The notes beneath the pieces are model-generated. The model was not told where the DNA came from and made no database searches. It saw only the letters and a list, made by a program, of their open reading frames with translations. Of a stretch of 64,000 bases of DNA, positions 1 through 64,000 are shown one piece after another (within the stretch, counting starts at the first letter, position 1; each line of letters opens with the position of its first letter). Made by a program: the position numbers and the translations under genes. The DNA is from Actinomyces denticolens (GTDB lineage: Bacteria; Actinomycetota; Actinomycetes; Actinomycetales; Actinomycetaceae). Location of the stretch: assembly GCF_002072185.1 (NCBI RefSeq), contig NZ_MVIW01000012.1, positions 1 to 64,000 on the forward strand, in the 5' to 3' direction.

Positions 1-512
1 CCCCCGAACCACGCGGATGACACCGCACCCCCCGGGGCGCCGCACCCCCATCCCTTGACAGTCCATCCCGACCCCCTGGGGGATACCGCCCCACCCCGGA
101 CGAACCGTCTCACCCCCGAGAAACCGTCTCACCCCGGCGCTGCGCCCTCGAACCGCACGGATGAGACCGCAACACCGGGCCGAGACGGTATACGCGGGCC
201 GAGACGGTATACGCGGGATGAGACCGCATATGCAGGCCCGGGGCGGCATCCCCGCACCCGGACCCCGGCCCCGGGGCGGCATGCACAGGCCCAAGGCGGC
301 ATGCACGGAGCCGGGACCGCACCCAGGCCCGGACACCGGGCCCAGGGCGCATGGCGTCCGAGGGGCCCCTCACCCGCGCGCGCATGAAGGCACCAGCCCC
401 CTGGGGGCGCATCTCACCCGCTCCGCATGCACGGCACGCCACGCGCCCTGAGTAGGCTTGCGCCAGAAGGACTGCGGGGTTCCCCGGGCAGTCAGCCACA
501 GGAAGAAGGACC
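1..512. other. Intergenic region with phased short repeats and the promoter of the first operon
   Basis: I see no convincing gene here: the open frames are all antiparallel G+C-rich shadows, and none has a ribosome site or a recognisable protein. The stretch is strongly repetitive (described separately at 85-240). Further short repeats include two copies of a GGCGGCATGCAC-like unit 20 bases apart near 274 and 294. A TAGGCT box at 453-458 is a plausible -10 element for the TPR gene that starts at 513, which would give a leader of roughly 50 bases containing a GGAAGAAGGA ribosome site just before the ATG. Confidence 0.6.
85..240. repeat. 19-bp-phased GAGAC(C/G)G / CGTCTC repeat array
   Basis: ACCG(T/C)C(T/C)CACCCC occurs at 85, 104 and 123, each exactly 19 bases from the next. 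The opposite orientation of the same core, GAGAC(C/G)G, occurs at 163, 182, 201 and 220, again exactly 19 bases apart. The copies at 182 and 201 are identical over 17 bases. Seven core motifs thus lie on a 19-base grid with an orientation switch in the middle. This is not a CRISPR (units too short, no spacers of uniform length between long repeats). Its function is unknown; iterated operator-type binding is one possibility. Confidence 0.7.
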
Positions 513-1976
513 ATGGCTCACGACAGGGCGTATGACAGGAACGATGGCGGGCACCGGTCGGGCGGTGCGCGTGGCGACCGCCATGGCTTCGGCGCTCGGG
601 GCGGCGATCGCTTCGGTGATGGGCGTCCGCAGCGCCGCTCCTACCGGTCGGATGAGCGTTCCGGCGGCTTCCATGAGGGTGGCTATCGTGAGGGCGATCA
701 TCGCGATCACGGCGACGGGGGCTACTCGGAGCGCCGTTCCTACCACCGCTCCGGTGATGATCACCGGGGCGGCCAGCGGGGCTCGTACCGCTCGGGCGAG
801 GGCCGCGACGGGGGCTACCGCGACGGCGGGCGCCGCGAGGACCGCTACCGCGCTCGGGGCTACGGTGAGCGCTCGGAGCGAGGAGACCGCTCGGATCGCC
901 GCCCTTACCGCTCCCGCGACGATCGCCGGGGAGGCGCCGGGGGATCCCGTGATGGGCGCTTCGAGGGTGACCGGCGCAACGGTCGCCCTGGCGCGCGCGG
1001 CACCCGTGCCCCCCAGCGCAACCGGGTCCCCGAGCCCCGCGTTCCCGACGACGTCGAGCCCGCGCAACTGGAGGCCTCCGCGAGGCGCGAACTGCGGGCG
1101 CTCGGGCGCTCGAACGCGGAGAGCGTCGCCAGGCACCTGGTGATGGTGCAGCGCCTCCTGGACTCCGACCCGGCGCTGGCCCACGAGCATGCCCGCTACG
1201 CCGCCTCGCACGCCGGGCGCATCGCCGTCGTCCGCGAGGCCGCGGGCATCGCAGCCTACCTCTCCGAGCATTACACCGACGCCCTGCGCGACATCCGCGC
1301 CGCGCGCCGGCTGTCCGGCCTCGACCTCCACCGGGCGATCGAGGCCGACTGCGAGCGCGCCCTCGGGCGCTACAACCAGGCCCTCAAGGCAGCCGCGGAG
1401 GCCGATCCCAAGCAGCTCGACGACGTCGAGGAGGCCGAGATCGCCATGGTCGTGTCCGGCGTCCGCCACGAGATGGGTCAGGACGAGCTCGGGCTCGTCG
1501 TCATCGAGGACGCCATCCGCCTCTTCCGCGGGGACCGAGAGACACTGCGACGCCTCCATTCCGTGCGCGCTGACCGCCTCGAGGACCTCGGGCGGGGCCA
1601 GGAGGCCGAGGCCATTCGCGAGCGCATCGGCAAGGCATCCGCGCCCGCAGAAGCGGACGTCGAGGTATACGACGTCGAGGAGGAATCCGAGGAGGAGCGG
1701 GCCGCCGAGGACTCTCCGATGGAGCCTGCCGAGGAGGACGGCTGGGACGAGGAGCCCACCGGGGCTTCCATCGACGACCCGGAAGGCGCCTCGGAGTCCG
1801 GTGCCGGCATCGGGGAGCGCGCCGACAGCGCCCCGGAGGCTTTGGCCCCTCACGGCGCCGACGCCATCGAGGACGAGCTCATCGAGCACCTCCAGTCCCA
1901 CGGCATCCCCGCCGACGCCGGCACGGGCGCCCCCAACGATCCTGATGACATCCACGGCGAGGAGGACAAGGCATGA
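513..1976 (+). CDS. TPR-like protein with Arg/Gly/Asp-rich N-terminus (Rv1691-type)
   Basis: A 487-residue protein. Roughly the first 170 residues are low-complexity and rich in Arg, Gly, Asp, Ser and Tyr, resembling RGG-type disordered RNA-binding tails. Residues of about 175-390 are helical with a TPR-like pattern of paired helices and Ala/Leu/Tyr positions (for example YNQALKAAAEADP). The last about 100 residues are acidic. The ATG has a GGAAGAAGGA ribosome site. Position at the head of the HAD-tlyA-nadK-recN operon matches M. tuberculosis Rv1691, a TPR-family conserved hypothetical; that assignment rests on gene order and on the helical repeat. The biochemical role is unknown. The stop overlaps the next start (ATGA). 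Confidence 0.8.
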   Translation: MAHDRAYDRNDGGHRSGGARGDRHGFGARGGDRFGDGRPQRRSYRSDERSGGFHEGGYREGDHRDHGDGGYSERRSYHRSGDDHRGGQRGSYRSGEGRDGGYRDGGRREDRYRARGYGERSERGDRSDRRPYRSRDDRRGGAGGSRDGRFEGDRRNGRPGARGTRAPQRNRVPEPRVPDDVEPAQLEASARRELRALGRSNAESVARHLVMVQRLLDSDPALAHEHARYAASHAGRIAVVREAAGIAAYLSEHYTDALRDIRAARRLSGLDLHRAIEADCERALGRYNQALKAAAEADPKQLDDVEEAEIAMVVSGVRHEMGQDELGLVVIEDAIRLFRGDRETLRRLHSVRADRLEDLGRGQEAEAIRERIGKASAPAEADVEVYDVEEESEEERAAEDSPMEPAEEDGWDEEPTGASIDDPEGASESGAGIGERADSAPEALAPHGADAIEDELIEHLQSHGIPADAGTGAPNDPDDIHGEEDKA

Positions 1977-3034
1977 CACCCGCCCCCCTGCCCCCGGGCC
2001 TGCTGGGCAGCCAAGCACCACTGTCGACGGCCTATGACGGGGCCCTGCTCGACCTCGACGGCGTCTGCTTCGCCGGTGAGGCCCGCGTCCCGCACGCCGC
2101 CGACTCCGTCAACGCCGCCCGGGAAACGGGCATGCGCCTCAGCTTCGTCACCAACAACGCCTCGCGCGCCCCGCGCACCGTCGTCGACAAGCTGCGCGCC
2201 AACGACATCCAGGCCGAGCCCGGTGAGGTCTTCAGCGCCGCCATGGACGCGGCCGTCATGCTCACCGAGCATCTCGCCCCGGGCTCCCTGTGCCTCGTCG
2301 TCGGCGGCGACGGCGTGCGCCAGGCCCTCCTCGCTGAGGGCTTCACCCTCACCGACACCGCCGCGGACCACCCGGCCGCCGTCGTCCAGGGCTGGGATCC
2401 CGCCGTCGACTGGGCCATGCTCTCCGAGGGTCTCTACGCGATCACAGCCGGGGCCCTGCACGTGGCCACCAACCTCGACGCCACCCTCCCCACCGAGCGC
2501 GGCTTCGCCCTGGGCAACGGCAGCCTCGTGGCGGCCGTGGCCCATGCCTCCGGCAAGGAGCCCCTGGCCGGGGGCAAGCCATTCCCCGGGATCTATGAGC
2601 GCGCCCTGGCCCGCAGCGGCGCCACGCGTCCCATCGCCGTGGGGGACCGGCTCAACACCGACCACGTCGGCGCGCGCGCTGCCGGGATCCCCGGCCTCCA
2701 CGTGCTCACCGGGGTGAGCACCGCCCGCGACGTCATTCTCGCCGATCCGGCGGAGCGCCCCGCCTTCCTCCACACGGACCTGCGCGGTCTCATCGAGGCT
2801 CATCCCGAGCCCACGAGCGACGGGGACTGGTGGCGCGTCGGTCAGGAGGGCGCGCGCGTGAGCGGCGGACGCCTCGAGCTCGCCGGGACGGGCCCCCTCG
2901 AGCAGCGCGCCACTGTGACCCTCGACGCCTACCGGGCCTTGGCCACCGCCGCATGGGCCAGCGCCGATGCCACAGGCGGGCGCCAGGAGGGCCCCCTGGC
3001 GCTGAGCGTCCCCGAGATCGTCGTCGCCGCCTGA
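1973..3034 (+). CDS. HAD-superfamily (NagD-like) phosphatase, Rv1692-type
   Basis: 353 residues. HAD motif I is DLDGV with nucleophile Asp27 and acid/base Asp29; motif II is VTNNAS around residues 59-64; the C-terminal motif is GDRLNTD near residue 224. The class IIA cap arrangement is that of NagD/phosphoglycolate-type phosphatases. The M. tuberculosis counterpart Rv1692 has been described as a glycerol-3-phosphate phosphatase, so a similar housekeeping role in phospholipid turnover is likely. Where relatives usually have GDRLDTD this protein has Asn (GDRLNTD), a mild change next to the metal-binding Asp. Translation is probably coupled to the upstream gene through the ATGA overlap. Confidence 0.85.
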   Translation: MTPAPLPPGLLGSQAPLSTAYDGALLDLDGVCFAGEARVPHAADSVNAARETGMRLSFVTNNASRAPRTVVDKLRANDIQAEPGEVFSAAMDAAVMLTEHLAPGSLCLVVGGDGVRQALLAEGFTLTDTAADHPAAVVQGWDPAVDWAMLSEGLYAITAGALHVATNLDATLPTERGFALGNGSLVAAVAHASGKEPLAGGKPFPGIYERALARSGATRPIAVGDRLNTDHVGARAAGIPGLHVLTGVSTARDVILADPAERPAFLHTDLRGLIEAHPEPTSDGDWWRVGQEGARVSGGRLELAGTGPLEQRATVTLDAYRALATAAWASADATGGRQEGPLALSVPEIVVAA

Positions 3035-3047
3035 GCGGATGCCCCGG

Positions 3048-3275
3048 ATGAGCCTCGAGAACGAGCCCGCCCCCGTCCCGGGTCCCAGTGCGGCCCCGGT
3101 CGCGCCGGTGCCCTCCCCGCCCCCCGGGCATCGTCTCGTCGAGGCCTCCCAGGAGGGCCCCGGCATCGCGGAACGGCTCGACGCGCTCTCCGAGGAGCCA
3201 CTGGAGGCGCGGGCCCAGGGTCTGGCGGAGCTCGCCGAGGATCTCCATTCCGCCCTGCGCCTGGCCGAGGGCTGA
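3048..3275 (+). CDS. Small Pro/Glu-rich conserved hypothetical (Rv1693-type)
   Basis: A protein of about 75 residues between the HAD phosphatase and tlyA. I start it at the ATG giving MSLENEPAP; an ATG nine bases earlier is the alternative. The N-terminal half is Pro/Ala-rich and probably disordered; the C-terminal half (GIAERLDALSEEPLEARAQG...) is an amphipathic helix pair with many Leu, Glu and Ala. M. tuberculosis has a small gene, Rv1693, at the same place, which is the main support for calling this real. No function can be read from the sequence. Confidence 0.65.
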   Translation: MSLENEPAPVPGPSAAPVAPVPSPPPGHRLVEASQEGPGIAERLDALSEEPLEARAQGLAELAEDLHSALRLAEG

Positions 3276-3283
3276 GGCGGCTC

Positions 3284-4153
3284 ATGGCACGGCTCATCCG
3301 CATCGACTCCGAACTCGTCCGGCGCGGCGCCGCCCGCTCGCGCGCCCACGCCGCCCAGCTCATCACCGACGGCCGCGTCACCCTCGACGGCGCCCTCGTC
3401 ACCAAGCCCGCCCGCCAGGTCAACCCCGCCCAGGCCATTGAGATCGTGACGCCCGGTGGGGACGACTACGTCTCCCGGGGCGCCCATAAGCTCGCCGGGG
3501 CGCTCGACGCCCTGGGGGCCAGGGGCCTGGCCCCGGTGGTGAAGGGGCGCCGGTGCCTGGACGCCGGTGCGTCGACCGGTGGCTTCACCGATGTCCTCCT
3601 GCGCCGCGGCGCGGCCAGTGTCGTCGCCGTCGATGTCGGCTACGGCCAGCTCGCCTGGTCCCTCCAATCCGATCCTCGCGTGCGGGTCCTGGATCGCACG
3701 AACGTGCGCACCCTCGACCCCGCCGCCGTCGCCCCGGCGCCCGGGCTCGTGGTGGGCGACATGTCCTTCATCTCCCTGACCCTCGTCCTGGAGCCGCTCC
3801 TGCGGGCCGCGGCCGACGACGCCGACCTGCTCCTCATGGTCAAGCCCCAGTTCGAGATCGGCAAGGACAGGCTCGGGCACGGGGGAGTGGTCAGGGACCC
3901 CGAGCTGCGCCTCGAGACGATCCTGGCGGTCGCCGAGCGCGCCCACGGCCTGGGGCTCGGCATCGACGCCATCACCGCCTCGCCGCTGCCGGGCCCCTCG
4001 GGCAATGTCGAGTACTTTCTGTCCATGCATGCGGGTGGTGCCGGGGGCGGCGCCGACCTGACCGGCGAGGACCTGCTCGCCGAGGCCGGGCGCGCCGTCG
4101 CCGAGGGCCCCGACGGCAAGGGCGCCAGACGAGGGAGGACGAGCAGCCGATGA
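3284..4153 (+). CDS. tlyA: TlyA: 16S/23S rRNA cytidine 2'-O-methyltransferase (hemolysin-A family)
   Basis: 289 residues. The N-terminal 60 or so residues form an S4 RNA-binding domain (ELVRRGAARSRAHAAQLI). A Rossmann-type RrmJ/FtsJ methyltransferase follows, with an SAM-binding DAGASTGGFTD loop around residue 92 and the catalytic-region MVKPQFEIGKD near residue 185. The family methylates 16S C1409 and 23S C1920 and confers capreomycin sensitivity in mycobacteria. The gene sits in the conserved order HAD - small protein - tlyA - nadK - recN. The start is an ATG after GAGGCGGCTC; the stop overlaps the nadK start (ATGA). Confidence 0.95.
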   Translation: MARLIRIDSELVRRGAARSRAHAAQLITDGRVTLDGALVTKPARQVNPAQAIEIVTPGGDDYVSRGAHKLAGALDALGARGLAPVVKGRRCLDAGASTGGFTDVLLRRGAASVVAVDVGYGQLAWSLQSDPRVRVLDRTNVRTLDPAAVAPAPGLVVGDMSFISLTLVLEPLLRAAADDADLLLMVKPQFEIGKDRLGHGGVVRDPELRLETILAVAERAHGLGLGIDAITASPLPGPSGNVEYFLSMHAGGAGGGADLTGEDLLAEAGRAVAEGPDGKGARRGRTSSR

Positions 4154-5070
4154 CCGCATCGACAGCCCCGGACCAGCGACGCGGCCACGGGATCGCACGC
4201 GTCATGGTGGTCCGGCGCGACGTCAACGACCAGCCCGTGCCGCCCGGGCAGAGGCGCTCCGCCTCCACGGCCACTGCCGGGGCGCGCGCCGAGGCCGCCC
4301 TGCGCGCCCACGGCGTGGAGTCCGTCGACCACCGCTTCCTGGGGGACATCGACCTCGTCCTCGTCCTGGGCGGCGATGGCACCATCCTGCGCGCCAGTCA
4401 GATCGCCCGTGACAAGGACGTGCCCCTCATGGGTATCAACACCGGGCACGTCGGCTTCCTCGCCGAGGCGGATCCCGACGCCGTCGAGCACGTCGTCGCC
4501 GAGCTCGTCGCCGGACGGTACACCGTCGAGGAGCGCATGACCCTGGAAGTGACCGTGGAGAGCCCCGAGGGGGCGATCCAGCACGGCTGGGCGCTCAACG
4601 AGGCCGCACTGGAGAAGCGCGACCGCGCGCGCATGCTCGAGCTGGCCATCGGCGTCGATGGGCAGGCCGTCTCCTCCTTCGGCTGCGACGGCCTGGTCAT
4701 CTCGACCCCCACCGGTTCGACCGCCTACGCCTTCTCCCTGGGCGGGCCCGTCATCTGGCCCGAGGTCGAGGCCCTCCTGCTGACCCCCATGGCCGCCCAC
4801 GCCCTGTTCACCCGTCCTCTCGTCGTGGCGCCGTCCTCCTGCCTGGAGGTCATCATCGACTCCACAGGCTTCGACGGCGCCGAGATCTGGTGCGATGGGC
4901 GCCGCAGCCTCGACGTTGTCGCGGGCAGCCGCATCCGCGTCACCCGCGGGGAGCGTCCTGTGCGCCTGGCACGGCTCAACAACGCCCCCTTCTCCCGTCG
5001 GCTCGTGCGCAAATTCGATCTGCCCGTGCAGGGATGGCGGGCGGCCAGCGAGAACGGGCTGGGCCATTGA
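4150..5070 (+). CDS. nadK: NAD kinase
   Basis: 306 residues from the ATG that overlaps the tlyA stop. The diagnostic GGDGT motif lies near residues 74-78, preceded by a hydrophobic strand (DLVLVLGGDGT). ALNEAAL near residue 149 and the STPTGSTAY loop complete the NAD-kinase signature. It phosphorylates NAD to NADP with ATP or polyphosphate. The upstream frame is also open for about 600 bases, but that part is the tlyA shadow; the real protein begins at MTASTAPDQ. The stop shares bases with the TTG start of recN. Confidence 0.95.
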   Translation: MTASTAPDQRRGHGIARVMVVRRDVNDQPVPPGQRRSASTATAGARAEAALRAHGVESVDHRFLGDIDLVLVLGGDGTILRASQIARDKDVPLMGINTGHVGFLAEADPDAVEHVVAELVAGRYTVEERMTLEVTVESPEGAIQHGWALNEAALEKRDRARMLELAIGVDGQAVSSFGCDGLVISTPTGSTAYAFSLGGPVIWPEVEALLLTPMAAHALFTRPLVVAPSSCLEVIIDSTGFDGAEIWCDGRRSLDVVAGSRIRVTRGERPVRLARLNNAPFSRRLVRKFDLPVQGWRAASENGLGH

Positions 5071-6902
5071 TCGAGTCCCTGAGCATCGAGGACCTGGGGA
5101 TCATCGAATCCGCTGAGCTGCGCTTCGGCCCCGGCCTGACCGCGCTGACCGGCGAGACCGGCGCCGGCAAGACCATGGTGCTCACCTCCCTCGGACTGCT
5201 CCTGGGCCAGCGCGCCGAGGCCGCCGTTGTGCGTGCCGGCGCCCAGCGGGCCCTCGTCGAGGGCGCGTTCCTCACCGATCCCGACTCGCCGGCCGGCCGC
5301 CGCGCCGCCGAGGCCGGCGCCGAGCTCGACGACGACCTGCTCATCGCCACACGTGCCGTTCCCGCCGAGGGTCGCTCACGAGCCCACCTCGGGGGCCGGT
5401 CGGTGCCCTCATCCGTCCTGGCCGAGGTCGGGTCGCGACTCGTAGCCGTCCACGGGCAGGCCGATCAGCTGCGCCTGCGCTCCGCCGCCGCCCAGCGCGC
5501 CGCCCTCGACTCCCTCGGCGGACCCGAGCACGCCGCCCTGTGCCGGCGCTACGCCCATGCCTACCGGCGCCGGGCGCGCGCCGCCGAGGATCTGGCGCAG
5601 TGGCAGGCGGGCTCCCGGGCGCGCGCCGAGGAGGCCGCCCGACTGCGCGCCTGGCTGGAGGCCATCGAGGCCGTCGATCCCGTGCCCGGGGAGGACCGTG
5701 CCCTGGAGGCCGAGGCCGGCCGCCTGGAGCACGCAGAGGACCTGCGTCTGGCGGCCACGGCCGCAGCCGCGGCCCTGACCGCCGACGCCGATCCTGCCGC
5801 GGGCGGCTCGGAGGCCGTGGATGTCGCCTCCCTCATCGCCGCAGCAGGGCGCGCCCTGGCCGGCGTCGACGGCCTCGACCCCGCCCTGACCGAGCTCGCC
5901 GCCAGGGTCCGTCAGCTCGGCATCCTCAGCGCCGACATCGGCGCCGACCTCGGCTCCTACCTCTCCGGCCTCGACGCCGATCCCGCGCGCCTGGCCTGGG
6001 TCAACCAGCGCCGCGCCGAGTTGACCCGCCTGTGCCGAGACACCGGTGGTGCCGCGGAGCGCATCGACGACGTCGACGCCCTCCTGGAATGGGGGCGGCG
6101 CGCCGCTGATCGCCTGGCCCGCATCGACGGGCCCGTCGACGGCGCCGAGGCCCTCAACCAGGCCCTCACTGAGGCCCAGGCCGAACTCGGGGCCACCGCC
6201 ACGGAGCTGAGTGCCGCCCGGGCCCGTCTGGCCGAGCGGCTCCAGGAATCCGTCACCGTCGAGCTCGAGGGCCTGCGGATGAGTGGCGCCAGGCTCGTCG
6301 TCGGTCTCGAGGAGCTCGACGAGCCCGGGCCCACCGGTGCTGAAGCGGTCTCCCTGCTCCTGTCACCGCATCCCGGCGCGACCCCCATGCCCCTGGGCAA
6401 GGGGGCCTCCGGCGGAGAACTCTCCCGGATCATGCTCGCCCTGGAGGTCGTCCTCGCCGACTCCACCGTGGCCGGGCCCGTTCCCGGCGCGCGGGACGGG
6501 GGCGGCGCGGCACCGGATCGCGAGCACGCCCGCACCTTCGTGTTCGACGAGATCGACGCCGGTGTCGGTGGGAGGGCGGCGCGCGAGATCGGCAGGCGCC
6601 TGGCCCGCCTGGCCCGCAGCCACCAGGTCATCGTCGTCACCCACCTGGCGCAGGTGGCCGCCTGGGCCGACACCCAGCTGGTGGTCCGCAAGGAGACGCA
6701 GGGGGACGAGAGCGCCCCCGACGGCGCCGATCATCCCGGGGCCGGGACGAGGATCACGCGCACGCGGGTCACCCGGGTCACCGGGGCGGAGCGCGAGCGC
6801 GAGCTGGCGCGAATGCTGTCCGGCCACGACGATTCCGAGGCGGCTCTGCGGCACGCCGCGGAACTCCTGGCAGAGGCCTCCATGGCAGAATCAAGTGCGT
6901 GA
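5067..6902 (+). CDS. recN: DNA repair protein RecN (SMC-like ATPase)
   Basis: 611 residues from a TTG start overlapping the nadK stop. I chose it because the protein then begins MIESLSIEDLGIIESAELRF, the usual RecN N-terminus. Walker A is GETGAGKT at 29-36, the ABC signature-like GASGGELSR lies near residue 447 and Walker B FVFDEIDAGVGG near 491. The region between about 160 and 400 is Ala/Glu/Arg-rich helical, the coiled-coil arm. RecN holds together DNA ends in double-strand-break repair. The stop overlaps the GTG of steA. Confidence 0.95.
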   Translation: MIESLSIEDLGIIESAELRFGPGLTALTGETGAGKTMVLTSLGLLLGQRAEAAVVRAGAQRALVEGAFLTDPDSPAGRRAAEAGAELDDDLLIATRAVPAEGRSRAHLGGRSVPSSVLAEVGSRLVAVHGQADQLRLRSAAAQRAALDSLGGPEHAALCRRYAHAYRRRARAAEDLAQWQAGSRARAEEAARLRAWLEAIEAVDPVPGEDRALEAEAGRLEHAEDLRLAATAAAAALTADADPAAGGSEAVDVASLIAAAGRALAGVDGLDPALTELAARVRQLGILSADIGADLGSYLSGLDADPARLAWVNQRRAELTRLCRDTGGAAERIDDVDALLEWGRRAADRLARIDGPVDGAEALNQALTEAQAELGATATELSAARARLAERLQESVTVELEGLRMSGARLVVGLEELDEPGPTGAEAVSLLLSPHPGATPMPLGKGASGGELSRIMLALEVVLADSTVAGPVPGARDGGGAAPDREHARTFVFDEIDAGVGGRAAREIGRRLARLARSHQVIVVTHLAQVAAWADTQLVVRKETQGDESAPDGADHPGAGTRITRTRVTRVTGAERERELARMLSGHDDSEAALRHAAELLAEASMAESSA

Positions 6903-8101
6903 GGTTCCCGTTCCGCAAGCGCTCGTCCCCGGACGACCAGCCGGTCGGCGTCGTCCGCGTCGACGCCCGCACCAAGGACCTGGTCAAGCGGCTCAACCCG
7001 GGCGATATCGCCGTCATCGACCACTCGGACCTGGATCGGGTGGCCGCCGAGTCCCTCGTGGAGAAGCGCCCTGGAGCGGTCCTCAACGCCTCTCCCTCCG
7101 TCTCGGGCCGATACCCGAACCTCGGCCCCGGGATTCTCGTGGATGCCGGCATCCCCCTCATCGATGGCCTGGGCGCTGACATCATGCGGCTGCGCGAGGG
7201 CGATCGGATCACCGTCATCGATGGCGCGGTGCGCCTGGAGGGCGAGGACGCGATCGTGGCCGAGGGGACCGTGCAGACGCCCGCGAGTGTGGAGGCCTCC
7301 ATGGAATCGGCCAAGGAGGGATTGGCCGTCCAGCTCGAGGCCTTCGCCGCCAACACCATGGAGTACATGAAGCGCGAGCGCGATCTGCTGCTCAACGGGA
7401 TCGGCATGCCCGAGATCCGCACCTCCATGGCGGGCAAGCACGTGCTCGTCGTCGTGCGCGGCTACTCCTACAAGGAGGATCTCAAGGCCCTGCGCTCATA
7501 CATCCGCGACTGCAAGCCCGTCATCATCGGCGTCGACGGCGGGGCCGACGCCGTCATCGAGGCCGGGTTCAAGCCCACCATGATCGTGGGCGATATGGAC
7601 TCCGTCTCGGATAAGGCGCTGCGCAGTGGCGCGGAGATCGTCGTCCACGCCTACCGCGACGGGCGCGCCCCCGGCCTCGCCCGAGTGGAGGCCCTCGGCG
7701 TCGACCACGTGGTGTTCTCGGCCACCGGCACCAGTGAGGACATCGCCATGCTCATGGCCGATGAGGCCGATGCCGAGCTCATCGTGGCCCTGGGCACTCA
7801 CGCCACCCTCCTGGAGTTCCTCGACAAGGGCAGGGCAGGCATGTCCTCCACCTTCCTGACCCGTCTCAAGGTCGGGGGGCGCCTCATCGACGCCAAGGGC
7901 GTCTCCCGGCTCTACCGGACCCGCATCTCCAGCTGGCACCTGTTCTTCCTGGCCTTGGCGGGGCTGCTCGCCCTGTGGGCGGCGCTCCAGTCCACACCCG
8001 CCGGCCAGACCGTCCTCAGCCTCTTCGGCGCCATCTGGGATGATTTCATCAACTTCCTGAGGTCGCTCGTGGGCCTGTCCCCGAGAACCCCGTCCCTGTG
8101 A
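6899..8101 (+). CDS. steA: SteA-like cell-separation protein (thiamin-pyrophosphokinase-like fold, one membrane helix)
   Basis: 400 residues, GTG start overlapping recN's stop (GTGA). The central part contains a TPK-like nucleotide-binding segment (VIIGVDGGADAVIEAGFKP... IVGDMDSVSD). One hydrophobic helix near residues 347-368 (LFFLALAGLLALWAAL) anchors the C-terminus. In Corynebacterium glutamicum SteA with SteB was shown to support daughter-cell separation and cell-wall hydrolase activation; M. tuberculosis Rv1697 is the orthologue by position. The adjacent steB and the downstream lipid II genes fit a role in septal wall processing. Confidence 0.88.
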   Translation: MRFPFRKRSSPDDQPVGVVRVDARTKDLVKRLNPGDIAVIDHSDLDRVAAESLVEKRPGAVLNASPSVSGRYPNLGPGILVDAGIPLIDGLGADIMRLREGDRITVIDGAVRLEGEDAIVAEGTVQTPASVEASMESAKEGLAVQLEAFAANTMEYMKRERDLLLNGIGMPEIRTSMAGKHVLVVVRGYSYKEDLKALRSYIRDCKPVIIGVDGGADAVIEAGFKPTMIVGDMDSVSDKALRSGAEIVVHAYRDGRAPGLARVEALGVDHVVFSATGTSEDIAMLMADEADAELIVALGTHATLLEFLDKGRAGMSSTFLTRLKVGGRLIDAKGVSRLYRTRISSWHLFFLALAGLLALWAALQSTPAGQTVLSLFGAIWDDFINFLRSLVGLSPRTPSL

Positions 8102-8146
8102 CGAACCGCCTCCGCGCTATTCGTCGACGCACGCAAGGAACGCAAC

Positions 8147-9076
8147 ATGATCGACTTCCGCTACCACCTGGTCTCCCTCATCTCGGTCTTCCTCGCCCTG
8201 GCCGTCGGGATCGTCCTGGGCGCGGGCCCCCTGCAGAACTCCCTGGGGGACGCCCTGCACAACCAGGTGGAGTCGCTGCGCGAGGACCGCAATGCCACGC
8301 ATGCCCAGTTGGAGACCGCCTCGGCCGCCCTCAATGATCGCGACGCCTACATCACCGCCGCTGCCGAGGGCTTCCTTCCCGGCATGCTGAGCGGCCGCAG
8401 CGCCGCCGTCGTCGCCCTGCCGGACGCCCAGGACGAGGATGTCGAGCTCGTCATCTCCCAGATCGAGACCGCGGGCGGCAAGACTGCGGGGCGCGTGACT
8501 CTGACATCGGTGTGGACGGATCCCAGTCGGGAGTCGTTCCGCTCGGCCTACTCCGGCCAGTTCGCGGGTCACCTGGGTCAGCCCGCCTCCAAGGACTCCA
8601 ATGGGATCCTGGGCGAGGGCCTGACCAAGGCCATGACCATGGAGGACTCCGCAGCCGTTGCCCTGCGCGACCTGCTCACTGCCTCGGACACGCCTCTCAT
8701 GACTGTCGATTCCCAGCTCACGACCAAGGCCGACGCCGTTGTGGTCGTGGGGCCGCGCTCGGCCCAGGCCGACGCCGCGGGCGCCACCCCGACTCCCGGT
8801 GCCGACGCCACCGGAAAGGCCTGGGCGGCGGCGCTCACCGGCGTGGCCGCGGGCGGCCCGGCTGTCATCGTCGGCGGGGCCGATGACGAGCTCGACATCA
8901 TCGCCGTCATGCGCGAGGACAAGGCCAAGGCGACGACGATCGACTCCGTGGGCCAGGCGAGCGCCGCCGTCTCCGTGCCACTGGCCATCGCCGCCGTCCT
9001 GGGCGGGGCCCAAGGCTCCTACGGCTTCGACGACGGCGCCGACGCCGTCATGCCCCCCATCCCCTCCAAGGGGTGA
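8147..9076 (+). CDS. steB: SteB/MctB-like membrane-anchored protein (DUF3186)
   Basis: 309 residues, ATG with an AAGGAACG ribosome site. The first 30 residues are a membrane anchor (FRYHLVSLISVFLALAVGIV), followed by a coiled-coil-like helix (residues about 38-65) and an Ala-rich mixed alpha/beta exported domain. The family includes M. tuberculosis Rv1698 (MctB, reported as a copper-resistance channel protein) and C. glutamicum SteB, the partner of SteA. With steA directly upstream, the cell-separation role is the better inference here. The ORF ends in a short Pro/Lys-rich tail. It is the last intact member of the ancestral operon before the inserted segment. Confidence 0.85.
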   Translation: MIDFRYHLVSLISVFLALAVGIVLGAGPLQNSLGDALHNQVESLREDRNATHAQLETASAALNDRDAYITAAAEGFLPGMLSGRSAAVVALPDAQDEDVELVISQIETAGGKTAGRVTLTSVWTDPSRESFRSAYSGQFAGHLGQPASKDSNGILGEGLTKAMTMEDSAAVALRDLLTASDTPLMTVDSQLTTKADAVVVVGPRSAQADAAGATPTPGADATGKAWAAALTGVAAGGPAVIVGGADDELDIIAVMREDKAKATTIDSVGQASAAVSVPLAIAAVLGGAQGSYGFDDGADAVMPPIPSKG

Positions 9077-9274
9077 ACTGCGGGGAGGCTTTCCCCTTGA
9101 CCAGCGGGCGCCGTCACGCTCTGTTGAGTCCTAGTTCCCGGAGGCTTCTCATCAGTTCGGATGGGGATGACTCCTTCAAAAGGTACTGACGCTGTCCGCT
9201 CAATGAGGTTACCCTAAGCTCTGAGTCCTGACTCTAGGATCATCTTGCAGTCTCTCTCATGGAGAGGCGTCATC
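9077..9274. other. Non-coding junction between steB and the secreted-peptide gene
   Basis: About 200 bases with no credible gene. Base composition falls along it from steB-like to the lower G+C of the next gene. It must hold the promoter of the peptide-ABC unit, since nothing else precedes that unit on this strand after steB. A TTGACC at about 9097 could be a -35 box but has no good -10 partner. A weak hairpin (GGGGA...TCCCC) just after steB may end the upstream transcript. Confidence 0.4.
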
Positions 9275-9616
9275 ATGAGCGTGATTCGCAAGAGTGCGGC
9301 GATAGTGGCAATGTCTGCGGCAGCCCTTGGTGTTGCAGGCTCGGCGCAGGCGAATTGGTGGGCTTGGTCGGGAAGTGAAGATATCGGTTCCTGGGCTTGG
9401 GCTGAGAGTGGAAATTGGCTTGCCGTTCAAGATGTGAAAAGTGACAATCGAACCGCGTATGGCTACGCCAACCAGGATGATGATGCGCATATCCTTTATA
9501 ATAGGAGTGGTGCAGGAACTATTGCGTGCCGTCATTTTAGTGAGTCGCTTCATGCGGCAAAGGCTTGTGCTGCGATCAGGTTCGCTCCCGATAAGTGCCC
9601 CCAATGGTTCTACTGA
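9275..9616 (+). CDS. Small secreted Cys-containing protein; candidate cargo of the adjacent ABC system
   Basis: 113 residues from the ATG giving MSVIRKSAAIV, preceded by GGAGAGGCG; an upstream in-frame ATG at 9245 is possible but lacks a better ribosome site. A Sec signal peptide is clear: basic start, hydrophobic core IVAMSAAALGVAG, cleavage site AQA before NWWAW. The mature part of about 87 residues is rich in Trp, Asp, Asn and Ser, has three cysteines in its C-terminal third and ends QWFY. About 49% G+C over 9361-9540, far below the neighbours, points to horizontal transfer. The layout (small secreted protein, ATPase, multi-spanning membrane protein) resembles lactococcin-972-type bacteriocin loci, but I do not see that family's motif. 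Function unknown. Confidence 0.6.
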   Translation: MSVIRKSAAIVAMSAAALGVAGSAQANWWAWSGSEDIGSWAWAESGNWLAVQDVKSDNRTAYGYANQDDDAHILYNRSGAGTIACRHFSESLHAAKACAAIRFAPDKCPQWFY

Positions 9617-9650
9617 GGAATAGATATGGTTGGGGTGAGGCGGCGGTAGA

Positions 9651-10379
9651 GTGAATTCCGTCCTCGGTCTGCAAGGAAAGTTTCTCCTCGATGTCGAAGA
9701 GATCGTTGTGACGCTTGATGGGCGACAAGTCCTTTCTCATGCTTCACTGAGCATTCAACGAGGTGAGTCCGTATCGGTCCGGGGAGCCTCGGGGAGCGGC
9801 AAGAGCACGTTGCTCTCCGTCATCCTAGGGTTGCGCAAGCCCGATAAGGGGACGGTGACGATCGGCGGAGTGCCGATGCGCGCGGGGCTCGGTGCCCGGG
9901 CGACAAGGCTGCGCCGGGAATCCATTGGTATGCTGTTCCAGGATCACTATCTCGTGGACACCATGACGGCGGCGGACAACGTCATGCTGCCCGCCATGCT
10001 CGTGGGGAGGAGGACGGAGGATGCCCGTCGGGCAGCGGTCGCCCTCCTGGGCGACTTCGGGCTGACAGACCCTGATCGTCAGATCAGGACGTACTCAGGA
10101 GGGGAGAGGCAGAGAATCTCCATCGCCCGGGCACTCATCAACGAGCCCCAGATCCTCCTGGCTGACGAACCGACAGGATCCCTTGATCCTGCCAATAGGG
10201 GCGCGGTTATCAACGCCCTCATCTCCATCCCCGAGCGGCGGGGCTGCTCTATTCTGCTCGTCACGCACGACCCTATCGTCGCCACGAGTGCGCAAAGGGC
10301 TCTCGTCCTGGAAGGGGGAAAATTAACAGAGGCGCGCACGGATTCTCTTCTCCCTGCATCTGAAGGGAGAGGCGCCTGA
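9651..10379 (+). CDS. ABC transporter ATPase, MacB/BceA (LolD-like) class
   Basis: 242 residues, GTG start with GAGG about ten bases upstream. Walker A is GASGSGKST at 45-53, the signature YSGGERQR begins near residue 148 and Walker B ILLADEPTGSLD near 167; the H-loop is VTHD. The class (LolD, MacB, BceA) works with FtsX-like permeases that use mechanotransmission rather than classic import, often for export or resistance to peptides. It lies 34 bases after the secreted-peptide gene and its stop shares bases with the start of the permease gene (TGATG), so the three form one unit. The ATPase itself looks intact although its partner is broken. Confidence 0.85.
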   Translation: MNSVLGLQGKFLLDVEEIVVTLDGRQVLSHASLSIQRGESVSVRGASGSGKSTLLSVILGLRKPDKGTVTIGGVPMRAGLGARATRLRRESIGMLFQDHYLVDTMTAADNVMLPAMLVGRRTEDARRAAVALLGDFGLTDPDRQIRTYSGGERQRISIARALINEPQILLADEPTGSLDPANRGAVINALISIPERRGCSILLVTHDPIVATSAQRALVLEGGKLTEARTDSLLPASEGRGA

Positions 10380-12058
10380 TGGTAAGGGACGGATGGATGA
10401 GAGTATGGCGCGTCGGCGCTGCAATCCGTGATTCCGACAAACGTGCATGGGGGCGACTCTTCGCCGTCTCGCGGACCTCCGGGGTCCTGTTCCTCTGCCT
10501 CGATGTTGTCGCGGTTGTCATGGTGCTCCGCACAGCCGAGTTGCGTGAGAGTCGTGCTGCGATGATTTCTCCGATTCCCGCGTCGTCGTCTGATGATATT
10601 CGGCTATATTATGGTTTTAAGCTCAGTGATCTCAACTTCAAGCCGGTCATCGACGTTCTTCTTGACCCAGTCTCCGAGGACGCTCCTCTGCCGCCAGGTG
10701 TTGCCGCGTGGCCAGCTCCAGGCGAGGCCGTAGTGTCGCCGCAACTCGCCAAAGAACTCGTCGGTGAGCACGAAGGCGTCTTCGGGCCTGCCGTTGGAGA
10801 GATTGGCACTGTCTGCGTGGCGATGTCCTCGGGCATGCGAAGCGATGAGGGGTAGCGGCGCTCGACGTCTCTCGTGTCCATCGGGATGAGACGCCGTGAC
10901 CTCGTCATCCTCGACCTCGCCGAGACGCAGCCCTCAATGCTCCGGGGGGTCGGCCATCGCACTGGGCTGTGTCGCGCTGCTCCTGGCAGTCGATGTGCCC
11001 CTGCCCTGGCTCGATACCGTGCTTCAAGCGGCTCAAACCCGACAATCGACAGGATCGCTTCTCGGTGCGATCGCTATCGGCGCCCTGCTGTCGGTGGCGA
11101 TCACGTTGAGCGTGAAGGCCTCCTCGCGATTCCTGTCCGTCAGAGTCGGGAGGCGCGGGAGACGTGTGAGAAGCGACGCCCGCACCGATGTGCGAATCAC
11201 CATAGGTGCGATCGGTTTCGCGGCCGCTATCGTTGGGCCGATCCTCATGGTGGAGAGTCCCCATCGGCCGCTCTTCTATTATTTAGGCGTCATCTTGGTC
11301 GCGCTCTCGCTGCCGGATCTTGCGGCAAGGCTCGTGGCTCGAGCGGGAGTGAGAATTGTTAAGCGCGGCTTCCGCCGCTCGCAGACACGGAACCTCGTCT
11401 CCGGCCGGTACCTCGAGGCCCTCAATGGGCGGAGTTCAAGGCTCGCCCTCGGCATTTGCGTCGCCATCATCGAGACGCTTGATTCTTCACCTGCCGGTGA
11501 GGAGGTGATGCCTCCTGATCTTCCCGCCCGCGCGGTCCTCCTGAGCCTGTCAGGAGAGAACATCGATATGGACGGCCTGCGACGCGCGGCGATCGCAACG
11601 AATCCTGGTATGGGCTTCTCCAGCCTCGGAGACGGTGAGGCAGTAGTCGCGAACCAGAAGAGCATTATGGGGAACTGGGTTTTGAGTCTCAGCTCGGTCG
11701 GCATCATCCTCGTGATGGCATTTTTCGCCGCCTGTGTAGGCGTCGAGGCACGATCGAATGCCGAGCGCCTGGCCCCGGTCGGGGTCGTGGCGGGCGAGCC
11801 CGGGCTCGCCTCCCGGACGGCTTGGCTCACAGCCTCCCTACCGGTGCTCATCGCAGACCTCACCGGCGTAGCCGCTTATGCGCTCCTCCCCGTGGGCCTG
11901 GATGATCGGCTTGAGGGCTCGACGCGCAGTGACACCCTGGTCCACCTCAGCCCCGTCTTCATCGGGGCGCACTCGCCCTGACCGTGATCATCGCCCTGTG
12001 GGCGGGGTGCTCGGCCAGCAGGGCAACGGCTCGCGCGGCGGCCGACTGGCTGCCCTGA
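10379..12058 (+). pseudogene. Degraded ABC permease (FtsX/MacB-like or DUF1430-like membrane protein)
   Basis: Three lesions split one ancestral gene. From 10379 the frame codes an N-terminal membrane helix (SGVLFLCLDVVAVVMVL) and an extracytoplasmic segment, then meets TAG at 10853. The same frame reads on sensibly as GMRRRDLVILDLAE until a run of six G at 10944-10949. Removing one G joins it to the next frame (GSAIALGCVALLLAVD), which carries several membrane helices to about 11970. There a further shift is needed to continue as LALTVIIALWAGC and end at TGA 12056-12058. Repaired length is about 560 residues with around eight helices. The exporter is probably non-functional unless the lesions are sequencing errors. 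Confidence 0.75.
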
Positions 12059-12104
12059 GCCCCCCGGGAGCCGTCAATGAGCCAGCGGCGCGCTCTCCGG
12101 CCGG

Positions 12105-12110
12105 TAGCCT
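12105..12110 (+). promoter_or_regulatory. Candidate -10 box, leaderless start of the MraY-like gene
   Basis: TAGCCT ends seven bases before the ATG at 12118 and there is no Shine-Dalgarno sequence. Transcription would begin at or next to the start codon. This gives the murJ unit its own promoter downstream of the inserted ABC segment. Confidence 0.45.
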
Positions 12111-12117
12111 GGAACCC

Positions 12118-13050
12118 ATGACCGCCGCAACGCTCCAGAGAGGCAGCAGCCGCCACTTGAGCCGCCCTCGCAGTGCGACTTCACCTGCCCGCCAGGCTCT
12201 CACCGCCGCGACGAGCGGCCTCGCCTGGAGCGCCGGGGCCTCCGCACTCCTGCGAGCCCTGCCCAGGTGGGGGCGGCTCGAACGCGCCAATTTCCATGGG
12301 CGCACGGTTTCCCTGCGGGGAGGCATCGCCACCGCCATCGGCGCCACCGCGGCGGCCGGCTGCGCAGGCGCTCTCACTGCCCGCCCCGGTGCGGCCGCCG
12401 TCATCGCCGCCTCCGCCGGAGGCACCGCCGGACTCATCGACGATCTCGACGCCGGTGCCCACGACGGAGAGACTCCCGCCAAGGGCCTGGCCGGCCACCT
12501 CGGCGCCCTCGCCCGCGGACGCGTCACCACCGGCGCCCTCAAGATCGCCATCATCGGCTCCGGCGCCCTCGTCGGCGGCGTCCTCCTCGCCAGGCACAGG
12601 GCCCCGGCCGCCCGACCGCGCTCGCTCGTCGCCGACGCCGCGGTGAGCACCATCGTCATCGGCGCCTGGGCCAACGTCCACAACCTCCTCGACCTGCGCC
12701 CCGGGCGCGCCCTCAAGGCCGGCGCGCTCATCTCGGCCCCTCTTCTCGCCTGGCCTGGCCAGGCCGCGGCCCCCACCCGCCTCCTCGCCGCCGGCGCCCT
12801 CGGGGTCGCCGCCGCATCGGCGCCCGAGGACCTCGGCGAGCGCACCATGCTCGGCGACACCGGCGCCAACTCCCTCGGCGCCCTCGTCGGCGCAGCCCTC
12901 GCCACCGCCCCCTCACGAGCCTTCCGCCATGGGGCGGCGGTGGCCGGCGTCGCCCTCATCCTGGCCAGCGAGCGCGTCTCCTTCTCACGCGTCATCGACT
13001 CCACCCCGGCCCTCGCCGCGCTGGACGCCCTGGGACGCCGGGACCGATGA
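12118..13050 (+). CDS. MraY/WecA-type polyprenyl-phosphate glycosyl-1-phosphate transferase-like membrane protein
   Basis: 310 residues, polytopic. Family landmarks are GLIDDLDA near residue 100 (the Asp-rich Mg2+ site), NVHNLLDLRPGRALKAG (the N-x-x-N-x-x-D-x-x-x-G region) and LGDTGANSLGALVGA near residue 245. These are the hallmarks of enzymes that move a sugar-1-phosphate onto a polyprenyl phosphate carrier. It lies directly before murJ and a GT4 glycosyltransferase, a trio seen next to steAB in many actinobacteria, suggesting a role in wall-linked lipid carriers. It is shorter than MraY and too divergent to name the substrate. The ATG is chosen over a long upstream open frame that only overlaps the pseudogene. 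Confidence 0.75.
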   Translation: MTAATLQRGSSRHLSRPRSATSPARQALTAATSGLAWSAGASALLRALPRWGRLERANFHGRTVSLRGGIATAIGATAAAGCAGALTARPGAAAVIAASAGGTAGLIDDLDAGAHDGETPAKGLAGHLGALARGRVTTGALKIAIIGSGALVGGVLLARHRAPAARPRSLVADAAVSTIVIGAWANVHNLLDLRPGRALKAGALISAPLLAWPGQAAAPTRLLAAGALGVAAASAPEDLGERTMLGDTGANSLGALVGAALATAPSRAFRHGAAVAGVALILASERVSFSRVIDSTPALAALDALGRRDR

Positions 13051-14792
13051 CGGACAGGGCCGCCGATGCGCGCGCCGAGGGCGGGACCAGCGGGGCGCAG
13101 CGAGGTCTGGCGACCGTCGTCGGCGGCGTCGCCGGGCTCACCCTCATCTCCCGCGCGCTCGGATTCCTCCGCTGGATCGTCCAGGCCGCGACCGTCGGCA
13201 CAGGCGCCGTCGCCGGGGCCTACGCCACTGCCAACCAGGTCCCCAACGTCCTGTACGAGGTCGTCGTCGGCGGGGCCCTGGCCGCCACCATCGTCCCCCT
13301 CCTGGCCAGCGCCATCATGGCGGGCGACCGCGAGATGGTCTCCCGAACCGCCTCCGCGATGCTCAGCCTGGTACTGGCCATCCTCGTGCCCCTGGGCATC
13401 CTCCTCGCCGTCCTCGCCGACCCCATCGCCGCGCTCTTCCCCACGTCAGCCGACGCCGACCCCGGCTTCCAAACGCGACTCGTCGCCGACTTCCTGCGCA
13501 TGTTCGCCCTCCAAGTGCCGCTCTACGGCATCGGCGTCGTCCTCACCGGCGTCCTCCAGGCGCACCGGCGCTTCGCCTGGCCCGCCCTCACTCCGATCCT
13601 GTCCAGCCTCGTCGTCATGGCCGCCTACGCCCTCTACGGCGCCATCACCCCCGAGGGGGCGGACCAGTGGACGCGCAGCGCCGACTCGGCGGGGCTGCTC
13701 GTCCTCGGCTGGGGGACCACGCTCGGCGTGGCCGCCCTCAGCCTTCCCCTCCTCATCCCCGCCTCCCGCCTCGACATCGATCTGAGGCCAACGCTCCGCC
13801 TCGACGTCGCCACCCGCCGACGTGCGTGGAGCCTGGCCACCGCCGGCATCACCGCCCTGGTCGCCCAGCAGGCCTTCATGCTCCTCGTGCCCATCCTCGC
13901 CCGCTCCGGGGGAGTCAGCGGCACCATCGCCGTCTACCAGTACACGCAGGCCATCTGGGTGCTTCCCTACGCCGTGCTCGTCGTGCCCGTGGCCACCGTC
14001 CTCTACCCGAGGATCGCGGGCCTGCTCGGAGACGACGCCGACCGGTCCTCGGGCGCCCGGGCCGCCGGCGGGGCGGGGGCGATGAGCGCAGCGGGCGATC
14101 CTGGTGGAGCGCCCGGAGAGAGCGTGCTGGGCAGGCATGCGCGGAGCCCGCGCGAGGAGGCCCTGGGGCTGTGCGGTGACTCCACCGCCCTCGTCACCGG
14201 CGTCTCCCTGGCCGGCATGGCGATGCTCCTGGCAGCGAGCACCGGGGCCGAGGCGTTCTTCGCGCTCCTGACCGACGACGTACGAGGGATGTCCGCCGCC
14301 CTGGTCTCCTTCGCCCCCGGCATCGTCGGCTTCGGCCTCATCCACCAGATCACCCGCATTCTCTTCGCCGCCGGTCGCGCGCGCTGGGCCGCCCACGCCA
14401 CCGCGCTGGGCTGGGCCGCGGCAGCGCTCCTGTCCACGGCCGCCGTGCGGCTGCTGGCCCCGGGCGGCGCAGACGGCCCCGCCACGCTGAAGGCCCTCGG
14501 TATCGGCACCAGTATCGGCATGACGATCGCGGGCATCGGCCTTCTCACGGCCCTGGCCCGCTGCCTGGAAGCCTCGGTGCTGCGCCCCATCGCCCGGGTC
14601 ATCCTCGCCGGGGCCCCGGTCGCGGCGGCCTCCGGGTGGGCCGGGCGGGCACTCAGCCAGATGACCGGCGCACCCTGGTCCCAGATCCTGCTCTCCAGCG
14701 TCTGGGCGCTCCTGGCCGCCCTCGCCACCATCACCGCCGCGCATATCGTCTGCCCCCAGGCCCTGGGAGCGCTGCGCCGGGGGAGGAGATGA
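13047..14792 (+). CDS. murJ: MurJ-like lipid II flippase (MOP superfamily)
   Basis: 581 residues from the ATG overlapping the previous stop (ATGA). The MVF-family N-terminus is present: SRALGFLRWIVQAATVG, then PNVLYEVVVGGALAATIVPL. About 12-14 hydrophobic helices follow. A Gly/Ala/Arg-rich cytoplasmic insert lies near residues 330-370 between helices. MurJ flips lipid II across the membrane for peptidoglycan synthesis. It is smaller than mycobacterial MviN, which carries a pseudokinase extension, and no such extension is seen. The flanking transferase and GT4 genes share four-base overlaps with it, so the three are translationally coupled. Confidence 0.88.
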   Translation: MTDRAADARAEGGTSGAQRGLATVVGGVAGLTLISRALGFLRWIVQAATVGTGAVAGAYATANQVPNVLYEVVVGGALAATIVPLLASAIMAGDREMVSRTASAMLSLVLAILVPLGILLAVLADPIAALFPTSADADPGFQTRLVADFLRMFALQVPLYGIGVVLTGVLQAHRRFAWPALTPILSSLVVMAAYALYGAITPEGADQWTRSADSAGLLVLGWGTTLGVAALSLPLLIPASRLDIDLRPTLRLDVATRRRAWSLATAGITALVAQQAFMLLVPILARSGGVSGTIAVYQYTQAIWVLPYAVLVVPVATVLYPRIAGLLGDDADRSSGARAAGGAGAMSAAGDPGGAPGESVLGRHARSPREEALGLCGDSTALVTGVSLAGMAMLLAASTGAEAFFALLTDDVRGMSAALVSFAPGIVGFGLIHQITRILFAAGRARWAAHATALGWAAAALLSTAAVRLLAPGGADGPATLKALGIGTSIGMTIAGIGLLTALARCLEASVLRPIARVILAGAPVAAASGWAGRALSQMTGAPWSQILLSSVWALLAALATITAAHIVCPQALGALRRGRR

Positions 14793-15931
14793 ACGGGATG
14801 ACCGGTATTCCTGGGATGCGGCCCATGCGCGTCGTCGAGGTCAGTGGGAGCGCCGCCGGGGGAGTGCGCGCGCACCTCGGCCAGTGCTCCCGGGCCCTCA
14901 GCGCCGCCGACCACGAGGTGATCGTCGCCGCGCCGACGGAGGTCCTGGAGGGCCTCGATACCGGGATCGCCCGTCGAGCCGTCCTCGGGATCGGGCCCCG
15001 GCCCGCGCTCTCCGACCGCTCCGCGGTGCGCCGCCTGGCGGCCATCGCCCGGGGCGCCGACGTCGTCCACGCCCACGGCCTGCGCGCGGGCTCAGTGGCC
15101 GCCCTCGCCCTCGGCCGGCGCCGGAGAGGGCGGGCGCGCCTGGTTGTCACCCTTCACAATCTCCCTGTCGGCGGGCGCCTCACCCGGCTTGTGGGGGATC
15201 GTCTCGAATCGCTCGTGGCCAGGCGGGCCGATGTCGTGCTCGGCGTCAGCCCCGACCTCGTCGAGCGGGCCCGCGCCCGCGGGGCGGCCGGTGCCCGGCT
15301 CGCCATCATCCCCGCGCCTGAGGAGGCCGTGGGAGATGCCGACGGGCACCATGGGGCGGGAGACCGAGGCACGGCCGAGGCGCTGGCGGGAGCGGGCGGA
15401 GGCCCCATCATCCTGACCGTGGCCCGCCTGGCCCCTCAGAAGGGTCTGGACCTCCTGCTCGATGCCGCCTCTATCCTCGCCCGGCGTGCTGAGGGGGACG
15501 GCGCGCCGCTCATCTGGCTCGTCGCGGGGGAGGGGCCGGAGCGCCCGGCTCTGCAGGCCCGCATCGACGCTGAACGGCTGCCCGTGACTCTGCTCGGCCG
15601 GCGCGAGGACGCCCGCGCGCTCATGGCCTCGGCCGACGCCGTCGTCCAGACCAGCCTGTGGGAGGGGCAGCCGCTGACCATTCAGGAGGCACTGAGGGCG
15701 GGCGCCGCCATCATCGCCACCGATGTGGGGGGAACGGGCATCACCGCGCGCGGGGGCGCCATCCTGGTGGCGCCCGAGGCCCGCGCCATCGCAGACGCCA
15801 TCGGCCGACTCCTGAATGACCCCGCCGCTCGGCGGGAGTGGAAGAATCGGGCGCGCGCCGCCGCGACGGGGCTGCCCACCTCCGTCGACCTGCTCGCGCA
15901 GTTGAGCGCCGTCCTGTCTCCGGGCGCCTAG
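14789..15931 (+). CDS. GT4-family glycosyltransferase
   Basis: 380 residues, ATG overlapping the murJ stop and preceded by GGGAGGAG. The N-terminal Rossmann half starts MRVVEVSGSAAGGVRAHL; the C-terminal half has the GT-B nucleotide-sugar site: ILTVARLAPQKGLDLLLDA near residue 210, LVAGEGPERPALQ and the E-x7-E-like DAVVQTSLWEGQPLTIQEAL. The donor and acceptor cannot be read from sequence. Position in the steAB-murJ cluster suggests an envelope glycan or a lipid-carrier-linked product. Its TAG stop overlaps the stop of the convergent phosphatase gene in the four bases 15928-15931. Confidence 0.82.
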   Translation: MNGMTGIPGMRPMRVVEVSGSAAGGVRAHLGQCSRALSAADHEVIVAAPTEVLEGLDTGIARRAVLGIGPRPALSDRSAVRRLAAIARGADVVHAHGLRAGSVAALALGRRRRGRARLVVTLHNLPVGGRLTRLVGDRLESLVARRADVVLGVSPDLVERARARGAAGARLAIIPAPEEAVGDADGHHGAGDRGTAEALAGAGGGPIILTVARLAPQKGLDLLLDAASILARRAEGDGAPLIWLVAGEGPERPALQARIDAERLPVTLLGRREDARALMASADAVVQTSLWEGQPLTIQEALRAGAAIIATDVGGTGITARGGAILVAPEARAIADAIGRLLNDPAARREWKNRARAAATGLPTSVDLLAQLSAVLSPGA

Positions 15932-16776
15932 ACCCAGGGCACGGGATCGCCGGCCACGCTATCGGTGCCGCGGGCCTGCGCCAGGAGTTCCAGGATGCGG
16001 GCGTGCGCCGACGGCGTAGCCGCGAGCACTGATCCGGCTCGGCGCGCGTCCAGGGCGGAGCCGTCGACCCGGGTGACGAGCGCGCCCGTCTCCTGGGCGA
16101 GGAGGACCGCCGCCGCCATGTCCCAGGGCTTGAGGCCGCCGTGCAGGAAGGCCACCGCACCGCCCCTGGCCACCTCGGCGATCTCCAGGGCAGCCGAGCC
16201 GTAGGCGCGAGCCGCCAGCGCGGCGCCCACGACGCCATCGGCCCCGGGCACGCCCCTGAGCGCGCTGAACGGGACGATCGCCGCGCCCCGCTCCAGCGCC
16301 AGGTCCGGAGCCATGGGAATCGGCTCATCGGCACGGCCATCGCCGGCGGCCCGAAGCGGGCACACCCAGGCCCCCCGCCCCGCGATCGCCGTCATGAGGC
16401 GGCCCGCCACAGGATCGGCGAGGGCCGCGATCACCGGGGCGCCGCCGTCGACCAGCGCGAGCGAGACAGCCCAGTCGCGGTGCGTGGCCACGTAGTTCGT
16501 CGTGCCGTCGATCGGGTCGACCACCCATGCCGGGCCCGTGCGCTCCTCGAAGCCCTCGACGCGGTGCTCCTCCTCGCCGTGCAGTGGGATGGCAGTGGTG
16601 GCCAGATGGTCGGCGATGATCCGCTCCGCGCCGCGATCCACCTGGGTGACCAGGTCCTTGGCATGCTGCTTGGTCTCCACGCGCGGCTCGGCGCCCGGAT
16701 CGAGGGCGAAGGCGGCCGCGGCGAGGACCGCCTCGCGGGCCGCGCCCAGAAGACCGTCCAGATCGAGTGCCATCAT
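15928..16776 (-). CDS. Inositol-monophosphatase-family phosphatase
   Basis: 282 residues. Metal site residues are visible: HGEEEH (Glu68/Glu69), VVDPIDGTTN with Asp87 and Asp90, and WDMAAAVLLAQETGA near residue 218. This Li+-sensitive Mg2+ phosphatase superfamily includes inositol-, histidinol- and PAP-phosphatases. Actinobacteria need inositol-1-phosphatase for phosphatidylinositol lipids and mycothiol, or HisN for histidine, and the sequence does not separate these. I chose the first of two adjacent ATG codons because GGAGGAG lies upstream. It converges on the GT4 gene and diverges from the Nudix gene across a palindromic element. Confidence 0.85.
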   Translation of the reverse strand: MMALDLDGLLGAAREAVLAAAAFALDPGAEPRVETKQHAKDLVTQVDRGAERIIADHLATTAIPLHGEEEHRVEGFEERTGPAWVVDPIDGTTNYVATHRDWAVSLALVDGGAPVIAALADPVAGRLMTAIAGRGAWVCPLRAAGDGRADEPIPMAPDLALERGAAIVPFSALRGVPGADGVVGAALAARAYGSAALEIAEVARGGAVAFLHGGLKPWDMAAAVLLAQETGALVTRVDGSALDARRAGSVLAATPSAHARILELLAQARGTDSVAGDPVPWV

Positions 16777-16844
16777 GCTCACCGCTCCTCCTCGCCGGCG
16801 TCCCGATTCTACCCAGCCCCGCCCTCCCTTCCTTCCTCCCTTCC

Positions 16845-16886
16845 CGCCGAGACCGGTCTCGATCGCCACTTCGACCGGTCTCGGCG
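16845..16886. repeat. Perfect 14-bp inverted repeat built from GAGACCGGTC
   Basis: CGCCGAGACCGGTC at 16845-16858 is exactly mirrored by GACCGGTCTCGGCG at 16873-16886, with a 14-base loop. It sits between two divergently transcribed genes, so it is not a terminator for either. The core is the same as in the 24509-24566 direct repeats. Confidence 0.75.
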
Positions 16887-16958
16887 AAATAGGGGGACGA
16901 GTGGGGGTGGGGGCGAGGCACAATGGGGGCGCCAGTCGCAGTCCCGATGGAGGCCCAG

Positions 16959-17642
16959 ATGACCCGCCAGAACAACGTCGCAGGCGGTCCCGCCGATGAG
17001 CGCGATACCCGGGAGGTGCTGAGCGCCCAGCGCGTGTGGACCGGCCCCATCTGCGCCGTCGACGATGAGATGATCCGGCTGTCCCCGGACGCCCCTGAGC
17101 CCATCCGCCGCCAGACCATCGCCCACCACGACGCCGTCAGCATCATCGCCCTGCGAGAGGGCGAGGAGTCCTCCCAACCCGACGGCGCGGCCGAGATCCT
17201 CATGGTCCGCCAGTACCGCCACCCCGTGCGGGCCGCCCTGTGGGAGATCCCCGCCGGCCTGCTCGACATCCCCGGCGAGGACCCGGTCATCGCCGCCGCC
17301 CGCGAACTCGCCGAGGAGACCGACCACCTGGCCGAGCGCTGGGACGCACTCATCGACTTCTACGCCTCGCCCGGATTCACAACCGAGGGCGTGCGCTGCT
17401 TCCTCGCCCGGGGCCTGTCCCCGATCCCCGTCGAGGAGCGCACTGAGCGCGAGGCCGAGGAGGCCGAGTTCGATCCCACCTGGTTCCGCTTCGACGACGT
17501 GCTCGATGCCGTCATGGGCGGGCGGCTCCACAACCCCTCCACCGTCGCGGGGGTCCTCGCCGCCGAGCGCGCCCGGAGGCGCGGCTACGAGGGACTGCGC
17601 CCCGCCGACGCCCCCTGGCTGCGCAGCCCCGAGAGCATGTGA
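16959..17642 (+). CDS. ADP-ribose pyrophosphatase-type Nudix hydrolase (Rv1700-type)
   Basis: 227 residues from the ATG with GGAGG five bases upstream; in-frame ATGs at 16923 and 16947 are less well placed. The Nudix box is GLLDIPGEDPVIAAARELAEE near residues 100-122, preceded by the ADP-ribose-type VRQYRHPVRAALWEIPAG. The enzyme hydrolyses ADP-ribose to AMP and ribose-5-phosphate, clearing a reactive NAD breakdown product. M. tuberculosis has the equivalent gene Rv1700 just after the steAB-pyrG genes, so it belongs to the same conserved neighbourhood although pyrG is absent here. Confidence 0.88.
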   Translation: MTRQNNVAGGPADERDTREVLSAQRVWTGPICAVDDEMIRLSPDAPEPIRRQTIAHHDAVSIIALREGEESSQPDGAAEILMVRQYRHPVRAALWEIPAGLLDIPGEDPVIAAARELAEETDHLAERWDALIDFYASPGFTTEGVRCFLARGLSPIPVEERTEREAEEAEFDPTWFRFDDVLDAVMGGRLHNPSTVAGVLAAERARRRGYEGLRPADAPWLRSPESM

Positions 17643-17715
17643 CGCGCGTAGGACCTCAGGCCCTCGCGCGGCAAGGGGTGAGGACTCCTGGTTCAGGTGG
17701 CCGGGCGTGCGCCAT

Positions 17716-17783
17716 GCCACGTGGCGCCACGGCGTCATCAAGTTGCGCTGTTCCAATTTAGGCACAAGGATGATGCTTAAAAT
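17716..17783 (+). promoter_or_regulatory. Candidate sufR-suf promoter/operator region
   Basis: Two overlapping perfect 10-bp palindromes occur at 17716-17725 (GCCACGTGGC) and 17721-17730 (GTGGCGCCAC). Downstream, ATTTAGGC at 17756 and GCTTAAAAT at 17775 form an imperfect dyad in a locally A+T-rich patch, 76-103 bases before the sufR GTG. SufR represses its own operon in other bacteria, so this is the natural place for its site; neither element is proven. Confidence 0.35.
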
Positions 17784-17858
17784 GGGTGCCAGGCCGACGG
17801 CGCCCCGGGCGCCCCGGTGGCGCCCGCGCGCAGTGCGAGGGACGGGAGAGGGGGAAGC

Positions 17859-18635
17859 GTGAGTCCTACAAGTCCGATGAGCCCGAGTCCGACCGGCCCG
17901 GGCGCTCCCGCGGATGACGAGTCCACCCGCGTCAAGGTCCTCGATCTCATCATCGAGAAGGGGCCCGTCTCCGCCGCCCAGCTCGCCGCCATCCTCCACC
18001 TCACGCCCGCCGCCGTGCGCCGCCACATCACTGCCCTGGAGGACAACGGCCAGATCGCCGTCCACACACCCACGGGCGTGGGCAAGCGCGGCCGCGGGCG
18101 CCCCGCGCGCCACTACGTCGCCACGGCGTCGGCCCGTACCAACCTCGGCGAGGGCTACTCCGACCTCGCCGCCCGGGCGCTCAGCTACCTCTCGCAGGTC
18201 GCGGGCGAGAAGGCCGTCGGCTCCTTCGCCGCCTCGCGGGGCCGGGACCTCGAGCGCCGCTACATGCGCATCGTCGAGGCCGCGGGCAAGGACCCGGCCG
18301 ATCGGGCCATGGCCCTGGCCGATGCCCTCTCCGCGGACGGTTACGCCGCCACCATCCGCGACGTCGGCGACGGCACTTTCGCCGTCCAGCTCTGCCAGGG
18401 CCACTGCCCGGTGCGCGACGTCGCCGGTCAGTTCCACGAGCTGTGCGACGCCGAGACCCAGGCCTTCTCCCGGCTGCTCGGCGTGCCCGTCCAACGCCTG
18501 GCCACCCTGGCCGGGGGAGACCACGTGTGCACCACGCACGTGCCCATCGTCATGCCCGCCCTGCGCAAGCGCGCCGCGCGGACCATCGCTCACACGCGGG
18601 GCAATCGGCCCCAGCGAATGGAAGGAACCCGATGA
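17859..18635 (+). CDS. sufR: SufR: Fe-S-sensing transcriptional repressor of the suf operon
   Basis: 258 residues from a GTG with GGGAGAGGGGG upstream. Residues of about 20-85 form a winged helix-turn-helix ([12 protein letters not shown]-like segment, then [18 protein letters not shown] and a basic wing [11 protein letters not shown]). The C-terminal half carries four cysteines, Cys179, Cys183, Cys196 and Cys224, the Fe-S ligands of the family, in LCQGHCP, FHELC and GGDHVC. SufR bound to a cluster represses suf genes; apo-protein releases them. The stop overlaps the sufB start, as expected for autoregulation of a single transcript (M. tuberculosis Rv1460 is the counterpart). Confidence 0.92.
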
Positions 18636-20071
18636 CGTCAACCATGACCGAGCCAGCCACGCGCAGCGACGACGAGATCATCGACTCGATCCCGGCGTCC
18701 TACGACTTCGGCTGGCATGACTCCGATGAGGCCGGCGCCAATGCCAAGCGCGGTCTCGACGAGCAAGTGGTCCGGGAGATCTCCGCGATCAAGGGCGAGC
18801 CCGAATGGATGCTGGCCAAGCGCCTCAAGGCCTACGAGACCTTCGAGCGCAAGCCCATGCCCACCTGGGGCGTGGACCTGTCCCAGCTCGACATGGACGC
18901 CGTGAAGTACTACGTGCGCTCCACGGACCGGCCCGCCAACTCCTGGGACGACCTGCCCGAGGACATCAGGAACACCTACGACCGCATCGGCATCCCCGAG
19001 GCCGAGCGCGAGAGGCTCGTCGCCGGCGTCGCCGCCCAGTACGAGTCCGAGGTCGTCTACCACCAGATCCGCGGCGACCTGGAGGAGCAGGGCGTCATCT
19101 TCGTCGACACCGACACCGCCGTGCGCGAGTACCCCGAGCTCGTGCGCGAGTACTTCGGCACCGTCGTGCCCGCCGGCGACAACAAGTTCGCCGCCCTCAA
19201 CACGGCCGTGTGGTCCGGGGGGTCCTTCATCTACGTCCCCAAGGGCGTGCGCGTGGAGATCCCGCTCCAGGCCTACTTCCGCATCAACACCGAGAACATG
19301 GGCCAGTTCGAGCGCACGCTCATCATCGCCGACGAGGATTCCTACGTCCATTACGTCGAGGGCTGCACCGCCCCGATCTACTCCACCGACTCCCTGCACT
19401 CGGCGATCGTGGAGATCGTGGTGAAGAAGAACGCCCGCGTGCGCTACACGACCATCCAGAACTGGTCCAACAACGTCTACAACCTCGTCACCCAGCGAGC
19501 CACCTGCGCCGAGGGCGCCACCATGGAATGGGTCGACGGCAATATCGGCTCCAAGCGCAACATGAAGTACCCGGCCGTCTTCCTCATGGGCCCCCACGCC
19601 CGCGGGGAGGCCCTGTCCATCGCCTTCGCCGGCGAGGGCCAGCACCAGGACACCGGCGCCAAGATGGTCCACATGGCGCCGCACACCTCGAGCCACATCG
19701 TCTCGAAGTCCATCGCCCGCCACGGCGGCCGCTCCGCCTACCGGGGCCTGGTGCAGATCATGAAGAACGCGCGCCACTCCAAGTCCAACGTGCTGTGCGA
19801 CGCCCTGCTGGTCGACGAGATCTCCCGCTCGGACACCTACCCCTACGTGGACGTGCGCACCGACGACGTCGAGATGGGCCACGAGGCGACCGTCTCCAAG
19901 GTCAGCGCGGACCAGCTCTTCTACCTCATGCAGCGCGGGCTGACCGAGACCGAGGCGATGGCCACCATCGTGCGCGGCTTCGTCGAGCCCATCGCCCGCG
20001 AGCTGCCCATGGAGTACGCCCTCGAGCTCAACCGCCTCATCGAGCTCCAGATGGAGAACTCGGTCGGCTGA
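18632..20071 (+). CDS. sufB: SufB: Fe-S cluster scaffold subunit
   Basis: 479 residues; ATG overlaps the sufR stop (ATGA). It is the core of the SufBC2D scaffold on which the 4Fe-4S cluster is built. Typical landmarks are [17 protein letters not shown], the beta-helix core with [13 protein letters not shown] (its Cys is the persulfide-route residue) and the C-terminal [20 protein letters not shown]. Unlike mycobacterial SufB, there is no intein: the frame is uninterrupted at the usual length. Confidence 0.97.
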
Positions 20072-20119
20072 CGGCCCCGCCGCGCCGAGCCCATCACCCA
20101 CCCCGATCAGGAGCACGAC

Positions 20120-21370
20120 ATGACCGACTTGCGCACCGACCACTCGCGCGCCACCGCCCAGGGCCCCCACAGCCACGGCGGCGCCCCGCAGCCCCGCTAC
20201 GTGGCCTCCCGGGCCGACCGCCCCACCTCCTTCGACCCCGCGGACATTCCCGTGCCCGGAGGGCGCGAGGAGGAGTGGCGCTTCACCCCGATCAAGCGCT
20301 TCGCCCCCCTGTTCGATCTCGACGCCGTCGCCGCCGGGACCCGCACCGGGGTCGTGGCCGCCAGCGTCGACGCCCCCGACGGCGTCGTCGTCGAGGAGCT
20401 CGACCGGGACGACCCGCGCCTCGGCGGGGTCGGCGAGCCCGTTGACCGCACCGGCGTCGTCGCCTGGGCGGCCTTCTCCACCGCCACCGCCATCACACTG
20501 AGTGCGGGCGCCCGCCTCGAGCGCGCCGCGCGAGTGGCGATCCGGGGCGATGACGCTGAGCTGGCCGACCCCAGCGCCCAGCACCTGCTCATCACCGCCG
20601 AGCCCGGCTCGGCCGGCACCGTCATCCTCGATCACACCGGCACCGCCGCCCTGACCCAGACGGTGGAGATCGTCGTCGCCGACGGCGCGGAGCTCACCGT
20701 CGTCACCGTCCAGGGATGGGATGACGCCGCCGTCCACGCCTCTAACCACCGAGCGCGCGTCGAGGGGCGCGGCGCGCTCAAGCACGTCGTCGTCTCGCTG
20801 GGCGGGGACACGCGCATCGCCCCCGACCTCGGTTTCAGCGGCGAGGGCGGGCGCATCGACGCCTACGGCGTCTACTTCACCGACGCCGGCCAGCATCAGG
20901 AGCACCGCCCTTACGTGGCCCACACCGAGCCGCACTGCTACTCCCGTGTCACCTACAAGGGCGCCCTCCAGGGCGACGGCGCCCACGCCGTGTGGGTGGG
21001 GGACTGCCTCATCGGGGCCGGGGCGCGCGGCACCGACACTTACGAGCTCAACCGCAACCTCGTGCTCACCCCGGGCGCCAAGGCCGACTCGATTCCCAAC
21101 CTGGAGATCGAGAACGGCAACATCGAGGGCGCGGGCCACGCCTCGGCAACCGGCCGCTTCGACGACGTCCAGCTGTTCTACCTGCGCGCCCGCGGCATCC
21201 CCGAGCGCGAGGCGCGCCGGCTCGTGGTGCTGGGCTTCTTCAACGAGATCGTCTCCGAGATCGGCGTGCCCGAGGTCGAGGAGCGCCTCATGACCGCCAT
21301 CGAGCACGAGCTCGAGCTCACCGGCCTCATCTCGGCGGGCCCCGGCGCCCCAGTCGGCGAGCAGCCGTGA
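20120..21370 (+). CDS. sufD: SufD: Fe-S scaffold subunit
   Basis: 416 residues, ATG with AGGAGCACGAC upstream. Paralogue of SufB sharing the beta-helix core and the C-terminal segment GFFNEIVSEIGVPEVEERLM. The N-terminal domain contains the family-typical EEEWRFTPIKRF near residue 50. SufD pairs with SufB and two SufC ATPases. It has fewer cysteines than SufB, consistent with a structural and iron-binding role. The gap to sufB is 48 bases and to sufC 70 bases, so co-transcription is likely. Confidence 0.95.
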   Translation: MTDLRTDHSRATAQGPHSHGGAPQPRYVASRADRPTSFDPADIPVPGGREEEWRFTPIKRFAPLFDLDAVAAGTRTGVVAASVDAPDGVVVEELDRDDPRLGGVGEPVDRTGVVAWAAFSTATAITLSAGARLERAARVAIRGDDAELADPSAQHLLITAEPGSAGTVILDHTGTAALTQTVEIVVADGAELTVVTVQGWDDAAVHASNHRARVEGRGALKHVVVSLGGDTRIAPDLGFSGEGGRIDAYGVYFTDAGQHQEHRPYVAHTEPHCYSRVTYKGALQGDGAHAVWVGDCLIGAGARGTDTYELNRNLVLTPGAKADSIPNLEIENGNIEGAGHASATGRFDDVQLFYLRARGIPEREARRLVVLGFFNEIVSEIGVPEVEERLMTAIEHELELTGLISAGPGAPVGEQP

Positions 21371-21440
21371 GCGCCCGTCCCCGAACAACCCCGAGCAAGC
21401 CGCACGTCCATCAGGCATAAGAAGGCAGCAGAACAAACTC

Positions 21441-22190
21441 ATGAGCACCCTCGAGATCACCAACCTCCACGTCCAGGTCTCCACCAACGACGGCCCCAAG
21501 CCCATCCTCAAGGGCGTCGACCTGACGATCGCCTCCGACGAGATCCACGCGATCATGGGTCCCAACGGCTCGGGCAAGTCCACCCTGGCCTACTCCATCG
21601 CGGGCCACCCCGACTACGAGGTCACCGACGGCCAGGTCCTCCTCGACGGCGAGGACCTGCTGTCCCTGAGCGTGGACGAGCGCGCCCGCGCAGGCCTCTT
21701 CCTGGCCATGCAGTACCCCGTGGAGGTCCCGGGCGTGTCCGTGGCCAACTTCCTGCGCACCGCCAAGACCGCGATCGACGGCCATGCCCCCAAGGTGCGC
21801 CAATGGGTCGGGGAGGTCGGCTCCGCCATGGAGCGCCTGCGCATGGACCCCTCCTTCAACCAGCGCGACGTCAACGCCGGCTTCTCCGGGGGTGAGAAGA
21901 AGCGCTTCGAGATCCTCCAGATGGAGCTGCTGGGGCCGCGGTTCGCCGTCCTGGACGAGACCGACTCCGGCCTCGACGTCGACGCGCTGCGCATCGTCTC
22001 CGAGGGCGTCAACCGCCTGCACGAGACCTCCGACGCCGGATTCCTCCTCATCACGCACTACACGCGGATCCTGCGCTACATCAAGCCCGACTTCGTCCAC
22101 GTGTTCGTCGACGGCCGCGTGGCCGAGCAGGGCGGCCCCGACCTGGCCGACCGGCTCGAGGAAGAGGGCTACGACCGCTACCTCAAGTGA
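21441..22190 (+). CDS. sufC: SufC: ATPase of the SufBCD complex
   Basis: 249 residues. Walker A GPNGSGKST at 40-48, Q-loop AMQYPVEVPGVS, signature FSGGEKKR near residue 152, Walker B FAVLDETDSGLD near 171 and the H-loop ITHY. SufC is a soluble ABC ATPase driving conformational change of the SufBD scaffold rather than a transporter. The ribosome site is weak: only GAAGG well upstream of the ATG. Confidence 0.97.
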   Translation: MSTLEITNLHVQVSTNDGPKPILKGVDLTIASDEIHAIMGPNGSGKSTLAYSIAGHPDYEVTDGQVLLDGEDLLSLSVDERARAGLFLAMQYPVEVPGVSVANFLRTAKTAIDGHAPKVRQWVGEVGSAMERLRMDPSFNQRDVNAGFSGGEKKRFEILQMELLGPRFAVLDETDSGLDVDALRIVSEGVNRLHETSDAGFLLITHYTRILRYIKPDFVHVFVDGRVAEQGGPDLADRLEEEGYDRYLK

Positions 22191-22197
22191 GCCGACC

Positions 22198-23562
22198 ATG
22201 AGCGCCCCCGCACCGACCGAGTCCCCCGCCGCCGAGCCGCTGAGCGCGGTGGAGGTGGCCCGCGCCCGCAAGGACTTCCCCTACCTGGAGCGCCCCGCGC
22301 GCAATGGGCGCGAGCTCGCCTACCTCGACTGGGCCGCCACCGCGCAGAAGCCGCGGTGCGTGCTGGACGCCGAATCCGTGTTCTACAGGATGAGCAACGG
22401 CGCGGCCGGGCGCTCCACCTACCAGCTCGCCGATGAGGCCACCGCCTCCCTGGAGGATGCCCGCGAGGCGATCGCCGCCTTCGTGGGAGCCCGGGCCGGC
22501 CAGCTCGTCTTCACGAAGAACGCCACCGAGGCGATCAATCTCGTGGCCCTGGCCATCGGGCACGCCAGTCTCGCCCGCCCGGCCGCCGGGGGGCCCGGTG
22601 CGGCCCCTGAGGCCGACCCCGCGCGCCGACTCGCCCTCGGCCCCGGGGACGAGATCGTCGTCACCCGGGCCGAGCACCACGCCAACCTCGTTCCCTGGCA
22701 GGAGCTCGCCGCCCGCACCGGCGCCACCCTGCGCTGGCTCGACCTCGACGACGTCGGCCGCATCGACCCGGCCGCCCTCGATGTCATCACCGGGCGCACG
22801 CGAGTCCTCGCCCTCGGCCACGCCTCTAATGTCACCGGCGCCATGGCGCCCCTGGACCCCATCCTCGCCGCTGCCCGGGCAGTCGGCCGCGCCGGGGACC
22901 GAGAGCCGGTGATCGTGCTCGACACCTGCCAGACCGCGCCGCATATGCCTCTCGACTTCGCCGCGCTGGCTGCGGCCGGCGTCGACGCAATGGCGCTGTC
23001 CAGTCACAAGATGTGCGGTCCCACCGGCGTGGGCGCGCTCGTGGCCACCGAGGAGCTCCTCGACGCGATGCCGCCGGTCCTCACCGGCGGGTCCATGATC
23101 GAGGTCGTCACCATGGAGTCCTCCACCTACATGCCGCCCCCGGCGCGCTTCGAGGCCGGCAGCCAGCCTCTCGCCCAGGCCGCGGGCTGGCATGCCGCCG
23201 TCGACTATCTCGGGCTCCTGGGCATGGACCGCCTGCGCGCCCGTGAGGCCGGGCTCACCGCCCACGCGCTGAACGGCATGAGGCGCGTCCCCGGCCTGCG
23301 GATCATCGGGCCCGACGATGACGCCGACCGCCTCGGCGTCATCGCCTTCACCATCGAGGGGGTCCATCCGCACGACGTGGGCCAGGTGCTCGACGCCGCC
23401 GGTGTCGCCGTGCGCACCGGCCACCACTGCGCCCAGCCGATCCACGCGCATTTCGGCATCCACGCCTCCTCGCGCGTGTCCTTCGGCCTGACGACCACCA
23501 TCGAGGAGATCGACCGCTTCCTCGAGGCCGTGGCCGGTGTCCAGTCCTATTTTCGGAGGTGA
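22198..23562 (+). CDS. sufS: SufS: group II cysteine desulfurase
   Basis: 454 residues from ATG 22198, eight bases after sufC. The PLP lysine is Lys271 in SSHKMCGPTG; the active-site cysteine that carries persulfide is Cys411 in RTGHHCAQP. An Ala/Gly/Pro-rich insert of about 20 residues after AIGHASLARPA is not typical but lies in a surface loop. The enzyme supplies sulfur from cysteine, passed to SufU. The frame is open far upstream inside sufC, but that is a shadow. Confidence 0.95.
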   Translation: MSAPAPTESPAAEPLSAVEVARARKDFPYLERPARNGRELAYLDWAATAQKPRCVLDAESVFYRMSNGAAGRSTYQLADEATASLEDAREAIAAFVGARAGQLVFTKNATEAINLVALAIGHASLARPAAGGPGAAPEADPARRLALGPGDEIVVTRAEHHANLVPWQELAARTGATLRWLDLDDVGRIDPAALDVITGRTRVLALGHASNVTGAMAPLDPILAAARAVGRAGDREPVIVLDTCQTAPHMPLDFAALAAAGVDAMALSSHKMCGPTGVGALVATEELLDAMPPVLTGGSMIEVVTMESSTYMPPPARFEAGSQPLAQAAGWHAAVDYLGLLGMDRLRAREAGLTAHALNGMRRVPGLRIIGPDDDADRLGVIAFTIEGVHPHDVGQVLDAAGVAVRTGHHCAQPIHAHFGIHASSRVSFGLTTTIEEIDRFLEAVAGVQSYFRR

Positions 23563-23567
23563 CGGCG

Positions 23568-24032
23568 ATGAACGAACTCGACCAGCTCTACCAGCAGGTC
23601 ATCCTCGACCACTCCCGCGAGCGGCACGGCGAGGGCCTGCCCGCCGATCCCGCCGGCCTCAGCCACCAGGTGAACCCCACCTGCGGGGATGAGGTGGACC
23701 TGGGGCTGAGGGTCGAGGATGGGCGACTGGTGGCGGTGGGCTGGAAGGGCGAGGGCTGCTCGATCTCCCAGGCATCGATCTCGATCATGCACGATCTCAT
23801 CGATGGCGCTGATCTGACGACCATCGCCAGGCTCTCCCGCGACTTCGATGAGCTCATGCACTCGCGCGGGCGGGGCGTCGACGGCGCGATCCTCGACGAC
23901 CTCGAGGACGCCGCCGCCCTGGAGGGAGTCTCGAAGTACCCCAACCGCGTCAAATGCGCGCTCCTGGGCTGGATGGCCCTCAAGGACGCGCTCGCCCAGG
24001 CAGGGATCGCCCTGCCCGCCGTCGAGGACTGA
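23568..24032 (+). CDS. sufU: SufU: zinc-dependent sulfurtransferase partner of SufS
   Basis: 154 residues. I use the ATG at 23568, with GGAGG eight bases upstream, rather than the in-frame GTG at 23559. Zinc ligands Cys39 and Asp41 (NPTCGD), Cys64 (GEGCSIS) and Cys130 (NRVKCALLGW) match the SufU pattern, in which Cys41-type residues receive persulfide from SufS. Presence of SufU instead of SufE is normal for actinobacteria and Gram-positives. The sufS stop lies within the ribosome site, so translation is coupled. Confidence 0.94.
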   Translation: MNELDQLYQQVILDHSRERHGEGLPADPAGLSHQVNPTCGDEVDLGLRVEDGRLVAVGWKGEGCSISQASISIMHDLIDGADLTTIARLSRDFDELMHSRGRGVDGAILDDLEDAAALEGVSKYPNRVKCALLGWMALKDALAQAGIALPAVED

Positions 24033-24111
24033 CTCGCGGCACCGAGCGGGCCGCGCGAAGAACGCGTCCCGCGCCGACCCACACGACCCCGGACACCTCC
24101 CAGGAGGGATC

Positions 24112-24501
24112 ATGACCGACCACCCGACCACTGCCGAGGCCACCGCCGTGAACCCGATGGCCGCCCAGCACTCTCCCGCCCCCGTCCCGGCCGGCGTGGA
24201 TGTCGCCGCCATCGAGGAGGCGCTGCGCGACGTCATCGACCCCGAGCTCGGGATCAACGTCGTCGACCTGGGCCTCCTCTACGGCGTCTCCTTCGACCCC
24301 GACGGGACGGTCGTCCTCGACATGACTCTGACGACCGCCGCCTGCCCGCTCACCGACGTCATCGAGGAGCAGGCCCAGCAGGCCCTCGCCCTCATCGCCG
24401 ATAAGGTGCGCATCCAGTGGGTGTGGCTGCCGCCGTGGGGCCCGGACAAGATCACCCCCGAGGGCCGCGAGCAGTTGCGCGCCCTCGGCTTCAACGTCTG
24501 A
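24112..24501 (+). CDS. sufT: SufT-like DUF59/MIP18 Fe-S maturation protein
   Basis: 129 residues, ATG after CAGGAGGG. The MIP18/DUF59 core is clear: IEEALRDVIDPELGINVVDL, then LTTAACPLTDVI with the conserved Cys, and the C-terminal VWLPPWGPDKITPEGREQL. DUF59 proteins such as SufT assist Fe-S maturation of client proteins. It ends the suf operon as in M. tuberculosis (Rv1466). The N-terminal 30 residues are Ala/Pro/Thr-rich and likely disordered. Confidence 0.88.
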   Translation: MTDHPTTAEATAVNPMAAQHSPAPVPAGVDVAAIEEALRDVIDPELGINVVDLGLLYGVSFDPDGTVVLDMTLTTAACPLTDVIEEQAQQALALIADKVRIQWVWLPPWGPDKITPEGREQLRALGFNV

Positions 24502-24508
24502 TCCATAG

Positions 24509-24566
24509 CACCGAGACCGGTCGATACTGTCATCGAGACCGGTTGAAAACGGCACCGAGACCGGTT
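24509..24566. repeat. Three direct repeats CA(C/T)CGAGACCGGT(C/T) at exact 22-bp period
   Basis: Copies begin at 24509, 24531 and 24553. Each contains the palindromic core ACCGGT. The first copy starts eight bases after sufT and the third reaches the stop codon of the convergent flavodoxin-like gene. The period is close to two helical turns, so bound protein would sit on one face of the DNA. A lone further match, CCGAGACCGGTC, lies at 24768 inside the flavodoxin-like gene. Confidence 0.75.
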
Positions 24567-25090
24567 CACCCGGGCACGGCGGTCGTTGATTCACCGGAAC
24601 GGTGATTCCCATCGCAGACCAGTTCGGCGCCCCAGGCCCTCGCCTCCTCGACCTGGCCGTCGGCCAGCGCCCCGTTGCTTCCACCCGCCACGAGGAAACT
24701 GCGGACGGCGGCGCTTCGGCGGCGCGAGAGCCTGGTGATCTGCTTGGCGGCCGAGCCGTTGATCCAGCCGAGACCGGTCACCGTGTCGAAGGCCGCTATC
24801 CGCGTGCCGGGCGGGAGGCAGGCGCCTGCGAGCCATTCCCGCAGGCCCGGCTCCTCCGCCCCGACGCCGCGCTCGACGGCGGTGGCGCGGGATTTGATGG
24901 TCGGCAGCCCCCGGTTGTGCGTCGGCGCGCCGAGCACGAGGAGCCCCGCGCGGCCGATCTTCTCGGCTGTGGCCTCCCGAGGGGCCAGGACGGCGGTGCT
25001 CACGCCCGAGTCGCGCAGGCCCCGCGCGATCTCTTCAGCTGCGGCCCGCGTGGCGCCGAAGCAGGATTCGACGACGATGACAGCGCGCAT
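24566..25090 (-). CDS. Flavodoxin-like FMN-binding protein
   Basis: 174 residues starting MRAVIVVESCFGATRAAAEEI, the flavodoxin phosphate-binding loop (T/S-x-x-G-x-T type, here ESCFGAT). The second FMN loop LVLGAPTHNRGLP and the third AFDTVTGL also fit. The usual Trp/Tyr FMN stackers are not obvious, and the helix before AVRSFLVAGG is Arg-rich. Likely an electron carrier or quinone-reductase-type protein. The start has GAGAGGAAGA upstream and lies 56 bases inside the 3' end of the ABC permease gene, on the same strand. Confidence 0.78.
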   Translation of the reverse strand: MRAVIVVESCFGATRAAAEEIARGLRDSGVSTAVLAPREATAEKIGRAGLLVLGAPTHNRGLPTIKSRATAVERGVGAEEPGLREWLAGACLPPGTRIAAFDTVTGLGWINGSAAKQITRLSRRRSAAVRSFLVAGGSNGALADGQVEEARAWGAELVCDGNHRSGESTTAVPG

Positions 25091-26762
25091 GGTTGATCTT
25101 CCTCTCGGTGAAGCGCAATGGGTGGTCGATGTCATGGGGATGGTGGCGGCGTGAACGGGATGAGGACGCCAGCACGAGGTCACGGCGCCTCATGCGCACG
25201 ACGGCGATTCCGACCATCGCCGCGGATGCGCCGAGCAACCACCACGAGCCGGGCCGGCCGGCCTGCGCCAGAGGATTGGCATCGCGGACGCGCTCCGGAA
25301 CATCGAGTGTGGCGCCGAACTGGATGAGGCCCACGCAGATCGGCGGCGCCAACCAGGCGATGCCGCGCCGACGGGGCAGGATCGCGCAGATGGCGGAGGC
25401 GACCGACGCTGCGGCGATCGCCGCGGGCCACTGCCCGGCCACCAGGCGGATCGCATCACGGGTGCCGGTTCCCAGCGCGCCGCTCCCGGCGCTGGCCGCC
25501 GACACGGTGGCGCAGCACAGGACGAGCCCTGATCCGGCTGCGGCGGCGCACCACCAGGCGAGCAGGAGTCGGGCAGGCCGAACACCGGTCGAGGCCAGCA
25601 CCTCCGTGCGCCCCACCAGCTCGTCGGCCCCCGCGCGATTGGCCAGCGATACCGCATGGAGGGCGGCGAGCGCGCCGATGAGGGAGCCGACGTATTCCAG
25701 GAAGGCCCTGCCGGCATCGTCACCACTGCCGAGAATCGCCCCCATGCCGCTGTCGGGGCCGAACGCCCCCTCCTGAGCGCGAGCCACGAGCGCCCCACCC
25801 ATGTCGATGAGGAGCCAGACGGCCGCCGACAGCGCGAGCGCCCACGCGGTGATGCCTCCCCGTGAGAGCCGCAGCGCGAGAGGCGCAGGCCCGCCGACGC
25901 CCAAAGGGCTGCCCGCGCGCGGCGAGCGCATGAGGACGAGTCCCTGGCCCAGGTCCCTCCGCCGGGAGGTCAGGATGGTGATGGTGACGAGGAGCATCCA
26001 CGCGCAGCCTCCCCATAGCGCGGGCAGCCAGGCGTTGTGCCCGCCCGGCGAGAGCGTCTGGCGAAGCCGGAAGGGGGAGAGGTCGCCGACCGGGTCCGCC
26101 CACCCCAGCTCCCGGGAGCAGGAGAGTCCGTAGGCCAGGTAGGCCGCCGCTAGGACGACCAGCCCCAGCCCACGGGCGCCCGGGGCGTCGGCGGCGATCT
26201 GCGCGGCGAGATGGGTGAGCGCGGCGAGCAGCAGGCACGTCATGCCCACTGCCGTCCCATAGGCGCGGGCGTCGGCCAAGACGGCGCCGTCGAGAGCGAG
26301 CAGTCCCGTGCCCGCGCCGACCCCGATGAGCGCGCTGAGCAGGGCGAGCGTGAGGGCCTGCCCCAGGACCCGCCGCGTCGGCCCCACAGATGCGGCGTGC
26401 AGGAGCTCAACGCGGCCCCGGTCCTCCTCGCCCCGCGTGACGGCCGCCGTGTGAAGCACGACGACGACACTGATCCCCAGGCAGGTCATCGCTCCCAGCT
26501 CCCACACGGCGATCTGGACAGGATCGGCGCCATGGGCGAGGTTTCCATACAGTAGGAGCATGGTGTCGTTGGTGCGGGCGGACGCCACCGCTCTCGCCAT
26601 GGCGGCCTCGCTGCTGTAGGTGGTGCCGTAACTGGGGCACAGGAGCGCGGTGAGCACCAGGACCACTGAGGGCAGGGTGACGAGCCAGGCGCGCTCGGTG
26701 CGCAGGCGCAGCCGGACGTGGGCGCTCCATGCGCACGTCCCACCATGGCGGCGCGGGCTCAT
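25035..26762 (-). CDS. ABC exporter permease (ABC-2 / tetronasin-type)
   Basis: 575 residues from the ATG that overlaps the ATPase stop (ATGA). About 12 hydrophobic helices in two halves, with a first helix at residues 23-45 (WLVTLPSVVLVLTALLC), multiple pairs after it and a long Ala/Gly-rich loop in the middle. The two-halves-in-one layout is that of TnrB2-type multidrug or antibiotic exporters that pair with one ATPase. The final about 25 residues (basic, HPHDIDHP region) overlap the flavodoxin gene and may be less conserved. The unit is probably controlled by the upstream MerR regulator. Confidence 0.8.
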   Translation of the reverse strand: MSPRRHGGTCAWSAHVRLRLRTERAWLVTLPSVVLVLTALLCPSYGTTYSSEAAMARAVASARTNDTMLLLYGNLAHGADPVQIAVWELGAMTCLGISVVVVLHTAAVTRGEEDRGRVELLHAASVGPTRRVLGQALTLALLSALIGVGAGTGLLALDGAVLADARAYGTAVGMTCLLLAALTHLAAQIAADAPGARGLGLVVLAAAYLAYGLSCSRELGWADPVGDLSPFRLRQTLSPGGHNAWLPALWGGCAWMLLVTITILTSRRRDLGQGLVLMRSPRAGSPLGVGGPAPLALRLSRGGITAWALALSAAVWLLIDMGGALVARAQEGAFGPDSGMGAILGSGDDAGRAFLEYVGSLIGALAALHAVSLANRAGADELVGRTEVLASTGVRPARLLLAWWCAAAAGSGLVLCCATVSAASAGSGALGTGTRDAIRLVAGQWPAAIAAASVASAICAILPRRRGIAWLAPPICVGLIQFGATLDVPERVRDANPLAQAGRPGSWWLLGASAAMVGIAVVRMRRRDLVLASSSRSRRHHPHDIDHPLRFTERKINHARCHRRRILLRRHAGRS

Positions 26763-27736
26763 CGGGCATCCGCCTGGTAGTGCTCGAGGAAGACCTCGTC
26801 GAGTGAGACCGGCGCGCAGGTGATCTCCCGCGCGTCGGCATCGATCAGAGCGCTGAGAAGCCCCGGCACCCGATCGGCGGGCACCGACACGGTGAAGCGC
26901 CCCTCGGCGTCGGGACCGGGCGAGGACGGGGCCTCTTGCGCAGGGGAGGAGCCGTCGGGAAAGTGGCCGGAGGAGGCGATCGGGGCCCCTCCAAGAGGCG
27001 CTTCCCCCGCGATCGGGCCTACGCGGCTCCCCCGAGGCAGGCGGCAGGTGATGCGCGACGATCTCAGGTGGCGCAGCTCGGACATGGATCCGGATTCGAC
27101 GGCGCGGCCGTCCTTGATGATCGTCACCGCGTCGCACAGCCGATCCACCTCCGCCATGATGTGGCTCGACATGAGGACGGTCCGTCCCTGGTCGGCGGCG
27201 TCGTGCACCGCCTCGACGAAGACCTCCGATTGGAGGGGATCGAGCCCGGAGGTCGGCTCGTCGAGGATGAGGAGCTCGCAGGGTGCCGCCAGGGCGGCGA
27301 CGAGCATGACCTTCTGACGGTTCCCCTTGGAGTAGGAGCGTATGGGTTGCGAGGGGTCGAGCCGGAAGGCCTCGATGAGCTCGGCCTCGCGGCGCTGGTC
27401 CCGGGCGCCGCGCAGGCCCGCCAGGGCGTCGAGCGCCTGGCCGCCGGTCAGGGTCGGCCACAGGGCGACGTCGCCGGGCACGTAGGCGCTTCTCCCGGTG
27501 ATCGCCTCCGCGTCTCGCGCGGGATCGAGGCCGAGTACGCGCGCACTGCCGGCGTCGCGCCGGTACATGCCGAGCAGTACGCGGATCGTCGTGGACTTGC
27601 CCGCCCCGTTGGGACCCAGGAACCCGTGGATCCGGCCCGCAGGGACCGTCAGGTCGAGCCCGTCCAGCGCCCTGCGTCGCCCGAAGGCCTTCACCAGGCC
27701 CGTGACCTCGATGGCGGGGGAATCGGATGCGCTCAT
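26759..27736 (-). CDS. ABC exporter ATPase (DrrA/TnrB3-like)
   Basis: 325 residues. Walker A GPNGAGKST near 44-52, signature SYSKGNRQK (replacing SGGQ-type LSGG with SKGN, normal for this subfamily), Walker B LLILDEPTSGLDP and H-loop MSSHIMAEV. A C-terminal extension of about 100 residues after TIIKDG is typical of drug-resistance ATPases. The ATG overlaps nothing upstream; a dyad lies 15 bases before the start codon. Together with the permease it likely exports a hydrophobic compound or antibiotic. Confidence 0.88.
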   Translation of the reverse strand: MSASDSPAIEVTGLVKAFGRRRALDGLDLTVPAGRIHGFLGPNGAGKSTTIRVLLGMYRRDAGSARVLGLDPARDAEAITGRSAYVPGDVALWPTLTGGQALDALAGLRGARDQRREAELIEAFRLDPSQPIRSYSKGNRQKVMLVAALAAPCELLILDEPTSGLDPLQSEVFVEAVHDAADQGRTVLMSSHIMAEVDRLCDAVTIIKDGRAVESGSMSELRHLRSSRITCRLPRGSRVGPIAGEAPLGGAPIASSGHFPDGSSPAQEAPSSPGPDAEGRFTVSVPADRVPGLLSALIDADAREITCAPVSLDEVFLEHYQADAR

Positions 27737-27751
27737 GCCCCCCAGCGTCAG

Positions 27752-27770
27752 GTGCGACGCCGCGTCGCAC
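27752..27770. promoter_or_regulatory. Perfect dyad upstream of the ABC exporter, candidate MerR operator
   Basis: GTGCGACGC and GCGTCGCAC flank a single central base. On the minus strand, TTGCGT precedes the dyad and a weak GACGCT follows, 19 bases apart, the long spacer used by MerR-activated promoters. It ends 15 bases before the exporter start codon, and the MerR-family gene is immediately upstream. Confidence 0.6.
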
Positions 27771-27827
27771 GCAAGTGCTTCACACCCTCACCGGCGCTTC
27801 CGCGGCGCATTGCCTGCAGATCGGGAT

Positions 27828-28652
27828 TCAGGCCCTCGACCAGTCGTCGATCGCCTCCAACAGCCTGCGCTCCAGGGCACGGGCGTAGGCGGAGCCCAAC
27901 TGCTCGAAGGAGGCGAAGAGCTGGAAGACCGCGCGGATGGCCTCCCGGTCCGCAGACCGGGCCAGGGCGCGCAGGCGCTCGGGCCCCGCGCGTCGCATGA
28001 GGCGGCTGACCATCTCTGCGGCCATCGCCTCGGCCTCCTCCTCGTCCAGCCCCTCGCCGGCCCTCCCGTAGTCCGCCAGGGTGGCGGCGTCATCATCGGC
28101 GTCCGGGTCGGGGAAGAGAAGCTCCGCCTCCGCGGGCATCTGCCCCCGGTAACAGGCCAGGTCGACGGCGTCGCGATCCGCCCTCACAGCGGCCCGGGTC
28201 CGCTCATCCGGGGCGGCCTCCTCCATGCGATCGAAGAACGCGGCCATGCGCGGGGGCATCGGGCTCACCGACATCCCCTCACGAGAGCGCTCCAGCAGTG
28301 CGGCGAGCATGTCGCGCTGAGCGGCGACCTCCTCCAAATGGGCCTCCACGGAGGCCAGGGCGGCGGCGAGATCGCGGCTCACCGGATCATCGTCGGCGCC
28401 GACGGCGTCAGGCGGCGCGTGATCGGCCCCGGGGCCGCCGTCCTCCGCGCCGTCGAGCACACGGGCGACGGCGCTCAGCGGCACCCCGGCCCGCACCAGC
28501 CAGCGGATGCGCGACAGGCGCGCCACGTGGCTCAGGTCGTGGTCCCGCCGGCCACCGCGCTCGGCGGGAACCGGCAGCAGCCCGAGGGAGTGGTAGTGGC
28601 GCACCGCGCGCACCGTGGTGCCCGTCAGCCGGGCGATCTCCGCGACTCGCAT
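27828..28652 (-). CDS. MerR-family transcriptional regulator
   Basis: 274 residues from MRVAEIARLTGTTVRAVRHYHSLGLL, the MerR helix-turn-helix and wing (R-H-Y-H-x-L-G-L-L). RRDHDLSHVARLSRIRWLVRAG follows as the second recognition helix, then the dimerisation coiled coil. The C-terminal about 150 residues are acidic and helical and may bind a ligand, as in TipA-like regulators; no cysteine metal site is seen, so it is not a metal sensor. It precedes the ABC exporter genes on the same strand, 91 bases from the ATPase start. A longer upstream frame exists but lacks a MerR-like start. Confidence 0.85.
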   Translation of the reverse strand: MRVAEIARLTGTTVRAVRHYHSLGLLPVPAERGGRRDHDLSHVARLSRIRWLVRAGVPLSAVARVLDGAEDGGPGADHAPPDAVGADDDPVSRDLAAALASVEAHLEEVAAQRDMLAALLERSREGMSVSPMPPRMAAFFDRMEEAAPDERTRAAVRADRDAVDLACYRGQMPAEAELLFPDPDADDDAATLADYGRAGEGLDEEEAEAMAAEMVSRLMRRAGPERLRALARSADREAIRAVFQLFASFEQLGSAYARALERRLLEAIDDWSRA

Positions 28653-28739
28653 GCGCCCAGTCTGGCAGGGCGACGGCAGCGGCGTCGCGGGCGCGCGGCC
28701 CTGCCCCAATCCGCTCCGCCCCGGACCGGGCCCGGTGCA

Positions 28740-28784
28740 GGGCGCGATACTGGGCCGGCTCGAGGCCGACCCAGTATCGCGCCC
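28740..28784 (-). terminator. 15-bp perfect-stem hairpin after the DUF488 gene
   Basis: Arms at 28740-28754 and 28770-28784 (GGGCGCGATACTGGG and its complement) are perfect. The 15-base loop can pair four more bases after one mismatch. It begins two bases beyond the stop codon of the DUF488 gene and has no T-run, the pattern common in high-G+C actinobacteria. Confidence 0.75.
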
Positions 28785-28786
28785 GG

Positions 28787-29197
28787 CTACGGCAGCTCCG
28801 GGTCGGGCGCCCCGACGACCGCCTCGCGCAGGACGCGTGCGTGCGTCCGCGCCTGGTCATGACCCGCGAAGAGCAGTGTCAGCCGCCCCCGCAGCGCCAA
28901 CGCGCGCAGATGCGCCACGGCGCCCCGAGCGGCCGTCCCATCGGTCAGCTCGGCCCGGTAGGCCTCCACGAACTCCGGCCAGGGCAGGCCCCCGGAGTGG
29001 AAGGCCCGGCGCAGCCCGGTCGACGGCGCAGCGTCCTTGGCCCATTCGTCCAGCGCCGCGCGCTCCTTGGAGACGCCCCGGGGCCACAGGCGGTCCACGA
29101 GGACGCGCGCGCCGTCGTCGGGCGCCGGCCCCTCCCGGACCCCCTTGAGGACCACGTTGGCCGGATCGGGCAGATCAGTGGGGCGAGAGTCGCTCAT
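28787..29197 (-). CDS. DUF488-family protein
   Basis: 136 residues with the family signature VLVDRLWPRGVSKERAALDEWAKDAAPSTGLR, here cited as RLWPRGVSKE near residue 38 and EWAKDAAPS, then FHSGG and the C-terminal LTLLFAGHDQARTHARVL. DUF488 proteins are small, conserved and of unknown function; some are suggested to act in stress or nucleic-acid processes. The start ATG follows a short G+C-rich leader. Nothing nearby links it to a pathway; it is monocistronic, bounded by a strong hairpin. Confidence 0.85.
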   Translation of the reverse strand: MSDSRPTDLPDPANVVLKGVREGPAPDDGARVLVDRLWPRGVSKERAALDEWAKDAAPSTGLRRAFHSGGLPWPEFVEAYRAELTDGTAARGAVAHLRALALRGRLTLLFAGHDQARTHARVLREAVVGAPDPELP

Positions 29198-29395
29198 GGC
29201 ACCACCCTAAGAGTCGCAACCGTCACCGGGGAGGGCCGGGGGAGCGGAGTGGCGCGGGTCGGCCCGGCGCCGAGGGGGGCCGTTCGCGCAGCGCTCCCCT
29301 GAGCTCAGCGCCCCTGATCGCCCGTGTGCAGCGCTCCCCATCGGTGGTCAGGCGTTTTCCACGATCTCGCGGCGCCGGCTTGCTAGCCTCGAGTC
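29198..29395. other. Intergenic region with a 12-bp direct repeat
   Basis: GCAGCGCTCCCC occurs at 29289 and 29329, 40 bases apart, between the divergent DUF488 and CDP-alcohol transferase genes. No gene is seen. The spacing suggests two binding sites for one factor, but this is untested. Confidence 0.45.
29384..29389 (+). promoter_or_regulatory. Candidate -10 box, leaderless start of the phospholipid cluster
   Basis: TAGCCT ends six bases before the ATG at 29396, with no Shine-Dalgarno sequence between. Confidence 0.45.
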
Positions 29396-30037
29396 ATGCC
29401 CTCCCTCTACGGTCTCAAGCACTGGTACACCCGGAGACTCACCTTCCTCATCAACGCGTCGGTGAGGCGCGGCATCAGCCCCGACGCGTGGACACTTGCC
29501 GGCGTGATCGCCGGAGCCCTCGGCGCCGGTGCGATCGCCATGGGCTGGTGGCCCCTCGCCTTCCCCCTGCTGGCCGCGCGGCTGGGCGGGGCCAACCTCG
29601 ACGGCGCCGTCGCCCGGGCCCGGGGCGTGTCCCGCCCCTTCGGTTTCGTCCTCAACGAGATCGGCGACCGCACCTCCGACCTGCTCATGATGGCGGGGCT
29701 CGTCGTCCTGGGGGCCCGGAGCGGGGCCTCGCACGCGACCATCGTCCTCCTGCTCGTCGCGGCGCTCGCGGCCACTCTGCCCACTTTCATCAGCCTCTCC
29801 GCCGCGGGCGCGGGCGCCCCGAGGCTCAACGGCGGGCCGTTGGGGAAGACCGAGAGATGCCTCATCGCCGTCGTGGCCTCCGCCGTGACCTCATGGTTGG
29901 CGCCCGTGGCGTGGCTGCTCATCGTCGGCTCGTTCGTCACCGCCGGGGTTCGATTGGCGCGCGCCCACAGCCTGCTGCCCGCACCCGGCTCCCAGCCGAG
30001 GGGCGGGAGCCCGCTGGGCGTCGGCCCCGCGGAGTGA
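29396..30037 (+). CDS. CDP-alcohol phosphatidyltransferase-like membrane protein with altered catalytic motif
   Basis: 213 residues with about five helices. The CDP-alcohol transferase motif is D-x2-D-G-x2-A-R-x8-G-x3-D-x3-D. Here it reads ANLDGAVAR at 66-74 then GFVLNEIGD at 83-91: the spacing is exact, the second and fourth Asp (69, 91) are kept, but the first is Ala66 and the third is Asn87. These two Asp are metal ligands or the proposed base in solved family members, so activity or substrate may differ. A cdsA-like gene follows after seven bases and an acyltransferase after that, so the protein belongs to a phospholipid unit. Confidence 0.8.
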   Translation: MPSLYGLKHWYTRRLTFLINASVRRGISPDAWTLAGVIAGALGAGAIAMGWWPLAFPLLAARLGGANLDGAVARARGVSRPFGFVLNEIGDRTSDLLMMAGLVVLGARSGASHATIVLLLVAALAATLPTFISLSAAGAGAPRLNGGPLGKTERCLIAVVASAVTSWLAPVAWLLIVGSFVTAGVRLARAHSLLPAPGSQPRGGSPLGVGPAE

Positions 30038-30044
30038 GGACCCC

Positions 30045-30986
30045 ATGCCCGGACTACTGCTCCTCCCAGCAGGACCCATCCCCGCCCGCGCATTGGGCGG
30101 GGCCGATTGGATACTCGGCGGCGATCGCTCCTGGTCCGTCACCGTCCCGGGGATCGGGCTGACCCTGACGGGCAGGGCCGTGCTGCTGGCCTGCGTCACC
30201 CTCGCTGTACTGGCGCTCAGCGGCGCGGCGGTCGCGCTATCCCACAGGGCCGAGTTGCGCAAGCGGTGGATGACCTGGGCGGTCATCGTTCCCGTCGTCG
30301 GGCTGCCGATCTGGGCGGGGAGGGGCACGACGGCGCTGCTCGCCGCGGCCCTGGCCGTGCAGGCCACCCGCGAGCTCTCCCGTCTGGCGCGGCTGCCCGG
30401 GGCGGAGACCCTCCTGCTGCTCCTGCTGGCGGTGGCCTACCCGCTGTCCGCATGGCTCAGTCCCGGCCTCCTCGCGCTCGCCCCAGTGATGGTGCTCGTA
30501 TGCGCCCTGCCCGCAGTTCTTCAGGGGGACAGCGCCGATGGGCTGCGACGGGCGAGCATCACGGGCTTCGCCTCCGTGTGGATCTGCTGGTCCCTGGCCC
30601 ACCTGGTGGTCCTGTGGCACGACGCCTTCCTCATCGCCTTCGCCGCGGCGGCAGCCGACGTCGCCGCCTGGTGCGGTGGGATGGGCCTGCGCCGCTTCGC
30701 CTGGGCGCGCCGCCCGCTGTCGCCCCTGTCCCCGAACAAGACCGTCGGCGGGCTGGCGGGTGCGCTCACCGGCACGGTGATCGTCCTGGCCCTCCTGGGC
30801 GCGCTGAGCCCGGGGGCGGTCGTCGCCATCGGCGTGGGCGGTGTGCTCGGCGACCTCCTGGAGTCCCTCATCAAGCGCACCGCCGGCGTCAAGGACGCCG
30901 GTGCCTGGCTCCCCGGCTTCGGGGGCCTGCTCGACCGCGTCGACTCCCTTCTCCTCGTCCTCCCCCTGGCCGCAGTGCTCGCCTGA
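30045..30986 (+). CDS. cdsA: CdsA-like phosphatidate cytidylyltransferase
   Basis: 313 residues with about eight helices. Family landmarks: PLSPNKTVGGLAGAL (S-P-x-K-T-x-x-G) and the signature S-x-x-K-R-x4-K-D near residue 275 (SLIKRTAGVKDAGAW). The signature end, normally PGHGGxxDRxD, is PGFGGLLDRVD: Phe292 replaces the invariant His. CdsA makes CDP-diacylglycerol from phosphatidate and CTP. The partner gene upstream is similarly altered, which raises the chance of a specialised rather than the housekeeping enzyme. The ATG lies seven bases after the previous stop. Confidence 0.78.
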   Translation: MPGLLLLPAGPIPARALGGADWILGGDRSWSVTVPGIGLTLTGRAVLLACVTLAVLALSGAAVALSHRAELRKRWMTWAVIVPVVGLPIWAGRGTTALLAAALAVQATRELSRLARLPGAETLLLLLLAVAYPLSAWLSPGLLALAPVMVLVCALPAVLQGDSADGLRRASITGFASVWICWSLAHLVVLWHDAFLIAFAAAAADVAAWCGGMGLRRFAWARRPLSPLSPNKTVGGLAGALTGTVIVLALLGALSPGAVVAIGVGGVLGDLLESLIKRTAGVKDAGAWLPGFGGLLDRVDSLLLVLPLAAVLA

Positions 30987-31033
30987 CCGACGCGGCGAGC
31001 ATCCCAACAGACCGATCACCAGAAGGAGCCCCC

Positions 31034-32311
31034 ATGCCACTGCCATCATCCCTCTCCACCCTGCCGGGCGCCTCCGAGATCGGCAGGGCCGGCTCCCGCC
31101 TGCGCTCGGTGGTGCGCACCCCGGCGAAGGTCACCTGGCGGGCCGTCGCCCGTCAGAAGTTCTGGTCCGCCGTCATCGCGCCCTTCGGCGGGGTGCGCGT
31201 CGAGGGCGAGTTCGATTCCACCGGCCCCTACGTCGTCGTCGCCAACCACGGCTCCCACGCGGACACGATCGCCCTCATGAGCGCCTCGCCGACCATGATG
31301 CGGGTGGTGACAGTGGCCGCTCAGGACTACTGGTTCGTCAAGCGCTCGCGTCGGCTGGTGGCCCGCGGCCTGCTCGGCGCCTACCCCGTCAGCCGCTCCG
31401 GCGAGGGCGCCTACGAGGAGCTGCGCGGCGTCCTGGAGGACCGCGTCGCCGAATCCATGAGCGTTCTCATCTTCCCCGAGGGCACGCGCAGCGTCGACGG
31501 CGAGCTCGGCCGCTTCCACTCCGGCGCGGCCCGCCTGGCCAGGGACTTCGGCATTCCCGTGCTCCCCGTCGCGCTCGTGGGCTCGCGTGAGCTCATGCCG
31601 AAGAAGGGCGGCGTGCCCCGCTATTCGCCCGTCGAGGTGCGAGTCGGCGAGCCGATACTCCCGAGCGACGACGTCGTGGCCGTGAGCGAGGAGGCCCGAG
31701 CTCAGATCACGGGCCTCCTGAGCGAGCCACGCCGACCCTACCCGGTCTCCGACATCCACACCATCGCCGCGCAGGCGATGAGCGGGGCTCGCGGGGATGC
31801 CGTCATGTTCGCGTGGGGGATGGCCGAGGCTCTCTCCTTCCCCGTCATGGCGGAGATGAGCCAGGTCTGGCTCGGCATCACCCAGCCCGGCCTGCTGTGG
31901 CGGCGGGGCGCCGCCGTCGTCGCCGGATCAGTCAGCGGAGTGCTCCTGGGCCACGTCCTCGCCGCGCACGGGGCGCGCCTGCCCGCTCCGTGGACACGGC
32001 CCGCCATGCGCAGGGCCACCGCCCGCTACTTGGATCGAGGGCCGAGGGGCTATTGGATGCAGGCGCTGACCGGCATCCCCGTCAAGCTCTTCGCCGCCGA
32101 GTCGGGGCGGCGCCGGCTGCCCCTCGGGCGGGTCGCCGTCCACGCGACGGGGGAGCGGGCGGCGCGCATGGCGGCGTCCACCGCTTTCATCGTCATCGCG
32201 GAGAAGCCGCTGGGCAACCTCGTGCGCCAGCACTTCGGCCCCTACCTCGCTGCGACGGGAATGACCTTCGGCGTGCTGCTGAGCCGCGTCATCAAGCACT
32301 GGGAGCGCTGA
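31034..32311 (+). CDS. Lysophospholipid acyltransferase (PlsC-like) with C-terminal membrane domain
   Basis: 425 residues, ATG after AGAAGGAG. The acyltransferase half has NHGSHAD (H-x4-D, His72/Asp77) and FPEGTRS near residue 148, the catalytic and glycerol-phosphate binding motifs. Length is about 180 residues more than a typical PlsC. The extra part has hydrophobic segments (AWGMAEALSFPVMAEM and AAVVAGSVSGVLLGHVLAAHG), which remind me of YqaA/DedA-type integral membrane proteins. The frame is open upstream in the cdsA-like gene, but this start has the ribosome site. Together the three genes could form one route from lysophosphatidate to a phosphatidyl lipid. Confidence 0.8.
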   Translation: MPLPSSLSTLPGASEIGRAGSRLRSVVRTPAKVTWRAVARQKFWSAVIAPFGGVRVEGEFDSTGPYVVVANHGSHADTIALMSASPTMMRVVTVAAQDYWFVKRSRRLVARGLLGAYPVSRSGEGAYEELRGVLEDRVAESMSVLIFPEGTRSVDGELGRFHSGAARLARDFGIPVLPVALVGSRELMPKKGGVPRYSPVEVRVGEPILPSDDVVAVSEEARAQITGLLSEPRRPYPVSDIHTIAAQAMSGARGDAVMFAWGMAEALSFPVMAEMSQVWLGITQPGLLWRRGAAVVAGSVSGVLLGHVLAAHGARLPAPWTRPAMRRATARYLDRGPRGYWMQALTGIPVKLFAAESGRRRLPLGRVAVHATGERAARMAASTAFIVIAEKPLGNLVRQHFGPYLAATGMTFGVLLSRVIKHWER

Positions 32312-32376
32312 GCGCGGTCGCGGTCAGCGCGGCTGCGCCCCGCCGCCCGGGATCCGCAGCCTTGCCCCGAGGGGCC

Positions 32377-33288
<912 letters not shown>

Positions 33289-33367
33289 GGTTCCTCCGAT
33301 GCGGTGCGGGAGCCGGACGACTGGTCCTCCGGCGCGGGACGGCACCAGAGTACCGGTAGAGCACGGG

Positions 33368-33373
33368 TAGGCT
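33368..33373 (+). promoter_or_regulatory. Candidate -10 box, leaderless start of pyrD
   Basis: TAGGCT ends six bases before the GTG at 33380. No Shine-Dalgarno sequence lies between. Confidence 0.45.
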
Positions 33374-33379
33374 GGCCAC

Positions 33380-34435
33380 GTGCTCTACGACCTGCTGTAC
33401 AAGACCGTGCTGACGCGAATCGATCCCGAGGTCATCCACGACATCTGCATGGACGCGATCGAGGTCACCGGGCGCGTTCCCATCGTGCGCGACGTCGTGC
33501 GCCAGATGTGGGGGCGCCGCCCGAGCCTGCCCGTGCCCAGCGCCTCCCAGGGCGGTCCCTTCGCCCGCCCGGTTCCCGGGATCATGGGCCTGGCCGCGGG
33601 CATGGACAAGGAGGGCGGGGCCGTCGAGGGCCTGGACATGCTCGGCTTCGGCTTCATTGAGGTCGGCACGTTCACCGCTCACGCCCAGCCCGGCAACGAC
33701 AAGCCCCGCATGTGGCGCCACCCCGAGATGCGGGCGATCCGCAACCGCATGGGCTTCAACAACGAGGGCGCCGACGAGGCCGCCCGCCGCCTGCGGGCCC
33801 TGCGCTCGACGCCGCGGGGCCGCTCGATCGTCGTGGGCGCCAACATCGGCAAGACCAAGGCCACCGCACTCGAGGACGCGGTCGAGGACTACCGCTATTC
33901 CGCCTCCCGGGTGGCCCGCTGGGCCGACTACCTCGTCGTCAACGTCTCCAGCCCCAACACCCCCGGCCTGCGCAGCTTGCAGAGCGCGGAATCCCTCAGG
34001 CCGATCCTCGTCGCCGTGCGCGAGGCGGGGGACGCCGCCGCGCGCCGGCACGTGCCGCTCCTGGTCAAGATCGCCCCGGACCTGGCCGACGAGGACATCG
34101 ACGCCGTCGCCGACCTCGTCCGCGAACTGGCACTCGACGGCGTGGTGGCCACCAACACCACCATCGCCCATGATCTGGGCGAGGGCGGCCTGTCCGGCTC
34201 GCCGCTGCTGCCCCGGGCCCTGGAGGTCGTGCGCCGCCTGCGCGCGCGCCTGGGGGAGGGGCCCACGATCATCGGCGTCGGCGGCATCTCCTCGATCATG
34301 GACGCCGAGCTGATGCTCGAGGCCGGCGCCGACCTCCTCCAGGCCTACTCGGCCTTCATCTACAACGGCCCGGCCTGGCCCGGCCGTATCAACCGCGCCC
34401 TGGCCGTCTCCCAGTCCCGCCGCCCGGTGCGCTGA
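33380..34435 (+). CDS. pyrD: Dihydroorotate dehydrogenase (quinone), class 2
   Basis: 351 residues, GTG start. FMN and orotate motifs: GLAAGMDKEGG near residue 72, NRMGFNNEGAD near 122, VNVSSPNTPGL with the class 2 catalytic Ser near 194, KIAPDLADEDI and IGVGGISS near 296. The class 2 N-terminal membrane helix is short but present (LYDLLYKTVL). It oxidises dihydroorotate to orotate with electrons passed to the quinone pool, in pyrimidine synthesis. The gene stands alone, not in a pyr operon. Confidence 0.95.
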   Translation: MLYDLLYKTVLTRIDPEVIHDICMDAIEVTGRVPIVRDVVRQMWGRRPSLPVPSASQGGPFARPVPGIMGLAAGMDKEGGAVEGLDMLGFGFIEVGTFTAHAQPGNDKPRMWRHPEMRAIRNRMGFNNEGADEAARRLRALRSTPRGRSIVVGANIGKTKATALEDAVEDYRYSASRVARWADYLVVNVSSPNTPGLRSLQSAESLRPILVAVREAGDAAARRHVPLLVKIAPDLADEDIDAVADLVRELALDGVVATNTTIAHDLGEGGLSGSPLLPRALEVVRRLRARLGEGPTIIGVGGISSIMDAELMLEAGADLLQAYSAFIYNGPAWPGRINRALAVSQSRRPVR

Positions 34436-34459
34436 GGCCCGCAGCGCCGCCGGGCCCGA

Positions 34460-35473
34460 TCAGGCCGGGCGCGGGTTGGGGGAGACGGTGCGGGTCCGGG
34501 CCGGATCGCGCATGACGACATCACCGAGGGCGGCGTCGATCGCCCTCATCACCGCCTCGTCCAGCACGATGCCGGAGGCCTTCACCGTGTCCCTCAGTTG
34601 CTCGGGGCGCGAGGCTCCCACGATGGCCGCCGAGATGGCGGGGTTCTGCAGGACCCAGGCGATGGCGAGCTGGGGCATGGTCAGGCCCGCCTCCTCGGCC
34701 ACGCCCCGCAGTCCCTGGACAGCGGTGAGAACCTCGGGGCGCATCCACCTCGCGATCATGTCCTTGCCGCCCTTGCCATCGGTGGCGCGCGAGCCCGCGG
34801 GCGGCTCGGCGCCCGGCAGGTACTTGCCGGAGAGGATTCCCTGAGCCATGGGGGAGAAGACGATCTGCCCGAGCCCCAGCTCGGTGGAGGCGGGGATGAC
34901 CTCGCCCTCGATGACCCGCCACAGAGCGGAGTACTGGGGCTGGTTGGACACCAGGCGGAAGCCCATCTGAGTGGCCAGCTCCTGGCCGACGCGGATCTGC
35001 TCGGCCGTCCACTCCGAGACCCCGATGTAGAGGGCCTTGCCCGCGCGGACCACGTCCGCGAAGGCCTGCATCGTCTCCTCCAGCGGGGTCTCGTAGTCGT
35101 AGCGGTGCGCCTGGTAGAGGTCGACGTAGTCCAGCCCGAGGCGCCTCAACGAGCCGTTGATGCCCTCCATGATGTGCTTGCGGGACAGCCCCACGTCATT
35201 GGGGCCCTTCGGGCCGATGGGCCAGTAGACCTTCGTGAAGATCTCCAGGGACTCCCGGCGCTGCCCGGCCAGGGCGCGCCCGAGGACCTCCTCGGCGGCG
35301 GTGTTGGCGTAGACATCGGCGGTGTCGAAGCTCGTTATCCCCAGGTCCAGTGCGGTATGGACGCAGTCGATCGCGGTGTCCGCCTCGACCTGCGAGCCGT
35401 GGGTGAGCCAGTTGCCGTAGGTGATCTCGGTGATCTTCAGCCCGGATGAGCCCAGGTGCCGGTAAGTGACCAT
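34460..35473 (-). CDS. Aldo/keto reductase (potassium-channel beta-subunit-like / YghZ group)
   Basis: 337 residues. Catalytic tetrad: Asp in DTADVYANT with Tyr (near 51-56), Lys in FTKVYW near 82 and His in YQAHRYD near 118. The cofactor-binding C-terminal end has FSPMAQGILSGKYLPG and IVGASRPEQL. This group uses NADPH and reduces carbonyl compounds; channel-beta relatives lack a channel partner in bacteria. It converges with pyrD from the right-hand side and sits 70 bases before the DUF3043 gene, on the same strand. Confidence 0.9.
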   Translation of the reverse strand: MVTYRHLGSSGLKITEITYGNWLTHGSQVEADTAIDCVHTALDLGITSFDTADVYANTAAEEVLGRALAGQRRESLEIFTKVYWPIGPKGPNDVGLSRKHIMEGINGSLRRLGLDYVDLYQAHRYDYETPLEETMQAFADVVRAGKALYIGVSEWTAEQIRVGQELATQMGFRLVSNQPQYSALWRVIEGEVIPASTELGLGQIVFSPMAQGILSGKYLPGAEPPAGSRATDGKGGKDMIARWMRPEVLTAVQGLRGVAEEAGLTMPQLAIAWVLQNPAISAAIVGASRPEQLRDTVKASGIVLDEAVMRAIDAALGDVVMRDPARTRTVSPNPRPA

Positions 35474-35543
35474 GTGTCGACACTAGCCCGGGCCGCGCAG
35501 CGGCGGAAGGGCTTGCGCGCCGGCAGCGAATCCGGGTGGCGCG

Positions 35544-36155
35544 TCAGTCGGGGTACTGGCGACGGGCCACCTGCGGCCTGGGCTGGCGCATGCGGCGCAT
35601 GCTGACGCAGCGGGCCATGATGTACCAGAAGATCCGGCCCTGGGACGACCACGTCTCGCGTCCGAACTTGGCGTCGAGACGGCGGCGCAGGATGAGCCAG
35701 CAGGCGATGACGTCGAGGATCATGACGAGGGTCAGCGCGTACAGGCCGACCATGAGCCACAGCATCAGTTGCGGCATCGACTGCCCGAAAAGGCCCAGGA
35801 TGAGAACGGCGAAGGCCACTGGGATGAAGAATTCGCCCACGGAGAAGCGGGCGTCGATGTAGTCGCGGACATAGCGCTTGACCGGCCCCTTGTCCCGCGC
35901 GGGGAGGTAGCGCTCATCCCCGGTCTCCATCGCCAGGCGCTGGCGCTCCCATGCCTCGTCCCGCCTCGCCCGGGCCTCGCGCTTAGCGGCCTTTCGATCC
36001 GTGGGCACCACCGGGTGCAGGCGCCTGGCCTGGGCGTCCCTGCGTTTGGGGGTGGGGCGGCCCTTCCCCCCGGCCTTGGACGGCGTCGTCTCGGGCGCGG
36101 GCGCGGGAGCCTCGTTCTTCTTGAAGAGCTTCACCGGCTCAGGGTAGCGGCTCAT
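35544..36155 (-). CDS. DUF3043 membrane protein
   Basis: 203 residues from MSRYPEPVKLFKKNEA. The first about 100 residues are Lys/Arg/Pro-rich and likely cytoplasmic, then RYVRDYIDARFSVGEFFIPV and two close helices (FAVLILGLFGQ and MLWLMVGLYALTLVMILDV), and a basic C-terminal tail. That arrangement is the actinobacterial DUF3043 family, of unknown function. An upstream frame extends another 97 residues but has no ribosome site and lies over the M20 gene. Confidence 0.82.
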   Translation of the reverse strand: MSRYPEPVKLFKKNEAPAPAPETTPSKAGGKGRPTPKRRDAQARRLHPVVPTDRKAAKREARARRDEAWERQRLAMETGDERYLPARDKGPVKRYVRDYIDARFSVGEFFIPVAFAVLILGLFGQSMPQLMLWLMVGLYALTLVMILDVIACWLILRRRLDAKFGRETWSSQGRIFWYIMARCVSMRRMRQPRPQVARRQYPD

Positions 36156-36161
36156 CCGCGA

Positions 36162-36167
36162 TACCCT
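36162..36167 (+). promoter_or_regulatory. Candidate -10 box, leaderless start of the M20 peptidase
   Basis: TACCCT ends seven bases before the ATG at 36175, in the short divergent gap to the DUF3043 gene. Confidence 0.45.
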
Positions 36168-36174
36168 GCAAACC

Positions 36175-37563
36175 ATGATCACCGTCGACTCGATCCGCGC
36201 CGCGGTGCGCGATGCCTTCCCCACTATCGTCTCCGACCTGACCGATCTCGTGGCCATTCCCTCGGTCTCGGCGGCCAGCCACGACCAGGCCGAGGTGCTC
36301 CGCTCCGCCGAGCACGTGGCCGGCCTCCTGCGCAACGCCGGACTGGAGGCCGAGGTGACCAGCGTGGACTGCCCCGACGGCACGCCCGGACGTCCCGCGG
36401 TCCTCGCCCACGCCGATGGCCCCGCCGGCTCCCCGCACGTGCTCATCTACTCCCACCACGACGTCCAGCCCGTGGGCGACCCCTCCGCCTGGCAGCAGGC
36501 CGACCCCTTCATTGCCGAGCAGCGGGGCGAGCGCCTCTTCGGGCGAGGGACCTCGGACGACGGCGCCGGCGTCGTCACGCACCCCCACGCCCTGCGGATC
36601 CTGCGCGAGCTCGGCGGCGGGCAGCTGCCCTGCTCCGTCACCGTGTACATCGAGGGAGAGGAGGAGGTCGGCTCGCCGTCCTTCGAGGCCTTCCTCGCCG
36701 CCCACCGCGACCGCCTCGACGCCGATGTCATCATCGTGGCCGACTCCTCGAACTGGAGGGTCGGGGTCCCGGCGCTCACCACCTCGCTGCGGGGCGTCGT
36801 CCAGGTCGACGCCCGCATCGACGTGCTCGATCACGCCCTGCACTCCGGGCAGTACGGCGGCCCCGTCCTCGACGCCGTGACCACCATGTGCCGGCTCGTG
36901 GCCACCCTCCACGACGACGCGGGCGACGTCGCCGTCCCCGGCCTGGTGAGCGAGCCCGCCGCCGCCCCCGACTTCCCCGAGTACGCCGAGGAGGACTTCC
37001 GCGCCGACGCCGGCGTGCTGCCCGGCGTCGAGCTCATCGGCACGGGGGATCTCACCGCCCGACTGTGGACCAAGCCGACCATCACCGTCATCGGCATGGA
37101 CGTCACGCCCCTGGAGCGCTCCGGCAACGTGCTCGCCCCCTCCTGCACCGCCCGGATCTCCATGCGCATCGCCCCCGGGCAGGACCCCGAGTCGGCGATC
37201 GAGGCGCTCACCTCCCACCTGGCGTCCCATGTGCCCTTCGGGGCGCGCCTGACCGTCACCGGGCGCGAGGCCGGCCCCGCGTTCCACGGCTCCTCGGACA
37301 CGCCCGCCGGCCGTGCCGCCCACTGGGCCCTGACGACCGGATTCGGAGCCGAGGCCGTCGACATCGGTCAGGGCGGCTCCATCCCCTTCATCGCCACCCT
37401 CCAGTCCACGTTCCCGGGCGCCCAGGTCCTGGTGACCGGCATCGAGGACCCGGACACCCGCGCGCACAGCGAGGACGAGTCGATGCACCTGGGGGACCTG
37501 GAGCGCATCGTCGTCTCCGAGGCCCTCCTCCTGGCGCGCCTGGGCGGTGCCATCGAGGCATGA
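36175..37563 (+). CDS. M20-family dipeptidase/metallopeptidase
   Basis: 462 residues. Metal ligands and catalytic residues: YSHHDVQP (His, Asp) near residue 99, GRGTSDDGAG near 124, IEGEEEVGSPSFE (catalytic Glu and metal Glu) near 159, and a C-terminal HSEDESMHLGD. The lid domain of about 120 residues lies between. M20 dipeptidases cleave dipeptides or deacylate amino acids with two zinc ions. Its stop overlaps the start of the glycerate-kinase-like gene (ATGA), so both are on one transcript. Confidence 0.9.
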   Translation: MITVDSIRAAVRDAFPTIVSDLTDLVAIPSVSAASHDQAEVLRSAEHVAGLLRNAGLEAEVTSVDCPDGTPGRPAVLAHADGPAGSPHVLIYSHHDVQPVGDPSAWQQADPFIAEQRGERLFGRGTSDDGAGVVTHPHALRILRELGGGQLPCSVTVYIEGEEEVGSPSFEAFLAAHRDRLDADVIIVADSSNWRVGVPALTTSLRGVVQVDARIDVLDHALHSGQYGGPVLDAVTTMCRLVATLHDDAGDVAVPGLVSEPAAAPDFPEYAEEDFRADAGVLPGVELIGTGDLTARLWTKPTITVIGMDVTPLERSGNVLAPSCTARISMRIAPGQDPESAIEALTSHLASHVPFGARLTVTGREAGPAFHGSSDTPAGRAAHWALTTGFGAEAVDIGQGGSIPFIATLQSTFPGAQVLVTGIEDPDTRAHSEDESMHLGDLERIVVSEALLLARLGGAIEA

Positions 37564-38774
37564 GGGTCCTCCTGGCCCCGGGGGCGATGAGCCCCGAGCC
37601 CGGGGGCGCCCCCATCGCCGAGCTCGGGCTGGGCGCCCGCGCCGTCGCCGAGGCCCTGGCCCGCGGATGGTCGCGCGCCCGCCCGGACGATGCCCTCGCG
37701 CTCCTGCCGATCCCCGACGGCGGCCCCGGGCTCACCACCGCGATCCAGCCCGGCGCCGTCGAGGACCGCGCCGTTCTCGACGTCCCGGGCCCGCTGGGCC
37801 AGGCGCGGCAGGCCGCCCTCGTGCGTCTCACGCGCGCAGCGGGCGCAGCGGGCGCGGGGGGCGCAGGCGCCGCGGGCGCCACATGGGTCCTCGACGCCGC
37901 GAGCATCGCCCCCATCCCCGCCGATCGCCGGGAGGCGGGCCGCGAGGCGGAGCACGGCAGTACGCGGGGCCTCGGCGAGGCCATGCGCCAGGCGCTGGGG
38001 CGTGCCCGTGAGGGCGACGTGCTCGTCGTCGGGCTCGCGCGCACCGCGGCGCACGACGGCGGCGCCGGGCTGCTCGACGCCCTTGGCGGGCCCGAGGGGG
38101 CCCGCGCCTTGATCGCCGGGCGCGATGTCGTCCTCGCCCTGGCCGACACCGCCCCCCTGGGCGGGATGAACGGGGCGGGACAGGGCCTCATCGCCCTGAC
38201 CGGGCTCGCCCCGGCCGCGGTCCAGGATCTCGACCGCCGGGCCTGCTCCCGCGCCTCGGCGCTCCTGCCCGCCCTCGCCGGAGGCGATCCCGCCCCCAAG
38301 GCGCTCCTGATCGGCCAGGCGCCGGGCGCCGGGGTGGGCGCGGAGGGGCACCGGGACGGGCCTCTGCGCCCCTCGGGCTGGGGGACGGGCGCCGGGGGAG
38401 GGGCGGCGATCATCCTCCGGGCGCTCGGGGCCCGGGCGCTCCCGGGGGCCCGCGTCGCGGCGGGGCTGACGGGCCTCGAGGCCGCCGCAGAGGAGGCGGA
38501 CCTGGTCGTCACCGCCGTCGGGGAGGCCTATGACATCCTGGCCGACTCGGTTCCCGAGGTGGTGGGCGCGGCGGCGTCCCGGCTGGCGCTTCCCGCAGTC
38601 CTCGTCACGGGGATCTCGGCCGTTCCCCGGGGCGAGCTCGCCGGGGCGGGCATCGTCTCGCAGTACGCGCTCACCCCTGCGGGCGGCGGGCAGTGGATCG
38701 ACGGCGGCGCTCCCGGGATCGCACAGCGCCTGGAGGGCCTGGGGGAGCGACTGGCGCGCACCTGGTCCCGCTGA
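37560..38774 (+). CDS. Glycerate kinase-family protein with divergent N-terminus
   Basis: 404 residues, ATG overlapping the M20 stop. The family fold is recognisable from PIPDGGPGLTT near residue 52 (usually P-x-A-D-G-G-E-G-T), then GLARTAAHDGGAGLL, GAGGGAAIIL and the GEAYDILADSV region. The usual N-terminal DSFKGS, which helps bind substrate, is here APGAMSPEPGG, so the active site is altered. A Gly/Ala-rich slippage-prone tract encodes AAGAAGAGGAGAAGA near residue 92. Canonical members phosphorylate glycerate; here the substrate is open. Confidence 0.72.
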   Translation: MRVLLAPGAMSPEPGGAPIAELGLGARAVAEALARGWSRARPDDALALLPIPDGGPGLTTAIQPGAVEDRAVLDVPGPLGQARQAALVRLTRAAGAAGAGGAGAAGATWVLDAASIAPIPADRREAGREAEHGSTRGLGEAMRQALGRAREGDVLVVGLARTAAHDGGAGLLDALGGPEGARALIAGRDVVLALADTAPLGGMNGAGQGLIALTGLAPAAVQDLDRRACSRASALLPALAGGDPAPKALLIGQAPGAGVGAEGHRDGPLRPSGWGTGAGGGAAIILRALGARALPGARVAAGLTGLEAAAEEADLVVTAVGEAYDILADSVPEVVGAAASRLALPAVLVTGISAVPRGELAGAGIVSQYALTPAGGGQWIDGGAPGIAQRLEGLGERLARTWSR

Positions 38775-38796
38775 GCGGAGGGCCGACGGCGCCGCC

Positions 38797-39822
38797 TCAG
38801 CGCAGCGCGGCGATCCCCGGGGCCATCGCGGTCGAGCCGCGCACGATGAGGTCGGGGATGAAGGTCATCTCCGCGTCGACGGGCTTCTCGCCGTTGATCG
38901 CCGCGAGCAGCGTGGACACGGCCGCCCGGCAGATGGCCTCCACGGGCTGGCGGACCGTCGTCAGCGGCGGGTGCGTCATCGCCAGGAGGGGGGAGTCGTC
39001 GTAGCCGATGACGGAGATGTCCGTGGGGACGGCGCGGCCGGTGGAGCGGATCCCCTTGATGGCGCCCAGCGCCATCATGTCCGATCCGCAGATGATGCCG
39101 GTGCATCCCTGCTCGGCCAGGGCGGCGCCCGCCGTCGCCCCTCCCTCATAGGTGTACAGGCTCTCCGCGATCCGCAGCGCCTCGCCCGGGCAGCAGGCCC
39201 TCATGGCGTCCTCGTACCCGGTGCGCTTGCGCACGGCGGGGACCATGCGGGTGGGGCCGGTGGCGAAGCCGATCCGCCGGTGCCCGAGGCTGGCCAGGTG
39301 CTCCACGGCCATCACCGCCGCGGCCCGATCATCGGTGGTGAATCCTGGCGCCTTGATCATGGGGGCGTTGCCGTTGATCGTCACCAGGGGGACGCCCCGT
39401 GTGCGCAGCTTCTGGTAGCGGGTGACATTGCCCGTCGTGTCCGCGTGCCGCCCGGAGACGAAGACGATGCCGGACACGCCCCGCTCGACGAGCATCTCGA
39501 TGTACTCGTCCTCGCTGACCCCGCCGGGGGTCTGGGTGCACAGCACCGGTGTGTGGCCGCTGGGGGTGAGCAGCTGCTCGATCTCCTGGGCGAAGAGGGG
39601 GAAGATCGGGTTGCTCAACTCGGGGACGATGAGGCCGACGAGGCCGCGGGAGCGGTTGTCCACGGACTCGGGGCGCTCATATCCCAGGACGTCGAGGGCT
39701 GCCAGCACCTGACGCCGGGTCTCGTCGGCCACGTTCGACTTGCCGTTGAGCACGCGGGAGACGGTCGCCGTCGAGACACCGGCCTGCTCGGCGATGTCCG
39801 TCAGCGTGATGCGCTGCGCCAC
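38797..39822 (-). CDS. LacI-family sugar-responsive repressor
   Basis: 341 residues from a GTG. N-terminal helix-turn-helix: TLTDIAEQAGVSTATVSRVL with the hinge NVADETRRQVLAALDVLGY. The ligand domain is the type-1 periplasmic-binding fold (GLVGLIVPELSNPIFP ... ISVIGYDDSPLLAMTHPPLTTVRQP). It lies just downstream of malG, on the same strand, with its own gap. It most likely senses maltose or a related sugar and controls the malEFG promoter at 43966-43994. Confidence 0.88.
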   Translation of the reverse strand: MAQRITLTDIAEQAGVSTATVSRVLNGKSNVADETRRQVLAALDVLGYERPESVDNRSRGLVGLIVPELSNPIFPLFAQEIEQLLTPSGHTPVLCTQTPGGVSEDEYIEMLVERGVSGIVFVSGRHADTTGNVTRYQKLRTRGVPLVTINGNAPMIKAPGFTTDDRAAAVMAVEHLASLGHRRIGFATGPTRMVPAVRKRTGYEDAMRACCPGEALRIAESLYTYEGGATAGAALAEQGCTGIICGSDMMALGAIKGIRSTGRAVPTDISVIGYDDSPLLAMTHPPLTTVRQPVEAICRAAVSTLLAAINGEKPVDAEMTFIPDLIVRGSTAMAPGIAALR

Positions 39823-39935
39823 TGGTTCCCTTTCGAGGATGGATGATCGGCCAGAGCCGATGCTCGGTTTCTAGGATGACTCTACGTCCCGTTGGACCCG
39901 GGATGCCCACAATCCCACGCACCCGCGACGATGAC

Positions 39936-39974
39936 GACTGCTCGTGGCCCCGGCGGGCGGGGCCACGAGCAGTC
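39936..39974 (-). terminator. 16-bp perfect-stem terminator of the mal operon
   Basis: GACTGCTCGTGGCCCC at 39936-39951 and its exact complement at 39959-39974 enclose a seven-base loop. It lies 15 bases beyond the malG stop on the minus strand, with no T-run. Confidence 0.8.
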
Positions 39975-39989
39975 AGGGGGTGACGGGCC

Positions 39990-40949
39990 TCAGCCCTTGA
40001 CCGCGCCGGCGGTGGCACCGCCGACGATGTACTTCTGCAAGTACTGGAAGAGCGCGACCACGGGCAGCATTGTCAGCACCGCGCCGGCGGCGAACATGCC
40101 GAGGTTGTTGGAGCGGTCGCCGGAGAGCAAGCCGTACAGGCCCACCGCCAGCGTCTTCTTGGAATCATCGGTCAGGAAGATCGTTCCGAGGAGGAAGTCG
40201 GAGATGATCCCCACGAAGGCGAGTAGGAAGGTGGTGGCCAGGATCGGCTTGAGAGTGGGCAGCAGGATGATACGGAAGACCTGCCAGTGCGTGCAGCCGT
40301 CGAGGAGGGCCGCCTCATCGAGCTCCCGGGGGATCGTGTCGAAAGTTCCCTTGATGAGCCAGACCTGGCCGAGCGCCCCGCCCATGAGGGCCAGCGAGTA
40401 GCCGGTGAGGGTATTGAGCCCGATGGCCGGGATGACCTCGCCGATATCGCTGATCATGTTGTAGATGGCGATCATGGCGAGGATCGCCGGGAACATCATG
40501 ATGAGGAGGAGGGCGAGGAGGCCGCCGCGGCGGCCCCTGAAGCGGAAGCGGGAGAAGGCGTAGGCGGCCAGCATCGAGAAGAAGATCTGGAAGGCGGCCA
40601 CGACGGCGCACACGATGATCGTGTTGGCGTACCAGCGCAGGAAGGGGCCCTTCTCATTGCTGAGCAGGCGCGAGTAGTTGGTCAGACTGATCTCGGTGGG
40701 GATGAGCTTGGTCGAGGAGACCGTGCCCAGCGGATTGAATGAGGCCGAGATGACGTACAGCACCGGGAAGGCGGCGAAGACGAGGGCGAGGATGCCGACG
40801 ACGTGCCGCCATCCGATCTCGGCGAACCAGCGCCCGAAGGACATCTTGTTCTCAATGGGCGCGGCAGGCGGCTCATCGTCGGGGAAGGCCACCTGCGCGG
40901 CGATCTGATCGGCGTCGAGCGCCCTGGCACCGTGGGGGTTCTGAGTCAT
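39990..40949 (-). CDS. malG: MalG-like maltose/maltodextrin ABC permease
   Basis: 319 residues with six helices. The EAA loop that contacts the ATPase is ELDEAALLDGCTHWQVFRIILLP, quoted in part as DEAALLDGC near residue 207. The N-terminal about 40 residues are cytoplasmic. It is the second permease after malF (21-base gap). No MalK ATPase is encoded in this window; actinobacteria usually share a MsiK-type ATPase encoded elsewhere. Confidence 0.92.
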   Translation of the reverse strand: MTQNPHGARALDADQIAAQVAFPDDEPPAAPIENKMSFGRWFAEIGWRHVVGILALVFAAFPVLYVISASFNPLGTVSSTKLIPTEISLTNYSRLLSNEKGPFLRWYANTIIVCAVVAAFQIFFSMLAAYAFSRFRFRGRRGGLLALLLIMMFPAILAMIAIYNMISDIGEVIPAIGLNTLTGYSLALMGGALGQVWLIKGTFDTIPRELDEAALLDGCTHWQVFRIILLPTLKPILATTFLLAFVGIISDFLLGTIFLTDDSKKTLAVGLYGLLSGDRSNNLGMFAAGAVLTMLPVVALFQYLQKYIVGGATAGAVKG

Positions 40950-40970
40950 GGTGATCGTGTCCTTCCGCGC

Positions 40971-42572
40971 TCAGTTGATGTCTTCGAGCGCCTTGGTGGC
41001 GCGGAACTGGATGGCCGCGAGCAGTCCTGTGATGATGAACAGGATGACGGAGACCGCGGAGGCGAATCCGTAGTCGGCGCCGGAGCCGCCGAAGGCGATG
41101 CGGTAGATCATGGAGATGAGGATGTCCGTGCCGCCGCGTGTGTACTCATCGGCACCGAAGGGGCCGCCGCCGGTGAGCAGCTGGATGGCGTTGAAGTTGT
41201 TGAAGTTGAAGGCGAAGGAGCTCACGAGCAGCGGCGCGACGGCGACCAGCAGGAGCGGCGCGGTCACACGCGTGGTGGTCTGCCATCCGTTGGCGCCATC
41301 CATCTTCGCGGCCTCCTTGACGTCACCGGCGATGGACTGCAGCGCCCCCGTGCACACGATGAACATGTAGGGGAAGCCCATCCAGGTGTTGGTCAGCAGG
41401 ATGGCGATCTTGGCCATCGTGGGATCGGAGAACCACGGGATGGACAGATGCAGGGTCTGGTTGATGAGGCCGAAGTCCTTGTTGTAGAAGTTCGACCACA
41501 CCAGCAGTGAGATGAAGCCGGGCACGGCGTAGGGGAGCAGGAGGAAGGAGCGGTAGAGCTTCTTGCCGCGCACGCGGTCGTCGTTGAGGGTGAGGGCCAG
41601 GAAGAAGCCGACCAGGAAGCTCAGCAGCACCGAGCCGAAGGCGAACACCACCGTCCACAGGAAGGCCTTGAAGAACTGTTTTCCGATGGAGCTGTCCGTG
41701 AACAGGCGCTTGTAGTTCTCCAGTCCCACGTTCTGCTTCCAGGACTGGGCGAGTTTGGTGCCGTCGTCGGCGACGAAGAAGTCGGACTTGCCGACCTTCT
41801 GCACCGAGTAGACCACGCTCGTCGGGGCGCCGGTGTTCGGATCGGGAACGGTGGCGGTGATCGTGTCGGAGGCCTTGTCGTAGACCATGGAGCGGGTGCC
41901 CTCGAAGGCGGCGCGCACGCCCTGGGCCTTGATGACCGTGTCACCGCTGGCCATCACGTTGAGGGCCTCGATCTTCTTGTAGGCATCGTTGACCTGCTGC
42001 GCGCTCAGGATTGTGTAGCCGTCGGCCTTGGTGACGAAGCCGTCCTCGACGGTGACATCGGAACCGGCCTCCGTCACGGTCTCGCCGTCGGCGCCGCGCA
42101 GCGCCTTCCCGGTGGCCGGGTCGACGAGGAACAGGGCGAAGGGGCCCTCCGCCGCGCTCTCCTTCGTACCGACGGACAGGTTGTAGAGCGGGGAGTCCTT
42201 GGTCTGCTGGATGGAGTTATTGGTGATCGTGCTGATCGCCTCCTCCTTCGTGCCGCGGAATCCATCGCCGAAGTTCGTGAAGGACGTCTGGATCGTCAGG
42301 ATGATGGGCACGATGAGGAAGATCGCGAGGAAGAAGGTGCCGGGGAAGAGGTACTTGCCCGGGATGAAGCGCTTGGTGGAGTAGAGCAGGAACGCCGCCA
42401 GCACGCTCACGACGACGATGGCCAGCCACAGCCACATCTTGAAGGTGATGAGCAGGGGGATGAGGTAGACGGCGGCGGCGGCGATGAGCGCCAGGGCGGT
42501 GATGCGACCGATGAGTCCGGTCAGGGTTGTTGTTCTCTCCCGCGGTGCGGCGGGCTTGGGGGATGACGGCAT
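40971..42572 (-). CDS. malF: MalF-like maltose/maltodextrin ABC permease
   Basis: 533 residues from MPSSPKPAAPRERTTTL. Three N-terminal helices, then a large exported loop of about 170 residues between helices 3 and 4 (the MalF P2-type domain) and the core permease with EAAKMDGANGWQTT near residue 440. P2 contacts the binding protein in E. coli MalF, so MalE docking there is likely. An earlier ATG in the frame lacks a ribosome site. Confidence 0.92.
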   Translation of the reverse strand: MPSSPKPAAPRERTTTLTGLIGRITALALIAAAAVYLIPLLITFKMWLWLAIVVVSVLAAFLLYSTKRFIPGKYLFPGTFFLAIFLIVPIILTIQTSFTNFGDGFRGTKEEAISTITNNSIQQTKDSPLYNLSVGTKESAAEGPFALFLVDPATGKALRGADGETVTEAGSDVTVEDGFVTKADGYTILSAQQVNDAYKKIEALNVMASGDTVIKAQGVRAAFEGTRSMVYDKASDTITATVPDPNTGAPTSVVYSVQKVGKSDFFVADDGTKLAQSWKQNVGLENYKRLFTDSSIGKQFFKAFLWTVVFAFGSVLLSFLVGFFLALTLNDDRVRGKKLYRSFLLLPYAVPGFISLLVWSNFYNKDFGLINQTLHLSIPWFSDPTMAKIAILLTNTWMGFPYMFIVCTGALQSIAGDVKEAAKMDGANGWQTTTRVTAPLLLVAVAPLLVSSFAFNFNNFNAIQLLTGGGPFGADEYTRGGTDILISMIYRIAFGGSGADYGFASAVSVILFIITGLLAAIQFRATKALEDIN

Positions 42573-42624
42573 TGTCGAGGCCTTTCGGGTTCTGACTGCA
42601 AGGGGGCTGGGAGGGAGGCGGGCG

Positions 42625-43914
42625 TCAGCCCTGGATGGACCTCTTGATCTCCTCACCAGCGCTGGTCATCGTCGACGTGGGGTCGGCGCCGTTGATGATG
42701 TTGGCCTGCGCTTTGCCCAAGGGGCCCCAGACCGCGGCCATCGCGGGAATCGAGGGGAGTGGATCGGCTGAGGCCGCGAAGTCGTTGAACGCGGCCATCT
42801 CCGGGCTGGTGGACTTGAGCTTCTCGATGAGGTCCTTCTGAGCCGGGGGCAGCTCGTTGGAGACCATCATCGCCTCGGCGAAGGAGGAGTCCTTGGCGAC
42901 GTCGATGACGAATGACTCGGCGAAGCCCTTGTTCGCGCCGTTGGAGGCGACGTAGAAGCAGTTGACACCGGCGAAGGGTCGCGCCTGCGATCCCGGGATG
43001 CTCTCGAACCCGGGTACTTTGACGACGGCGTAGTCCATGCCCGCCTTCTTGACATCCGCCAGCGCCCAGGGGCCGGTGAGGAGATAGGGGGCGTTACCGT
43101 CGGTGAAGGTCGAGATGGCGTTGTTCTTGTCGATCGAGGTGGTGAGCGCGCCCTGCTGCCCCATCCAAGCGATCTTCTCCGCCGCCTTGACCGAGCCCTC
43201 GCCACCCACGCCGAGGTCATCGGCGTTGTAGGAGCCGTCGGCGTTCTTGCCGAACATATAGCCGCCTCCGGCGGTGAAGATCGGCTCCAAGTGGTAGGCG
43301 TCGCCGGCCTCGCCGACCTGGATGGCCAGGGCCGCCTTGGTCCCGGCGGCCTTGCCGGCCTCGACGATCTCCTCGATGGACTGGGGTGCCGTGTGGGAGG
43401 TCAGCGCCTTGTTGACGTACAGCGCGACGCATTCGACGGCGTAGGGCACCGCGTAGGTCTGGCTGTCGTAGGTGACCGCGGTCAGGGCGACGTCGGAGTA
43501 GTTCTCCTTGGCCTTCGCGCTGATGTTGACGGGGACGATCGAGCCGTTCTGGACGAGGTTGCCGATCCAGTCATGCGCTCCGATGACGATGTCAGGGCCG
43601 TTGCCGGCCTGGTTCGCCGTGACGAAATTGGTCTGGAGGTCGTTGGCCACGATCTGCACGGCGACGGTGATGCCCTGGGCCTGGCCCCAGGCGGCGGCCT
43701 TGTCCCGGATGGACTCGGCCTTCTTCTGGTCCGCCCAGATGACGAGATCGGCCTTGTCCCCGGCGGCGGGAGCCGCGGGATCAACGGTGGCGTCCGCCGC
43801 CGGGGCGCCCGAGCTGCTCGAGGGGGATGGGGAGGAACTGCTGCACGCGGCGGCGGCGGACAGCGATGCGGTGATAGCCGTTATATGAAGGAACGACCTG
43901 CGATTGATCGGCAC
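42625..43914 (-). CDS. malE: MalE-like maltose/maltodextrin-binding lipoprotein
   Basis: 429 residues from a GTG with AAGGAGAATC upstream. The leader MPINRRSFLHITAITASLS carries a twin-arginine-like RRSFL and a lipobox ending at Cys24 (SAAAAC), so it is probably a Tat-exported lipoprotein, a less usual route for sugar-binding proteins. The mature part is a class I binding protein: DLVIWADQKKAESIRD, GPDIVIGAHDWIGNLVQNG, YAVPYAVECVALYVNK, then GPWALADVKKAGMDYAVVKVPGF, cited as TGPWALADVK. It delivers sugar to MalFG. Confidence 0.92.
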   Translation of the reverse strand: MPINRRSFLHITAITASLSAAAACSSSSPSPSSSSGAPAADATVDPAAPAAGDKADLVIWADQKKAESIRDKAAAWGQAQGITVAVQIVANDLQTNFVTANQAGNGPDIVIGAHDWIGNLVQNGSIVPVNISAKAKENYSDVALTAVTYDSQTYAVPYAVECVALYVNKALTSHTAPQSIEEIVEAGKAAGTKAALAIQVGEAGDAYHLEPIFTAGGGYMFGKNADGSYNADDLGVGGEGSVKAAEKIAWMGQQGALTTSIDKNNAISTFTDGNAPYLLTGPWALADVKKAGMDYAVVKVPGFESIPGSQARPFAGVNCFYVASNGANKGFAESFVIDVAKDSSFAEAMMVSNELPPAQKDLIEKLKSTSPEMAAFNDFAASADPLPSIPAMAAVWGPLGKAQANIINGADPTSTMTSAGEEIKRSIQG

Positions 43915-43965
43915 CTGTGATTCTCCTTCGAATCTGTGAAGGGCGATGAAACCCCTTGCGTAAAA

Positions 43966-43994
43966 AATGTAACGAAGGTGCAAGTCAGGTGCAA
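43966..43994 (-). promoter_or_regulatory. mal promoter with overlapping LacI-type half-sites
   Basis: On the minus strand TTGCAC (43994-43989), a 17-base spacer and TACATT (43971-43966) form a good vegetative promoter. The plus strand shows GGTGCAA at 43977 and 43988, a direct repeat with an 11-base period covering the -35 and spacer, plus CTTGC at 43955 and TTTGCAGG near 44020. TTGCA-type half-sites are typical LacI/MalR-family operators, so repression would block RNA polymerase directly. The leader would be about 45 bases before the malE GTG. Confidence 0.6.
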
Positions 43995-44073
43995 TGACAT
44001 TGATCGTGGTCGCAGGAGGTTTGCAGGTTTCCTCAAGTCGGGGCGGTGCGCGGTGGTGGGAGATGTGCGCCGC

Positions 44074-45300
44074 TCAGGCGACGGTGTCGGCCACGCACCA
44101 CACCGTGGTCGTGGGCGGCACCACGAGGCGGCCATCAGCATGGGCGAGCTCATGCGAGGCCAGCAGCACCTCGGCGTGCTCCGGCAGACTGATCGATGCG
44201 CTGGTGGTGTTGGTCAGCACGAGCATGTCCCGCATCAGGATCGACAGGGCGTCATCCGGGCACCACCCCATCCCCGAGACGAAGGCCATGGGGGCGTGGG
44301 GGAGCTGCCTCTCCCGCCGCAGGTGGGAGGCGTGGCGAACGGTCGCCACCGGGGAGCCGAGCAGATCGCCCTGCTCGGCGGCGAGACGGTTGACCTCGCC
44401 GACGAGCGCCATCGGGCTGTCGTCCTTGTCGTCGTCGAGGATGCCGACCTCGTCACCCTGGCGGAGGTAGACCGCTCCGGGCAGCGCCAGCATGAGCGTC
44501 TGGAGGGCCGTCCCACGGCGCAGGCGCGTGGCGCGGTCCGTGACGAACCAGCGGCGGTCGTCGCTCGGCTCGAGCTCGGGACGGTAGCGGTACGGGGGCA
44601 TGACGCGCCAGGCGGGTGGGGCGCCGAAGCGCTCGTACTCCTCCAATGAGGCCTTCAGGTGCCGGGCGATCGAGTCGGCGTCCCAGCGCGTGAGGAAGAG
44701 CCTGTCATTGCGCAGGTGATGGAACCAGTCCTTCTGCAAGTGGTGGCGCAGGCTGTCCCCGTACTCCGCGGTGACGTCCGCGCCGAGGATGCCATCAGGG
44801 GTCGAGGAGCTCACGAGCATGAGCAGCTCCGCGCATGTCCGGCTCAGCAGGTCGAGATCGGTCTCCTCGCTGACCTCGGGCGGGATGATCGCGCCCAGGT
44901 CGATGCCGTCAACACCGGCGTCGATGAACTCCTCCGCGCGCTCGATGAGCCCGGGGCCCAGGGCCTCCTGACCGGCTGTCAGCCGGTTGTCGTCACGCGC
45001 GTGCCGACCGGTGACCGGCCCGAGAGCGCCCGAGAGCCGGGTGATGACCCGCAGGCCGCGGTTGTGGGCGGCATCGGAGAAGCGGCGGAGGTCCTCCAGG
45101 CCGGGGTCCCCCGGTCCGAAGAGGCTGGGGCGCACGAGGATGCCGTCGAAGCCGAGGGACTGGACATGGTCGAGCAGGCCCAGCGCCCTGCCGTGATCGA
45201 CCTCGCCGATCACCGGGGCGTTGATCTCATAGATCTGAGCGCCCCTCCACCAGTCGCAATCGCCGCTCGAAGGACGATGGACCAGGGTTGTCGTCGTCAT
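44074..45300 (-). CDS. GH13-like (alpha-amylase-family) protein lacking catalytic motifs
   Basis: 408 residues from MTTTTLVHRPSSGDCDWW. The overall TIM-barrel outline is that of GH13: IYEINAPVIGEVDHGRALGLLDHVQSLGFDGI at the start (quoted here as DHVQSLGFDGI) and ALPGAVYLRQGDEVGILDD late. But the four GH13 regions are degenerate: DxxxNH is RLSGALGPV, GxRxD is GVDGIDLG, the general-acid Glu region is SSSTPDGIL, and the NHD region is not seen. It is about 100 residues shorter than typical glucosidases. I infer a binding or regulatory role, or a broken enzyme, next to the mal genes. Confidence 0.7.
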   Translation of the reverse strand: MTTTTLVHRPSSGDCDWWRGAQIYEINAPVIGEVDHGRALGLLDHVQSLGFDGILVRPSLFGPGDPGLEDLRRFSDAAHNRGLRVITRLSGALGPVTGRHARDDNRLTAGQEALGPGLIERAEEFIDAGVDGIDLGAIIPPEVSEETDLDLLSRTCAELLMLVSSSTPDGILGADVTAEYGDSLRHHLQKDWFHHLRNDRLFLTRWDADSIARHLKASLEEYERFGAPPAWRVMPPYRYRPELEPSDDRRWFVTDRATRLRRGTALQTLMLALPGAVYLRQGDEVGILDDDKDDSPMALVGEVNRLAAEQGDLLGSPVATVRHASHLRRERQLPHAPMAFVSGMGWCPDDALSILMRDMLVLTNTTSASISLPEHAEVLLASHELAHADGRLVVPPTTTVWCVADTVA

Positions 45301-45559
45301 GACAGCCGGCTCCCTTCCGCCGAGCGCGAGCGCGGCGTCGACCCGGCAGCGCGCCAAGGATAAAGAGGACCCGTCGGGGATCGGGGGCGGCTCGGGTGCC
45401 CCTGACCATACCAATGCCACGCGCTCCGCGCAGGCCGTCTCAGGAGCGCATTCCTTCCTGATCCCTCACCTGCCGGGAGCAGGGCCTCCGCCACTCCAGA
45501 GCTCCGTCGTCATCCTGCCCTTCCCGCCGCGCCCCGCGCCCCCGGCGCCTAGGGTGCGC

Positions 45560-45565
45560 TACCTT
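45560..45565 (+). promoter_or_regulatory. Candidate -10 box, leaderless start of dgt
   Basis: TACCTT ends six bases before the GTG at 45572. A second box TAGGGT is ten bases further upstream. No ribosome site lies between. Confidence 0.4.
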
Positions 45566-45571
45566 GGGCGC

Positions 45572-46900
45572 GTGACCCCGCCACACCACAGCGATGCCAG
45601 TGACACAGGCGCCATCGAGCCCGTGGGCCCGGAGGGATACAGCCAGGCCGACGCCGAGCGCTTCTCGCCCGAGCGGGCCAAGAACCCCCAGCGCACACCC
45701 TTCGAGAGGGACCGCGCCCGCGTACTGCACTCCTCCGCCCTGCGCCGCCTGGGGGCCAAGACGCAGGTGCTCGGCCCCGCCTCCGATGACTTCGTGCGCA
45801 CCCGTCTCACCCACTCCCTCGAGGTCGCGCAGGTGGGCCGGGCGCTCGGCAAGGAGCTCGGCTGCGATCCCGACGTCGTCGACGCCGCCTGCCTCTCGCA
45901 CGATCTGGGCCACCCCCCGTACGGCCACAACGGGGAGAAGGCCCTCGACGAGATCGCCCGCTCCATCGGAGGGTTCGAGGGCAACGCCCAGACCTTCCGC
46001 ATCCTGACCCGCCTGGAGCCCAAGACCATCGATGCCTCCGGGCGCAGCCTGGGGGTCAACCTCACCCGCGCCAGTCTCGACGCCGTCGCCAAGTACCCCT
46101 GGGCCAAGGGGGAGGGGCCCGGGGGGCCGGAGGGGAAGAGCTCCCGGAAGTACTCGGTCTACGCCCCCGACCGGGAGGTCTTCGAGTGGATGCGCACCGG
46201 GGCGCCCGCCGGGCGGCGCTGCATCGAGGCCCAGATCATGGACCTCTCGGACGACATCGGCTACTCCGTCCACGACGTCGAGGACGCCGTGGCACTGGGG
46301 CGCATGGACCCGGGCGCCCTGGACCGTCCCGGCGAGATCGATGGCATCATCGGCGCCACGCGGGCCTGGTACGGCCCCGTCTTCAGCGCCGACGAGCTCG
46401 GCGCCGCATGGGAGCGCCTGGCCAGCACCCCCTATTGGATCGAGTCCTACGATCACGGCATCGCCGACGCCGCGGCCCTGAAGAACCTCACCAGCCAGCT
46501 CATCGGGCGCTTCGTCGGCGCCGTGGCCGCGGCCACCAGGGCGGTGGCCGGCGACGGCGCGCTGACCCGCTACGCCGCCGACCTCGTCATCCCCGCCTCC
46601 ACGGCCGCCGAGATCCTCGTGCTCAAGGGCGCCGCCGTCCGCTACGTCATGGCCCCCCGGGAGCACGAGCGCGTCTACCTCATCCAGCGCACCGAGATCT
46701 TCGACCTGGCCGACGCCCTCCTGGAGTCGGGGGACAAGCACCTCGACCCGATCTTCGCCGAGCTCTGGCGGGACGCGGAGGACGACGCCGGGCGCACCCG
46801 GGCGGTCATCGACCAGATCGCCTCCCTGACCGACACCTCCGCCCGCGCCTGGCACGCCCGCATCTGCGGGATGCTCTCCGAGATCCCCGACGGACTGTGA
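45572..46900 (+). CDS. dgt: dGTP triphosphohydrolase-like HD protein
   Basis: 442 residues from GTG at 45572; the frame is open 270 bases upstream but that part is Pro-rich and unlike the family. HD metal-site residues are RLTHSLEVAQ near residue 80 and CLSHDLGHPPYGHNGE near 108, with the third Asp in MDLSDDIGYSVHDVED near 222. Homologues hydrolyse dNTPs to deoxynucleosides and triphosphate, controlling dNTP pools. In mycobacteria (Rv2344c) it also precedes dnaG. Confidence 0.9.
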   Translation: MTPPHHSDASDTGAIEPVGPEGYSQADAERFSPERAKNPQRTPFERDRARVLHSSALRRLGAKTQVLGPASDDFVRTRLTHSLEVAQVGRALGKELGCDPDVVDAACLSHDLGHPPYGHNGEKALDEIARSIGGFEGNAQTFRILTRLEPKTIDASGRSLGVNLTRASLDAVAKYPWAKGEGPGGPEGKSSRKYSVYAPDREVFEWMRTGAPAGRRCIEAQIMDLSDDIGYSVHDVEDAVALGRMDPGALDRPGEIDGIIGATRAWYGPVFSADELGAAWERLASTPYWIESYDHGIADAAALKNLTSQLIGRFVGAVAAATRAVAGDGALTRYAADLVIPASTAAEILVLKGAAVRYVMAPREHERVYLIQRTEIFDLADALLESGDKHLDPIFAELWRDAEDDAGRTRAVIDQIASLTDTSARAWHARICGMLSEIPDGL

Positions 46901-47016
46901 GCGCCAGGGGCTGTGAGCGCGCGGGCGGCACGGGAGCGGCGGCCGGTCGCGCGCCCCTCCTCCCGCCCTCCCAGCGGCCTGGTCAAGCGCTGTCCATTCC
47001 TGTCGCAGCCCGGCCG

Positions 47017-47022
47017 TAGGAT
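47017..47022 (+). promoter_or_regulatory. Candidate -10 box, leaderless start of dnaG
   Basis: TAGGAT ends six bases before the ATG at 47029, and the gap GGCGCC cannot hold a ribosome site. Confidence 0.5.
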
Positions 47023-47028
47023 GGCGCC

Positions 47029-49017
47029 ATGGCGGGACTGATCAAGCGCGAGGACATCGACGCGGTGCGCGAGCGCGCCCGGATCGACGAGGTCGTCGCC
47101 GAGCACGTCACCCTCAAGCCCGCCGGCGTCGGCTCGCTCAAGGGCCTGTGCCCCTTCCACGATGAGCGCACCCCCTCCTTCCACGTCCGGCCCCAGGTGG
47201 GCATGTACCACTGCTTCGGCTGCGGTGAGGGCGGGGACGTCATCTCCTTCGTCCAGAAGATCAACCACCTGCCCTTCGCGGAGGCCGTCGAGTACCTCGC
47301 GGGAAGGGTCGGAGTGCAGCTGCGCTACGAGGAGGGCGGCGGTCAGGTGCGCCGAGGCGTCGAGCCCGGCACCCGACAGCGGCTCCTGGACGCCAATCGC
47401 CTCGCCGAGGCCTGGTTCATCGAGCAGCTCGCGACCCCCGCCGCCCAGCACGGGCGGGACTTCCTCACCTCGCGGGGCTTCGACCGCCTCGCCGCCGAGC
47501 GCTTCGGCGTCGGCTACGCCCCGGCCGGATGGGACAACCTCGCCCGCCGCCTGCGCGACGCCGGGTACACCGAGGCCGAGCTCGTGGAAACCGGCCTGTG
47601 CTCCCAAGGGGGCCAGGATGGCCGCCGCGTCTACGACCGCTTCCGCGACCGCCTCATCTGGCCCATCCGCGATGTCACCGGCGCGACGCTCGGCTTCGGG
47701 GCTCGAAGGCTCTCCGATGAGGACTCCGGTCCCAAGTACCTCAATACCCCGGAGACGGCCATCTACCACAAGGCCCAGGTCCTCTACGGCCTCGACCTCG
47801 CCAAGCGCGACATCGCCCGTGAGCACTCGATCGTCGTCGTCGAGGGTTACACGGACGTCATGGCCGCCCATCTGTCCGGCGTGCCCACCGCCGTGGCCAC
47901 CTGCGGCACCGCCTTCGGGAGCGAGCACGTGCGGATCGTGCGCCGCCTGCTGGGGGACATCGCCGATCCCTCCGCGGGCGTCATCTCCGGCAATCGGGCG
48001 CGCGGGGGGGAGGTCGTCTTCACCTTCGACGGCGACGCGGCCGGCCAGAAGGCGGCCATGCGCGCCTACGCGGAGGACCAGCACTTCGCCGCTCAGACCT
48101 TCGTGGCCGTCGACCCCCACGGCTACGATCCCTGCGACCTGCGCATGGCGGAGGGAGACGACGCCATCCCGCGCCTGCTGTCCCGGCGCATCCCCCTGTT
48201 CGAGTTCGTCATCCGCACCTCCCTGGGCAGCGTCAACCTGGACACCGCCGAGGGGCGCGTGGCCGGGCTGCGGGCCGCCGCGCCCGTCATCGCCGGGATC
48301 CGCGATCGTGCCCTGCGCCGCGAGTACACGCGGCGCCTGGCCGGCTGGGTCGGCATGCCCAACGACGAGGCCCGCGCCGCCGTGCGCGCCTACGAGGGCC
48401 GCGCCCGGCGCATCGAGGAGCCGCCCCTGGACGATGGGCGGTCGGCCCCAGCGCGTCCCGGCCTGCCCCCGGCGGACGACCCCGTGGTCGCCCTGGAGCG
48501 CCAGGCCCTCGAGATCATCCTGCAGATGCCGCTCATCGCCGAGCAGGCGGGCGCCGACGATATCGCCCCCGCCTCCTTCACCCTCCCCATCCACCGGGCC
48601 GTCTTCGAGGCCGTGCAGGCCGCCGGCGGGACCAGCGCGGTCCCGGGCCTCGTCGAGCGCGCCGGCGCTGCGGGCATGGAGGCGCGCGAGGCCCAGTCCC
48701 GCGCCATCCGCCATTGGATCGATCTCGTGCGCGGCGGGGCCATCGCCTCCGTCGACTCCGCCATCACCGAGCTCGTCGTCGCCCCGCTGCCCCTGCCCGC
48801 GCCGCGCGGCAAGTCCCTCGAGCTGGACGCCGAGGCGGTGCGCCGCTACGCCGAGGGCGTCCTCGCCGGGCAGGTGCGGCTCGACATCAACCGCCGCCTG
48901 GCGGAGCTGAGGGCCCGCCACCGGCGCATGAGCCCCGAGGACGAGGGCTACCGGGACCTCTTCGAGGAGATCACCGGCCTGGAGCGCCGCCGCCTGCGGA
49001 TCGGGCAGCGCGCATGA
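47029..49017 (+). CDS. dnaG: DNA primase
   Basis: 662 residues. CHC2-type zinc finger: Cys41, His44 (LCPFHDE), Cys62 and Cys65 (YHCFGCG). The RNA-polymerase core starts after residue 110, TOPRIM acidic motif [12 protein letters not shown] near residue 270 and [14 protein letters not shown] near 345. The C-terminal helicase-binding domain starts near residue 480. It makes replication primers and binds DnaB. The stop overlaps the start of the next gene. Confidence 0.97.
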
Positions 49018-49616
49018 GGCCGGCGCGCTGGCGCCGATCCCGCGGGCGCGATGAGGAGGAGCGGCGCCGGCGGCGCGAGGGCCCCGCGCCCGCCGACCTG
49101 CCCGCTCCCTGCCGGGCCCGCCTGCCCGCGGGAGCGGTCCTGGCCGCCGTGCCGATCGACGAGGAGGCACGGTCCTGGGCCGTCGCCATGGCGGGCGGGC
49201 TGGTCATCGTCTCGACCGACGCGCCGACGGCAGACCACCCCTGGGACCGCGTCGACAAGGCGGCCTGGGACGCCGAGGCCCGTACCTTCACCCTCACGCT
49301 CTCCGGCGGCCCTGAACGGTGCCTCTCCCTCACGGTCCCCGATCGGATCGTGCAGGAGGGCGCGGCCCGCCCCGTCGCCGTCGACCGCTTCGCCCGGGCG
49401 CTGCGCCAGCGCGTGGAGGCCTCCCTCGTCCACCTCATCACCAGGGTGCTGCCCAGCGGAGCCCAGGCGCGGATCGCCATCCGGCGAGACGCTGACGGGG
49501 CGCTCTACGCCGTCGCCTCCCCGGAGCCGGACAGCGCCGCCACGTGGGACGACCGAGCCGAGCTCGAGGCCCTCCTGCGGGAGGCCGGGGACGGTGTGGG
49601 TCTGGACACACGCTGA
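49014..49616 (+). CDS. Hypothetical protein downstream of dnaG
   Basis: 200 residues, ATG overlapping the dnaG stop. The N-terminal 40 residues are very Arg/Glu-rich. The rest alternates short strands and helices (GAVLAAVPIDEEARSWAVAMAGGLVIVSTDAP, cited from SWAVAMAGGLVIVS) and ends acidic. I recognise no family. Mycobacteria also keep a small uncharacterised gene (Rv2342) between dnaG and tRNA-Asn, but similarity beyond position is not evident. The unrestricted upstream frame is a dnaG shadow. Confidence 0.6.
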   Translation: MRPARWRRSRGRDEEERRRRREGPAPADLPAPCRARLPAGAVLAAVPIDEEARSWAVAMAGGLVIVSTDAPTADHPWDRVDKAAWDAEARTFTLTLSGGPERCLSLTVPDRIVQEGAARPVAVDRFARALRQRVEASLVHLITRVLPSGAQARIAIRRDADGALYAVASPEPDSAATWDDRAELEALLREAGDGVGLDTR

Positions 49617-49656
49617 CTTTGCCGTGGTCTGGCGCGCATTCTCGGGCGTGGCGCGA

Positions 49657-49686
49657 TTCGACGCCCCGGCCCGGTGTTGCTAGAGT
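49657..49686 (+). promoter_or_regulatory. Candidate tRNA-Asn promoter
   Basis: TTCGAC at 49657 and TAGAGT at 49681, 18 bases apart, lie 22 bases before the tRNA. No other promoter-like pair is seen in the gap. Confidence 0.45.
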
Positions 49687-49707
49687 TCTATCCGCGCTCA
49701 GCGCCTT

Positions 49708-49779
<72 letters not shown>

Positions 49780-49784
49780 CGGAC

Positions 49785-49813
49785 AGAGCCCCGGCCCCAA
49801 GGGTCGGGGCTCT
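49785..49813 (+). terminator. Hairpin terminator after tRNA-Asn
   Basis: AGAGCCCCG (49785-49793) and CGGGGCTCT (49805-49813) form a nine-base perfect stem with an eleven-base loop. A pyrimidine-rich TCGTCCTCTC follows. Confidence 0.75.
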
Positions 49814-50265
49814 TCTCGTCCTCTCACCGGTGAGTCGAGTCACCGGCCTGTTGGACGCCCTGTGTCGGTGTGAAGGGTTGCTCTCGTCGCGATGGCGCCG
49901 GAGTCCGCATGATGGGGAGCGCGGCCCTGGACGGCCCGGCACTGCCCTCGACGCGCGGTGGGGCGGCCACCGCCGGCCGAACTGCGGGGGAGTGAAGGAC
50001 GCGCTTCACACTGCTGTGAGTCATCCCCCGCTCACGCGATCGACTCGCCCCGCCGCCGGAGCACGGGAGCGCAGGTGAGAGCGTCAGCGCGTGCGCAAGA
50101 CCACTCCCTATCTGGTGGTTTAGTCGATAGAACCTGAAAAATCCCTGATCAAAGCCCTAGTGAGGGTGGTCTAGCATGGGGAGCACGACCCAGTGGTGCT
50201 GGACGGCGGGGAGGGAAGAGGCTCTCCGCCGCGCGCCGGCATCATCACGACACAGGAGGGAACTC
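49814..50265. other. Intergenic region before the DUF1800 gene
   Basis: No gene is seen; open frames here are Arg/Pro-rich shadows. A 12-base palindrome CTCACCGGTGAG lies at 49823-49834. The stretch 50095-50175 is relatively A+T-rich and contains a TAGCAT box at 50172-50177 that may be a -10 element, giving an 80-base leader to the GTG at 50266. An ATG at 50176 in the same frame would overlap that box. Confidence 0.45.
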
Positions 50266-52311
50266 GTGCCACGAGCCGAAATCCCGGGCGAGAACCCCAT
50301 GGGCGATGGCCCCGCTCCAGCCGGCCCCCGTCACGCGGGAGGCGACACCGCGGGCCTCCTCGGATCACGGCGCCTCGCGCTCGCCGCGCTGAGCACGGCG
50401 GCGGTTGGCGCGGCCGGCGGGCTGGGCGCCCTGCTGTGGGAGGGCGGCCCGGGGGGCGACGCCTCCTCGACTGCTACGGGAGGTCCAGCCCCGGGCGAGG
50501 GCGGGCCCCTGACCCTGCCGGACTCCCTCAAGCGGACCGTGGCCGGGGGCAACGAGGGGGACACCGGCGACACCAGTCCGGACCCCTCCGCCGCGGGTAG
50601 CGGGGCGAATGACGCCGACGGGGCGCAGGGCGCGGGCGGCACCTCCGATGGCTCCGGGTCCTCCGACGACGGCGCCCAGGCCGCATCGCCTGATCAGGGT
50701 GGTGCCGGTGGCGCGGACCAGGGCGGCGCGGGCGGCGCCAACAGCGGTGAGGCCCCGGCCTCCTCCGGCAGCGGGAGCGCCCCGGAGAGGGCGAGGACCG
50801 ACGCCCTCGACGTCTACCGCAAGGCCCCGGGAACGGCGGACCTGGAGGCCACCTCGGAGCTGGCCCCCGGGCTCCAGTTGCGCACATCCTCGGCATGGCA
50901 CCTCGCCAGGCGGGCCTCCATCGCGGCCACCGCCGAGATCGCCGCCGAGATCGAGTCGATGGGCGCCACCGCCTGGATCGATAAGCAGCTCGCCCCCGAG
51001 AGCATCGATGACACCTACGCCGAGAGCCTGGTCTCGCGCCACTACGGGTGGTCCCAGCTCTCCGCCCTCGAGATCAAGCAGATCACCGGGGACCACTCCG
51101 CCAAGGCCTCGCCGTCGGTCATCAACGCGGCCCTCACCCGGATGCGCTTCGGCAACAGGGTCCTGGCCGAGTCGGTCGTCGAGCTCATGGCCGACCACGT
51201 CTACGTCCCGATCCACGGCAAGGGCGAACCCTTCATCACCGAGTTCGACGTCCTGCTGCGCAAGCACGCCCTGGGCCGCTACGCGGACTTCCTCTACGCA
51301 GCGGTGACCAACGCCGCCCTCCTGCGCGAGCTGGACAATACAGCCTCCACCAAGGACAACCCCAACGAGAACCTGGGGCGCGAGCTCCTGGAGCTCTACA
51401 CCGTGGGGCGCGACTCCTACTCGGAGGACGACGTCAAGGTCTCCACCCGCATCCTCACCGGGAACGGCAACGACTGGTCCACCATGGGCTACGTCTACCG
51501 GCCGGAGGAGCACGCCATCGGGAGCGTCGACGTGCTGGGCTTCTCCGATGCCAACGCCGATGCCTCCGCCGGCCAGGACATGCTCAAGCGCTACGTCGAG
51601 CACTTGTGCCACCTCCGTCCCACCGCCCTCAGGCTCGCCAGGAGGATCGGTCGCCGCTACATCGCCGACGAGCCCTCCGACGCCGTCGTCGAGGCGATCG
51701 CCAAGGCCTACCTGGACAACGACACCTCCATCGCGGCGGCCGTCAAGGCCGCGCTGACCCATCCCGACTTCGCCGCCTCGGTGGGCAGGAAGTGGCGTCG
51801 CCCCACGGAGTTCTACATGACGATCGCCCGAGCCGCGCGCGCCCAGGTCGTCGTCGCCCACGGGGACGTCAACGCCGGCGACTACTTCAACCTGGGCTCC
51901 TACGGCTGGCTCATCAAGGAGGCGGGCCACGAACCCCGGATGTACGGGAGCGTGGACGGCTACCCGGACACCGCCGAGTACTGGATGTCCGCGGGGACCA
52001 CCATGGCCCTGTGGAACGGCGCCCAGAACGCCGTCGACGGCGACAAGAGGGAATCGGGCAGGACCGACTGGCCCACGGCTCTGTCCATCTCCGCCGGCCA
52101 GTCCGCGCTCGAGACGGCGCGCCGCATCAGTTGGCACCTCACGGGCTACGCCTGGACCGACGCCGAGCTGTCCAGTGTCGCCGAGGTGCTCGCCGGCCTG
52201 CCCGACTCCGGCTCGGCCGCCACCTGGACCGTCACCGACAAGAACCTGACTGCCTTCGCCGAGCACGCGGTCCGCCTGTGCTTCTGCAGTCCCTACGCCT
52301 TCCTGCGCTGA
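50266..52311 (+). CDS. DUF1800 secreted protein
   Basis: 681 residues from a GTG with AGGAGGGA five bases upstream. An ATG 30 codons earlier is in frame but lacks a ribosome site. A single signal-anchor or Tat-like segment near residues 34-55 (SRRLALAALSTAAVGAAGG) is followed by a Gly/Ala/Ser/Asp-rich linker of about 110 residues and then the DUF1800 domain (AWHLARRAS ... NENLGRELLELYTVGRDSY ... RILTGNGNDW). In many bacteria DUF1800 and DUF1501 genes are adjacent; their function is not established. The next gene begins 17 bases later. Confidence 0.85.
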   Translation: MPRAEIPGENPMGDGPAPAGPRHAGGDTAGLLGSRRLALAALSTAAVGAAGGLGALLWEGGPGGDASSTATGGPAPGEGGPLTLPDSLKRTVAGGNEGDTGDTSPDPSAAGSGANDADGAQGAGGTSDGSGSSDDGAQAASPDQGGAGGADQGGAGGANSGEAPASSGSGSAPERARTDALDVYRKAPGTADLEATSELAPGLQLRTSSAWHLARRASIAATAEIAAEIESMGATAWIDKQLAPESIDDTYAESLVSRHYGWSQLSALEIKQITGDHSAKASPSVINAALTRMRFGNRVLAESVVELMADHVYVPIHGKGEPFITEFDVLLRKHALGRYADFLYAAVTNAALLRELDNTASTKDNPNENLGRELLELYTVGRDSYSEDDVKVSTRILTGNGNDWSTMGYVYRPEEHAIGSVDVLGFSDANADASAGQDMLKRYVEHLCHLRPTALRLARRIGRRYIADEPSDAVVEAIAKAYLDNDTSIAAAVKAALTHPDFAASVGRKWRRPTEFYMTIARAARAQVVVAHGDVNAGDYFNLGSYGWLIKEAGHEPRMYGSVDGYPDTAEYWMSAGTTMALWNGAQNAVDGDKRESGRTDWPTALSISAGQSALETARRISWHLTGYAWTDAELSSVAEVLAGLPDSGSAATWTVTDKNLTAFAEHAVRLCFCSPYAFLR

Positions 52312-52328
52312 GAGGAGACGAGACAACC

Positions 52329-53792
52329 ATGGAGCGCTCAGATCCCAGGAGCCGCAAGACCCGCTTCACCCAGGGCGCCGCCCTCATGAGGGAGGACATC
52401 GTCACCCCCATGCACCACCACGACGAGGCCCAGGACGCCCTCCTGGTCGAGGTGGACGGGCGGACCGAGCACATGACCGGCTGCCAGGCCGACGGCTACG
52501 TCACCGAGAAGTACGATCTGCCCGAGCTCACGGAGGTCGACCACGTCGACGGCGGCCCCAGGAATGTCAAGCGCCGACACATCCTCGCCGGCGCGGCCGC
52601 GGGCTTCGGCGCGCTGCTGACGACCACCTCGATGCCCCGCTACTCCTTCGCGGCCCCCACGCCCGGGGGAGGGGACGAGCTTCTCGTCTGCGTGTTCATG
52701 CGCGGGGGCTTCGACGGCCTGTCCGCCGTCGTCCCCCTCAACGACCCCGCCTACTACGCGGCCCGATCCACGATCGCCGTGCGCGCCGAGCAGACGACGG
52801 CCCTCGACTCCAGCTGGGGCCTCAACAATCACATGAAGGCCCTCAAGCCCCTCTGGGACGCCGGTGAGATGGCCATCATCCAGGGCGCGGGCTCGCCGGA
52901 CGTCTCCCGCTCGCACTTCACCGACCAGGTCACGGTGGAGCGCGCCGCGCCGGCATCAGTCCGCTCGGGCTGGCTCGGGCGCCACCTCCAGACCAAGTCC
53001 ACGGACACGGGCACCTTCAGGGGCGTGAGCATCGGGACATCCACGGTCTTCTCCCTGACCACCAATAATCTCGACACCCTGGCGGTGTCCTCGATCGACG
53101 AGTTCGACCTGCAGGTCTGGGGCGGCGACGACATGAAGAGCCGTGTCCGGCGCGCTCTGGACGAGATGTACGGGGGCGTCGGCGGGGAGGCTCAGCGCTG
53201 CGCGCAGTCGGCCTTCGACGCCGCCAGCACACTCCAGCAGGTCCGTGCCTCCTACCCCAAGGACTCGTCGGCCGGCTACCCGGACTCGGACTGGGGCCGG
53301 GGGCTGGCCGAGATCGCCCGCATGGCGAAGGCCGGCGTGGGCATGGAGGTCGCCTGCATCGACATCGGCGACTGGGACATGCACTCCGGCCTCGGCCAGG
53401 CCTCCGATGAGCAGGCGTGGTTCTCCCGCCGCGCCCGCGACTTTGCCGACGGCCTGGCCGCGTTCCGAAAGGACCTGGGGGACAAGTGGGCGACGACGAC
53501 GATCGTGACCATGAGCGAGTTCGGCAGGCGCGTCGCGGAGAACGGATCCGGCGGGCTCGACCACGGCCAGGGGAACACGATGTTCGTCATGGGCGGGGGA
53601 GTCAAGGGCGGCCGCGTCCTGGGCTCGGTCCCGAGCCTGGTGGACTCCAACCTCTCCCTGGGGGATGTCCCGATCACCCTGGACTACCGGCAGGCCCTGT
53701 CCGAGATCGTGGCGAACAAACTCGGCAACAAGGCCTCCGTGGCGGAGGTCTTCCCCGGCTTCACGCCGGGGACCCCGCTGGGCATCGTCTGA
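52329..53792 (+). CDS. DUF1501 exported protein
   Basis: 487 residues. A twin-arginine-like KRRHILAGAAAGFGALL at residues of about 80-96 is followed by an AxA-like cleavage region (SFAAPTPG). This makes the first 80 residues an unusually long cytoplasmic leader for a signal sequence. The DUF1501 domain follows: LLVCVFMRGGFDGLSAVVPL, SRSHFTDQVTVE, DIGDWDMHSG and EFGRRVAENGSGGLDHG, a fold related to alkaline phosphatase/sulfatase. His and Asp in DMH and DHG suggest metal binding. Function unknown; expected to work with the preceding DUF1800 protein. Confidence 0.85.
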   Translation: MERSDPRSRKTRFTQGAALMREDIVTPMHHHDEAQDALLVEVDGRTEHMTGCQADGYVTEKYDLPELTEVDHVDGGPRNVKRRHILAGAAAGFGALLTTTSMPRYSFAAPTPGGGDELLVCVFMRGGFDGLSAVVPLNDPAYYAARSTIAVRAEQTTALDSSWGLNNHMKALKPLWDAGEMAIIQGAGSPDVSRSHFTDQVTVERAAPASVRSGWLGRHLQTKSTDTGTFRGVSIGTSTVFSLTTNNLDTLAVSSIDEFDLQVWGGDDMKSRVRRALDEMYGGVGGEAQRCAQSAFDAASTLQQVRASYPKDSSAGYPDSDWGRGLAEIARMAKAGVGMEVACIDIGDWDMHSGLGQASDEQAWFSRRARDFADGLAAFRKDLGDKWATTTIVTMSEFGRRVAENGSGGLDHGQGNTMFVMGGGVKGGRVLGSVPSLVDSNLSLGDVPITLDYRQALSEIVANKLGNKASVAEVFPGFTPGTPLGIV

Positions 53793-53822
53793 GGGGCGCG
53801 GCGGCCGTGAGAGGATGGGCTC

Positions 53823-54314
53823 ATGGCATACCGCGAGATCCGCATCATCGGCGACCCGGTCCTGCGCACGGAGTGCGCGTGGATCACCGACATTGACGAC
53901 TCCGTGAAGTCGCTCGTGGAGGACCTCCTCGAGACGGTCGATGAGGATGGCCGCGCGGGGCTGGCCGCCAACCAGATCGGCGTCGGCCTGCGAGCCTTCT
54001 CCTGGAACATCGACGGCGAGATCGGCTACATCCTCAACCCCCGCCTCGATGAGCTCGTCTGGGACGAGTACCAGGACGGCGACGAGGGCTGCCTGTCGGT
54101 GCCGGGCCTGTGGTACCCCACCAAGCGCGCCTGGTACGCGCGCGCCACCGGCATCGACCTCGACGGCAAGGAGATCGTCGTCGAGGGCGAGGAGCTCATG
54201 GGCCGCTGCCTGCAGCACGAGTGCGACCATCTCGAGGGCCACCTCTACCTGGATCGCCTGGATCGCAAGAACCGGGCCCGCGCCATGAGGGAGCTGCGCG
54301 AGCAGGGGCTGTGA
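53823..54314 (+). CDS. def: Peptide deformylase
   Basis: 163 residues. The three metal motifs are GRAGLAANQ (43-51), EGCLS with Cys90 and HECDH (132-136). It removes the formyl group from nascent proteins. Length and the RAGLAANQ version of motif 1 place it with actinobacterial type I enzymes. A GAGGAT box ends six bases before the ATG, again suggesting a leaderless transcript. Confidence 0.95.
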
Positions 54315-54469
54315 GCCCGATCAACCCCGCGGGCGAGCCGCCTTGAGCGCGGGCCCGCATCCTGGCATGATTCAAGAGCACGCCGCGTGCATCATGATGA
54401 CCGCCCTGGAATCACTTGGCGAGATCGTTGGGGAAGACGACCCTCGACCAATCCAGGAGGCTGTTGATC

Positions 54470-54970
54470 GTGAACGGTGGTTACACCCGCGGTGTACTTT
54501 TCGTGCACTCCGCCCCCCGGGCGCTGTGCCCGCATATCGTCTGGGCGGCTCAGAACGCCCTGGGCACCGAGCTCCACCTCGACTGGACCGAGCAGCCTGC
54601 CGCTCCCGGCATGATGCGCGCCGAGACCAGTTGGGTGGGGCGGGTCGGCATGGGCGCGGTCCTCGCCTCCGCCCTGCGGGGGTGGGCCAACCTGCGCTAC
54701 GAGGTGACGGAGGACGCCAGTCCCGGCTCCGACGGAGGGCGCTGGTCGCACACCCCGGACCTCGGGATCTTCCACGCCCAGACCGATGTCCACGGCAATG
54801 TCGTCGTCCCCGAGGACCGCATCCGCGCCGCCCTCCAGTACGCCTCGCAGCCCGAGGCCATGAGGCGGCACCTCGACCTCGCCCTGGGCCAGGCCTGGGA
54901 CGATGAGCTCGAGCCCTTCCGCTACGCGGGCTCCGGCGCCCCCGTGCGCTGGCTTCACCGGGTCGGCTGA
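54470..54970 (+). CDS. DUF3145 protein
   Basis: 166 residues from GTG with CCAGGAGG nine bases upstream. It begins MNGGYTRGVLFVHSAPRALCPH, the DUF3145 N-terminus; then WVGRVGMGAVLASALRGW and a C-terminal WLHRVG. The family is confined to actinobacteria and of unknown function. It is usually next to fatty-acid synthesis genes, as here and in Streptomyces. It converges with fabF, 11 bases between their stops. Confidence 0.85.
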   Translation: MNGGYTRGVLFVHSAPRALCPHIVWAAQNALGTELHLDWTEQPAAPGMMRAETSWVGRVGMGAVLASALRGWANLRYEVTEDASPGSDGGRWSHTPDLGIFHAQTDVHGNVVVPEDRIRAALQYASQPEAMRRHLDLALGQAWDDELEPFRYAGSGAPVRWLHRVG

Positions 54971-54981
54971 AGGGCCCGCGG

Positions 54982-56268
54982 TCAGGGCCGGCGCAGCACG
55001 AGGGCTGCGTTGTGCCCGCCGAACCCGAAGGAGGTCGACGCGGCGCTGCTCAGCCCCGGCGCCTCGCGACCATCCGGGCCGACGACGGCGAGCCCCAGCC
55101 CGGTGATCTCGGGATCGATCCCGCCGGGCAGCAGCGTGGGCGGCAGGAACCCGTCGACGATCGCCATGACGGCCAGCACCGCCTCCAGGCCACCGGCGCC
55201 ACCGAGCAGGTGCCCGGTGGCTGATTTCGTGGCGCTGAGCGCCGCGCCGGGGGCCACTCGGGCGATCATCCGCGCCTCGACGATATCGCCCGCGGGCGTG
55301 GATGTGGCGTGGGCGTTGATGTGACCCAGCTCCTCCGGGACGAGGCCGGCACGGGCCAGGGCCAGGCGCAGGGCGCGCTCCTGCTGCGCGCCGGTGGGAT
55401 CGGGGCGCGCGACATCCACGGCGTCGGCGGTGACGGCGCTGCCCGAGAGGCGCGCGAGAGGACGGGCTCCCCGGGCGCGCGCATGCTCGGCCGACTCCAG
55501 GACGACGACTCCCGCCCCCTCGCCCAGGACGAATCCATCGCGATCCGCCGCCAGGGGGCGCGAGGCCCCGGGAGGATCGTCGTTGCGCGTGGACAGGGCC
55601 CGCATGGCGGCGAAGGCGGCCACGGTCATGGGATGCAGCGCGGCATCGGTCCCCCCTGCCAGCACCACGTCCGCGCGCCCCAGGCCGATGAGGTCGGCGC
55701 CGTGGGCGATCGCCTCGGCGCCGGAGGCGCAGGCGGCCACGGGGGAGTGGATGCCCGCCCTCGCCCCGAGCTCGATACCGACGGCGACCGCCGGCGCATT
55801 GGGCATGAGCGCGGGCACCGCCGTGGGCGCCACCCTGCGGGGACCGCGCTCCCGCAGTGCGTCCCAGGCCTCCATGACGGAGAGCACCGGGCCCATTCCG
55901 GGCGCGAGGGAGACCGCCAGCCGCTCCTGGTCGACCTCGGGGGATCCCGCCTGGGCCCAGGCCTCGCGGGAGGCGATGAGTGCCAGCTGACTGGCGCGGT
56001 CGAGTCGGCGCAGCTCCCGGAGGCTCAGGACCCCGGCGGGCTCGACGGCCAGAGGCGCGGCGATGCGCACCGGCAGGGCCATGCCGACATCGTCGGCCCA
56101 GTCGTCGGCGATCGCCCGGACGGCGCAGGCGCCCGAGCGCAGCGCGCGCCAGGTGCTCGCCACATCCCCGCCCAGCGGCGTCGTGGCGCCCAGCCCGGTG
56201 ATGACGACCTCCCTGGCCGGATCACCGCCCGGCCCCGGCCCCGCCGGTCGAGGAGCTGTTCCGGGCAC
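54982..56268 (-). CDS. fabF: Beta-ketoacyl-ACP synthase II
   Basis: 428 residues, GTG start. Active-site Cys near residue 180 (VAACASGAE), His in NAHATSTPAGD near 314 and His in SATKSATGHLLGGAGG near 348, plus the Gly-rich STSFGFGGHNA. It elongates acyl-ACP by decarboxylative condensation with malonyl-ACP. Four bases separate its start from the acp stop. The catalytic triad is intact, so it should be active. No fabD or fabH accompanies it. Confidence 0.93.
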   Translation of the reverse strand: MPGTAPRPAGPGPGGDPAREVVITGLGATTPLGGDVASTWRALRSGACAVRAIADDWADDVGMALPVRIAAPLAVEPAGVLSLRELRRLDRASQLALIASREAWAQAGSPEVDQERLAVSLAPGMGPVLSVMEAWDALRERGPRRVAPTAVPALMPNAPAVAVGIELGARAGIHSPVAACASGAEAIAHGADLIGLGRADVVLAGGTDAALHPMTVAAFAAMRALSTRNDDPPGASRPLAADRDGFVLGEGAGVVVLESAEHARARGARPLARLSGSAVTADAVDVARPDPTGAQQERALRLALARAGLVPEELGHINAHATSTPAGDIVEARMIARVAPGAALSATKSATGHLLGGAGGLEAVLAVMAIVDGFLPPTLLPGGIDPEITGLGLAVVGPDGREAPGLSSAASTSFGFGGHNAALVLRRP

Positions 56269-56272
56269 GGGG

Positions 56273-56533
56273 TCAGGCCCTGCGCGCCATGACGTGCTCG
56301 GCGAGGGCGCCCACGGTCGGCAGCGCGGGGATGAGCGCGTCGTCGAGAGTGACCCCGAGGCGCTCCTCGACCTGCGTGGCGATGGTGAGCAGCCCCAGGG
56401 AGTCGATGGCGAGGTCGTCGTCGGCGAAGCGCGAGTCGCTGGTGATCAACTCGGGCGCCACGTCGGCCTCCTCGGCCGTGAGCTCGATGATGACGTCCAG
56501 GACGTCGGTGGCCTGCTCGTCGTCGTCGGCCAT
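56273..56533 (-). CDS. acpP: Acyl carrier protein
   Basis: 86 residues. The phosphopantetheine Ser is Ser45 in AIDSLGLLTIA, with acidic helix II around it (LAIDSLGLLTIATQVEERLG). It carries acyl chains for FabF. Slightly longer than E. coli ACP at both ends (MADDDEQATDV). It is translated together with fabF. Confidence 0.95.
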   Translation of the reverse strand: MADDDEQATDVLDVIIELTAEEADVAPELITSDSRFADDDLAIDSLGLLTIATQVEERLGVTLDDALIPALPTVGALAEHVMARRA

Positions 56534-56640
56534 GGTGGTCTCCTTGATGGGTCGGGGCGGCGCGGGCCGCCGGATGAGTGGGATCGTGGTCCAGTAGGGC
56601 AGTGGGAGGGCGCAGGGATGGCAGGGGCTGATCGCGGGGG

Positions 56641-57861
56641 CTAGAGGCGCGACGCGGCGGCGAGTCGGCCGACGAGCACGGCCATGTGGAGCATGAGCCC
56701 ATCACGGGGGTTCGTGGCGTCCCAGCCGACCTGCTCGCTCACCCTGCCCAGGCGGTAGCGGACGGTGTTGGCGTGGACGAACAGGGCTCTCGCCGTCGCC
56801 TCCAGGCTCCCACCGAGCGCCAGGTAGGTGGCGACGGTCTCCTCGAAGGGGGCGCCCATGGCGTGGAGGGGCTGATGGACGAGGGCGAGAATGCGCTCGT
56901 GGGCGAGCTCATCGCCGGACAGCAGGCGCTCGGGGAGGAGGTCGTCGGCGCGCACGGGGTTGGGGGCCTCGGCCCAGCCGGGCAGTGCCCGCAGCCCGGC
57001 CAGTGCCGAGCGCAGGGACATCCCCGCGTGATCGACCTCGGCCACCACGGGGCCCACCACGGTGGGGCCGTCGAGGGGCGCGGCGATCTCCAGCGCGATC
57101 TCATCGACGCCGCGCTCGGCGCGGCCCTCCCGGCCGGGCTGGACGTGCTGGCCGGGAGGGCCGGCCGGATCGTCGGGCGCCTGCGGGGAGGCGCCGCCCA
57201 GGATGATGATGACCGAGTCGCCGCGCACCGAGACGAGGCAGTCCTCGGCCTGAGCCCGGCAGGCATGGCGCAGGCGGGAGGTGGCGATCGCATCCAGGGC
57301 CGTCCTCGATGCGATGGCGACGACGGGGCCGCGATGGGTCCAGCCGGCAGAGCCGGCGCGCGTGGCCGCCTCCGTAGGAGTGCCGTGGAGCATGGAGTCC
57401 ACGGCCACCGACTCCAGGCGCGCGTCCCAGGCGCCGCGGGCCTCGGCGGCCCGGGCGTAGACCTCGGCCGCGGCGAAGCCGACGTCGCGGCCGAAGGTGA
57501 GCACGAGGATCCGGACGGTGTCGTGATCCTGGGAGGGCACCGCCTGGGGCGCCTCCTCGACGACGACGTCGAGCACGGTGCGCACGAGGTCGAGGGTCTG
57601 GCCCAGGGTGATCGTGCCGGTGAGGGTCGCGGGGGCGACGGAGAAGATCTGGGAGGGCTTCGCCGCGCTCTCGGGTGCCTCGACGGAATCGACGAACATG
57701 GTCACGCCCAGGTGGGAGACGTTCTCGATCTGCTTGCGCGAGGCCTCGGGGAGGGTGCGGTACCAGGGATGGACGGCGCTGATGCGGTCGAGGGAGTGCT
57801 CGATGATCGTGTTCTGCGCCCGCCGGAGGGCCGCGACAGACGCCTCGCTCAACTCGTCCAT
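56641..57861 (-). CDS. fasR: PucR-type regulator, FasR-like
   Basis: 406 residues. C-terminal PucR helix-turn-helix: [34 protein letters not shown], quoted from [15 protein letters not shown] near residue 370. The middle is a GGDEF/GGDEF-like CdaR-type region (IIILGG) and the N-terminus is helical. Streptomyces FasR (SCO2386) has the same architecture and activates the adjoining fabDHPF genes; position upstream of acp-fabF supports the same role. A Gly/Pro/Arg-rich linker of about 30 residues lies after IIILGG. Confidence 0.82.
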
Positions 57862-57867
57862 GAGCAG

Positions 57868-57873
57868 ATGCTA
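57868..57873 (-). promoter_or_regulatory. Candidate -10 box, leaderless start of the fasR-like gene
   Basis: On the minus strand TAGCAT ends six bases before the ATG at 57861-57859. Confidence 0.45.
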
Positions 57874-57981
57874 CCCAGTGCGAGGCCGCCAGGGATAATG
57901 TGGAGCACCCGATTGAGGCGCGATGGGGCGGGGAACGGGACCCACGCCGTCGGCCCCGAGATCCTGATGGAGGAGACAGAC

Positions 57982-59478
57982 ATGCGATCAGCGACTCGTA
58001 CCGAGGTGGATCTCCTGGGATCGCGGGAGGTGCCCCTCGACGCCTACTGGGGCATCCACACGCTGCGCGCCATGGAGAACTTCCAGATCTCGGGGACCAC
58101 CATCGGCGATGTCCCCGAACTCGTCCGGGGCATGGTTCAGGTCAAGAAGGCCTCGGCCCTGGCCAATTCCGAGCTCGGAACCCTGCCGCCCGAGCTCGCC
58201 GAGGCCATCCTGTGGGCCTGCGACGAGATCCTCGTGGGCGACCGGTGCATGGACCAGTTCCCCGTGGACGTCTTCCAGGGCGGTGCGGGCACCAGCCTCA
58301 ACATGAACACCAACGAGGTGGTCGCCAACCTGGCCCTGGAGCACCTGGGCTACGCCAAGGGCCGCTACGACGTCGTCAACCCCAATGACCACGTCAACAA
58401 GTCCCAGTCGACCAACGACGCCTACCCCACCGGCTTCCGTCTCGGCCTCTACCAGGCCGTGGCGGGGATGGAGGCGGACCTGTGCGACCTCATCGACGCC
58501 TTCCTCGACAAGTCCCGCGAGTTCCACGACGTCCTGAAGATGGGGCGCACCCAGCTCCAGGACGCGGTTCCCATGAGCCTGGGGCAGGAGTTCAAGGCCT
58601 TCGCCGTCCTGCTCGACGAGGAGATCACGCGCCTCATGCACAACAGTGCGCTGCTCCTGGAGGTCAACCTGGGCGCCACCGCCATCGGCACCGGCCTCAA
58701 CACGCCCCCCGGCTACCCCGAGACCGCCGTGCGCCACCTCAAGGAGGTGACGGGCCTGCCGGTGTCCGGGGCCCAGAACCTCCTGGAGGCCACGAGCGAC
58801 ACCGGCGCATACGTGTCCATGCACGCCACGATCAAGCGCCTGGCGGTCAAGCTCTCCAAGATCTGCAACGACCTGCGGCTGCTGTCCTCCGGCCCCCGCG
58901 CGGGCCTGGCGGAGATCCGCCTGCCCGAGCGCCAGGCGGGCTCCTCGATCATGCCCGCGAAGGTCAACCCCGTCATCCCGGAGGTGGTCAACCAGATCTG
59001 CTTCAAGGTGATCGGCAACGACCTCACGGTCACCATGGCCGCCGAGGCCGGCCAGCTCCAGCTCAATGTCATGGAGCCCGTCATCGGGCAGGCCGCCTTC
59101 GAGTCGATCCATCTGCTGCGCAGGGCGATGCGCATCCTGCGGGACCTGTGCGTCGTGGGCATCGAGGCCAATGAGGAGGTCTGCCGGCGCAACGTGCTCG
59201 ACTCGATCGGCATCGTCACCTACCTCAATGAGGTGATCGGCCACCACAACGGGGATCTCGTGGGCCGCGAGTGCGCGCGCTCGGGGCGCTCCGTGCGCGA
59301 GGTCGTCCTGGAGATGGGTCTGCTGGAGGAGCCCGTCCTCGATGAACTCCTCAGCGCGGAGAACCTGCTGCGCCCCAAGTACCGCGACGCCCAGCACTAC
59401 TCGGGCGCGGATCCCTCCGTCACCGCCGCCGAGGTCTCCGAGGCGGAGGAGGGCGCCGGCGTCCCGCAGGGGGCCTGA
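57982..59478 (+). CDS. aspA: Aspartate ammonia-lyase
   Basis: 498 residues from [10 protein letters not shown], with GGAGGAG six bases before the ATG; an ATG 15 bases upstream (MEETDM) is also possible. Fumarase/aspartase superfamily signature [11 protein letters not shown] near residue 318 is perfect, with the substrate-binding [13 protein letters not shown] and [10 protein letters not shown]-type loop [11 protein letters not shown] near 140. It converts aspartate to fumarate and ammonia, feeding the TCA cycle. A GATAAT box at 57894-57899 is its likely -10. Confidence 0.95.
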
Positions 59479-59517
59479 GCCGCCGCGCGGGCCGGACCCC
59501 CAGTCCCCGCTCCTCCC

Positions 59518-59580
59518 GCGGGCCGACGCGAGGGGCCCGGCTGGCGACGATCACCAGCCGGGCCCCTCTCGTCGGCCCGC
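59518..59580. terminator. Bidirectional 27-bp stem terminator between aspA and aceE
   Basis: Arms 59518-59544 and 59554-59580 pair over 27 positions with one mismatch, around the nine-base loop CGACGATCA. It lies between the convergent stops and can serve both strands. Confidence 0.85.
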
Positions 59581-59591
59581 AGGCGCCGCGT

Positions 59592-62351
59592 TCAGGCGTC
59601 GCCGCCGTCGGAACCGGAGGTGCCGGCGTTGACGTTGGTCAGGTCGTAGCGGGCGATGGCCTGGGCGACGACGTCGCGCCCGAGCTTGCCCTCATCGGCC
59701 AGCGCCTGCAGCGCCTTGACGACCACGGAGGCCGAGTCGATGAGGAAGAAGCGGCGCGCGGCAGGCCGGGTCTCGGAGAAGCCGAAGCCGTCCGCGCCGA
59801 GCGTGTGGTAGCTGCCCGGGACCCACTTGCGGATCTGGTCGGCGACGAGGTGGTCGTAGTCGCTCGTGGCGATGAAGGGGCCCTGCGCCTCCTGGAGGCG
59901 TGAGGTCACGAAGGGCACCCGCTGGGCGCCGGTGGGGTTGAGGAAGTTCTCCCTCTCCGCGGCCAGAGCGTCGCGGCGCAGCTCGTTCCATGAGGTGACG
60001 GACCAGGTGGAGGCGCGCACGCCCCAGTCCTCGGCGAGCACTCGGCGGGCCTCCTCGATCCAGGGCAGGCTCACGCCGGAGGCGAGGAGCTGAACCTCGG
60101 GGCCATCGCCGTCGGCGGGGCCGGACAGGCGGTGGATGCCCTTGATGATGCCCTCGACGTCCACGTCCTCCGGCTCGGCGGGCTGGCTGATCGGCTCGTT
60201 GTAGACGGTGAGGTAGTACATGACATCGCGGTTGCGCCCGGTCTCGGGCCCGTACCAGCGCTCGAGGGCGTCGCGCACGATGTGCCGGATCTCGTAGGCG
60301 TAGCCGGGGTCGTAGGTGACCACGGCCTCGTTCGTGGCGGAGATGAGCGGGGAGTGCCCGTCCATGTGCTGGGTGCCCTCGCCGGCCAGCGTGGTGCGAC
60401 CGGCGGTGGCGCCCATGATGAATCCGCGCGTGAGCTGGTCGCCGGCGGCCCAGAACTGGTCCGCGGTGCGCTGGAAGCCGAACATCGAGTAGAAGATGTA
60501 CACCGGGATCATCGGCTCGCCATGGGTGGCGTAGCTGGTGCCGACGACCTGGAACAGCGCGGCGGAGCCCGCCTCGTTGATACCGGTGTGCATGATCTGC
60601 CCGTCCGTGGACTCGCGGTAGGACAGCATCATCTCGGCGTCCACGGGCGTGTAGTTCTGGCCCTGGGTGTTGAAGATCTTCTTCGTGGGGAAGAGGGACT
60701 CCAGGCCGAAGGTGCGCGACTCGTCAGGGACGATGGGCACGATGCGCCGACCGATGCCGTCCTCCTTGATGAGTTCCTTGAGGAGCTGGACGAAGGCCAT
60801 GGTGCTGGCGACCTCGCGCTTGCCCGAGCCGCCCTTGAGGGTGTCGTAGGGCCGGTCGCCGGGCAGCTGGATCTGCCTGGGGCTGTCGCGGCGCTCGGGC
60901 AGGAAGCCGCCGAGCTGGCGCCGGCGATCCATCATGTAGAGCAGGGCCGGGTCGTCCGCAGCGGGCCGGTAGTAGGGGGGCATCTTCGGGTTGGCCTCGA
61001 GCTGCTCGTCCGTGATCGGGATGTGCAGCCGGTCGCGCAGGCCCTTGAGGTCGTCCAGGGTCAGCTTCTTCATCTGGTGGGTGGCGTTGCGGCCCGCGAA
61101 GTGGGAGCCGAGCAGGTAGCCCTTGACCGTGTGCGCCAGGATGACCGTGGGCTGCCCCTTGTGCTCGGTGGCGGCCTTGTAGGCGGCGTACATCTTGCGG
61201 TAGTCGTTGCCACCGCGCTGGAGGGCCCAGATCTCCTCATCCGTCCAGTCCTTGACCAGGGCGGCGGTGCGCGGGTCGCGGCCGAAGAAGTGCTCGCGGA
61301 CGTAGGCGCCGTCGTTGGCCTTGAAGGTCTGGTAGTCGCCGTCGAGCGTCTCCATCATGAGGTGCTCCAGGGCGTGGTCCTTGTCCGCGGCGAGGAGCTG
61401 GTCCCAGCCGCGTCCCCACAGGACCTTGATGACGTTCCATCCGGCGCCCTTGAAGGAGGCCTCGAGCTCCTGGACGATCTTCCCGTTGCCGCGCACCGGG
61501 CCGTCGAGGCGCTGGAGGTTGCAGTTGATGACGAAGGTGAGGTTGTCGAGCTGCTGGCTGGCGGCGAGCTGGAGCATGCCGCGCGACTCGGGCTCGTCCA
61601 TCTCGCCGTCGCCCAGGAACGCCCAGGTGCGCTGCTGGCTGGTGTCCTTGATGCCGGCGCCCTGCAGATAGCGGTCGAACCAGGCCTGGTAGATCGCCTC
61701 GGCCGGGCCCAGGCCCATGGAGACCGTGGGGTACTCCCAGAAGTCCTCCATGCGGCGCGGGTGCGGGTAGGAGGGCAGGCCGCGGCCCTTGCCGCGCGCC
61801 GGGTGGGAGACCTCCTGGCGGAAGCCGTCGAGGTCGTCCTCGCTCAGGCGGCCCTCGATGTAGGCGCGGGCGTAGTTGCCGGGGGAGGCGTGGCCCTGGA
61901 AGAAGACGTGGTCCCCGCCGCCGGGGTGGTCCTTGCCGCGGAAGAAGTGGTTGAAGCCGACCTCGTAGAGGGTCGCGGTGGAGGCGTAGGAGGAGATGTG
62001 CCCGCCGACGCCGACCCCGGGGCGCTGGGCGCGGGTGACCATGACGGCGGCGTTCCAGCGCAGCCAGCGGCGGTAGGCGCGCTCCATCGACTCGTCGCCG
62101 GGGAAGTAGGGCTCATCCTCCACGGGGATGGTGTTGATGTAGGGCGTGGTGGTCTGCCCCGGGACCGCGACGTTCTTCTTGCGGGCCTCGGCGAGCATCG
62201 ACAGCAGGATGAAGCGCGCGCGGGGGGCGCCCTTCTCCGCGATGAGGGCGTCGAGGGACTCGCGCCACTCCTGGGTCTCCTCGGGATCGTTGTCGTTGAC
62301 CTTGGTCAGGAGGCCGTCGATGAGGGGGGTGGCATCGCTGGTGGGGCTCAC
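59592..62351 (-). CDS. aceE: Pyruvate dehydrogenase E1 component, homodimeric type
   Basis: 919 residues from a GTG with GGAAGAGGA upstream. TPP-binding motif [12 protein letters not shown] near residue 262 (the GDG...N type site) and the conserved [16 protein letters not shown] near 115. Single-chain E1 (AceE type) of the pyruvate dehydrogenase complex: decarboxylates pyruvate and acylates the E2 lipoyl domain. No E2 or E3 genes are present here, as is usual in actinobacteria where they are elsewhere. DUF3052 lies upstream in divergent orientation, as in Streptomyces. Confidence 0.97.
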
Positions 62352-62703
62352 GGAATCCTCTTCCTTGCGTCGTTCCGATGGATTGGAGGGCGCTGGCGGG
62401 CTGGGCGGCCCGGCGTCGCTCCTGCGCGCCCGGTGACCCGGTCCGCCGCGAGCCCAGGGTCGGCCCGCGTCCTGTTGGGCTCTAATCTACGGCGTCCGAA
62501 GGCGCTTCAGGACGGCCAAGGGGGAAAGAAGTCCCAAGCGGCCTGTGAGGTCGGGCACGTGGCGTGGCCCCGTCGGGGGCGCCGCGGCGCGCCGAGGAGC
62601 GGACATGCGCTTGCGCGGGCGGCCCTCATGCGCTGGGCTATGCACAGGCCCCACACGGGGGCCGGAGCAGGGGCGCTGAGCCCGGAAGGACGGTAGAGGG
62701 AAA
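62352..62703. other. Divergent intergenic region between aceE and the DUF3052 gene
   Basis: No gene is seen. A CTAATCTA box near 62482-62489 reads as TAGATT on the minus strand and could be the aceE -10 box. An open frame of about 110 codons on the minus strand (62487-62822) overlaps the DUF3052 gene and has no recognisable product. Confidence 0.4.
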
Positions 62704-63108
62704 GTGGCGAGCGCAGCGGGCGGGGCTTTCGGCTTCGCCTCCGGTCTCATCATCCAGGAGTTCGGGTACGACGACGATGTCGACCCGGCCCTGAGGCAGG
62801 CCGCCGAGGCTCTCACTGGCACGGAGCTGGTGGACGAGGACTACGAGGACGTGGCCGACTCCGCCATCGTGTGGTGGCGCGCCGACGACGGCGACATCGA
62901 CGATCTGACGGACCTGCTCGTTGACGCGCAGGCCAACCTCGACGGCGATGGGATCATCTGGGTGCTCACGCCCAAGGCGCGCACGGCGGGCGCCGTGGCG
63001 GCGGGTGATGTCGAGGAGGCGGCGGCGACGGCGGGCATGCACGCCACGTCGACGGCCTCGATGGGCGATGCCTGGAGCGGCATCCGCATCTCCAGTCGGC
63101 GCCGCTGA
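62704..63108 (+). CDS. DUF3052 protein
   Basis: 134 residues, GTG start with AGAGGGAA upstream. The DUF3052 core is present: GLIIQEFGYDDDVD near residue 14, DEDYEDVADSAIVWWRADDGD near 44, then DDLTDLLVDAQANLDGDGIIW. It is a small acidic actinobacterial protein of unknown function. It lies divergently before aceE in Streptomyces as well. Confidence 0.85.
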   Translation: MASAAGGAFGFASGLIIQEFGYDDDVDPALRQAAEALTGTELVDEDYEDVADSAIVWWRADDGDIDDLTDLLVDAQANLDGDGIIWVLTPKARTAGAVAAGDVEEAAATAGMHATSTASMGDAWSGIRISSRRR

Positions 63109-63122
63109 GGCGCCGGGTGGCC

Positions 63123-63146
63123 GGGCGCCCCCCGAGCGGGGCGCCC
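63123..63146 (+). terminator. Hairpin after the DUF3052 gene
   Basis: GGGCGCCCC (63123-63131) and GGGGCGCCC (63138-63146) form a nine-base perfect stem with a six-base loop. It separates the DUF3052 gene from tRNA-Val. Confidence 0.6.
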
Positions 63147-63149
63147 CAG

Positions 63150-63222
63150 GGACCTGTAGCTCAGTCGGTAGAGCAACGCGCTTACACCGCGTCGGTCGTC
63201 GGTTCGAGTCCGGCCGGGTCCA
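63150..63222 (+). tRNA. tRNA-Val (TAC)
   Basis: Complete cloverleaf: acceptor GGACCTG pairs with CGGGTCC (one G-U), D-arm GCTCAGTCGGTAGAGC, anticodon stem ACGCG/CGCGT around CTTACAC with anticodon TAC, and T-arm GTCGG TTCGAGT CCGGC. 73 bases with A as discriminator. Composition changes sharply about 110 bases downstream. Confidence 0.97.
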
Positions 63223-63665
63223 CCGAATCGTCGGCGCGAAGGAGCGGGGGACGGGGCTGGGAGCGCGCGTACGCAGTCCCGCAGCGCGGCGGCGATCGCT
63301 GGTGCGGCGACGCAGTGCGCCACGAATGCTCCCCACCTGGTCAGATATATGTGATATAGATCATATTTGAATAGGTTTCATTGAATGTGATGTCATGCAT
63401 ATAATGTTCCTATAAATCTCTGAATGAGGCCGACCGATGGCTAACGGGGCGTGAATCGGCGCTCGTCCTGCGGTCGCCCTGGGGTGAATGGGCGGGGCCG
63501 CTGTGCAATGGTGCTCGACGGCGCTCATCGCGCCGTCCCCGCATGCTTGTCGAAACGATGTGCTGGACAGACGAATACCGATGCCCGGCGCGCCGTGTTC
63601 AGCGCATCCTCGTACGCTCGCGCCGGGTCGACTTGGAACGGAGCGGGTCATGACGACGAGCAGGG
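63223..63665. other. Low-G+C intergenic segment downstream of tRNA-Val
   Basis: No gene is supported. 63361-63420 holds only 17 G+C in 60 bases against about 70% in the rest of the window. A TATAAT at 63400-63405, with TTTCAT 17 bases upstream, would be an unusually consensus-like promoter for this genome. Short open frames on both strands do not resemble known proteins. Confidence 0.5.
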
Positions 63666-64000
63666 ATGAGGCAGGCGGCGATCGACCCTTTCAAGGGGAC
63701 GGTCCTGGAGAAGATGGATGAAGGAGTCCAGGAGATCGTTCGTCGACTCCACGAGGCGATCAAGCGGAGTTCTCCTCCGGTGAGCAGCAAGCTCTGGGTG
63801 GGCTCTGGATATCGAACCGGCAGTAAGGAGCACCAATCCGGGAGGGCGATCGATATCGTCATCACCGCTGAAACGGGGATGAGACCGGATGCTCTCGAGG
63901 TGGAGGCCGGGCTGGCCTTCACGGACTGGATCGTCGAGCATGCGGATGAGCTGAAGGTCGAAGGGATCATCTTCAGCCGGAACCAGGCGGATCACCCTTG
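63666..64000 (+). CDS. Partial gene: M15/ARB_07466-like cell-wall peptidase-type domain
   Basis: The frame opens after a TGA at 63651-63653; I use the first ATG at 63666, but the ATG at 63714 has a closer GGAG. It runs off the window end, so at least 111 residues. Visible sequence includes VGSGYRTGSKEHQSGRAID (H-x-S-G-R-A-x-D), the zinc-site motif of LAS/M15-type peptidases and ARB_07466-like domains, then FTDWIVEHADELKVEGIIFS as in that domain's end. No signal peptide is seen in the visible part, so an endolysin- or phage-like role is possible. I cannot tell whether the C-terminus is complete. Confidence 0.6.
   Translation, partial: MRQAAIDPFKGTVLEKMDEGVQEIVRRLHEAIKRSSPPVSSKLWVGSGYRTGSKEHQSGRAIDIVITAETGMRPDALEVEAGLAFTDWIVEHADELKVEGIIFSRNQADHP

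Follow-up and report, generated by a model that had tools for sequence, protein, structure and literature searches.

Inverted arrays of 19-base units in Actinomyces denticolens, a candidate clade-specific REP/BIME-like family of hairpins at gene 3' ends

The window analyzed here, a stretch of 64,000 nucleotides of the Actinomyces denticolens genome (contig NZ_MVIW01000012.1), begins with an array of short repeats located upstream of a gene without a Pfam match (513..1976, plus strand). The array consists of four 19-bp units on the minus strand (85..160, with starts at 85, 104, 123 and 142) followed by four opposite-facing units on the plus strand (161..236, with starts at 161, 180, 199 and 218), each of which contains GAGACCG or GAGACGG. 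An earlier note on this DNA had described the motifs ACCG(T/C)C(T/C)CACCCC at 85, 104 and 123 and GAGAC(C/G)G at 163, 182, 201 and 220 as an iterated site with an orientation switch; the exact 19-base spacing of both motifs was recovered in the sequence, and the description is right as anatomy given the two blocks of units that face in opposite directions. All seven copies named in the earlier note are present but an additional forward unit, GCGCCCTC at 142 within the innermost unit of the first block, was overlooked; because this unit keeps the 19-base grid, the array comprises 4 + 4 units in register (85-236). The family hairpin core maps to 109..201 (plus strand; covariance model R1, 78.4 bits, E 5.9e-18), and the innermost pair of units in this copy is imperfectly matched within the core. 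Further, decayed units, GGGGCGGCAT, GGCGGCATGCA and GGGACCGCA, can be read at 237..325 (plus strand), and positions 1..84 are part of a repeated flank that has matches on contigs C23 and C46.

The unusual feature of this locus is the 19-base grid and not the word GAGACSGNATNNGC, which, when allowed up to two mismatches, occurs no more often than expected across the whole window (53 occurrences vs 69 expected). Identity at lag 19 reaches 57% in positions 61-260, compared with 23-36% for every other lag between 10 and 29, and a period of 19 is also detected by Tandem Repeats Finder (92-137 and 176-217). Such spacing is indeed improbable by chance, as had been proposed: none of 2000 dinucleotide shuffles of positions 1-600 reproduces the grid or contains even two GAGACSG words 19 bases apart, and the longest 19-spaced run of GAGACSG is 2 in 200 shuffles of the whole window vs 4 in the actual sequence.

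Positions 1-180 of the window are 96% identical to C23:126939-127119, and positions 1-139 are 95% identical to C46:10605-10744. The latter segment lies beyond a 5S rRNA gene, at a distance of approximately 240 bases; no other 5S gene was found in this assembly. A U-tailed hairpin identified by eye between this gene and the array counts against a terminator role of the array. In the related genome G046, the stretches examined include three rRNA operons, each with one or two arrays past the 5S gene. The window locus is orthologous to one of these sites, and the G046 orthologue of the gene at 513..1976 is likewise preceded by an array and an rRNA operon. Thus, the window array most likely represents the 3' flank of an rRNA operon, a link that we infer because the operon itself would lie beyond the contig edge. 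The earlier placement of the array ahead of a major operon accordingly stands with respect to the downstream gene but leaves out this probable second role as an rRNA-operon flank.

Beyond the window, the repeat that the earlier note had suggested counting elsewhere turned out to be a dispersed family, present in relatives and at no fewer than about 35 places in the A. denticolens genome. This number is a manual merger of two BLAST searches, one with positions 1-520 of the window (53 matches with both strands counted, among the best 40 of 90 candidates scored) and one with a clean core copy (63 matches with both strands counted, among the best 40 of 43), and includes one 44-base partial match (C12:55906). 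The family copy numbers are lower bounds (for the relatives, the best 18 or best 20 matches per genome were taken), and the element rule, which requires four words on the grid, misses weaker copies, for example, one or both of those in locus L061. The wide dispersal, together with the bias towards gene ends described below, does not support the suggestion that the array is a remnant of a replicating unit. Positions 1-520 of the window have no match in the plasmid collection.

The copies share an architecture in which 19-base units face inward onto a 13-base centre, forming a hairpin of about 27 bp. In the common core, the centre RAACTNCGAGRAT is placed between the arm TACCGTCTCRNCCCGNNNTTGCGCCCTC and its reverse complement, and in 26 loci of the A. 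denticolens genome, the words CCGTCTC and GAGACGG usually point towards each other with a spacing of 58 (3 x 19 + 1) or 39 (2 x 19 + 1) bases. Among the 28 matches with spacing 58, the centre points in one direction in 15 and in the other in 10, and is unclear in three, one of which (L048 at 314) is apparently a chance match. The length of the copies varies by whole units, with no fixed end. In one locus (L049, contig C67), near-identical copies at 1020-1162 and 2325-2467 flank an acyltransferase-like gene. A search of five loci, including positions 1-2400 of the window, against Rfam 15 with E values up to 1 yielded two matches, neither of which reaches the gathering score, and a strict palindrome survey (arms of at least 17 bases with at most one mismatch) leaves the window copy uncounted and detects three other palindromes in the window.

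Covariance model matches were detected in 6 of the 213 Actinomycetaceae genomes, all in one of 36 genera (stricter filters, best 20 per genome). A. denticolens, G041, G046 and G059 have at least 20 matches each (both strands counted), and G020 and G061 have a single family place each; thus, high copy numbers are confined to four closely related Actinomyces, with singletons in two others. The RecN proteins of G041, G046 and G059 are 90-92% identical to the RecN encoded in the window, compared with at most 72% for all other near-full-length RecN of the genus. Both singletons lie at or next to the border of a segment that is 95-99% identical to the A. timonensis/gaoshouyii group. In G020, the copy is located at the start of a 3.7-kb segment (L222, approximately 9869-13608) with 95% identity to G041, against 79% and 85% for the neighbouring regions; in G061, it is located at the end of segments (L230, 4252-9902) that are 98-99% identical to G059, against 86% beyond. 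On this sequence evidence, the segments in G020 and G061 are apparently imported DNA. When GTDB contigs, from which records close to the A. denticolens genome might have been excluded, were scanned for the exact pattern, A. timonensis contributed 11 and A. gaoshouyii 8 of the 19 stretches recovered; the exact centre pattern is not found among IMG/VR viral contigs. Among the papers listed by searches of an open-licence library, no title or abstract opening describes such a family in Actinomyces.

With genes called by a codon-usage caller trained on the window, none of 75 copies has its midpoint inside a gene, and five overlap a gene end by no more than 45 bases. The copies are found between convergent genes (30), between co-directional genes (30), between divergent genes (11) or at a stretch edge (4, including the window copy). 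The convergent share, 30 of the 71 classified copies vs 71 of 448 gaps without a copy (p 1.4e-6), is also seen in the A. denticolens loci alone (13 of 27), and the median distance of a copy is 69 bases to stop codons (n 90) vs 185 to start codons (n 52). Orthologous copies were counted separately in the position, palindrome and mismatch tallies, so the p values are too small. The 11 divergent copies count against a hairpin that acts at gene ends.

Among the gaps without a copy, other palindromes (arms of at least 13 bases) are present in 26 of 49 convergent gaps vs 2 of 77 divergent gaps. When the copy is masked, such palindromes remain in 6 of 24 convergent copy-bearing gaps (compared with the above 26 of 49) and in 0 of 20 co-directional ones (compared with 40 of 228 controls). 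At a remaining length of 50-200 bases, the depletion is seen in convergent gaps (1 of 10 vs 18 of 35, p 0.03) and is not significant in co-directional gaps (0 of 14 vs 18 of 154, p 0.37); at 60-150 bases, the respective p values are 0.10 and 1.0. By the rule applied, none of the 73 copy-bearing gene ends has a U-tract behind the hairpin. However, U-tails so defined are scarce throughout, with 4 of 333 in controls whose gap is at least 60 bases, and the comparison is thus uninformative with regard to U-tailed terminators.

Pairing between the arms was assessed in 56 distinct copies from A. denticolens and its relatives, a set that was selected partly by the conserved centre and includes orthologous copies that are not independent. 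Across 27 column pairs, 89.3% of the pairs are standard, compared with 85.4 in shuffled data; the doubly changed cells number 97 vs 55.4, and the covariation score is 0.184, compared with 0.125 for shuffled and at most 0.079 for slid alignments. Eleven column pairs have at least one double change, an unremarkable count that 124 of 500 shuffles also reach. Covariation peaks in the variable spacer (columns 29-31 with 65-67), and orthologous copies differ by paired changes and by a reversed centre, as in L063/L181 and L059/L204. RNA folding gives z -5.2 for positions 85-230 of the window, and z -12 and -13 for two clean copies. On the transcribed strand of co-directional copies, arm mismatches include 45 G.U and 26 A.C (p 0.03), along with 59 others; there is no G.U excess in divergent copies (11 G.U, 11 A.C) or in convergent copies assigned to the nearer gene (14 G.U, 21 A.C).

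A hairpin at gene ends is indicated in the first place by the arm-to-arm covariation combined with the position of the copies, and the palindrome-gap and G.U results, taken together, favour, without proving, RNA hairpins at these sites. The interpretation that we put first, with about even confidence, is that the arrays are a clade-specific REP/BIME-like family of 3'-end hairpins. In a transcript running past the stop codon, an array copy would fold into a long hairpin rich in G+C (about 27 bp). This hairpin could operate bidirectionally, terminating transcription without the help of a U-tract and/or blocking 3' exonucleases. The arms would be kept matched by selection and/or by template-switch correction, and new copies might arise by some route independent of any RAYT of the genus.

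The history of individual sites bears on an alternative that we view as a real but lesser possibility, namely, that these are selfish or passive palindromic repeats that spread and are tolerated in intergenic DNA at gene ends, where they do little harm. In that case, template-switch (quasi-palindrome) correction, which could be the source of arm matching without selection, would keep the arms matched. Five A. denticolens loci for which no orthologous copy had been matched proved empty in each of the nine stretches from relatives that were compared (L045 in G041 and G059; L051 in G046 and G059; L054 in G059, G046 and G041; L055 and L056 in G059): the covariance model matches all five loci and none of the nine stretches, where the word rule finds nothing either, and some of the empty stretches carry other, longer DNA at the site. 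These empty sites, the absence in G041 of a 14-unit array of G046, the near-identical copies in L049 and the flips of the centre between orthologues are all in line with passive spread. Against it stand at least 19 A. denticolens copies that have a counterpart at the orthologous site in at least one other species, the G.U excess in co-directional copies and the paucity of other palindromes beside copies. The rate of orthologous sites (78 of 79 flank comparisons with a copy) is biased upward given that the stretches were chosen around copies; for the same reason, purely vertical inheritance, which we had considered, was dropped once unmatched loci were tested and the empty sites were found.

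Another alternative places the function at the level of DNA: a putative protein (a nucleoid protein, a regulator or gyrase) would bind the 19-bp units or a cruciform and absorb supercoiling past highly transcribed or convergent genes. A role of gyrase at E. coli BIMEs is mentioned in the literature (PMC1525189), and the exact register on both sides of the centre as well as the placement past rRNA operons and between convergent genes fit this possibility. So does a second family of repeats with the same GAGACSG start, whose units begin with CGAGACCGGT and follow a 22-base grid (window 24512-24565, plus strand, and 16848-16883). However, the spacers of the 19-base family covary between the arms, something that binding sites in a simple row would not require, and we regard a DNA-level array as fairly unlikely. 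In the window and 30 stretches, all 15 same-direction neighbours among the CGAGACCGGT units are exactly 22 bases apart, and the units are sometimes inverted with mirrored spacers. Adjacent pairs number 64 in G000, 171 in G046, 69 in G041, 5 in G059, 8 in G004 and 0 in G020, compared with none for the reversed pattern in all six genomes, and positions 24500-24572 have BLAST matches in 10 of the 49 genus genomes. G020 appears to possess separate palindrome families, GGCTCCCATGTGCA (L219, L223, L225 and L227) and AACTCCTCGGTNTGC (L214 and L225).

Transposase fragments adjoin two sets of copies. An IS110-type transposase gene in pieces (L039, C23:124200-127119, at 1424-2490; one piece matches PF01548) is located beside arrays, and a fragment of a DDE-type transposase (L046 on C27, approximately 405-988; PF01609 over 82 aa), the ends of which read CTAGATGATTGATTCCA by eye, adjoins a family copy. 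A second IS110-type copy is present at C41:17168-18623. Together with the empty sites, these fragments might suggest mobile-element ends or a MITE, whose fixed terminal repeats would be mobilised by a transposase acting in trans; this is very unlikely considering that the copies vary by whole units without a fixed end, and that the visible ends of both fragments, inspected by eye, are unlike the unit, so that IS ends are not supported as the source of the units. No RAYT gene (Y1_Tnp, PF01797) was found in 49 Actinomyces genomes, compared with 5 positives among 14 control genomes, which also counts against a mobile element and led to the rejection of a RAYT as the mobiliser. DNA-uptake signals are known in Neisseria, and a repeated short word in inverted pairs near gene ends resembles them, but this explanation is disfavoured to the point of being extremely improbable by the near-confinement of GAGACGGTA to intergenic DNA (69 of 70 occurrences, with 0 or 1 coding, in the window and stretches of three relatives) and by the low copy number of the family.

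Returning to the gene-end hairpins, an extension that we consider unlikely would make the 19-bp and the 22-bp (CGAGACCGGT) families two variants of one system, in which GAGACSG units are read by a single protein or copying mechanism, arrays lengthen one unit at a time to either side of the centre while the spacers are kept mirror-matched, and palindromic 3'-end modules are made and spread independently of RAYT. Whatever their function, REP-like repeats in Actinomyces that combine grid-locked inverted arrays, orthologous as well as empty sites and the lack of a detected RAYT offer a tractable system in which to study the origin, the spread and the continued arm matching of bacterial palindromes. 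The 3'-end signals of high-G+C actinobacteria are poorly known, and if the arrays do terminate or protect transcripts, they would extend this repertoire.

Among known systems, intrinsic terminators are similar in that a G+C-rich hairpin follows stop codons, with many of the arrays placed so as to serve both strands; they differ in that the arrays have no U-tract by the rule applied and belong to one sequence family of tandem units. The GTAG and CGTC super-families of REP/BIME elements are described as repeated intergenic palindromes, often in opposite-facing groups, that mostly occur between co-directional and convergent genes near gene 3' ends (Di Nocera et al., 2013, PMC3733652); the names Actinomyces and Actinobacteria do not appear in the main text of that study. 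According to the same description, these REPs are 20-40 bp long and carry an unpaired tag, and the CGTC type, reported without a dedicated transposase, has stems of 8-9 bp, loops of 4-5 bases and an unpaired CGTC tag. The Actinomyces family similarly has no dedicated transposase that we could find, in contrast to the GTAG REPs with a RAYT. As far as the published description of the CGTC type goes, the Actinomyces family differs from this type in its stem of about 27 bp and 13-base centre, and it differs from both super-families as described in having no recognised tag and in the tandem 19-bp units that follow an exact grid on both arms. Insertion sequences that target REPs include the IS110 family (PMC1525189), and this has a parallel, limited to two cases, in the IS110-type fragment that adjoins the C23 arrays and a similar end that follows an array in G046 (L194, by eye). 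The stem length, the lack of a recognised tag and of a RAYT, and the 19-bp inner period thus set the Actinomyces family apart within the REP/BIME class, to which, in the broad sense, it is similar in being multicopy, extragenic, palindromic and biased towards gene 3' ends and convergent pairs.
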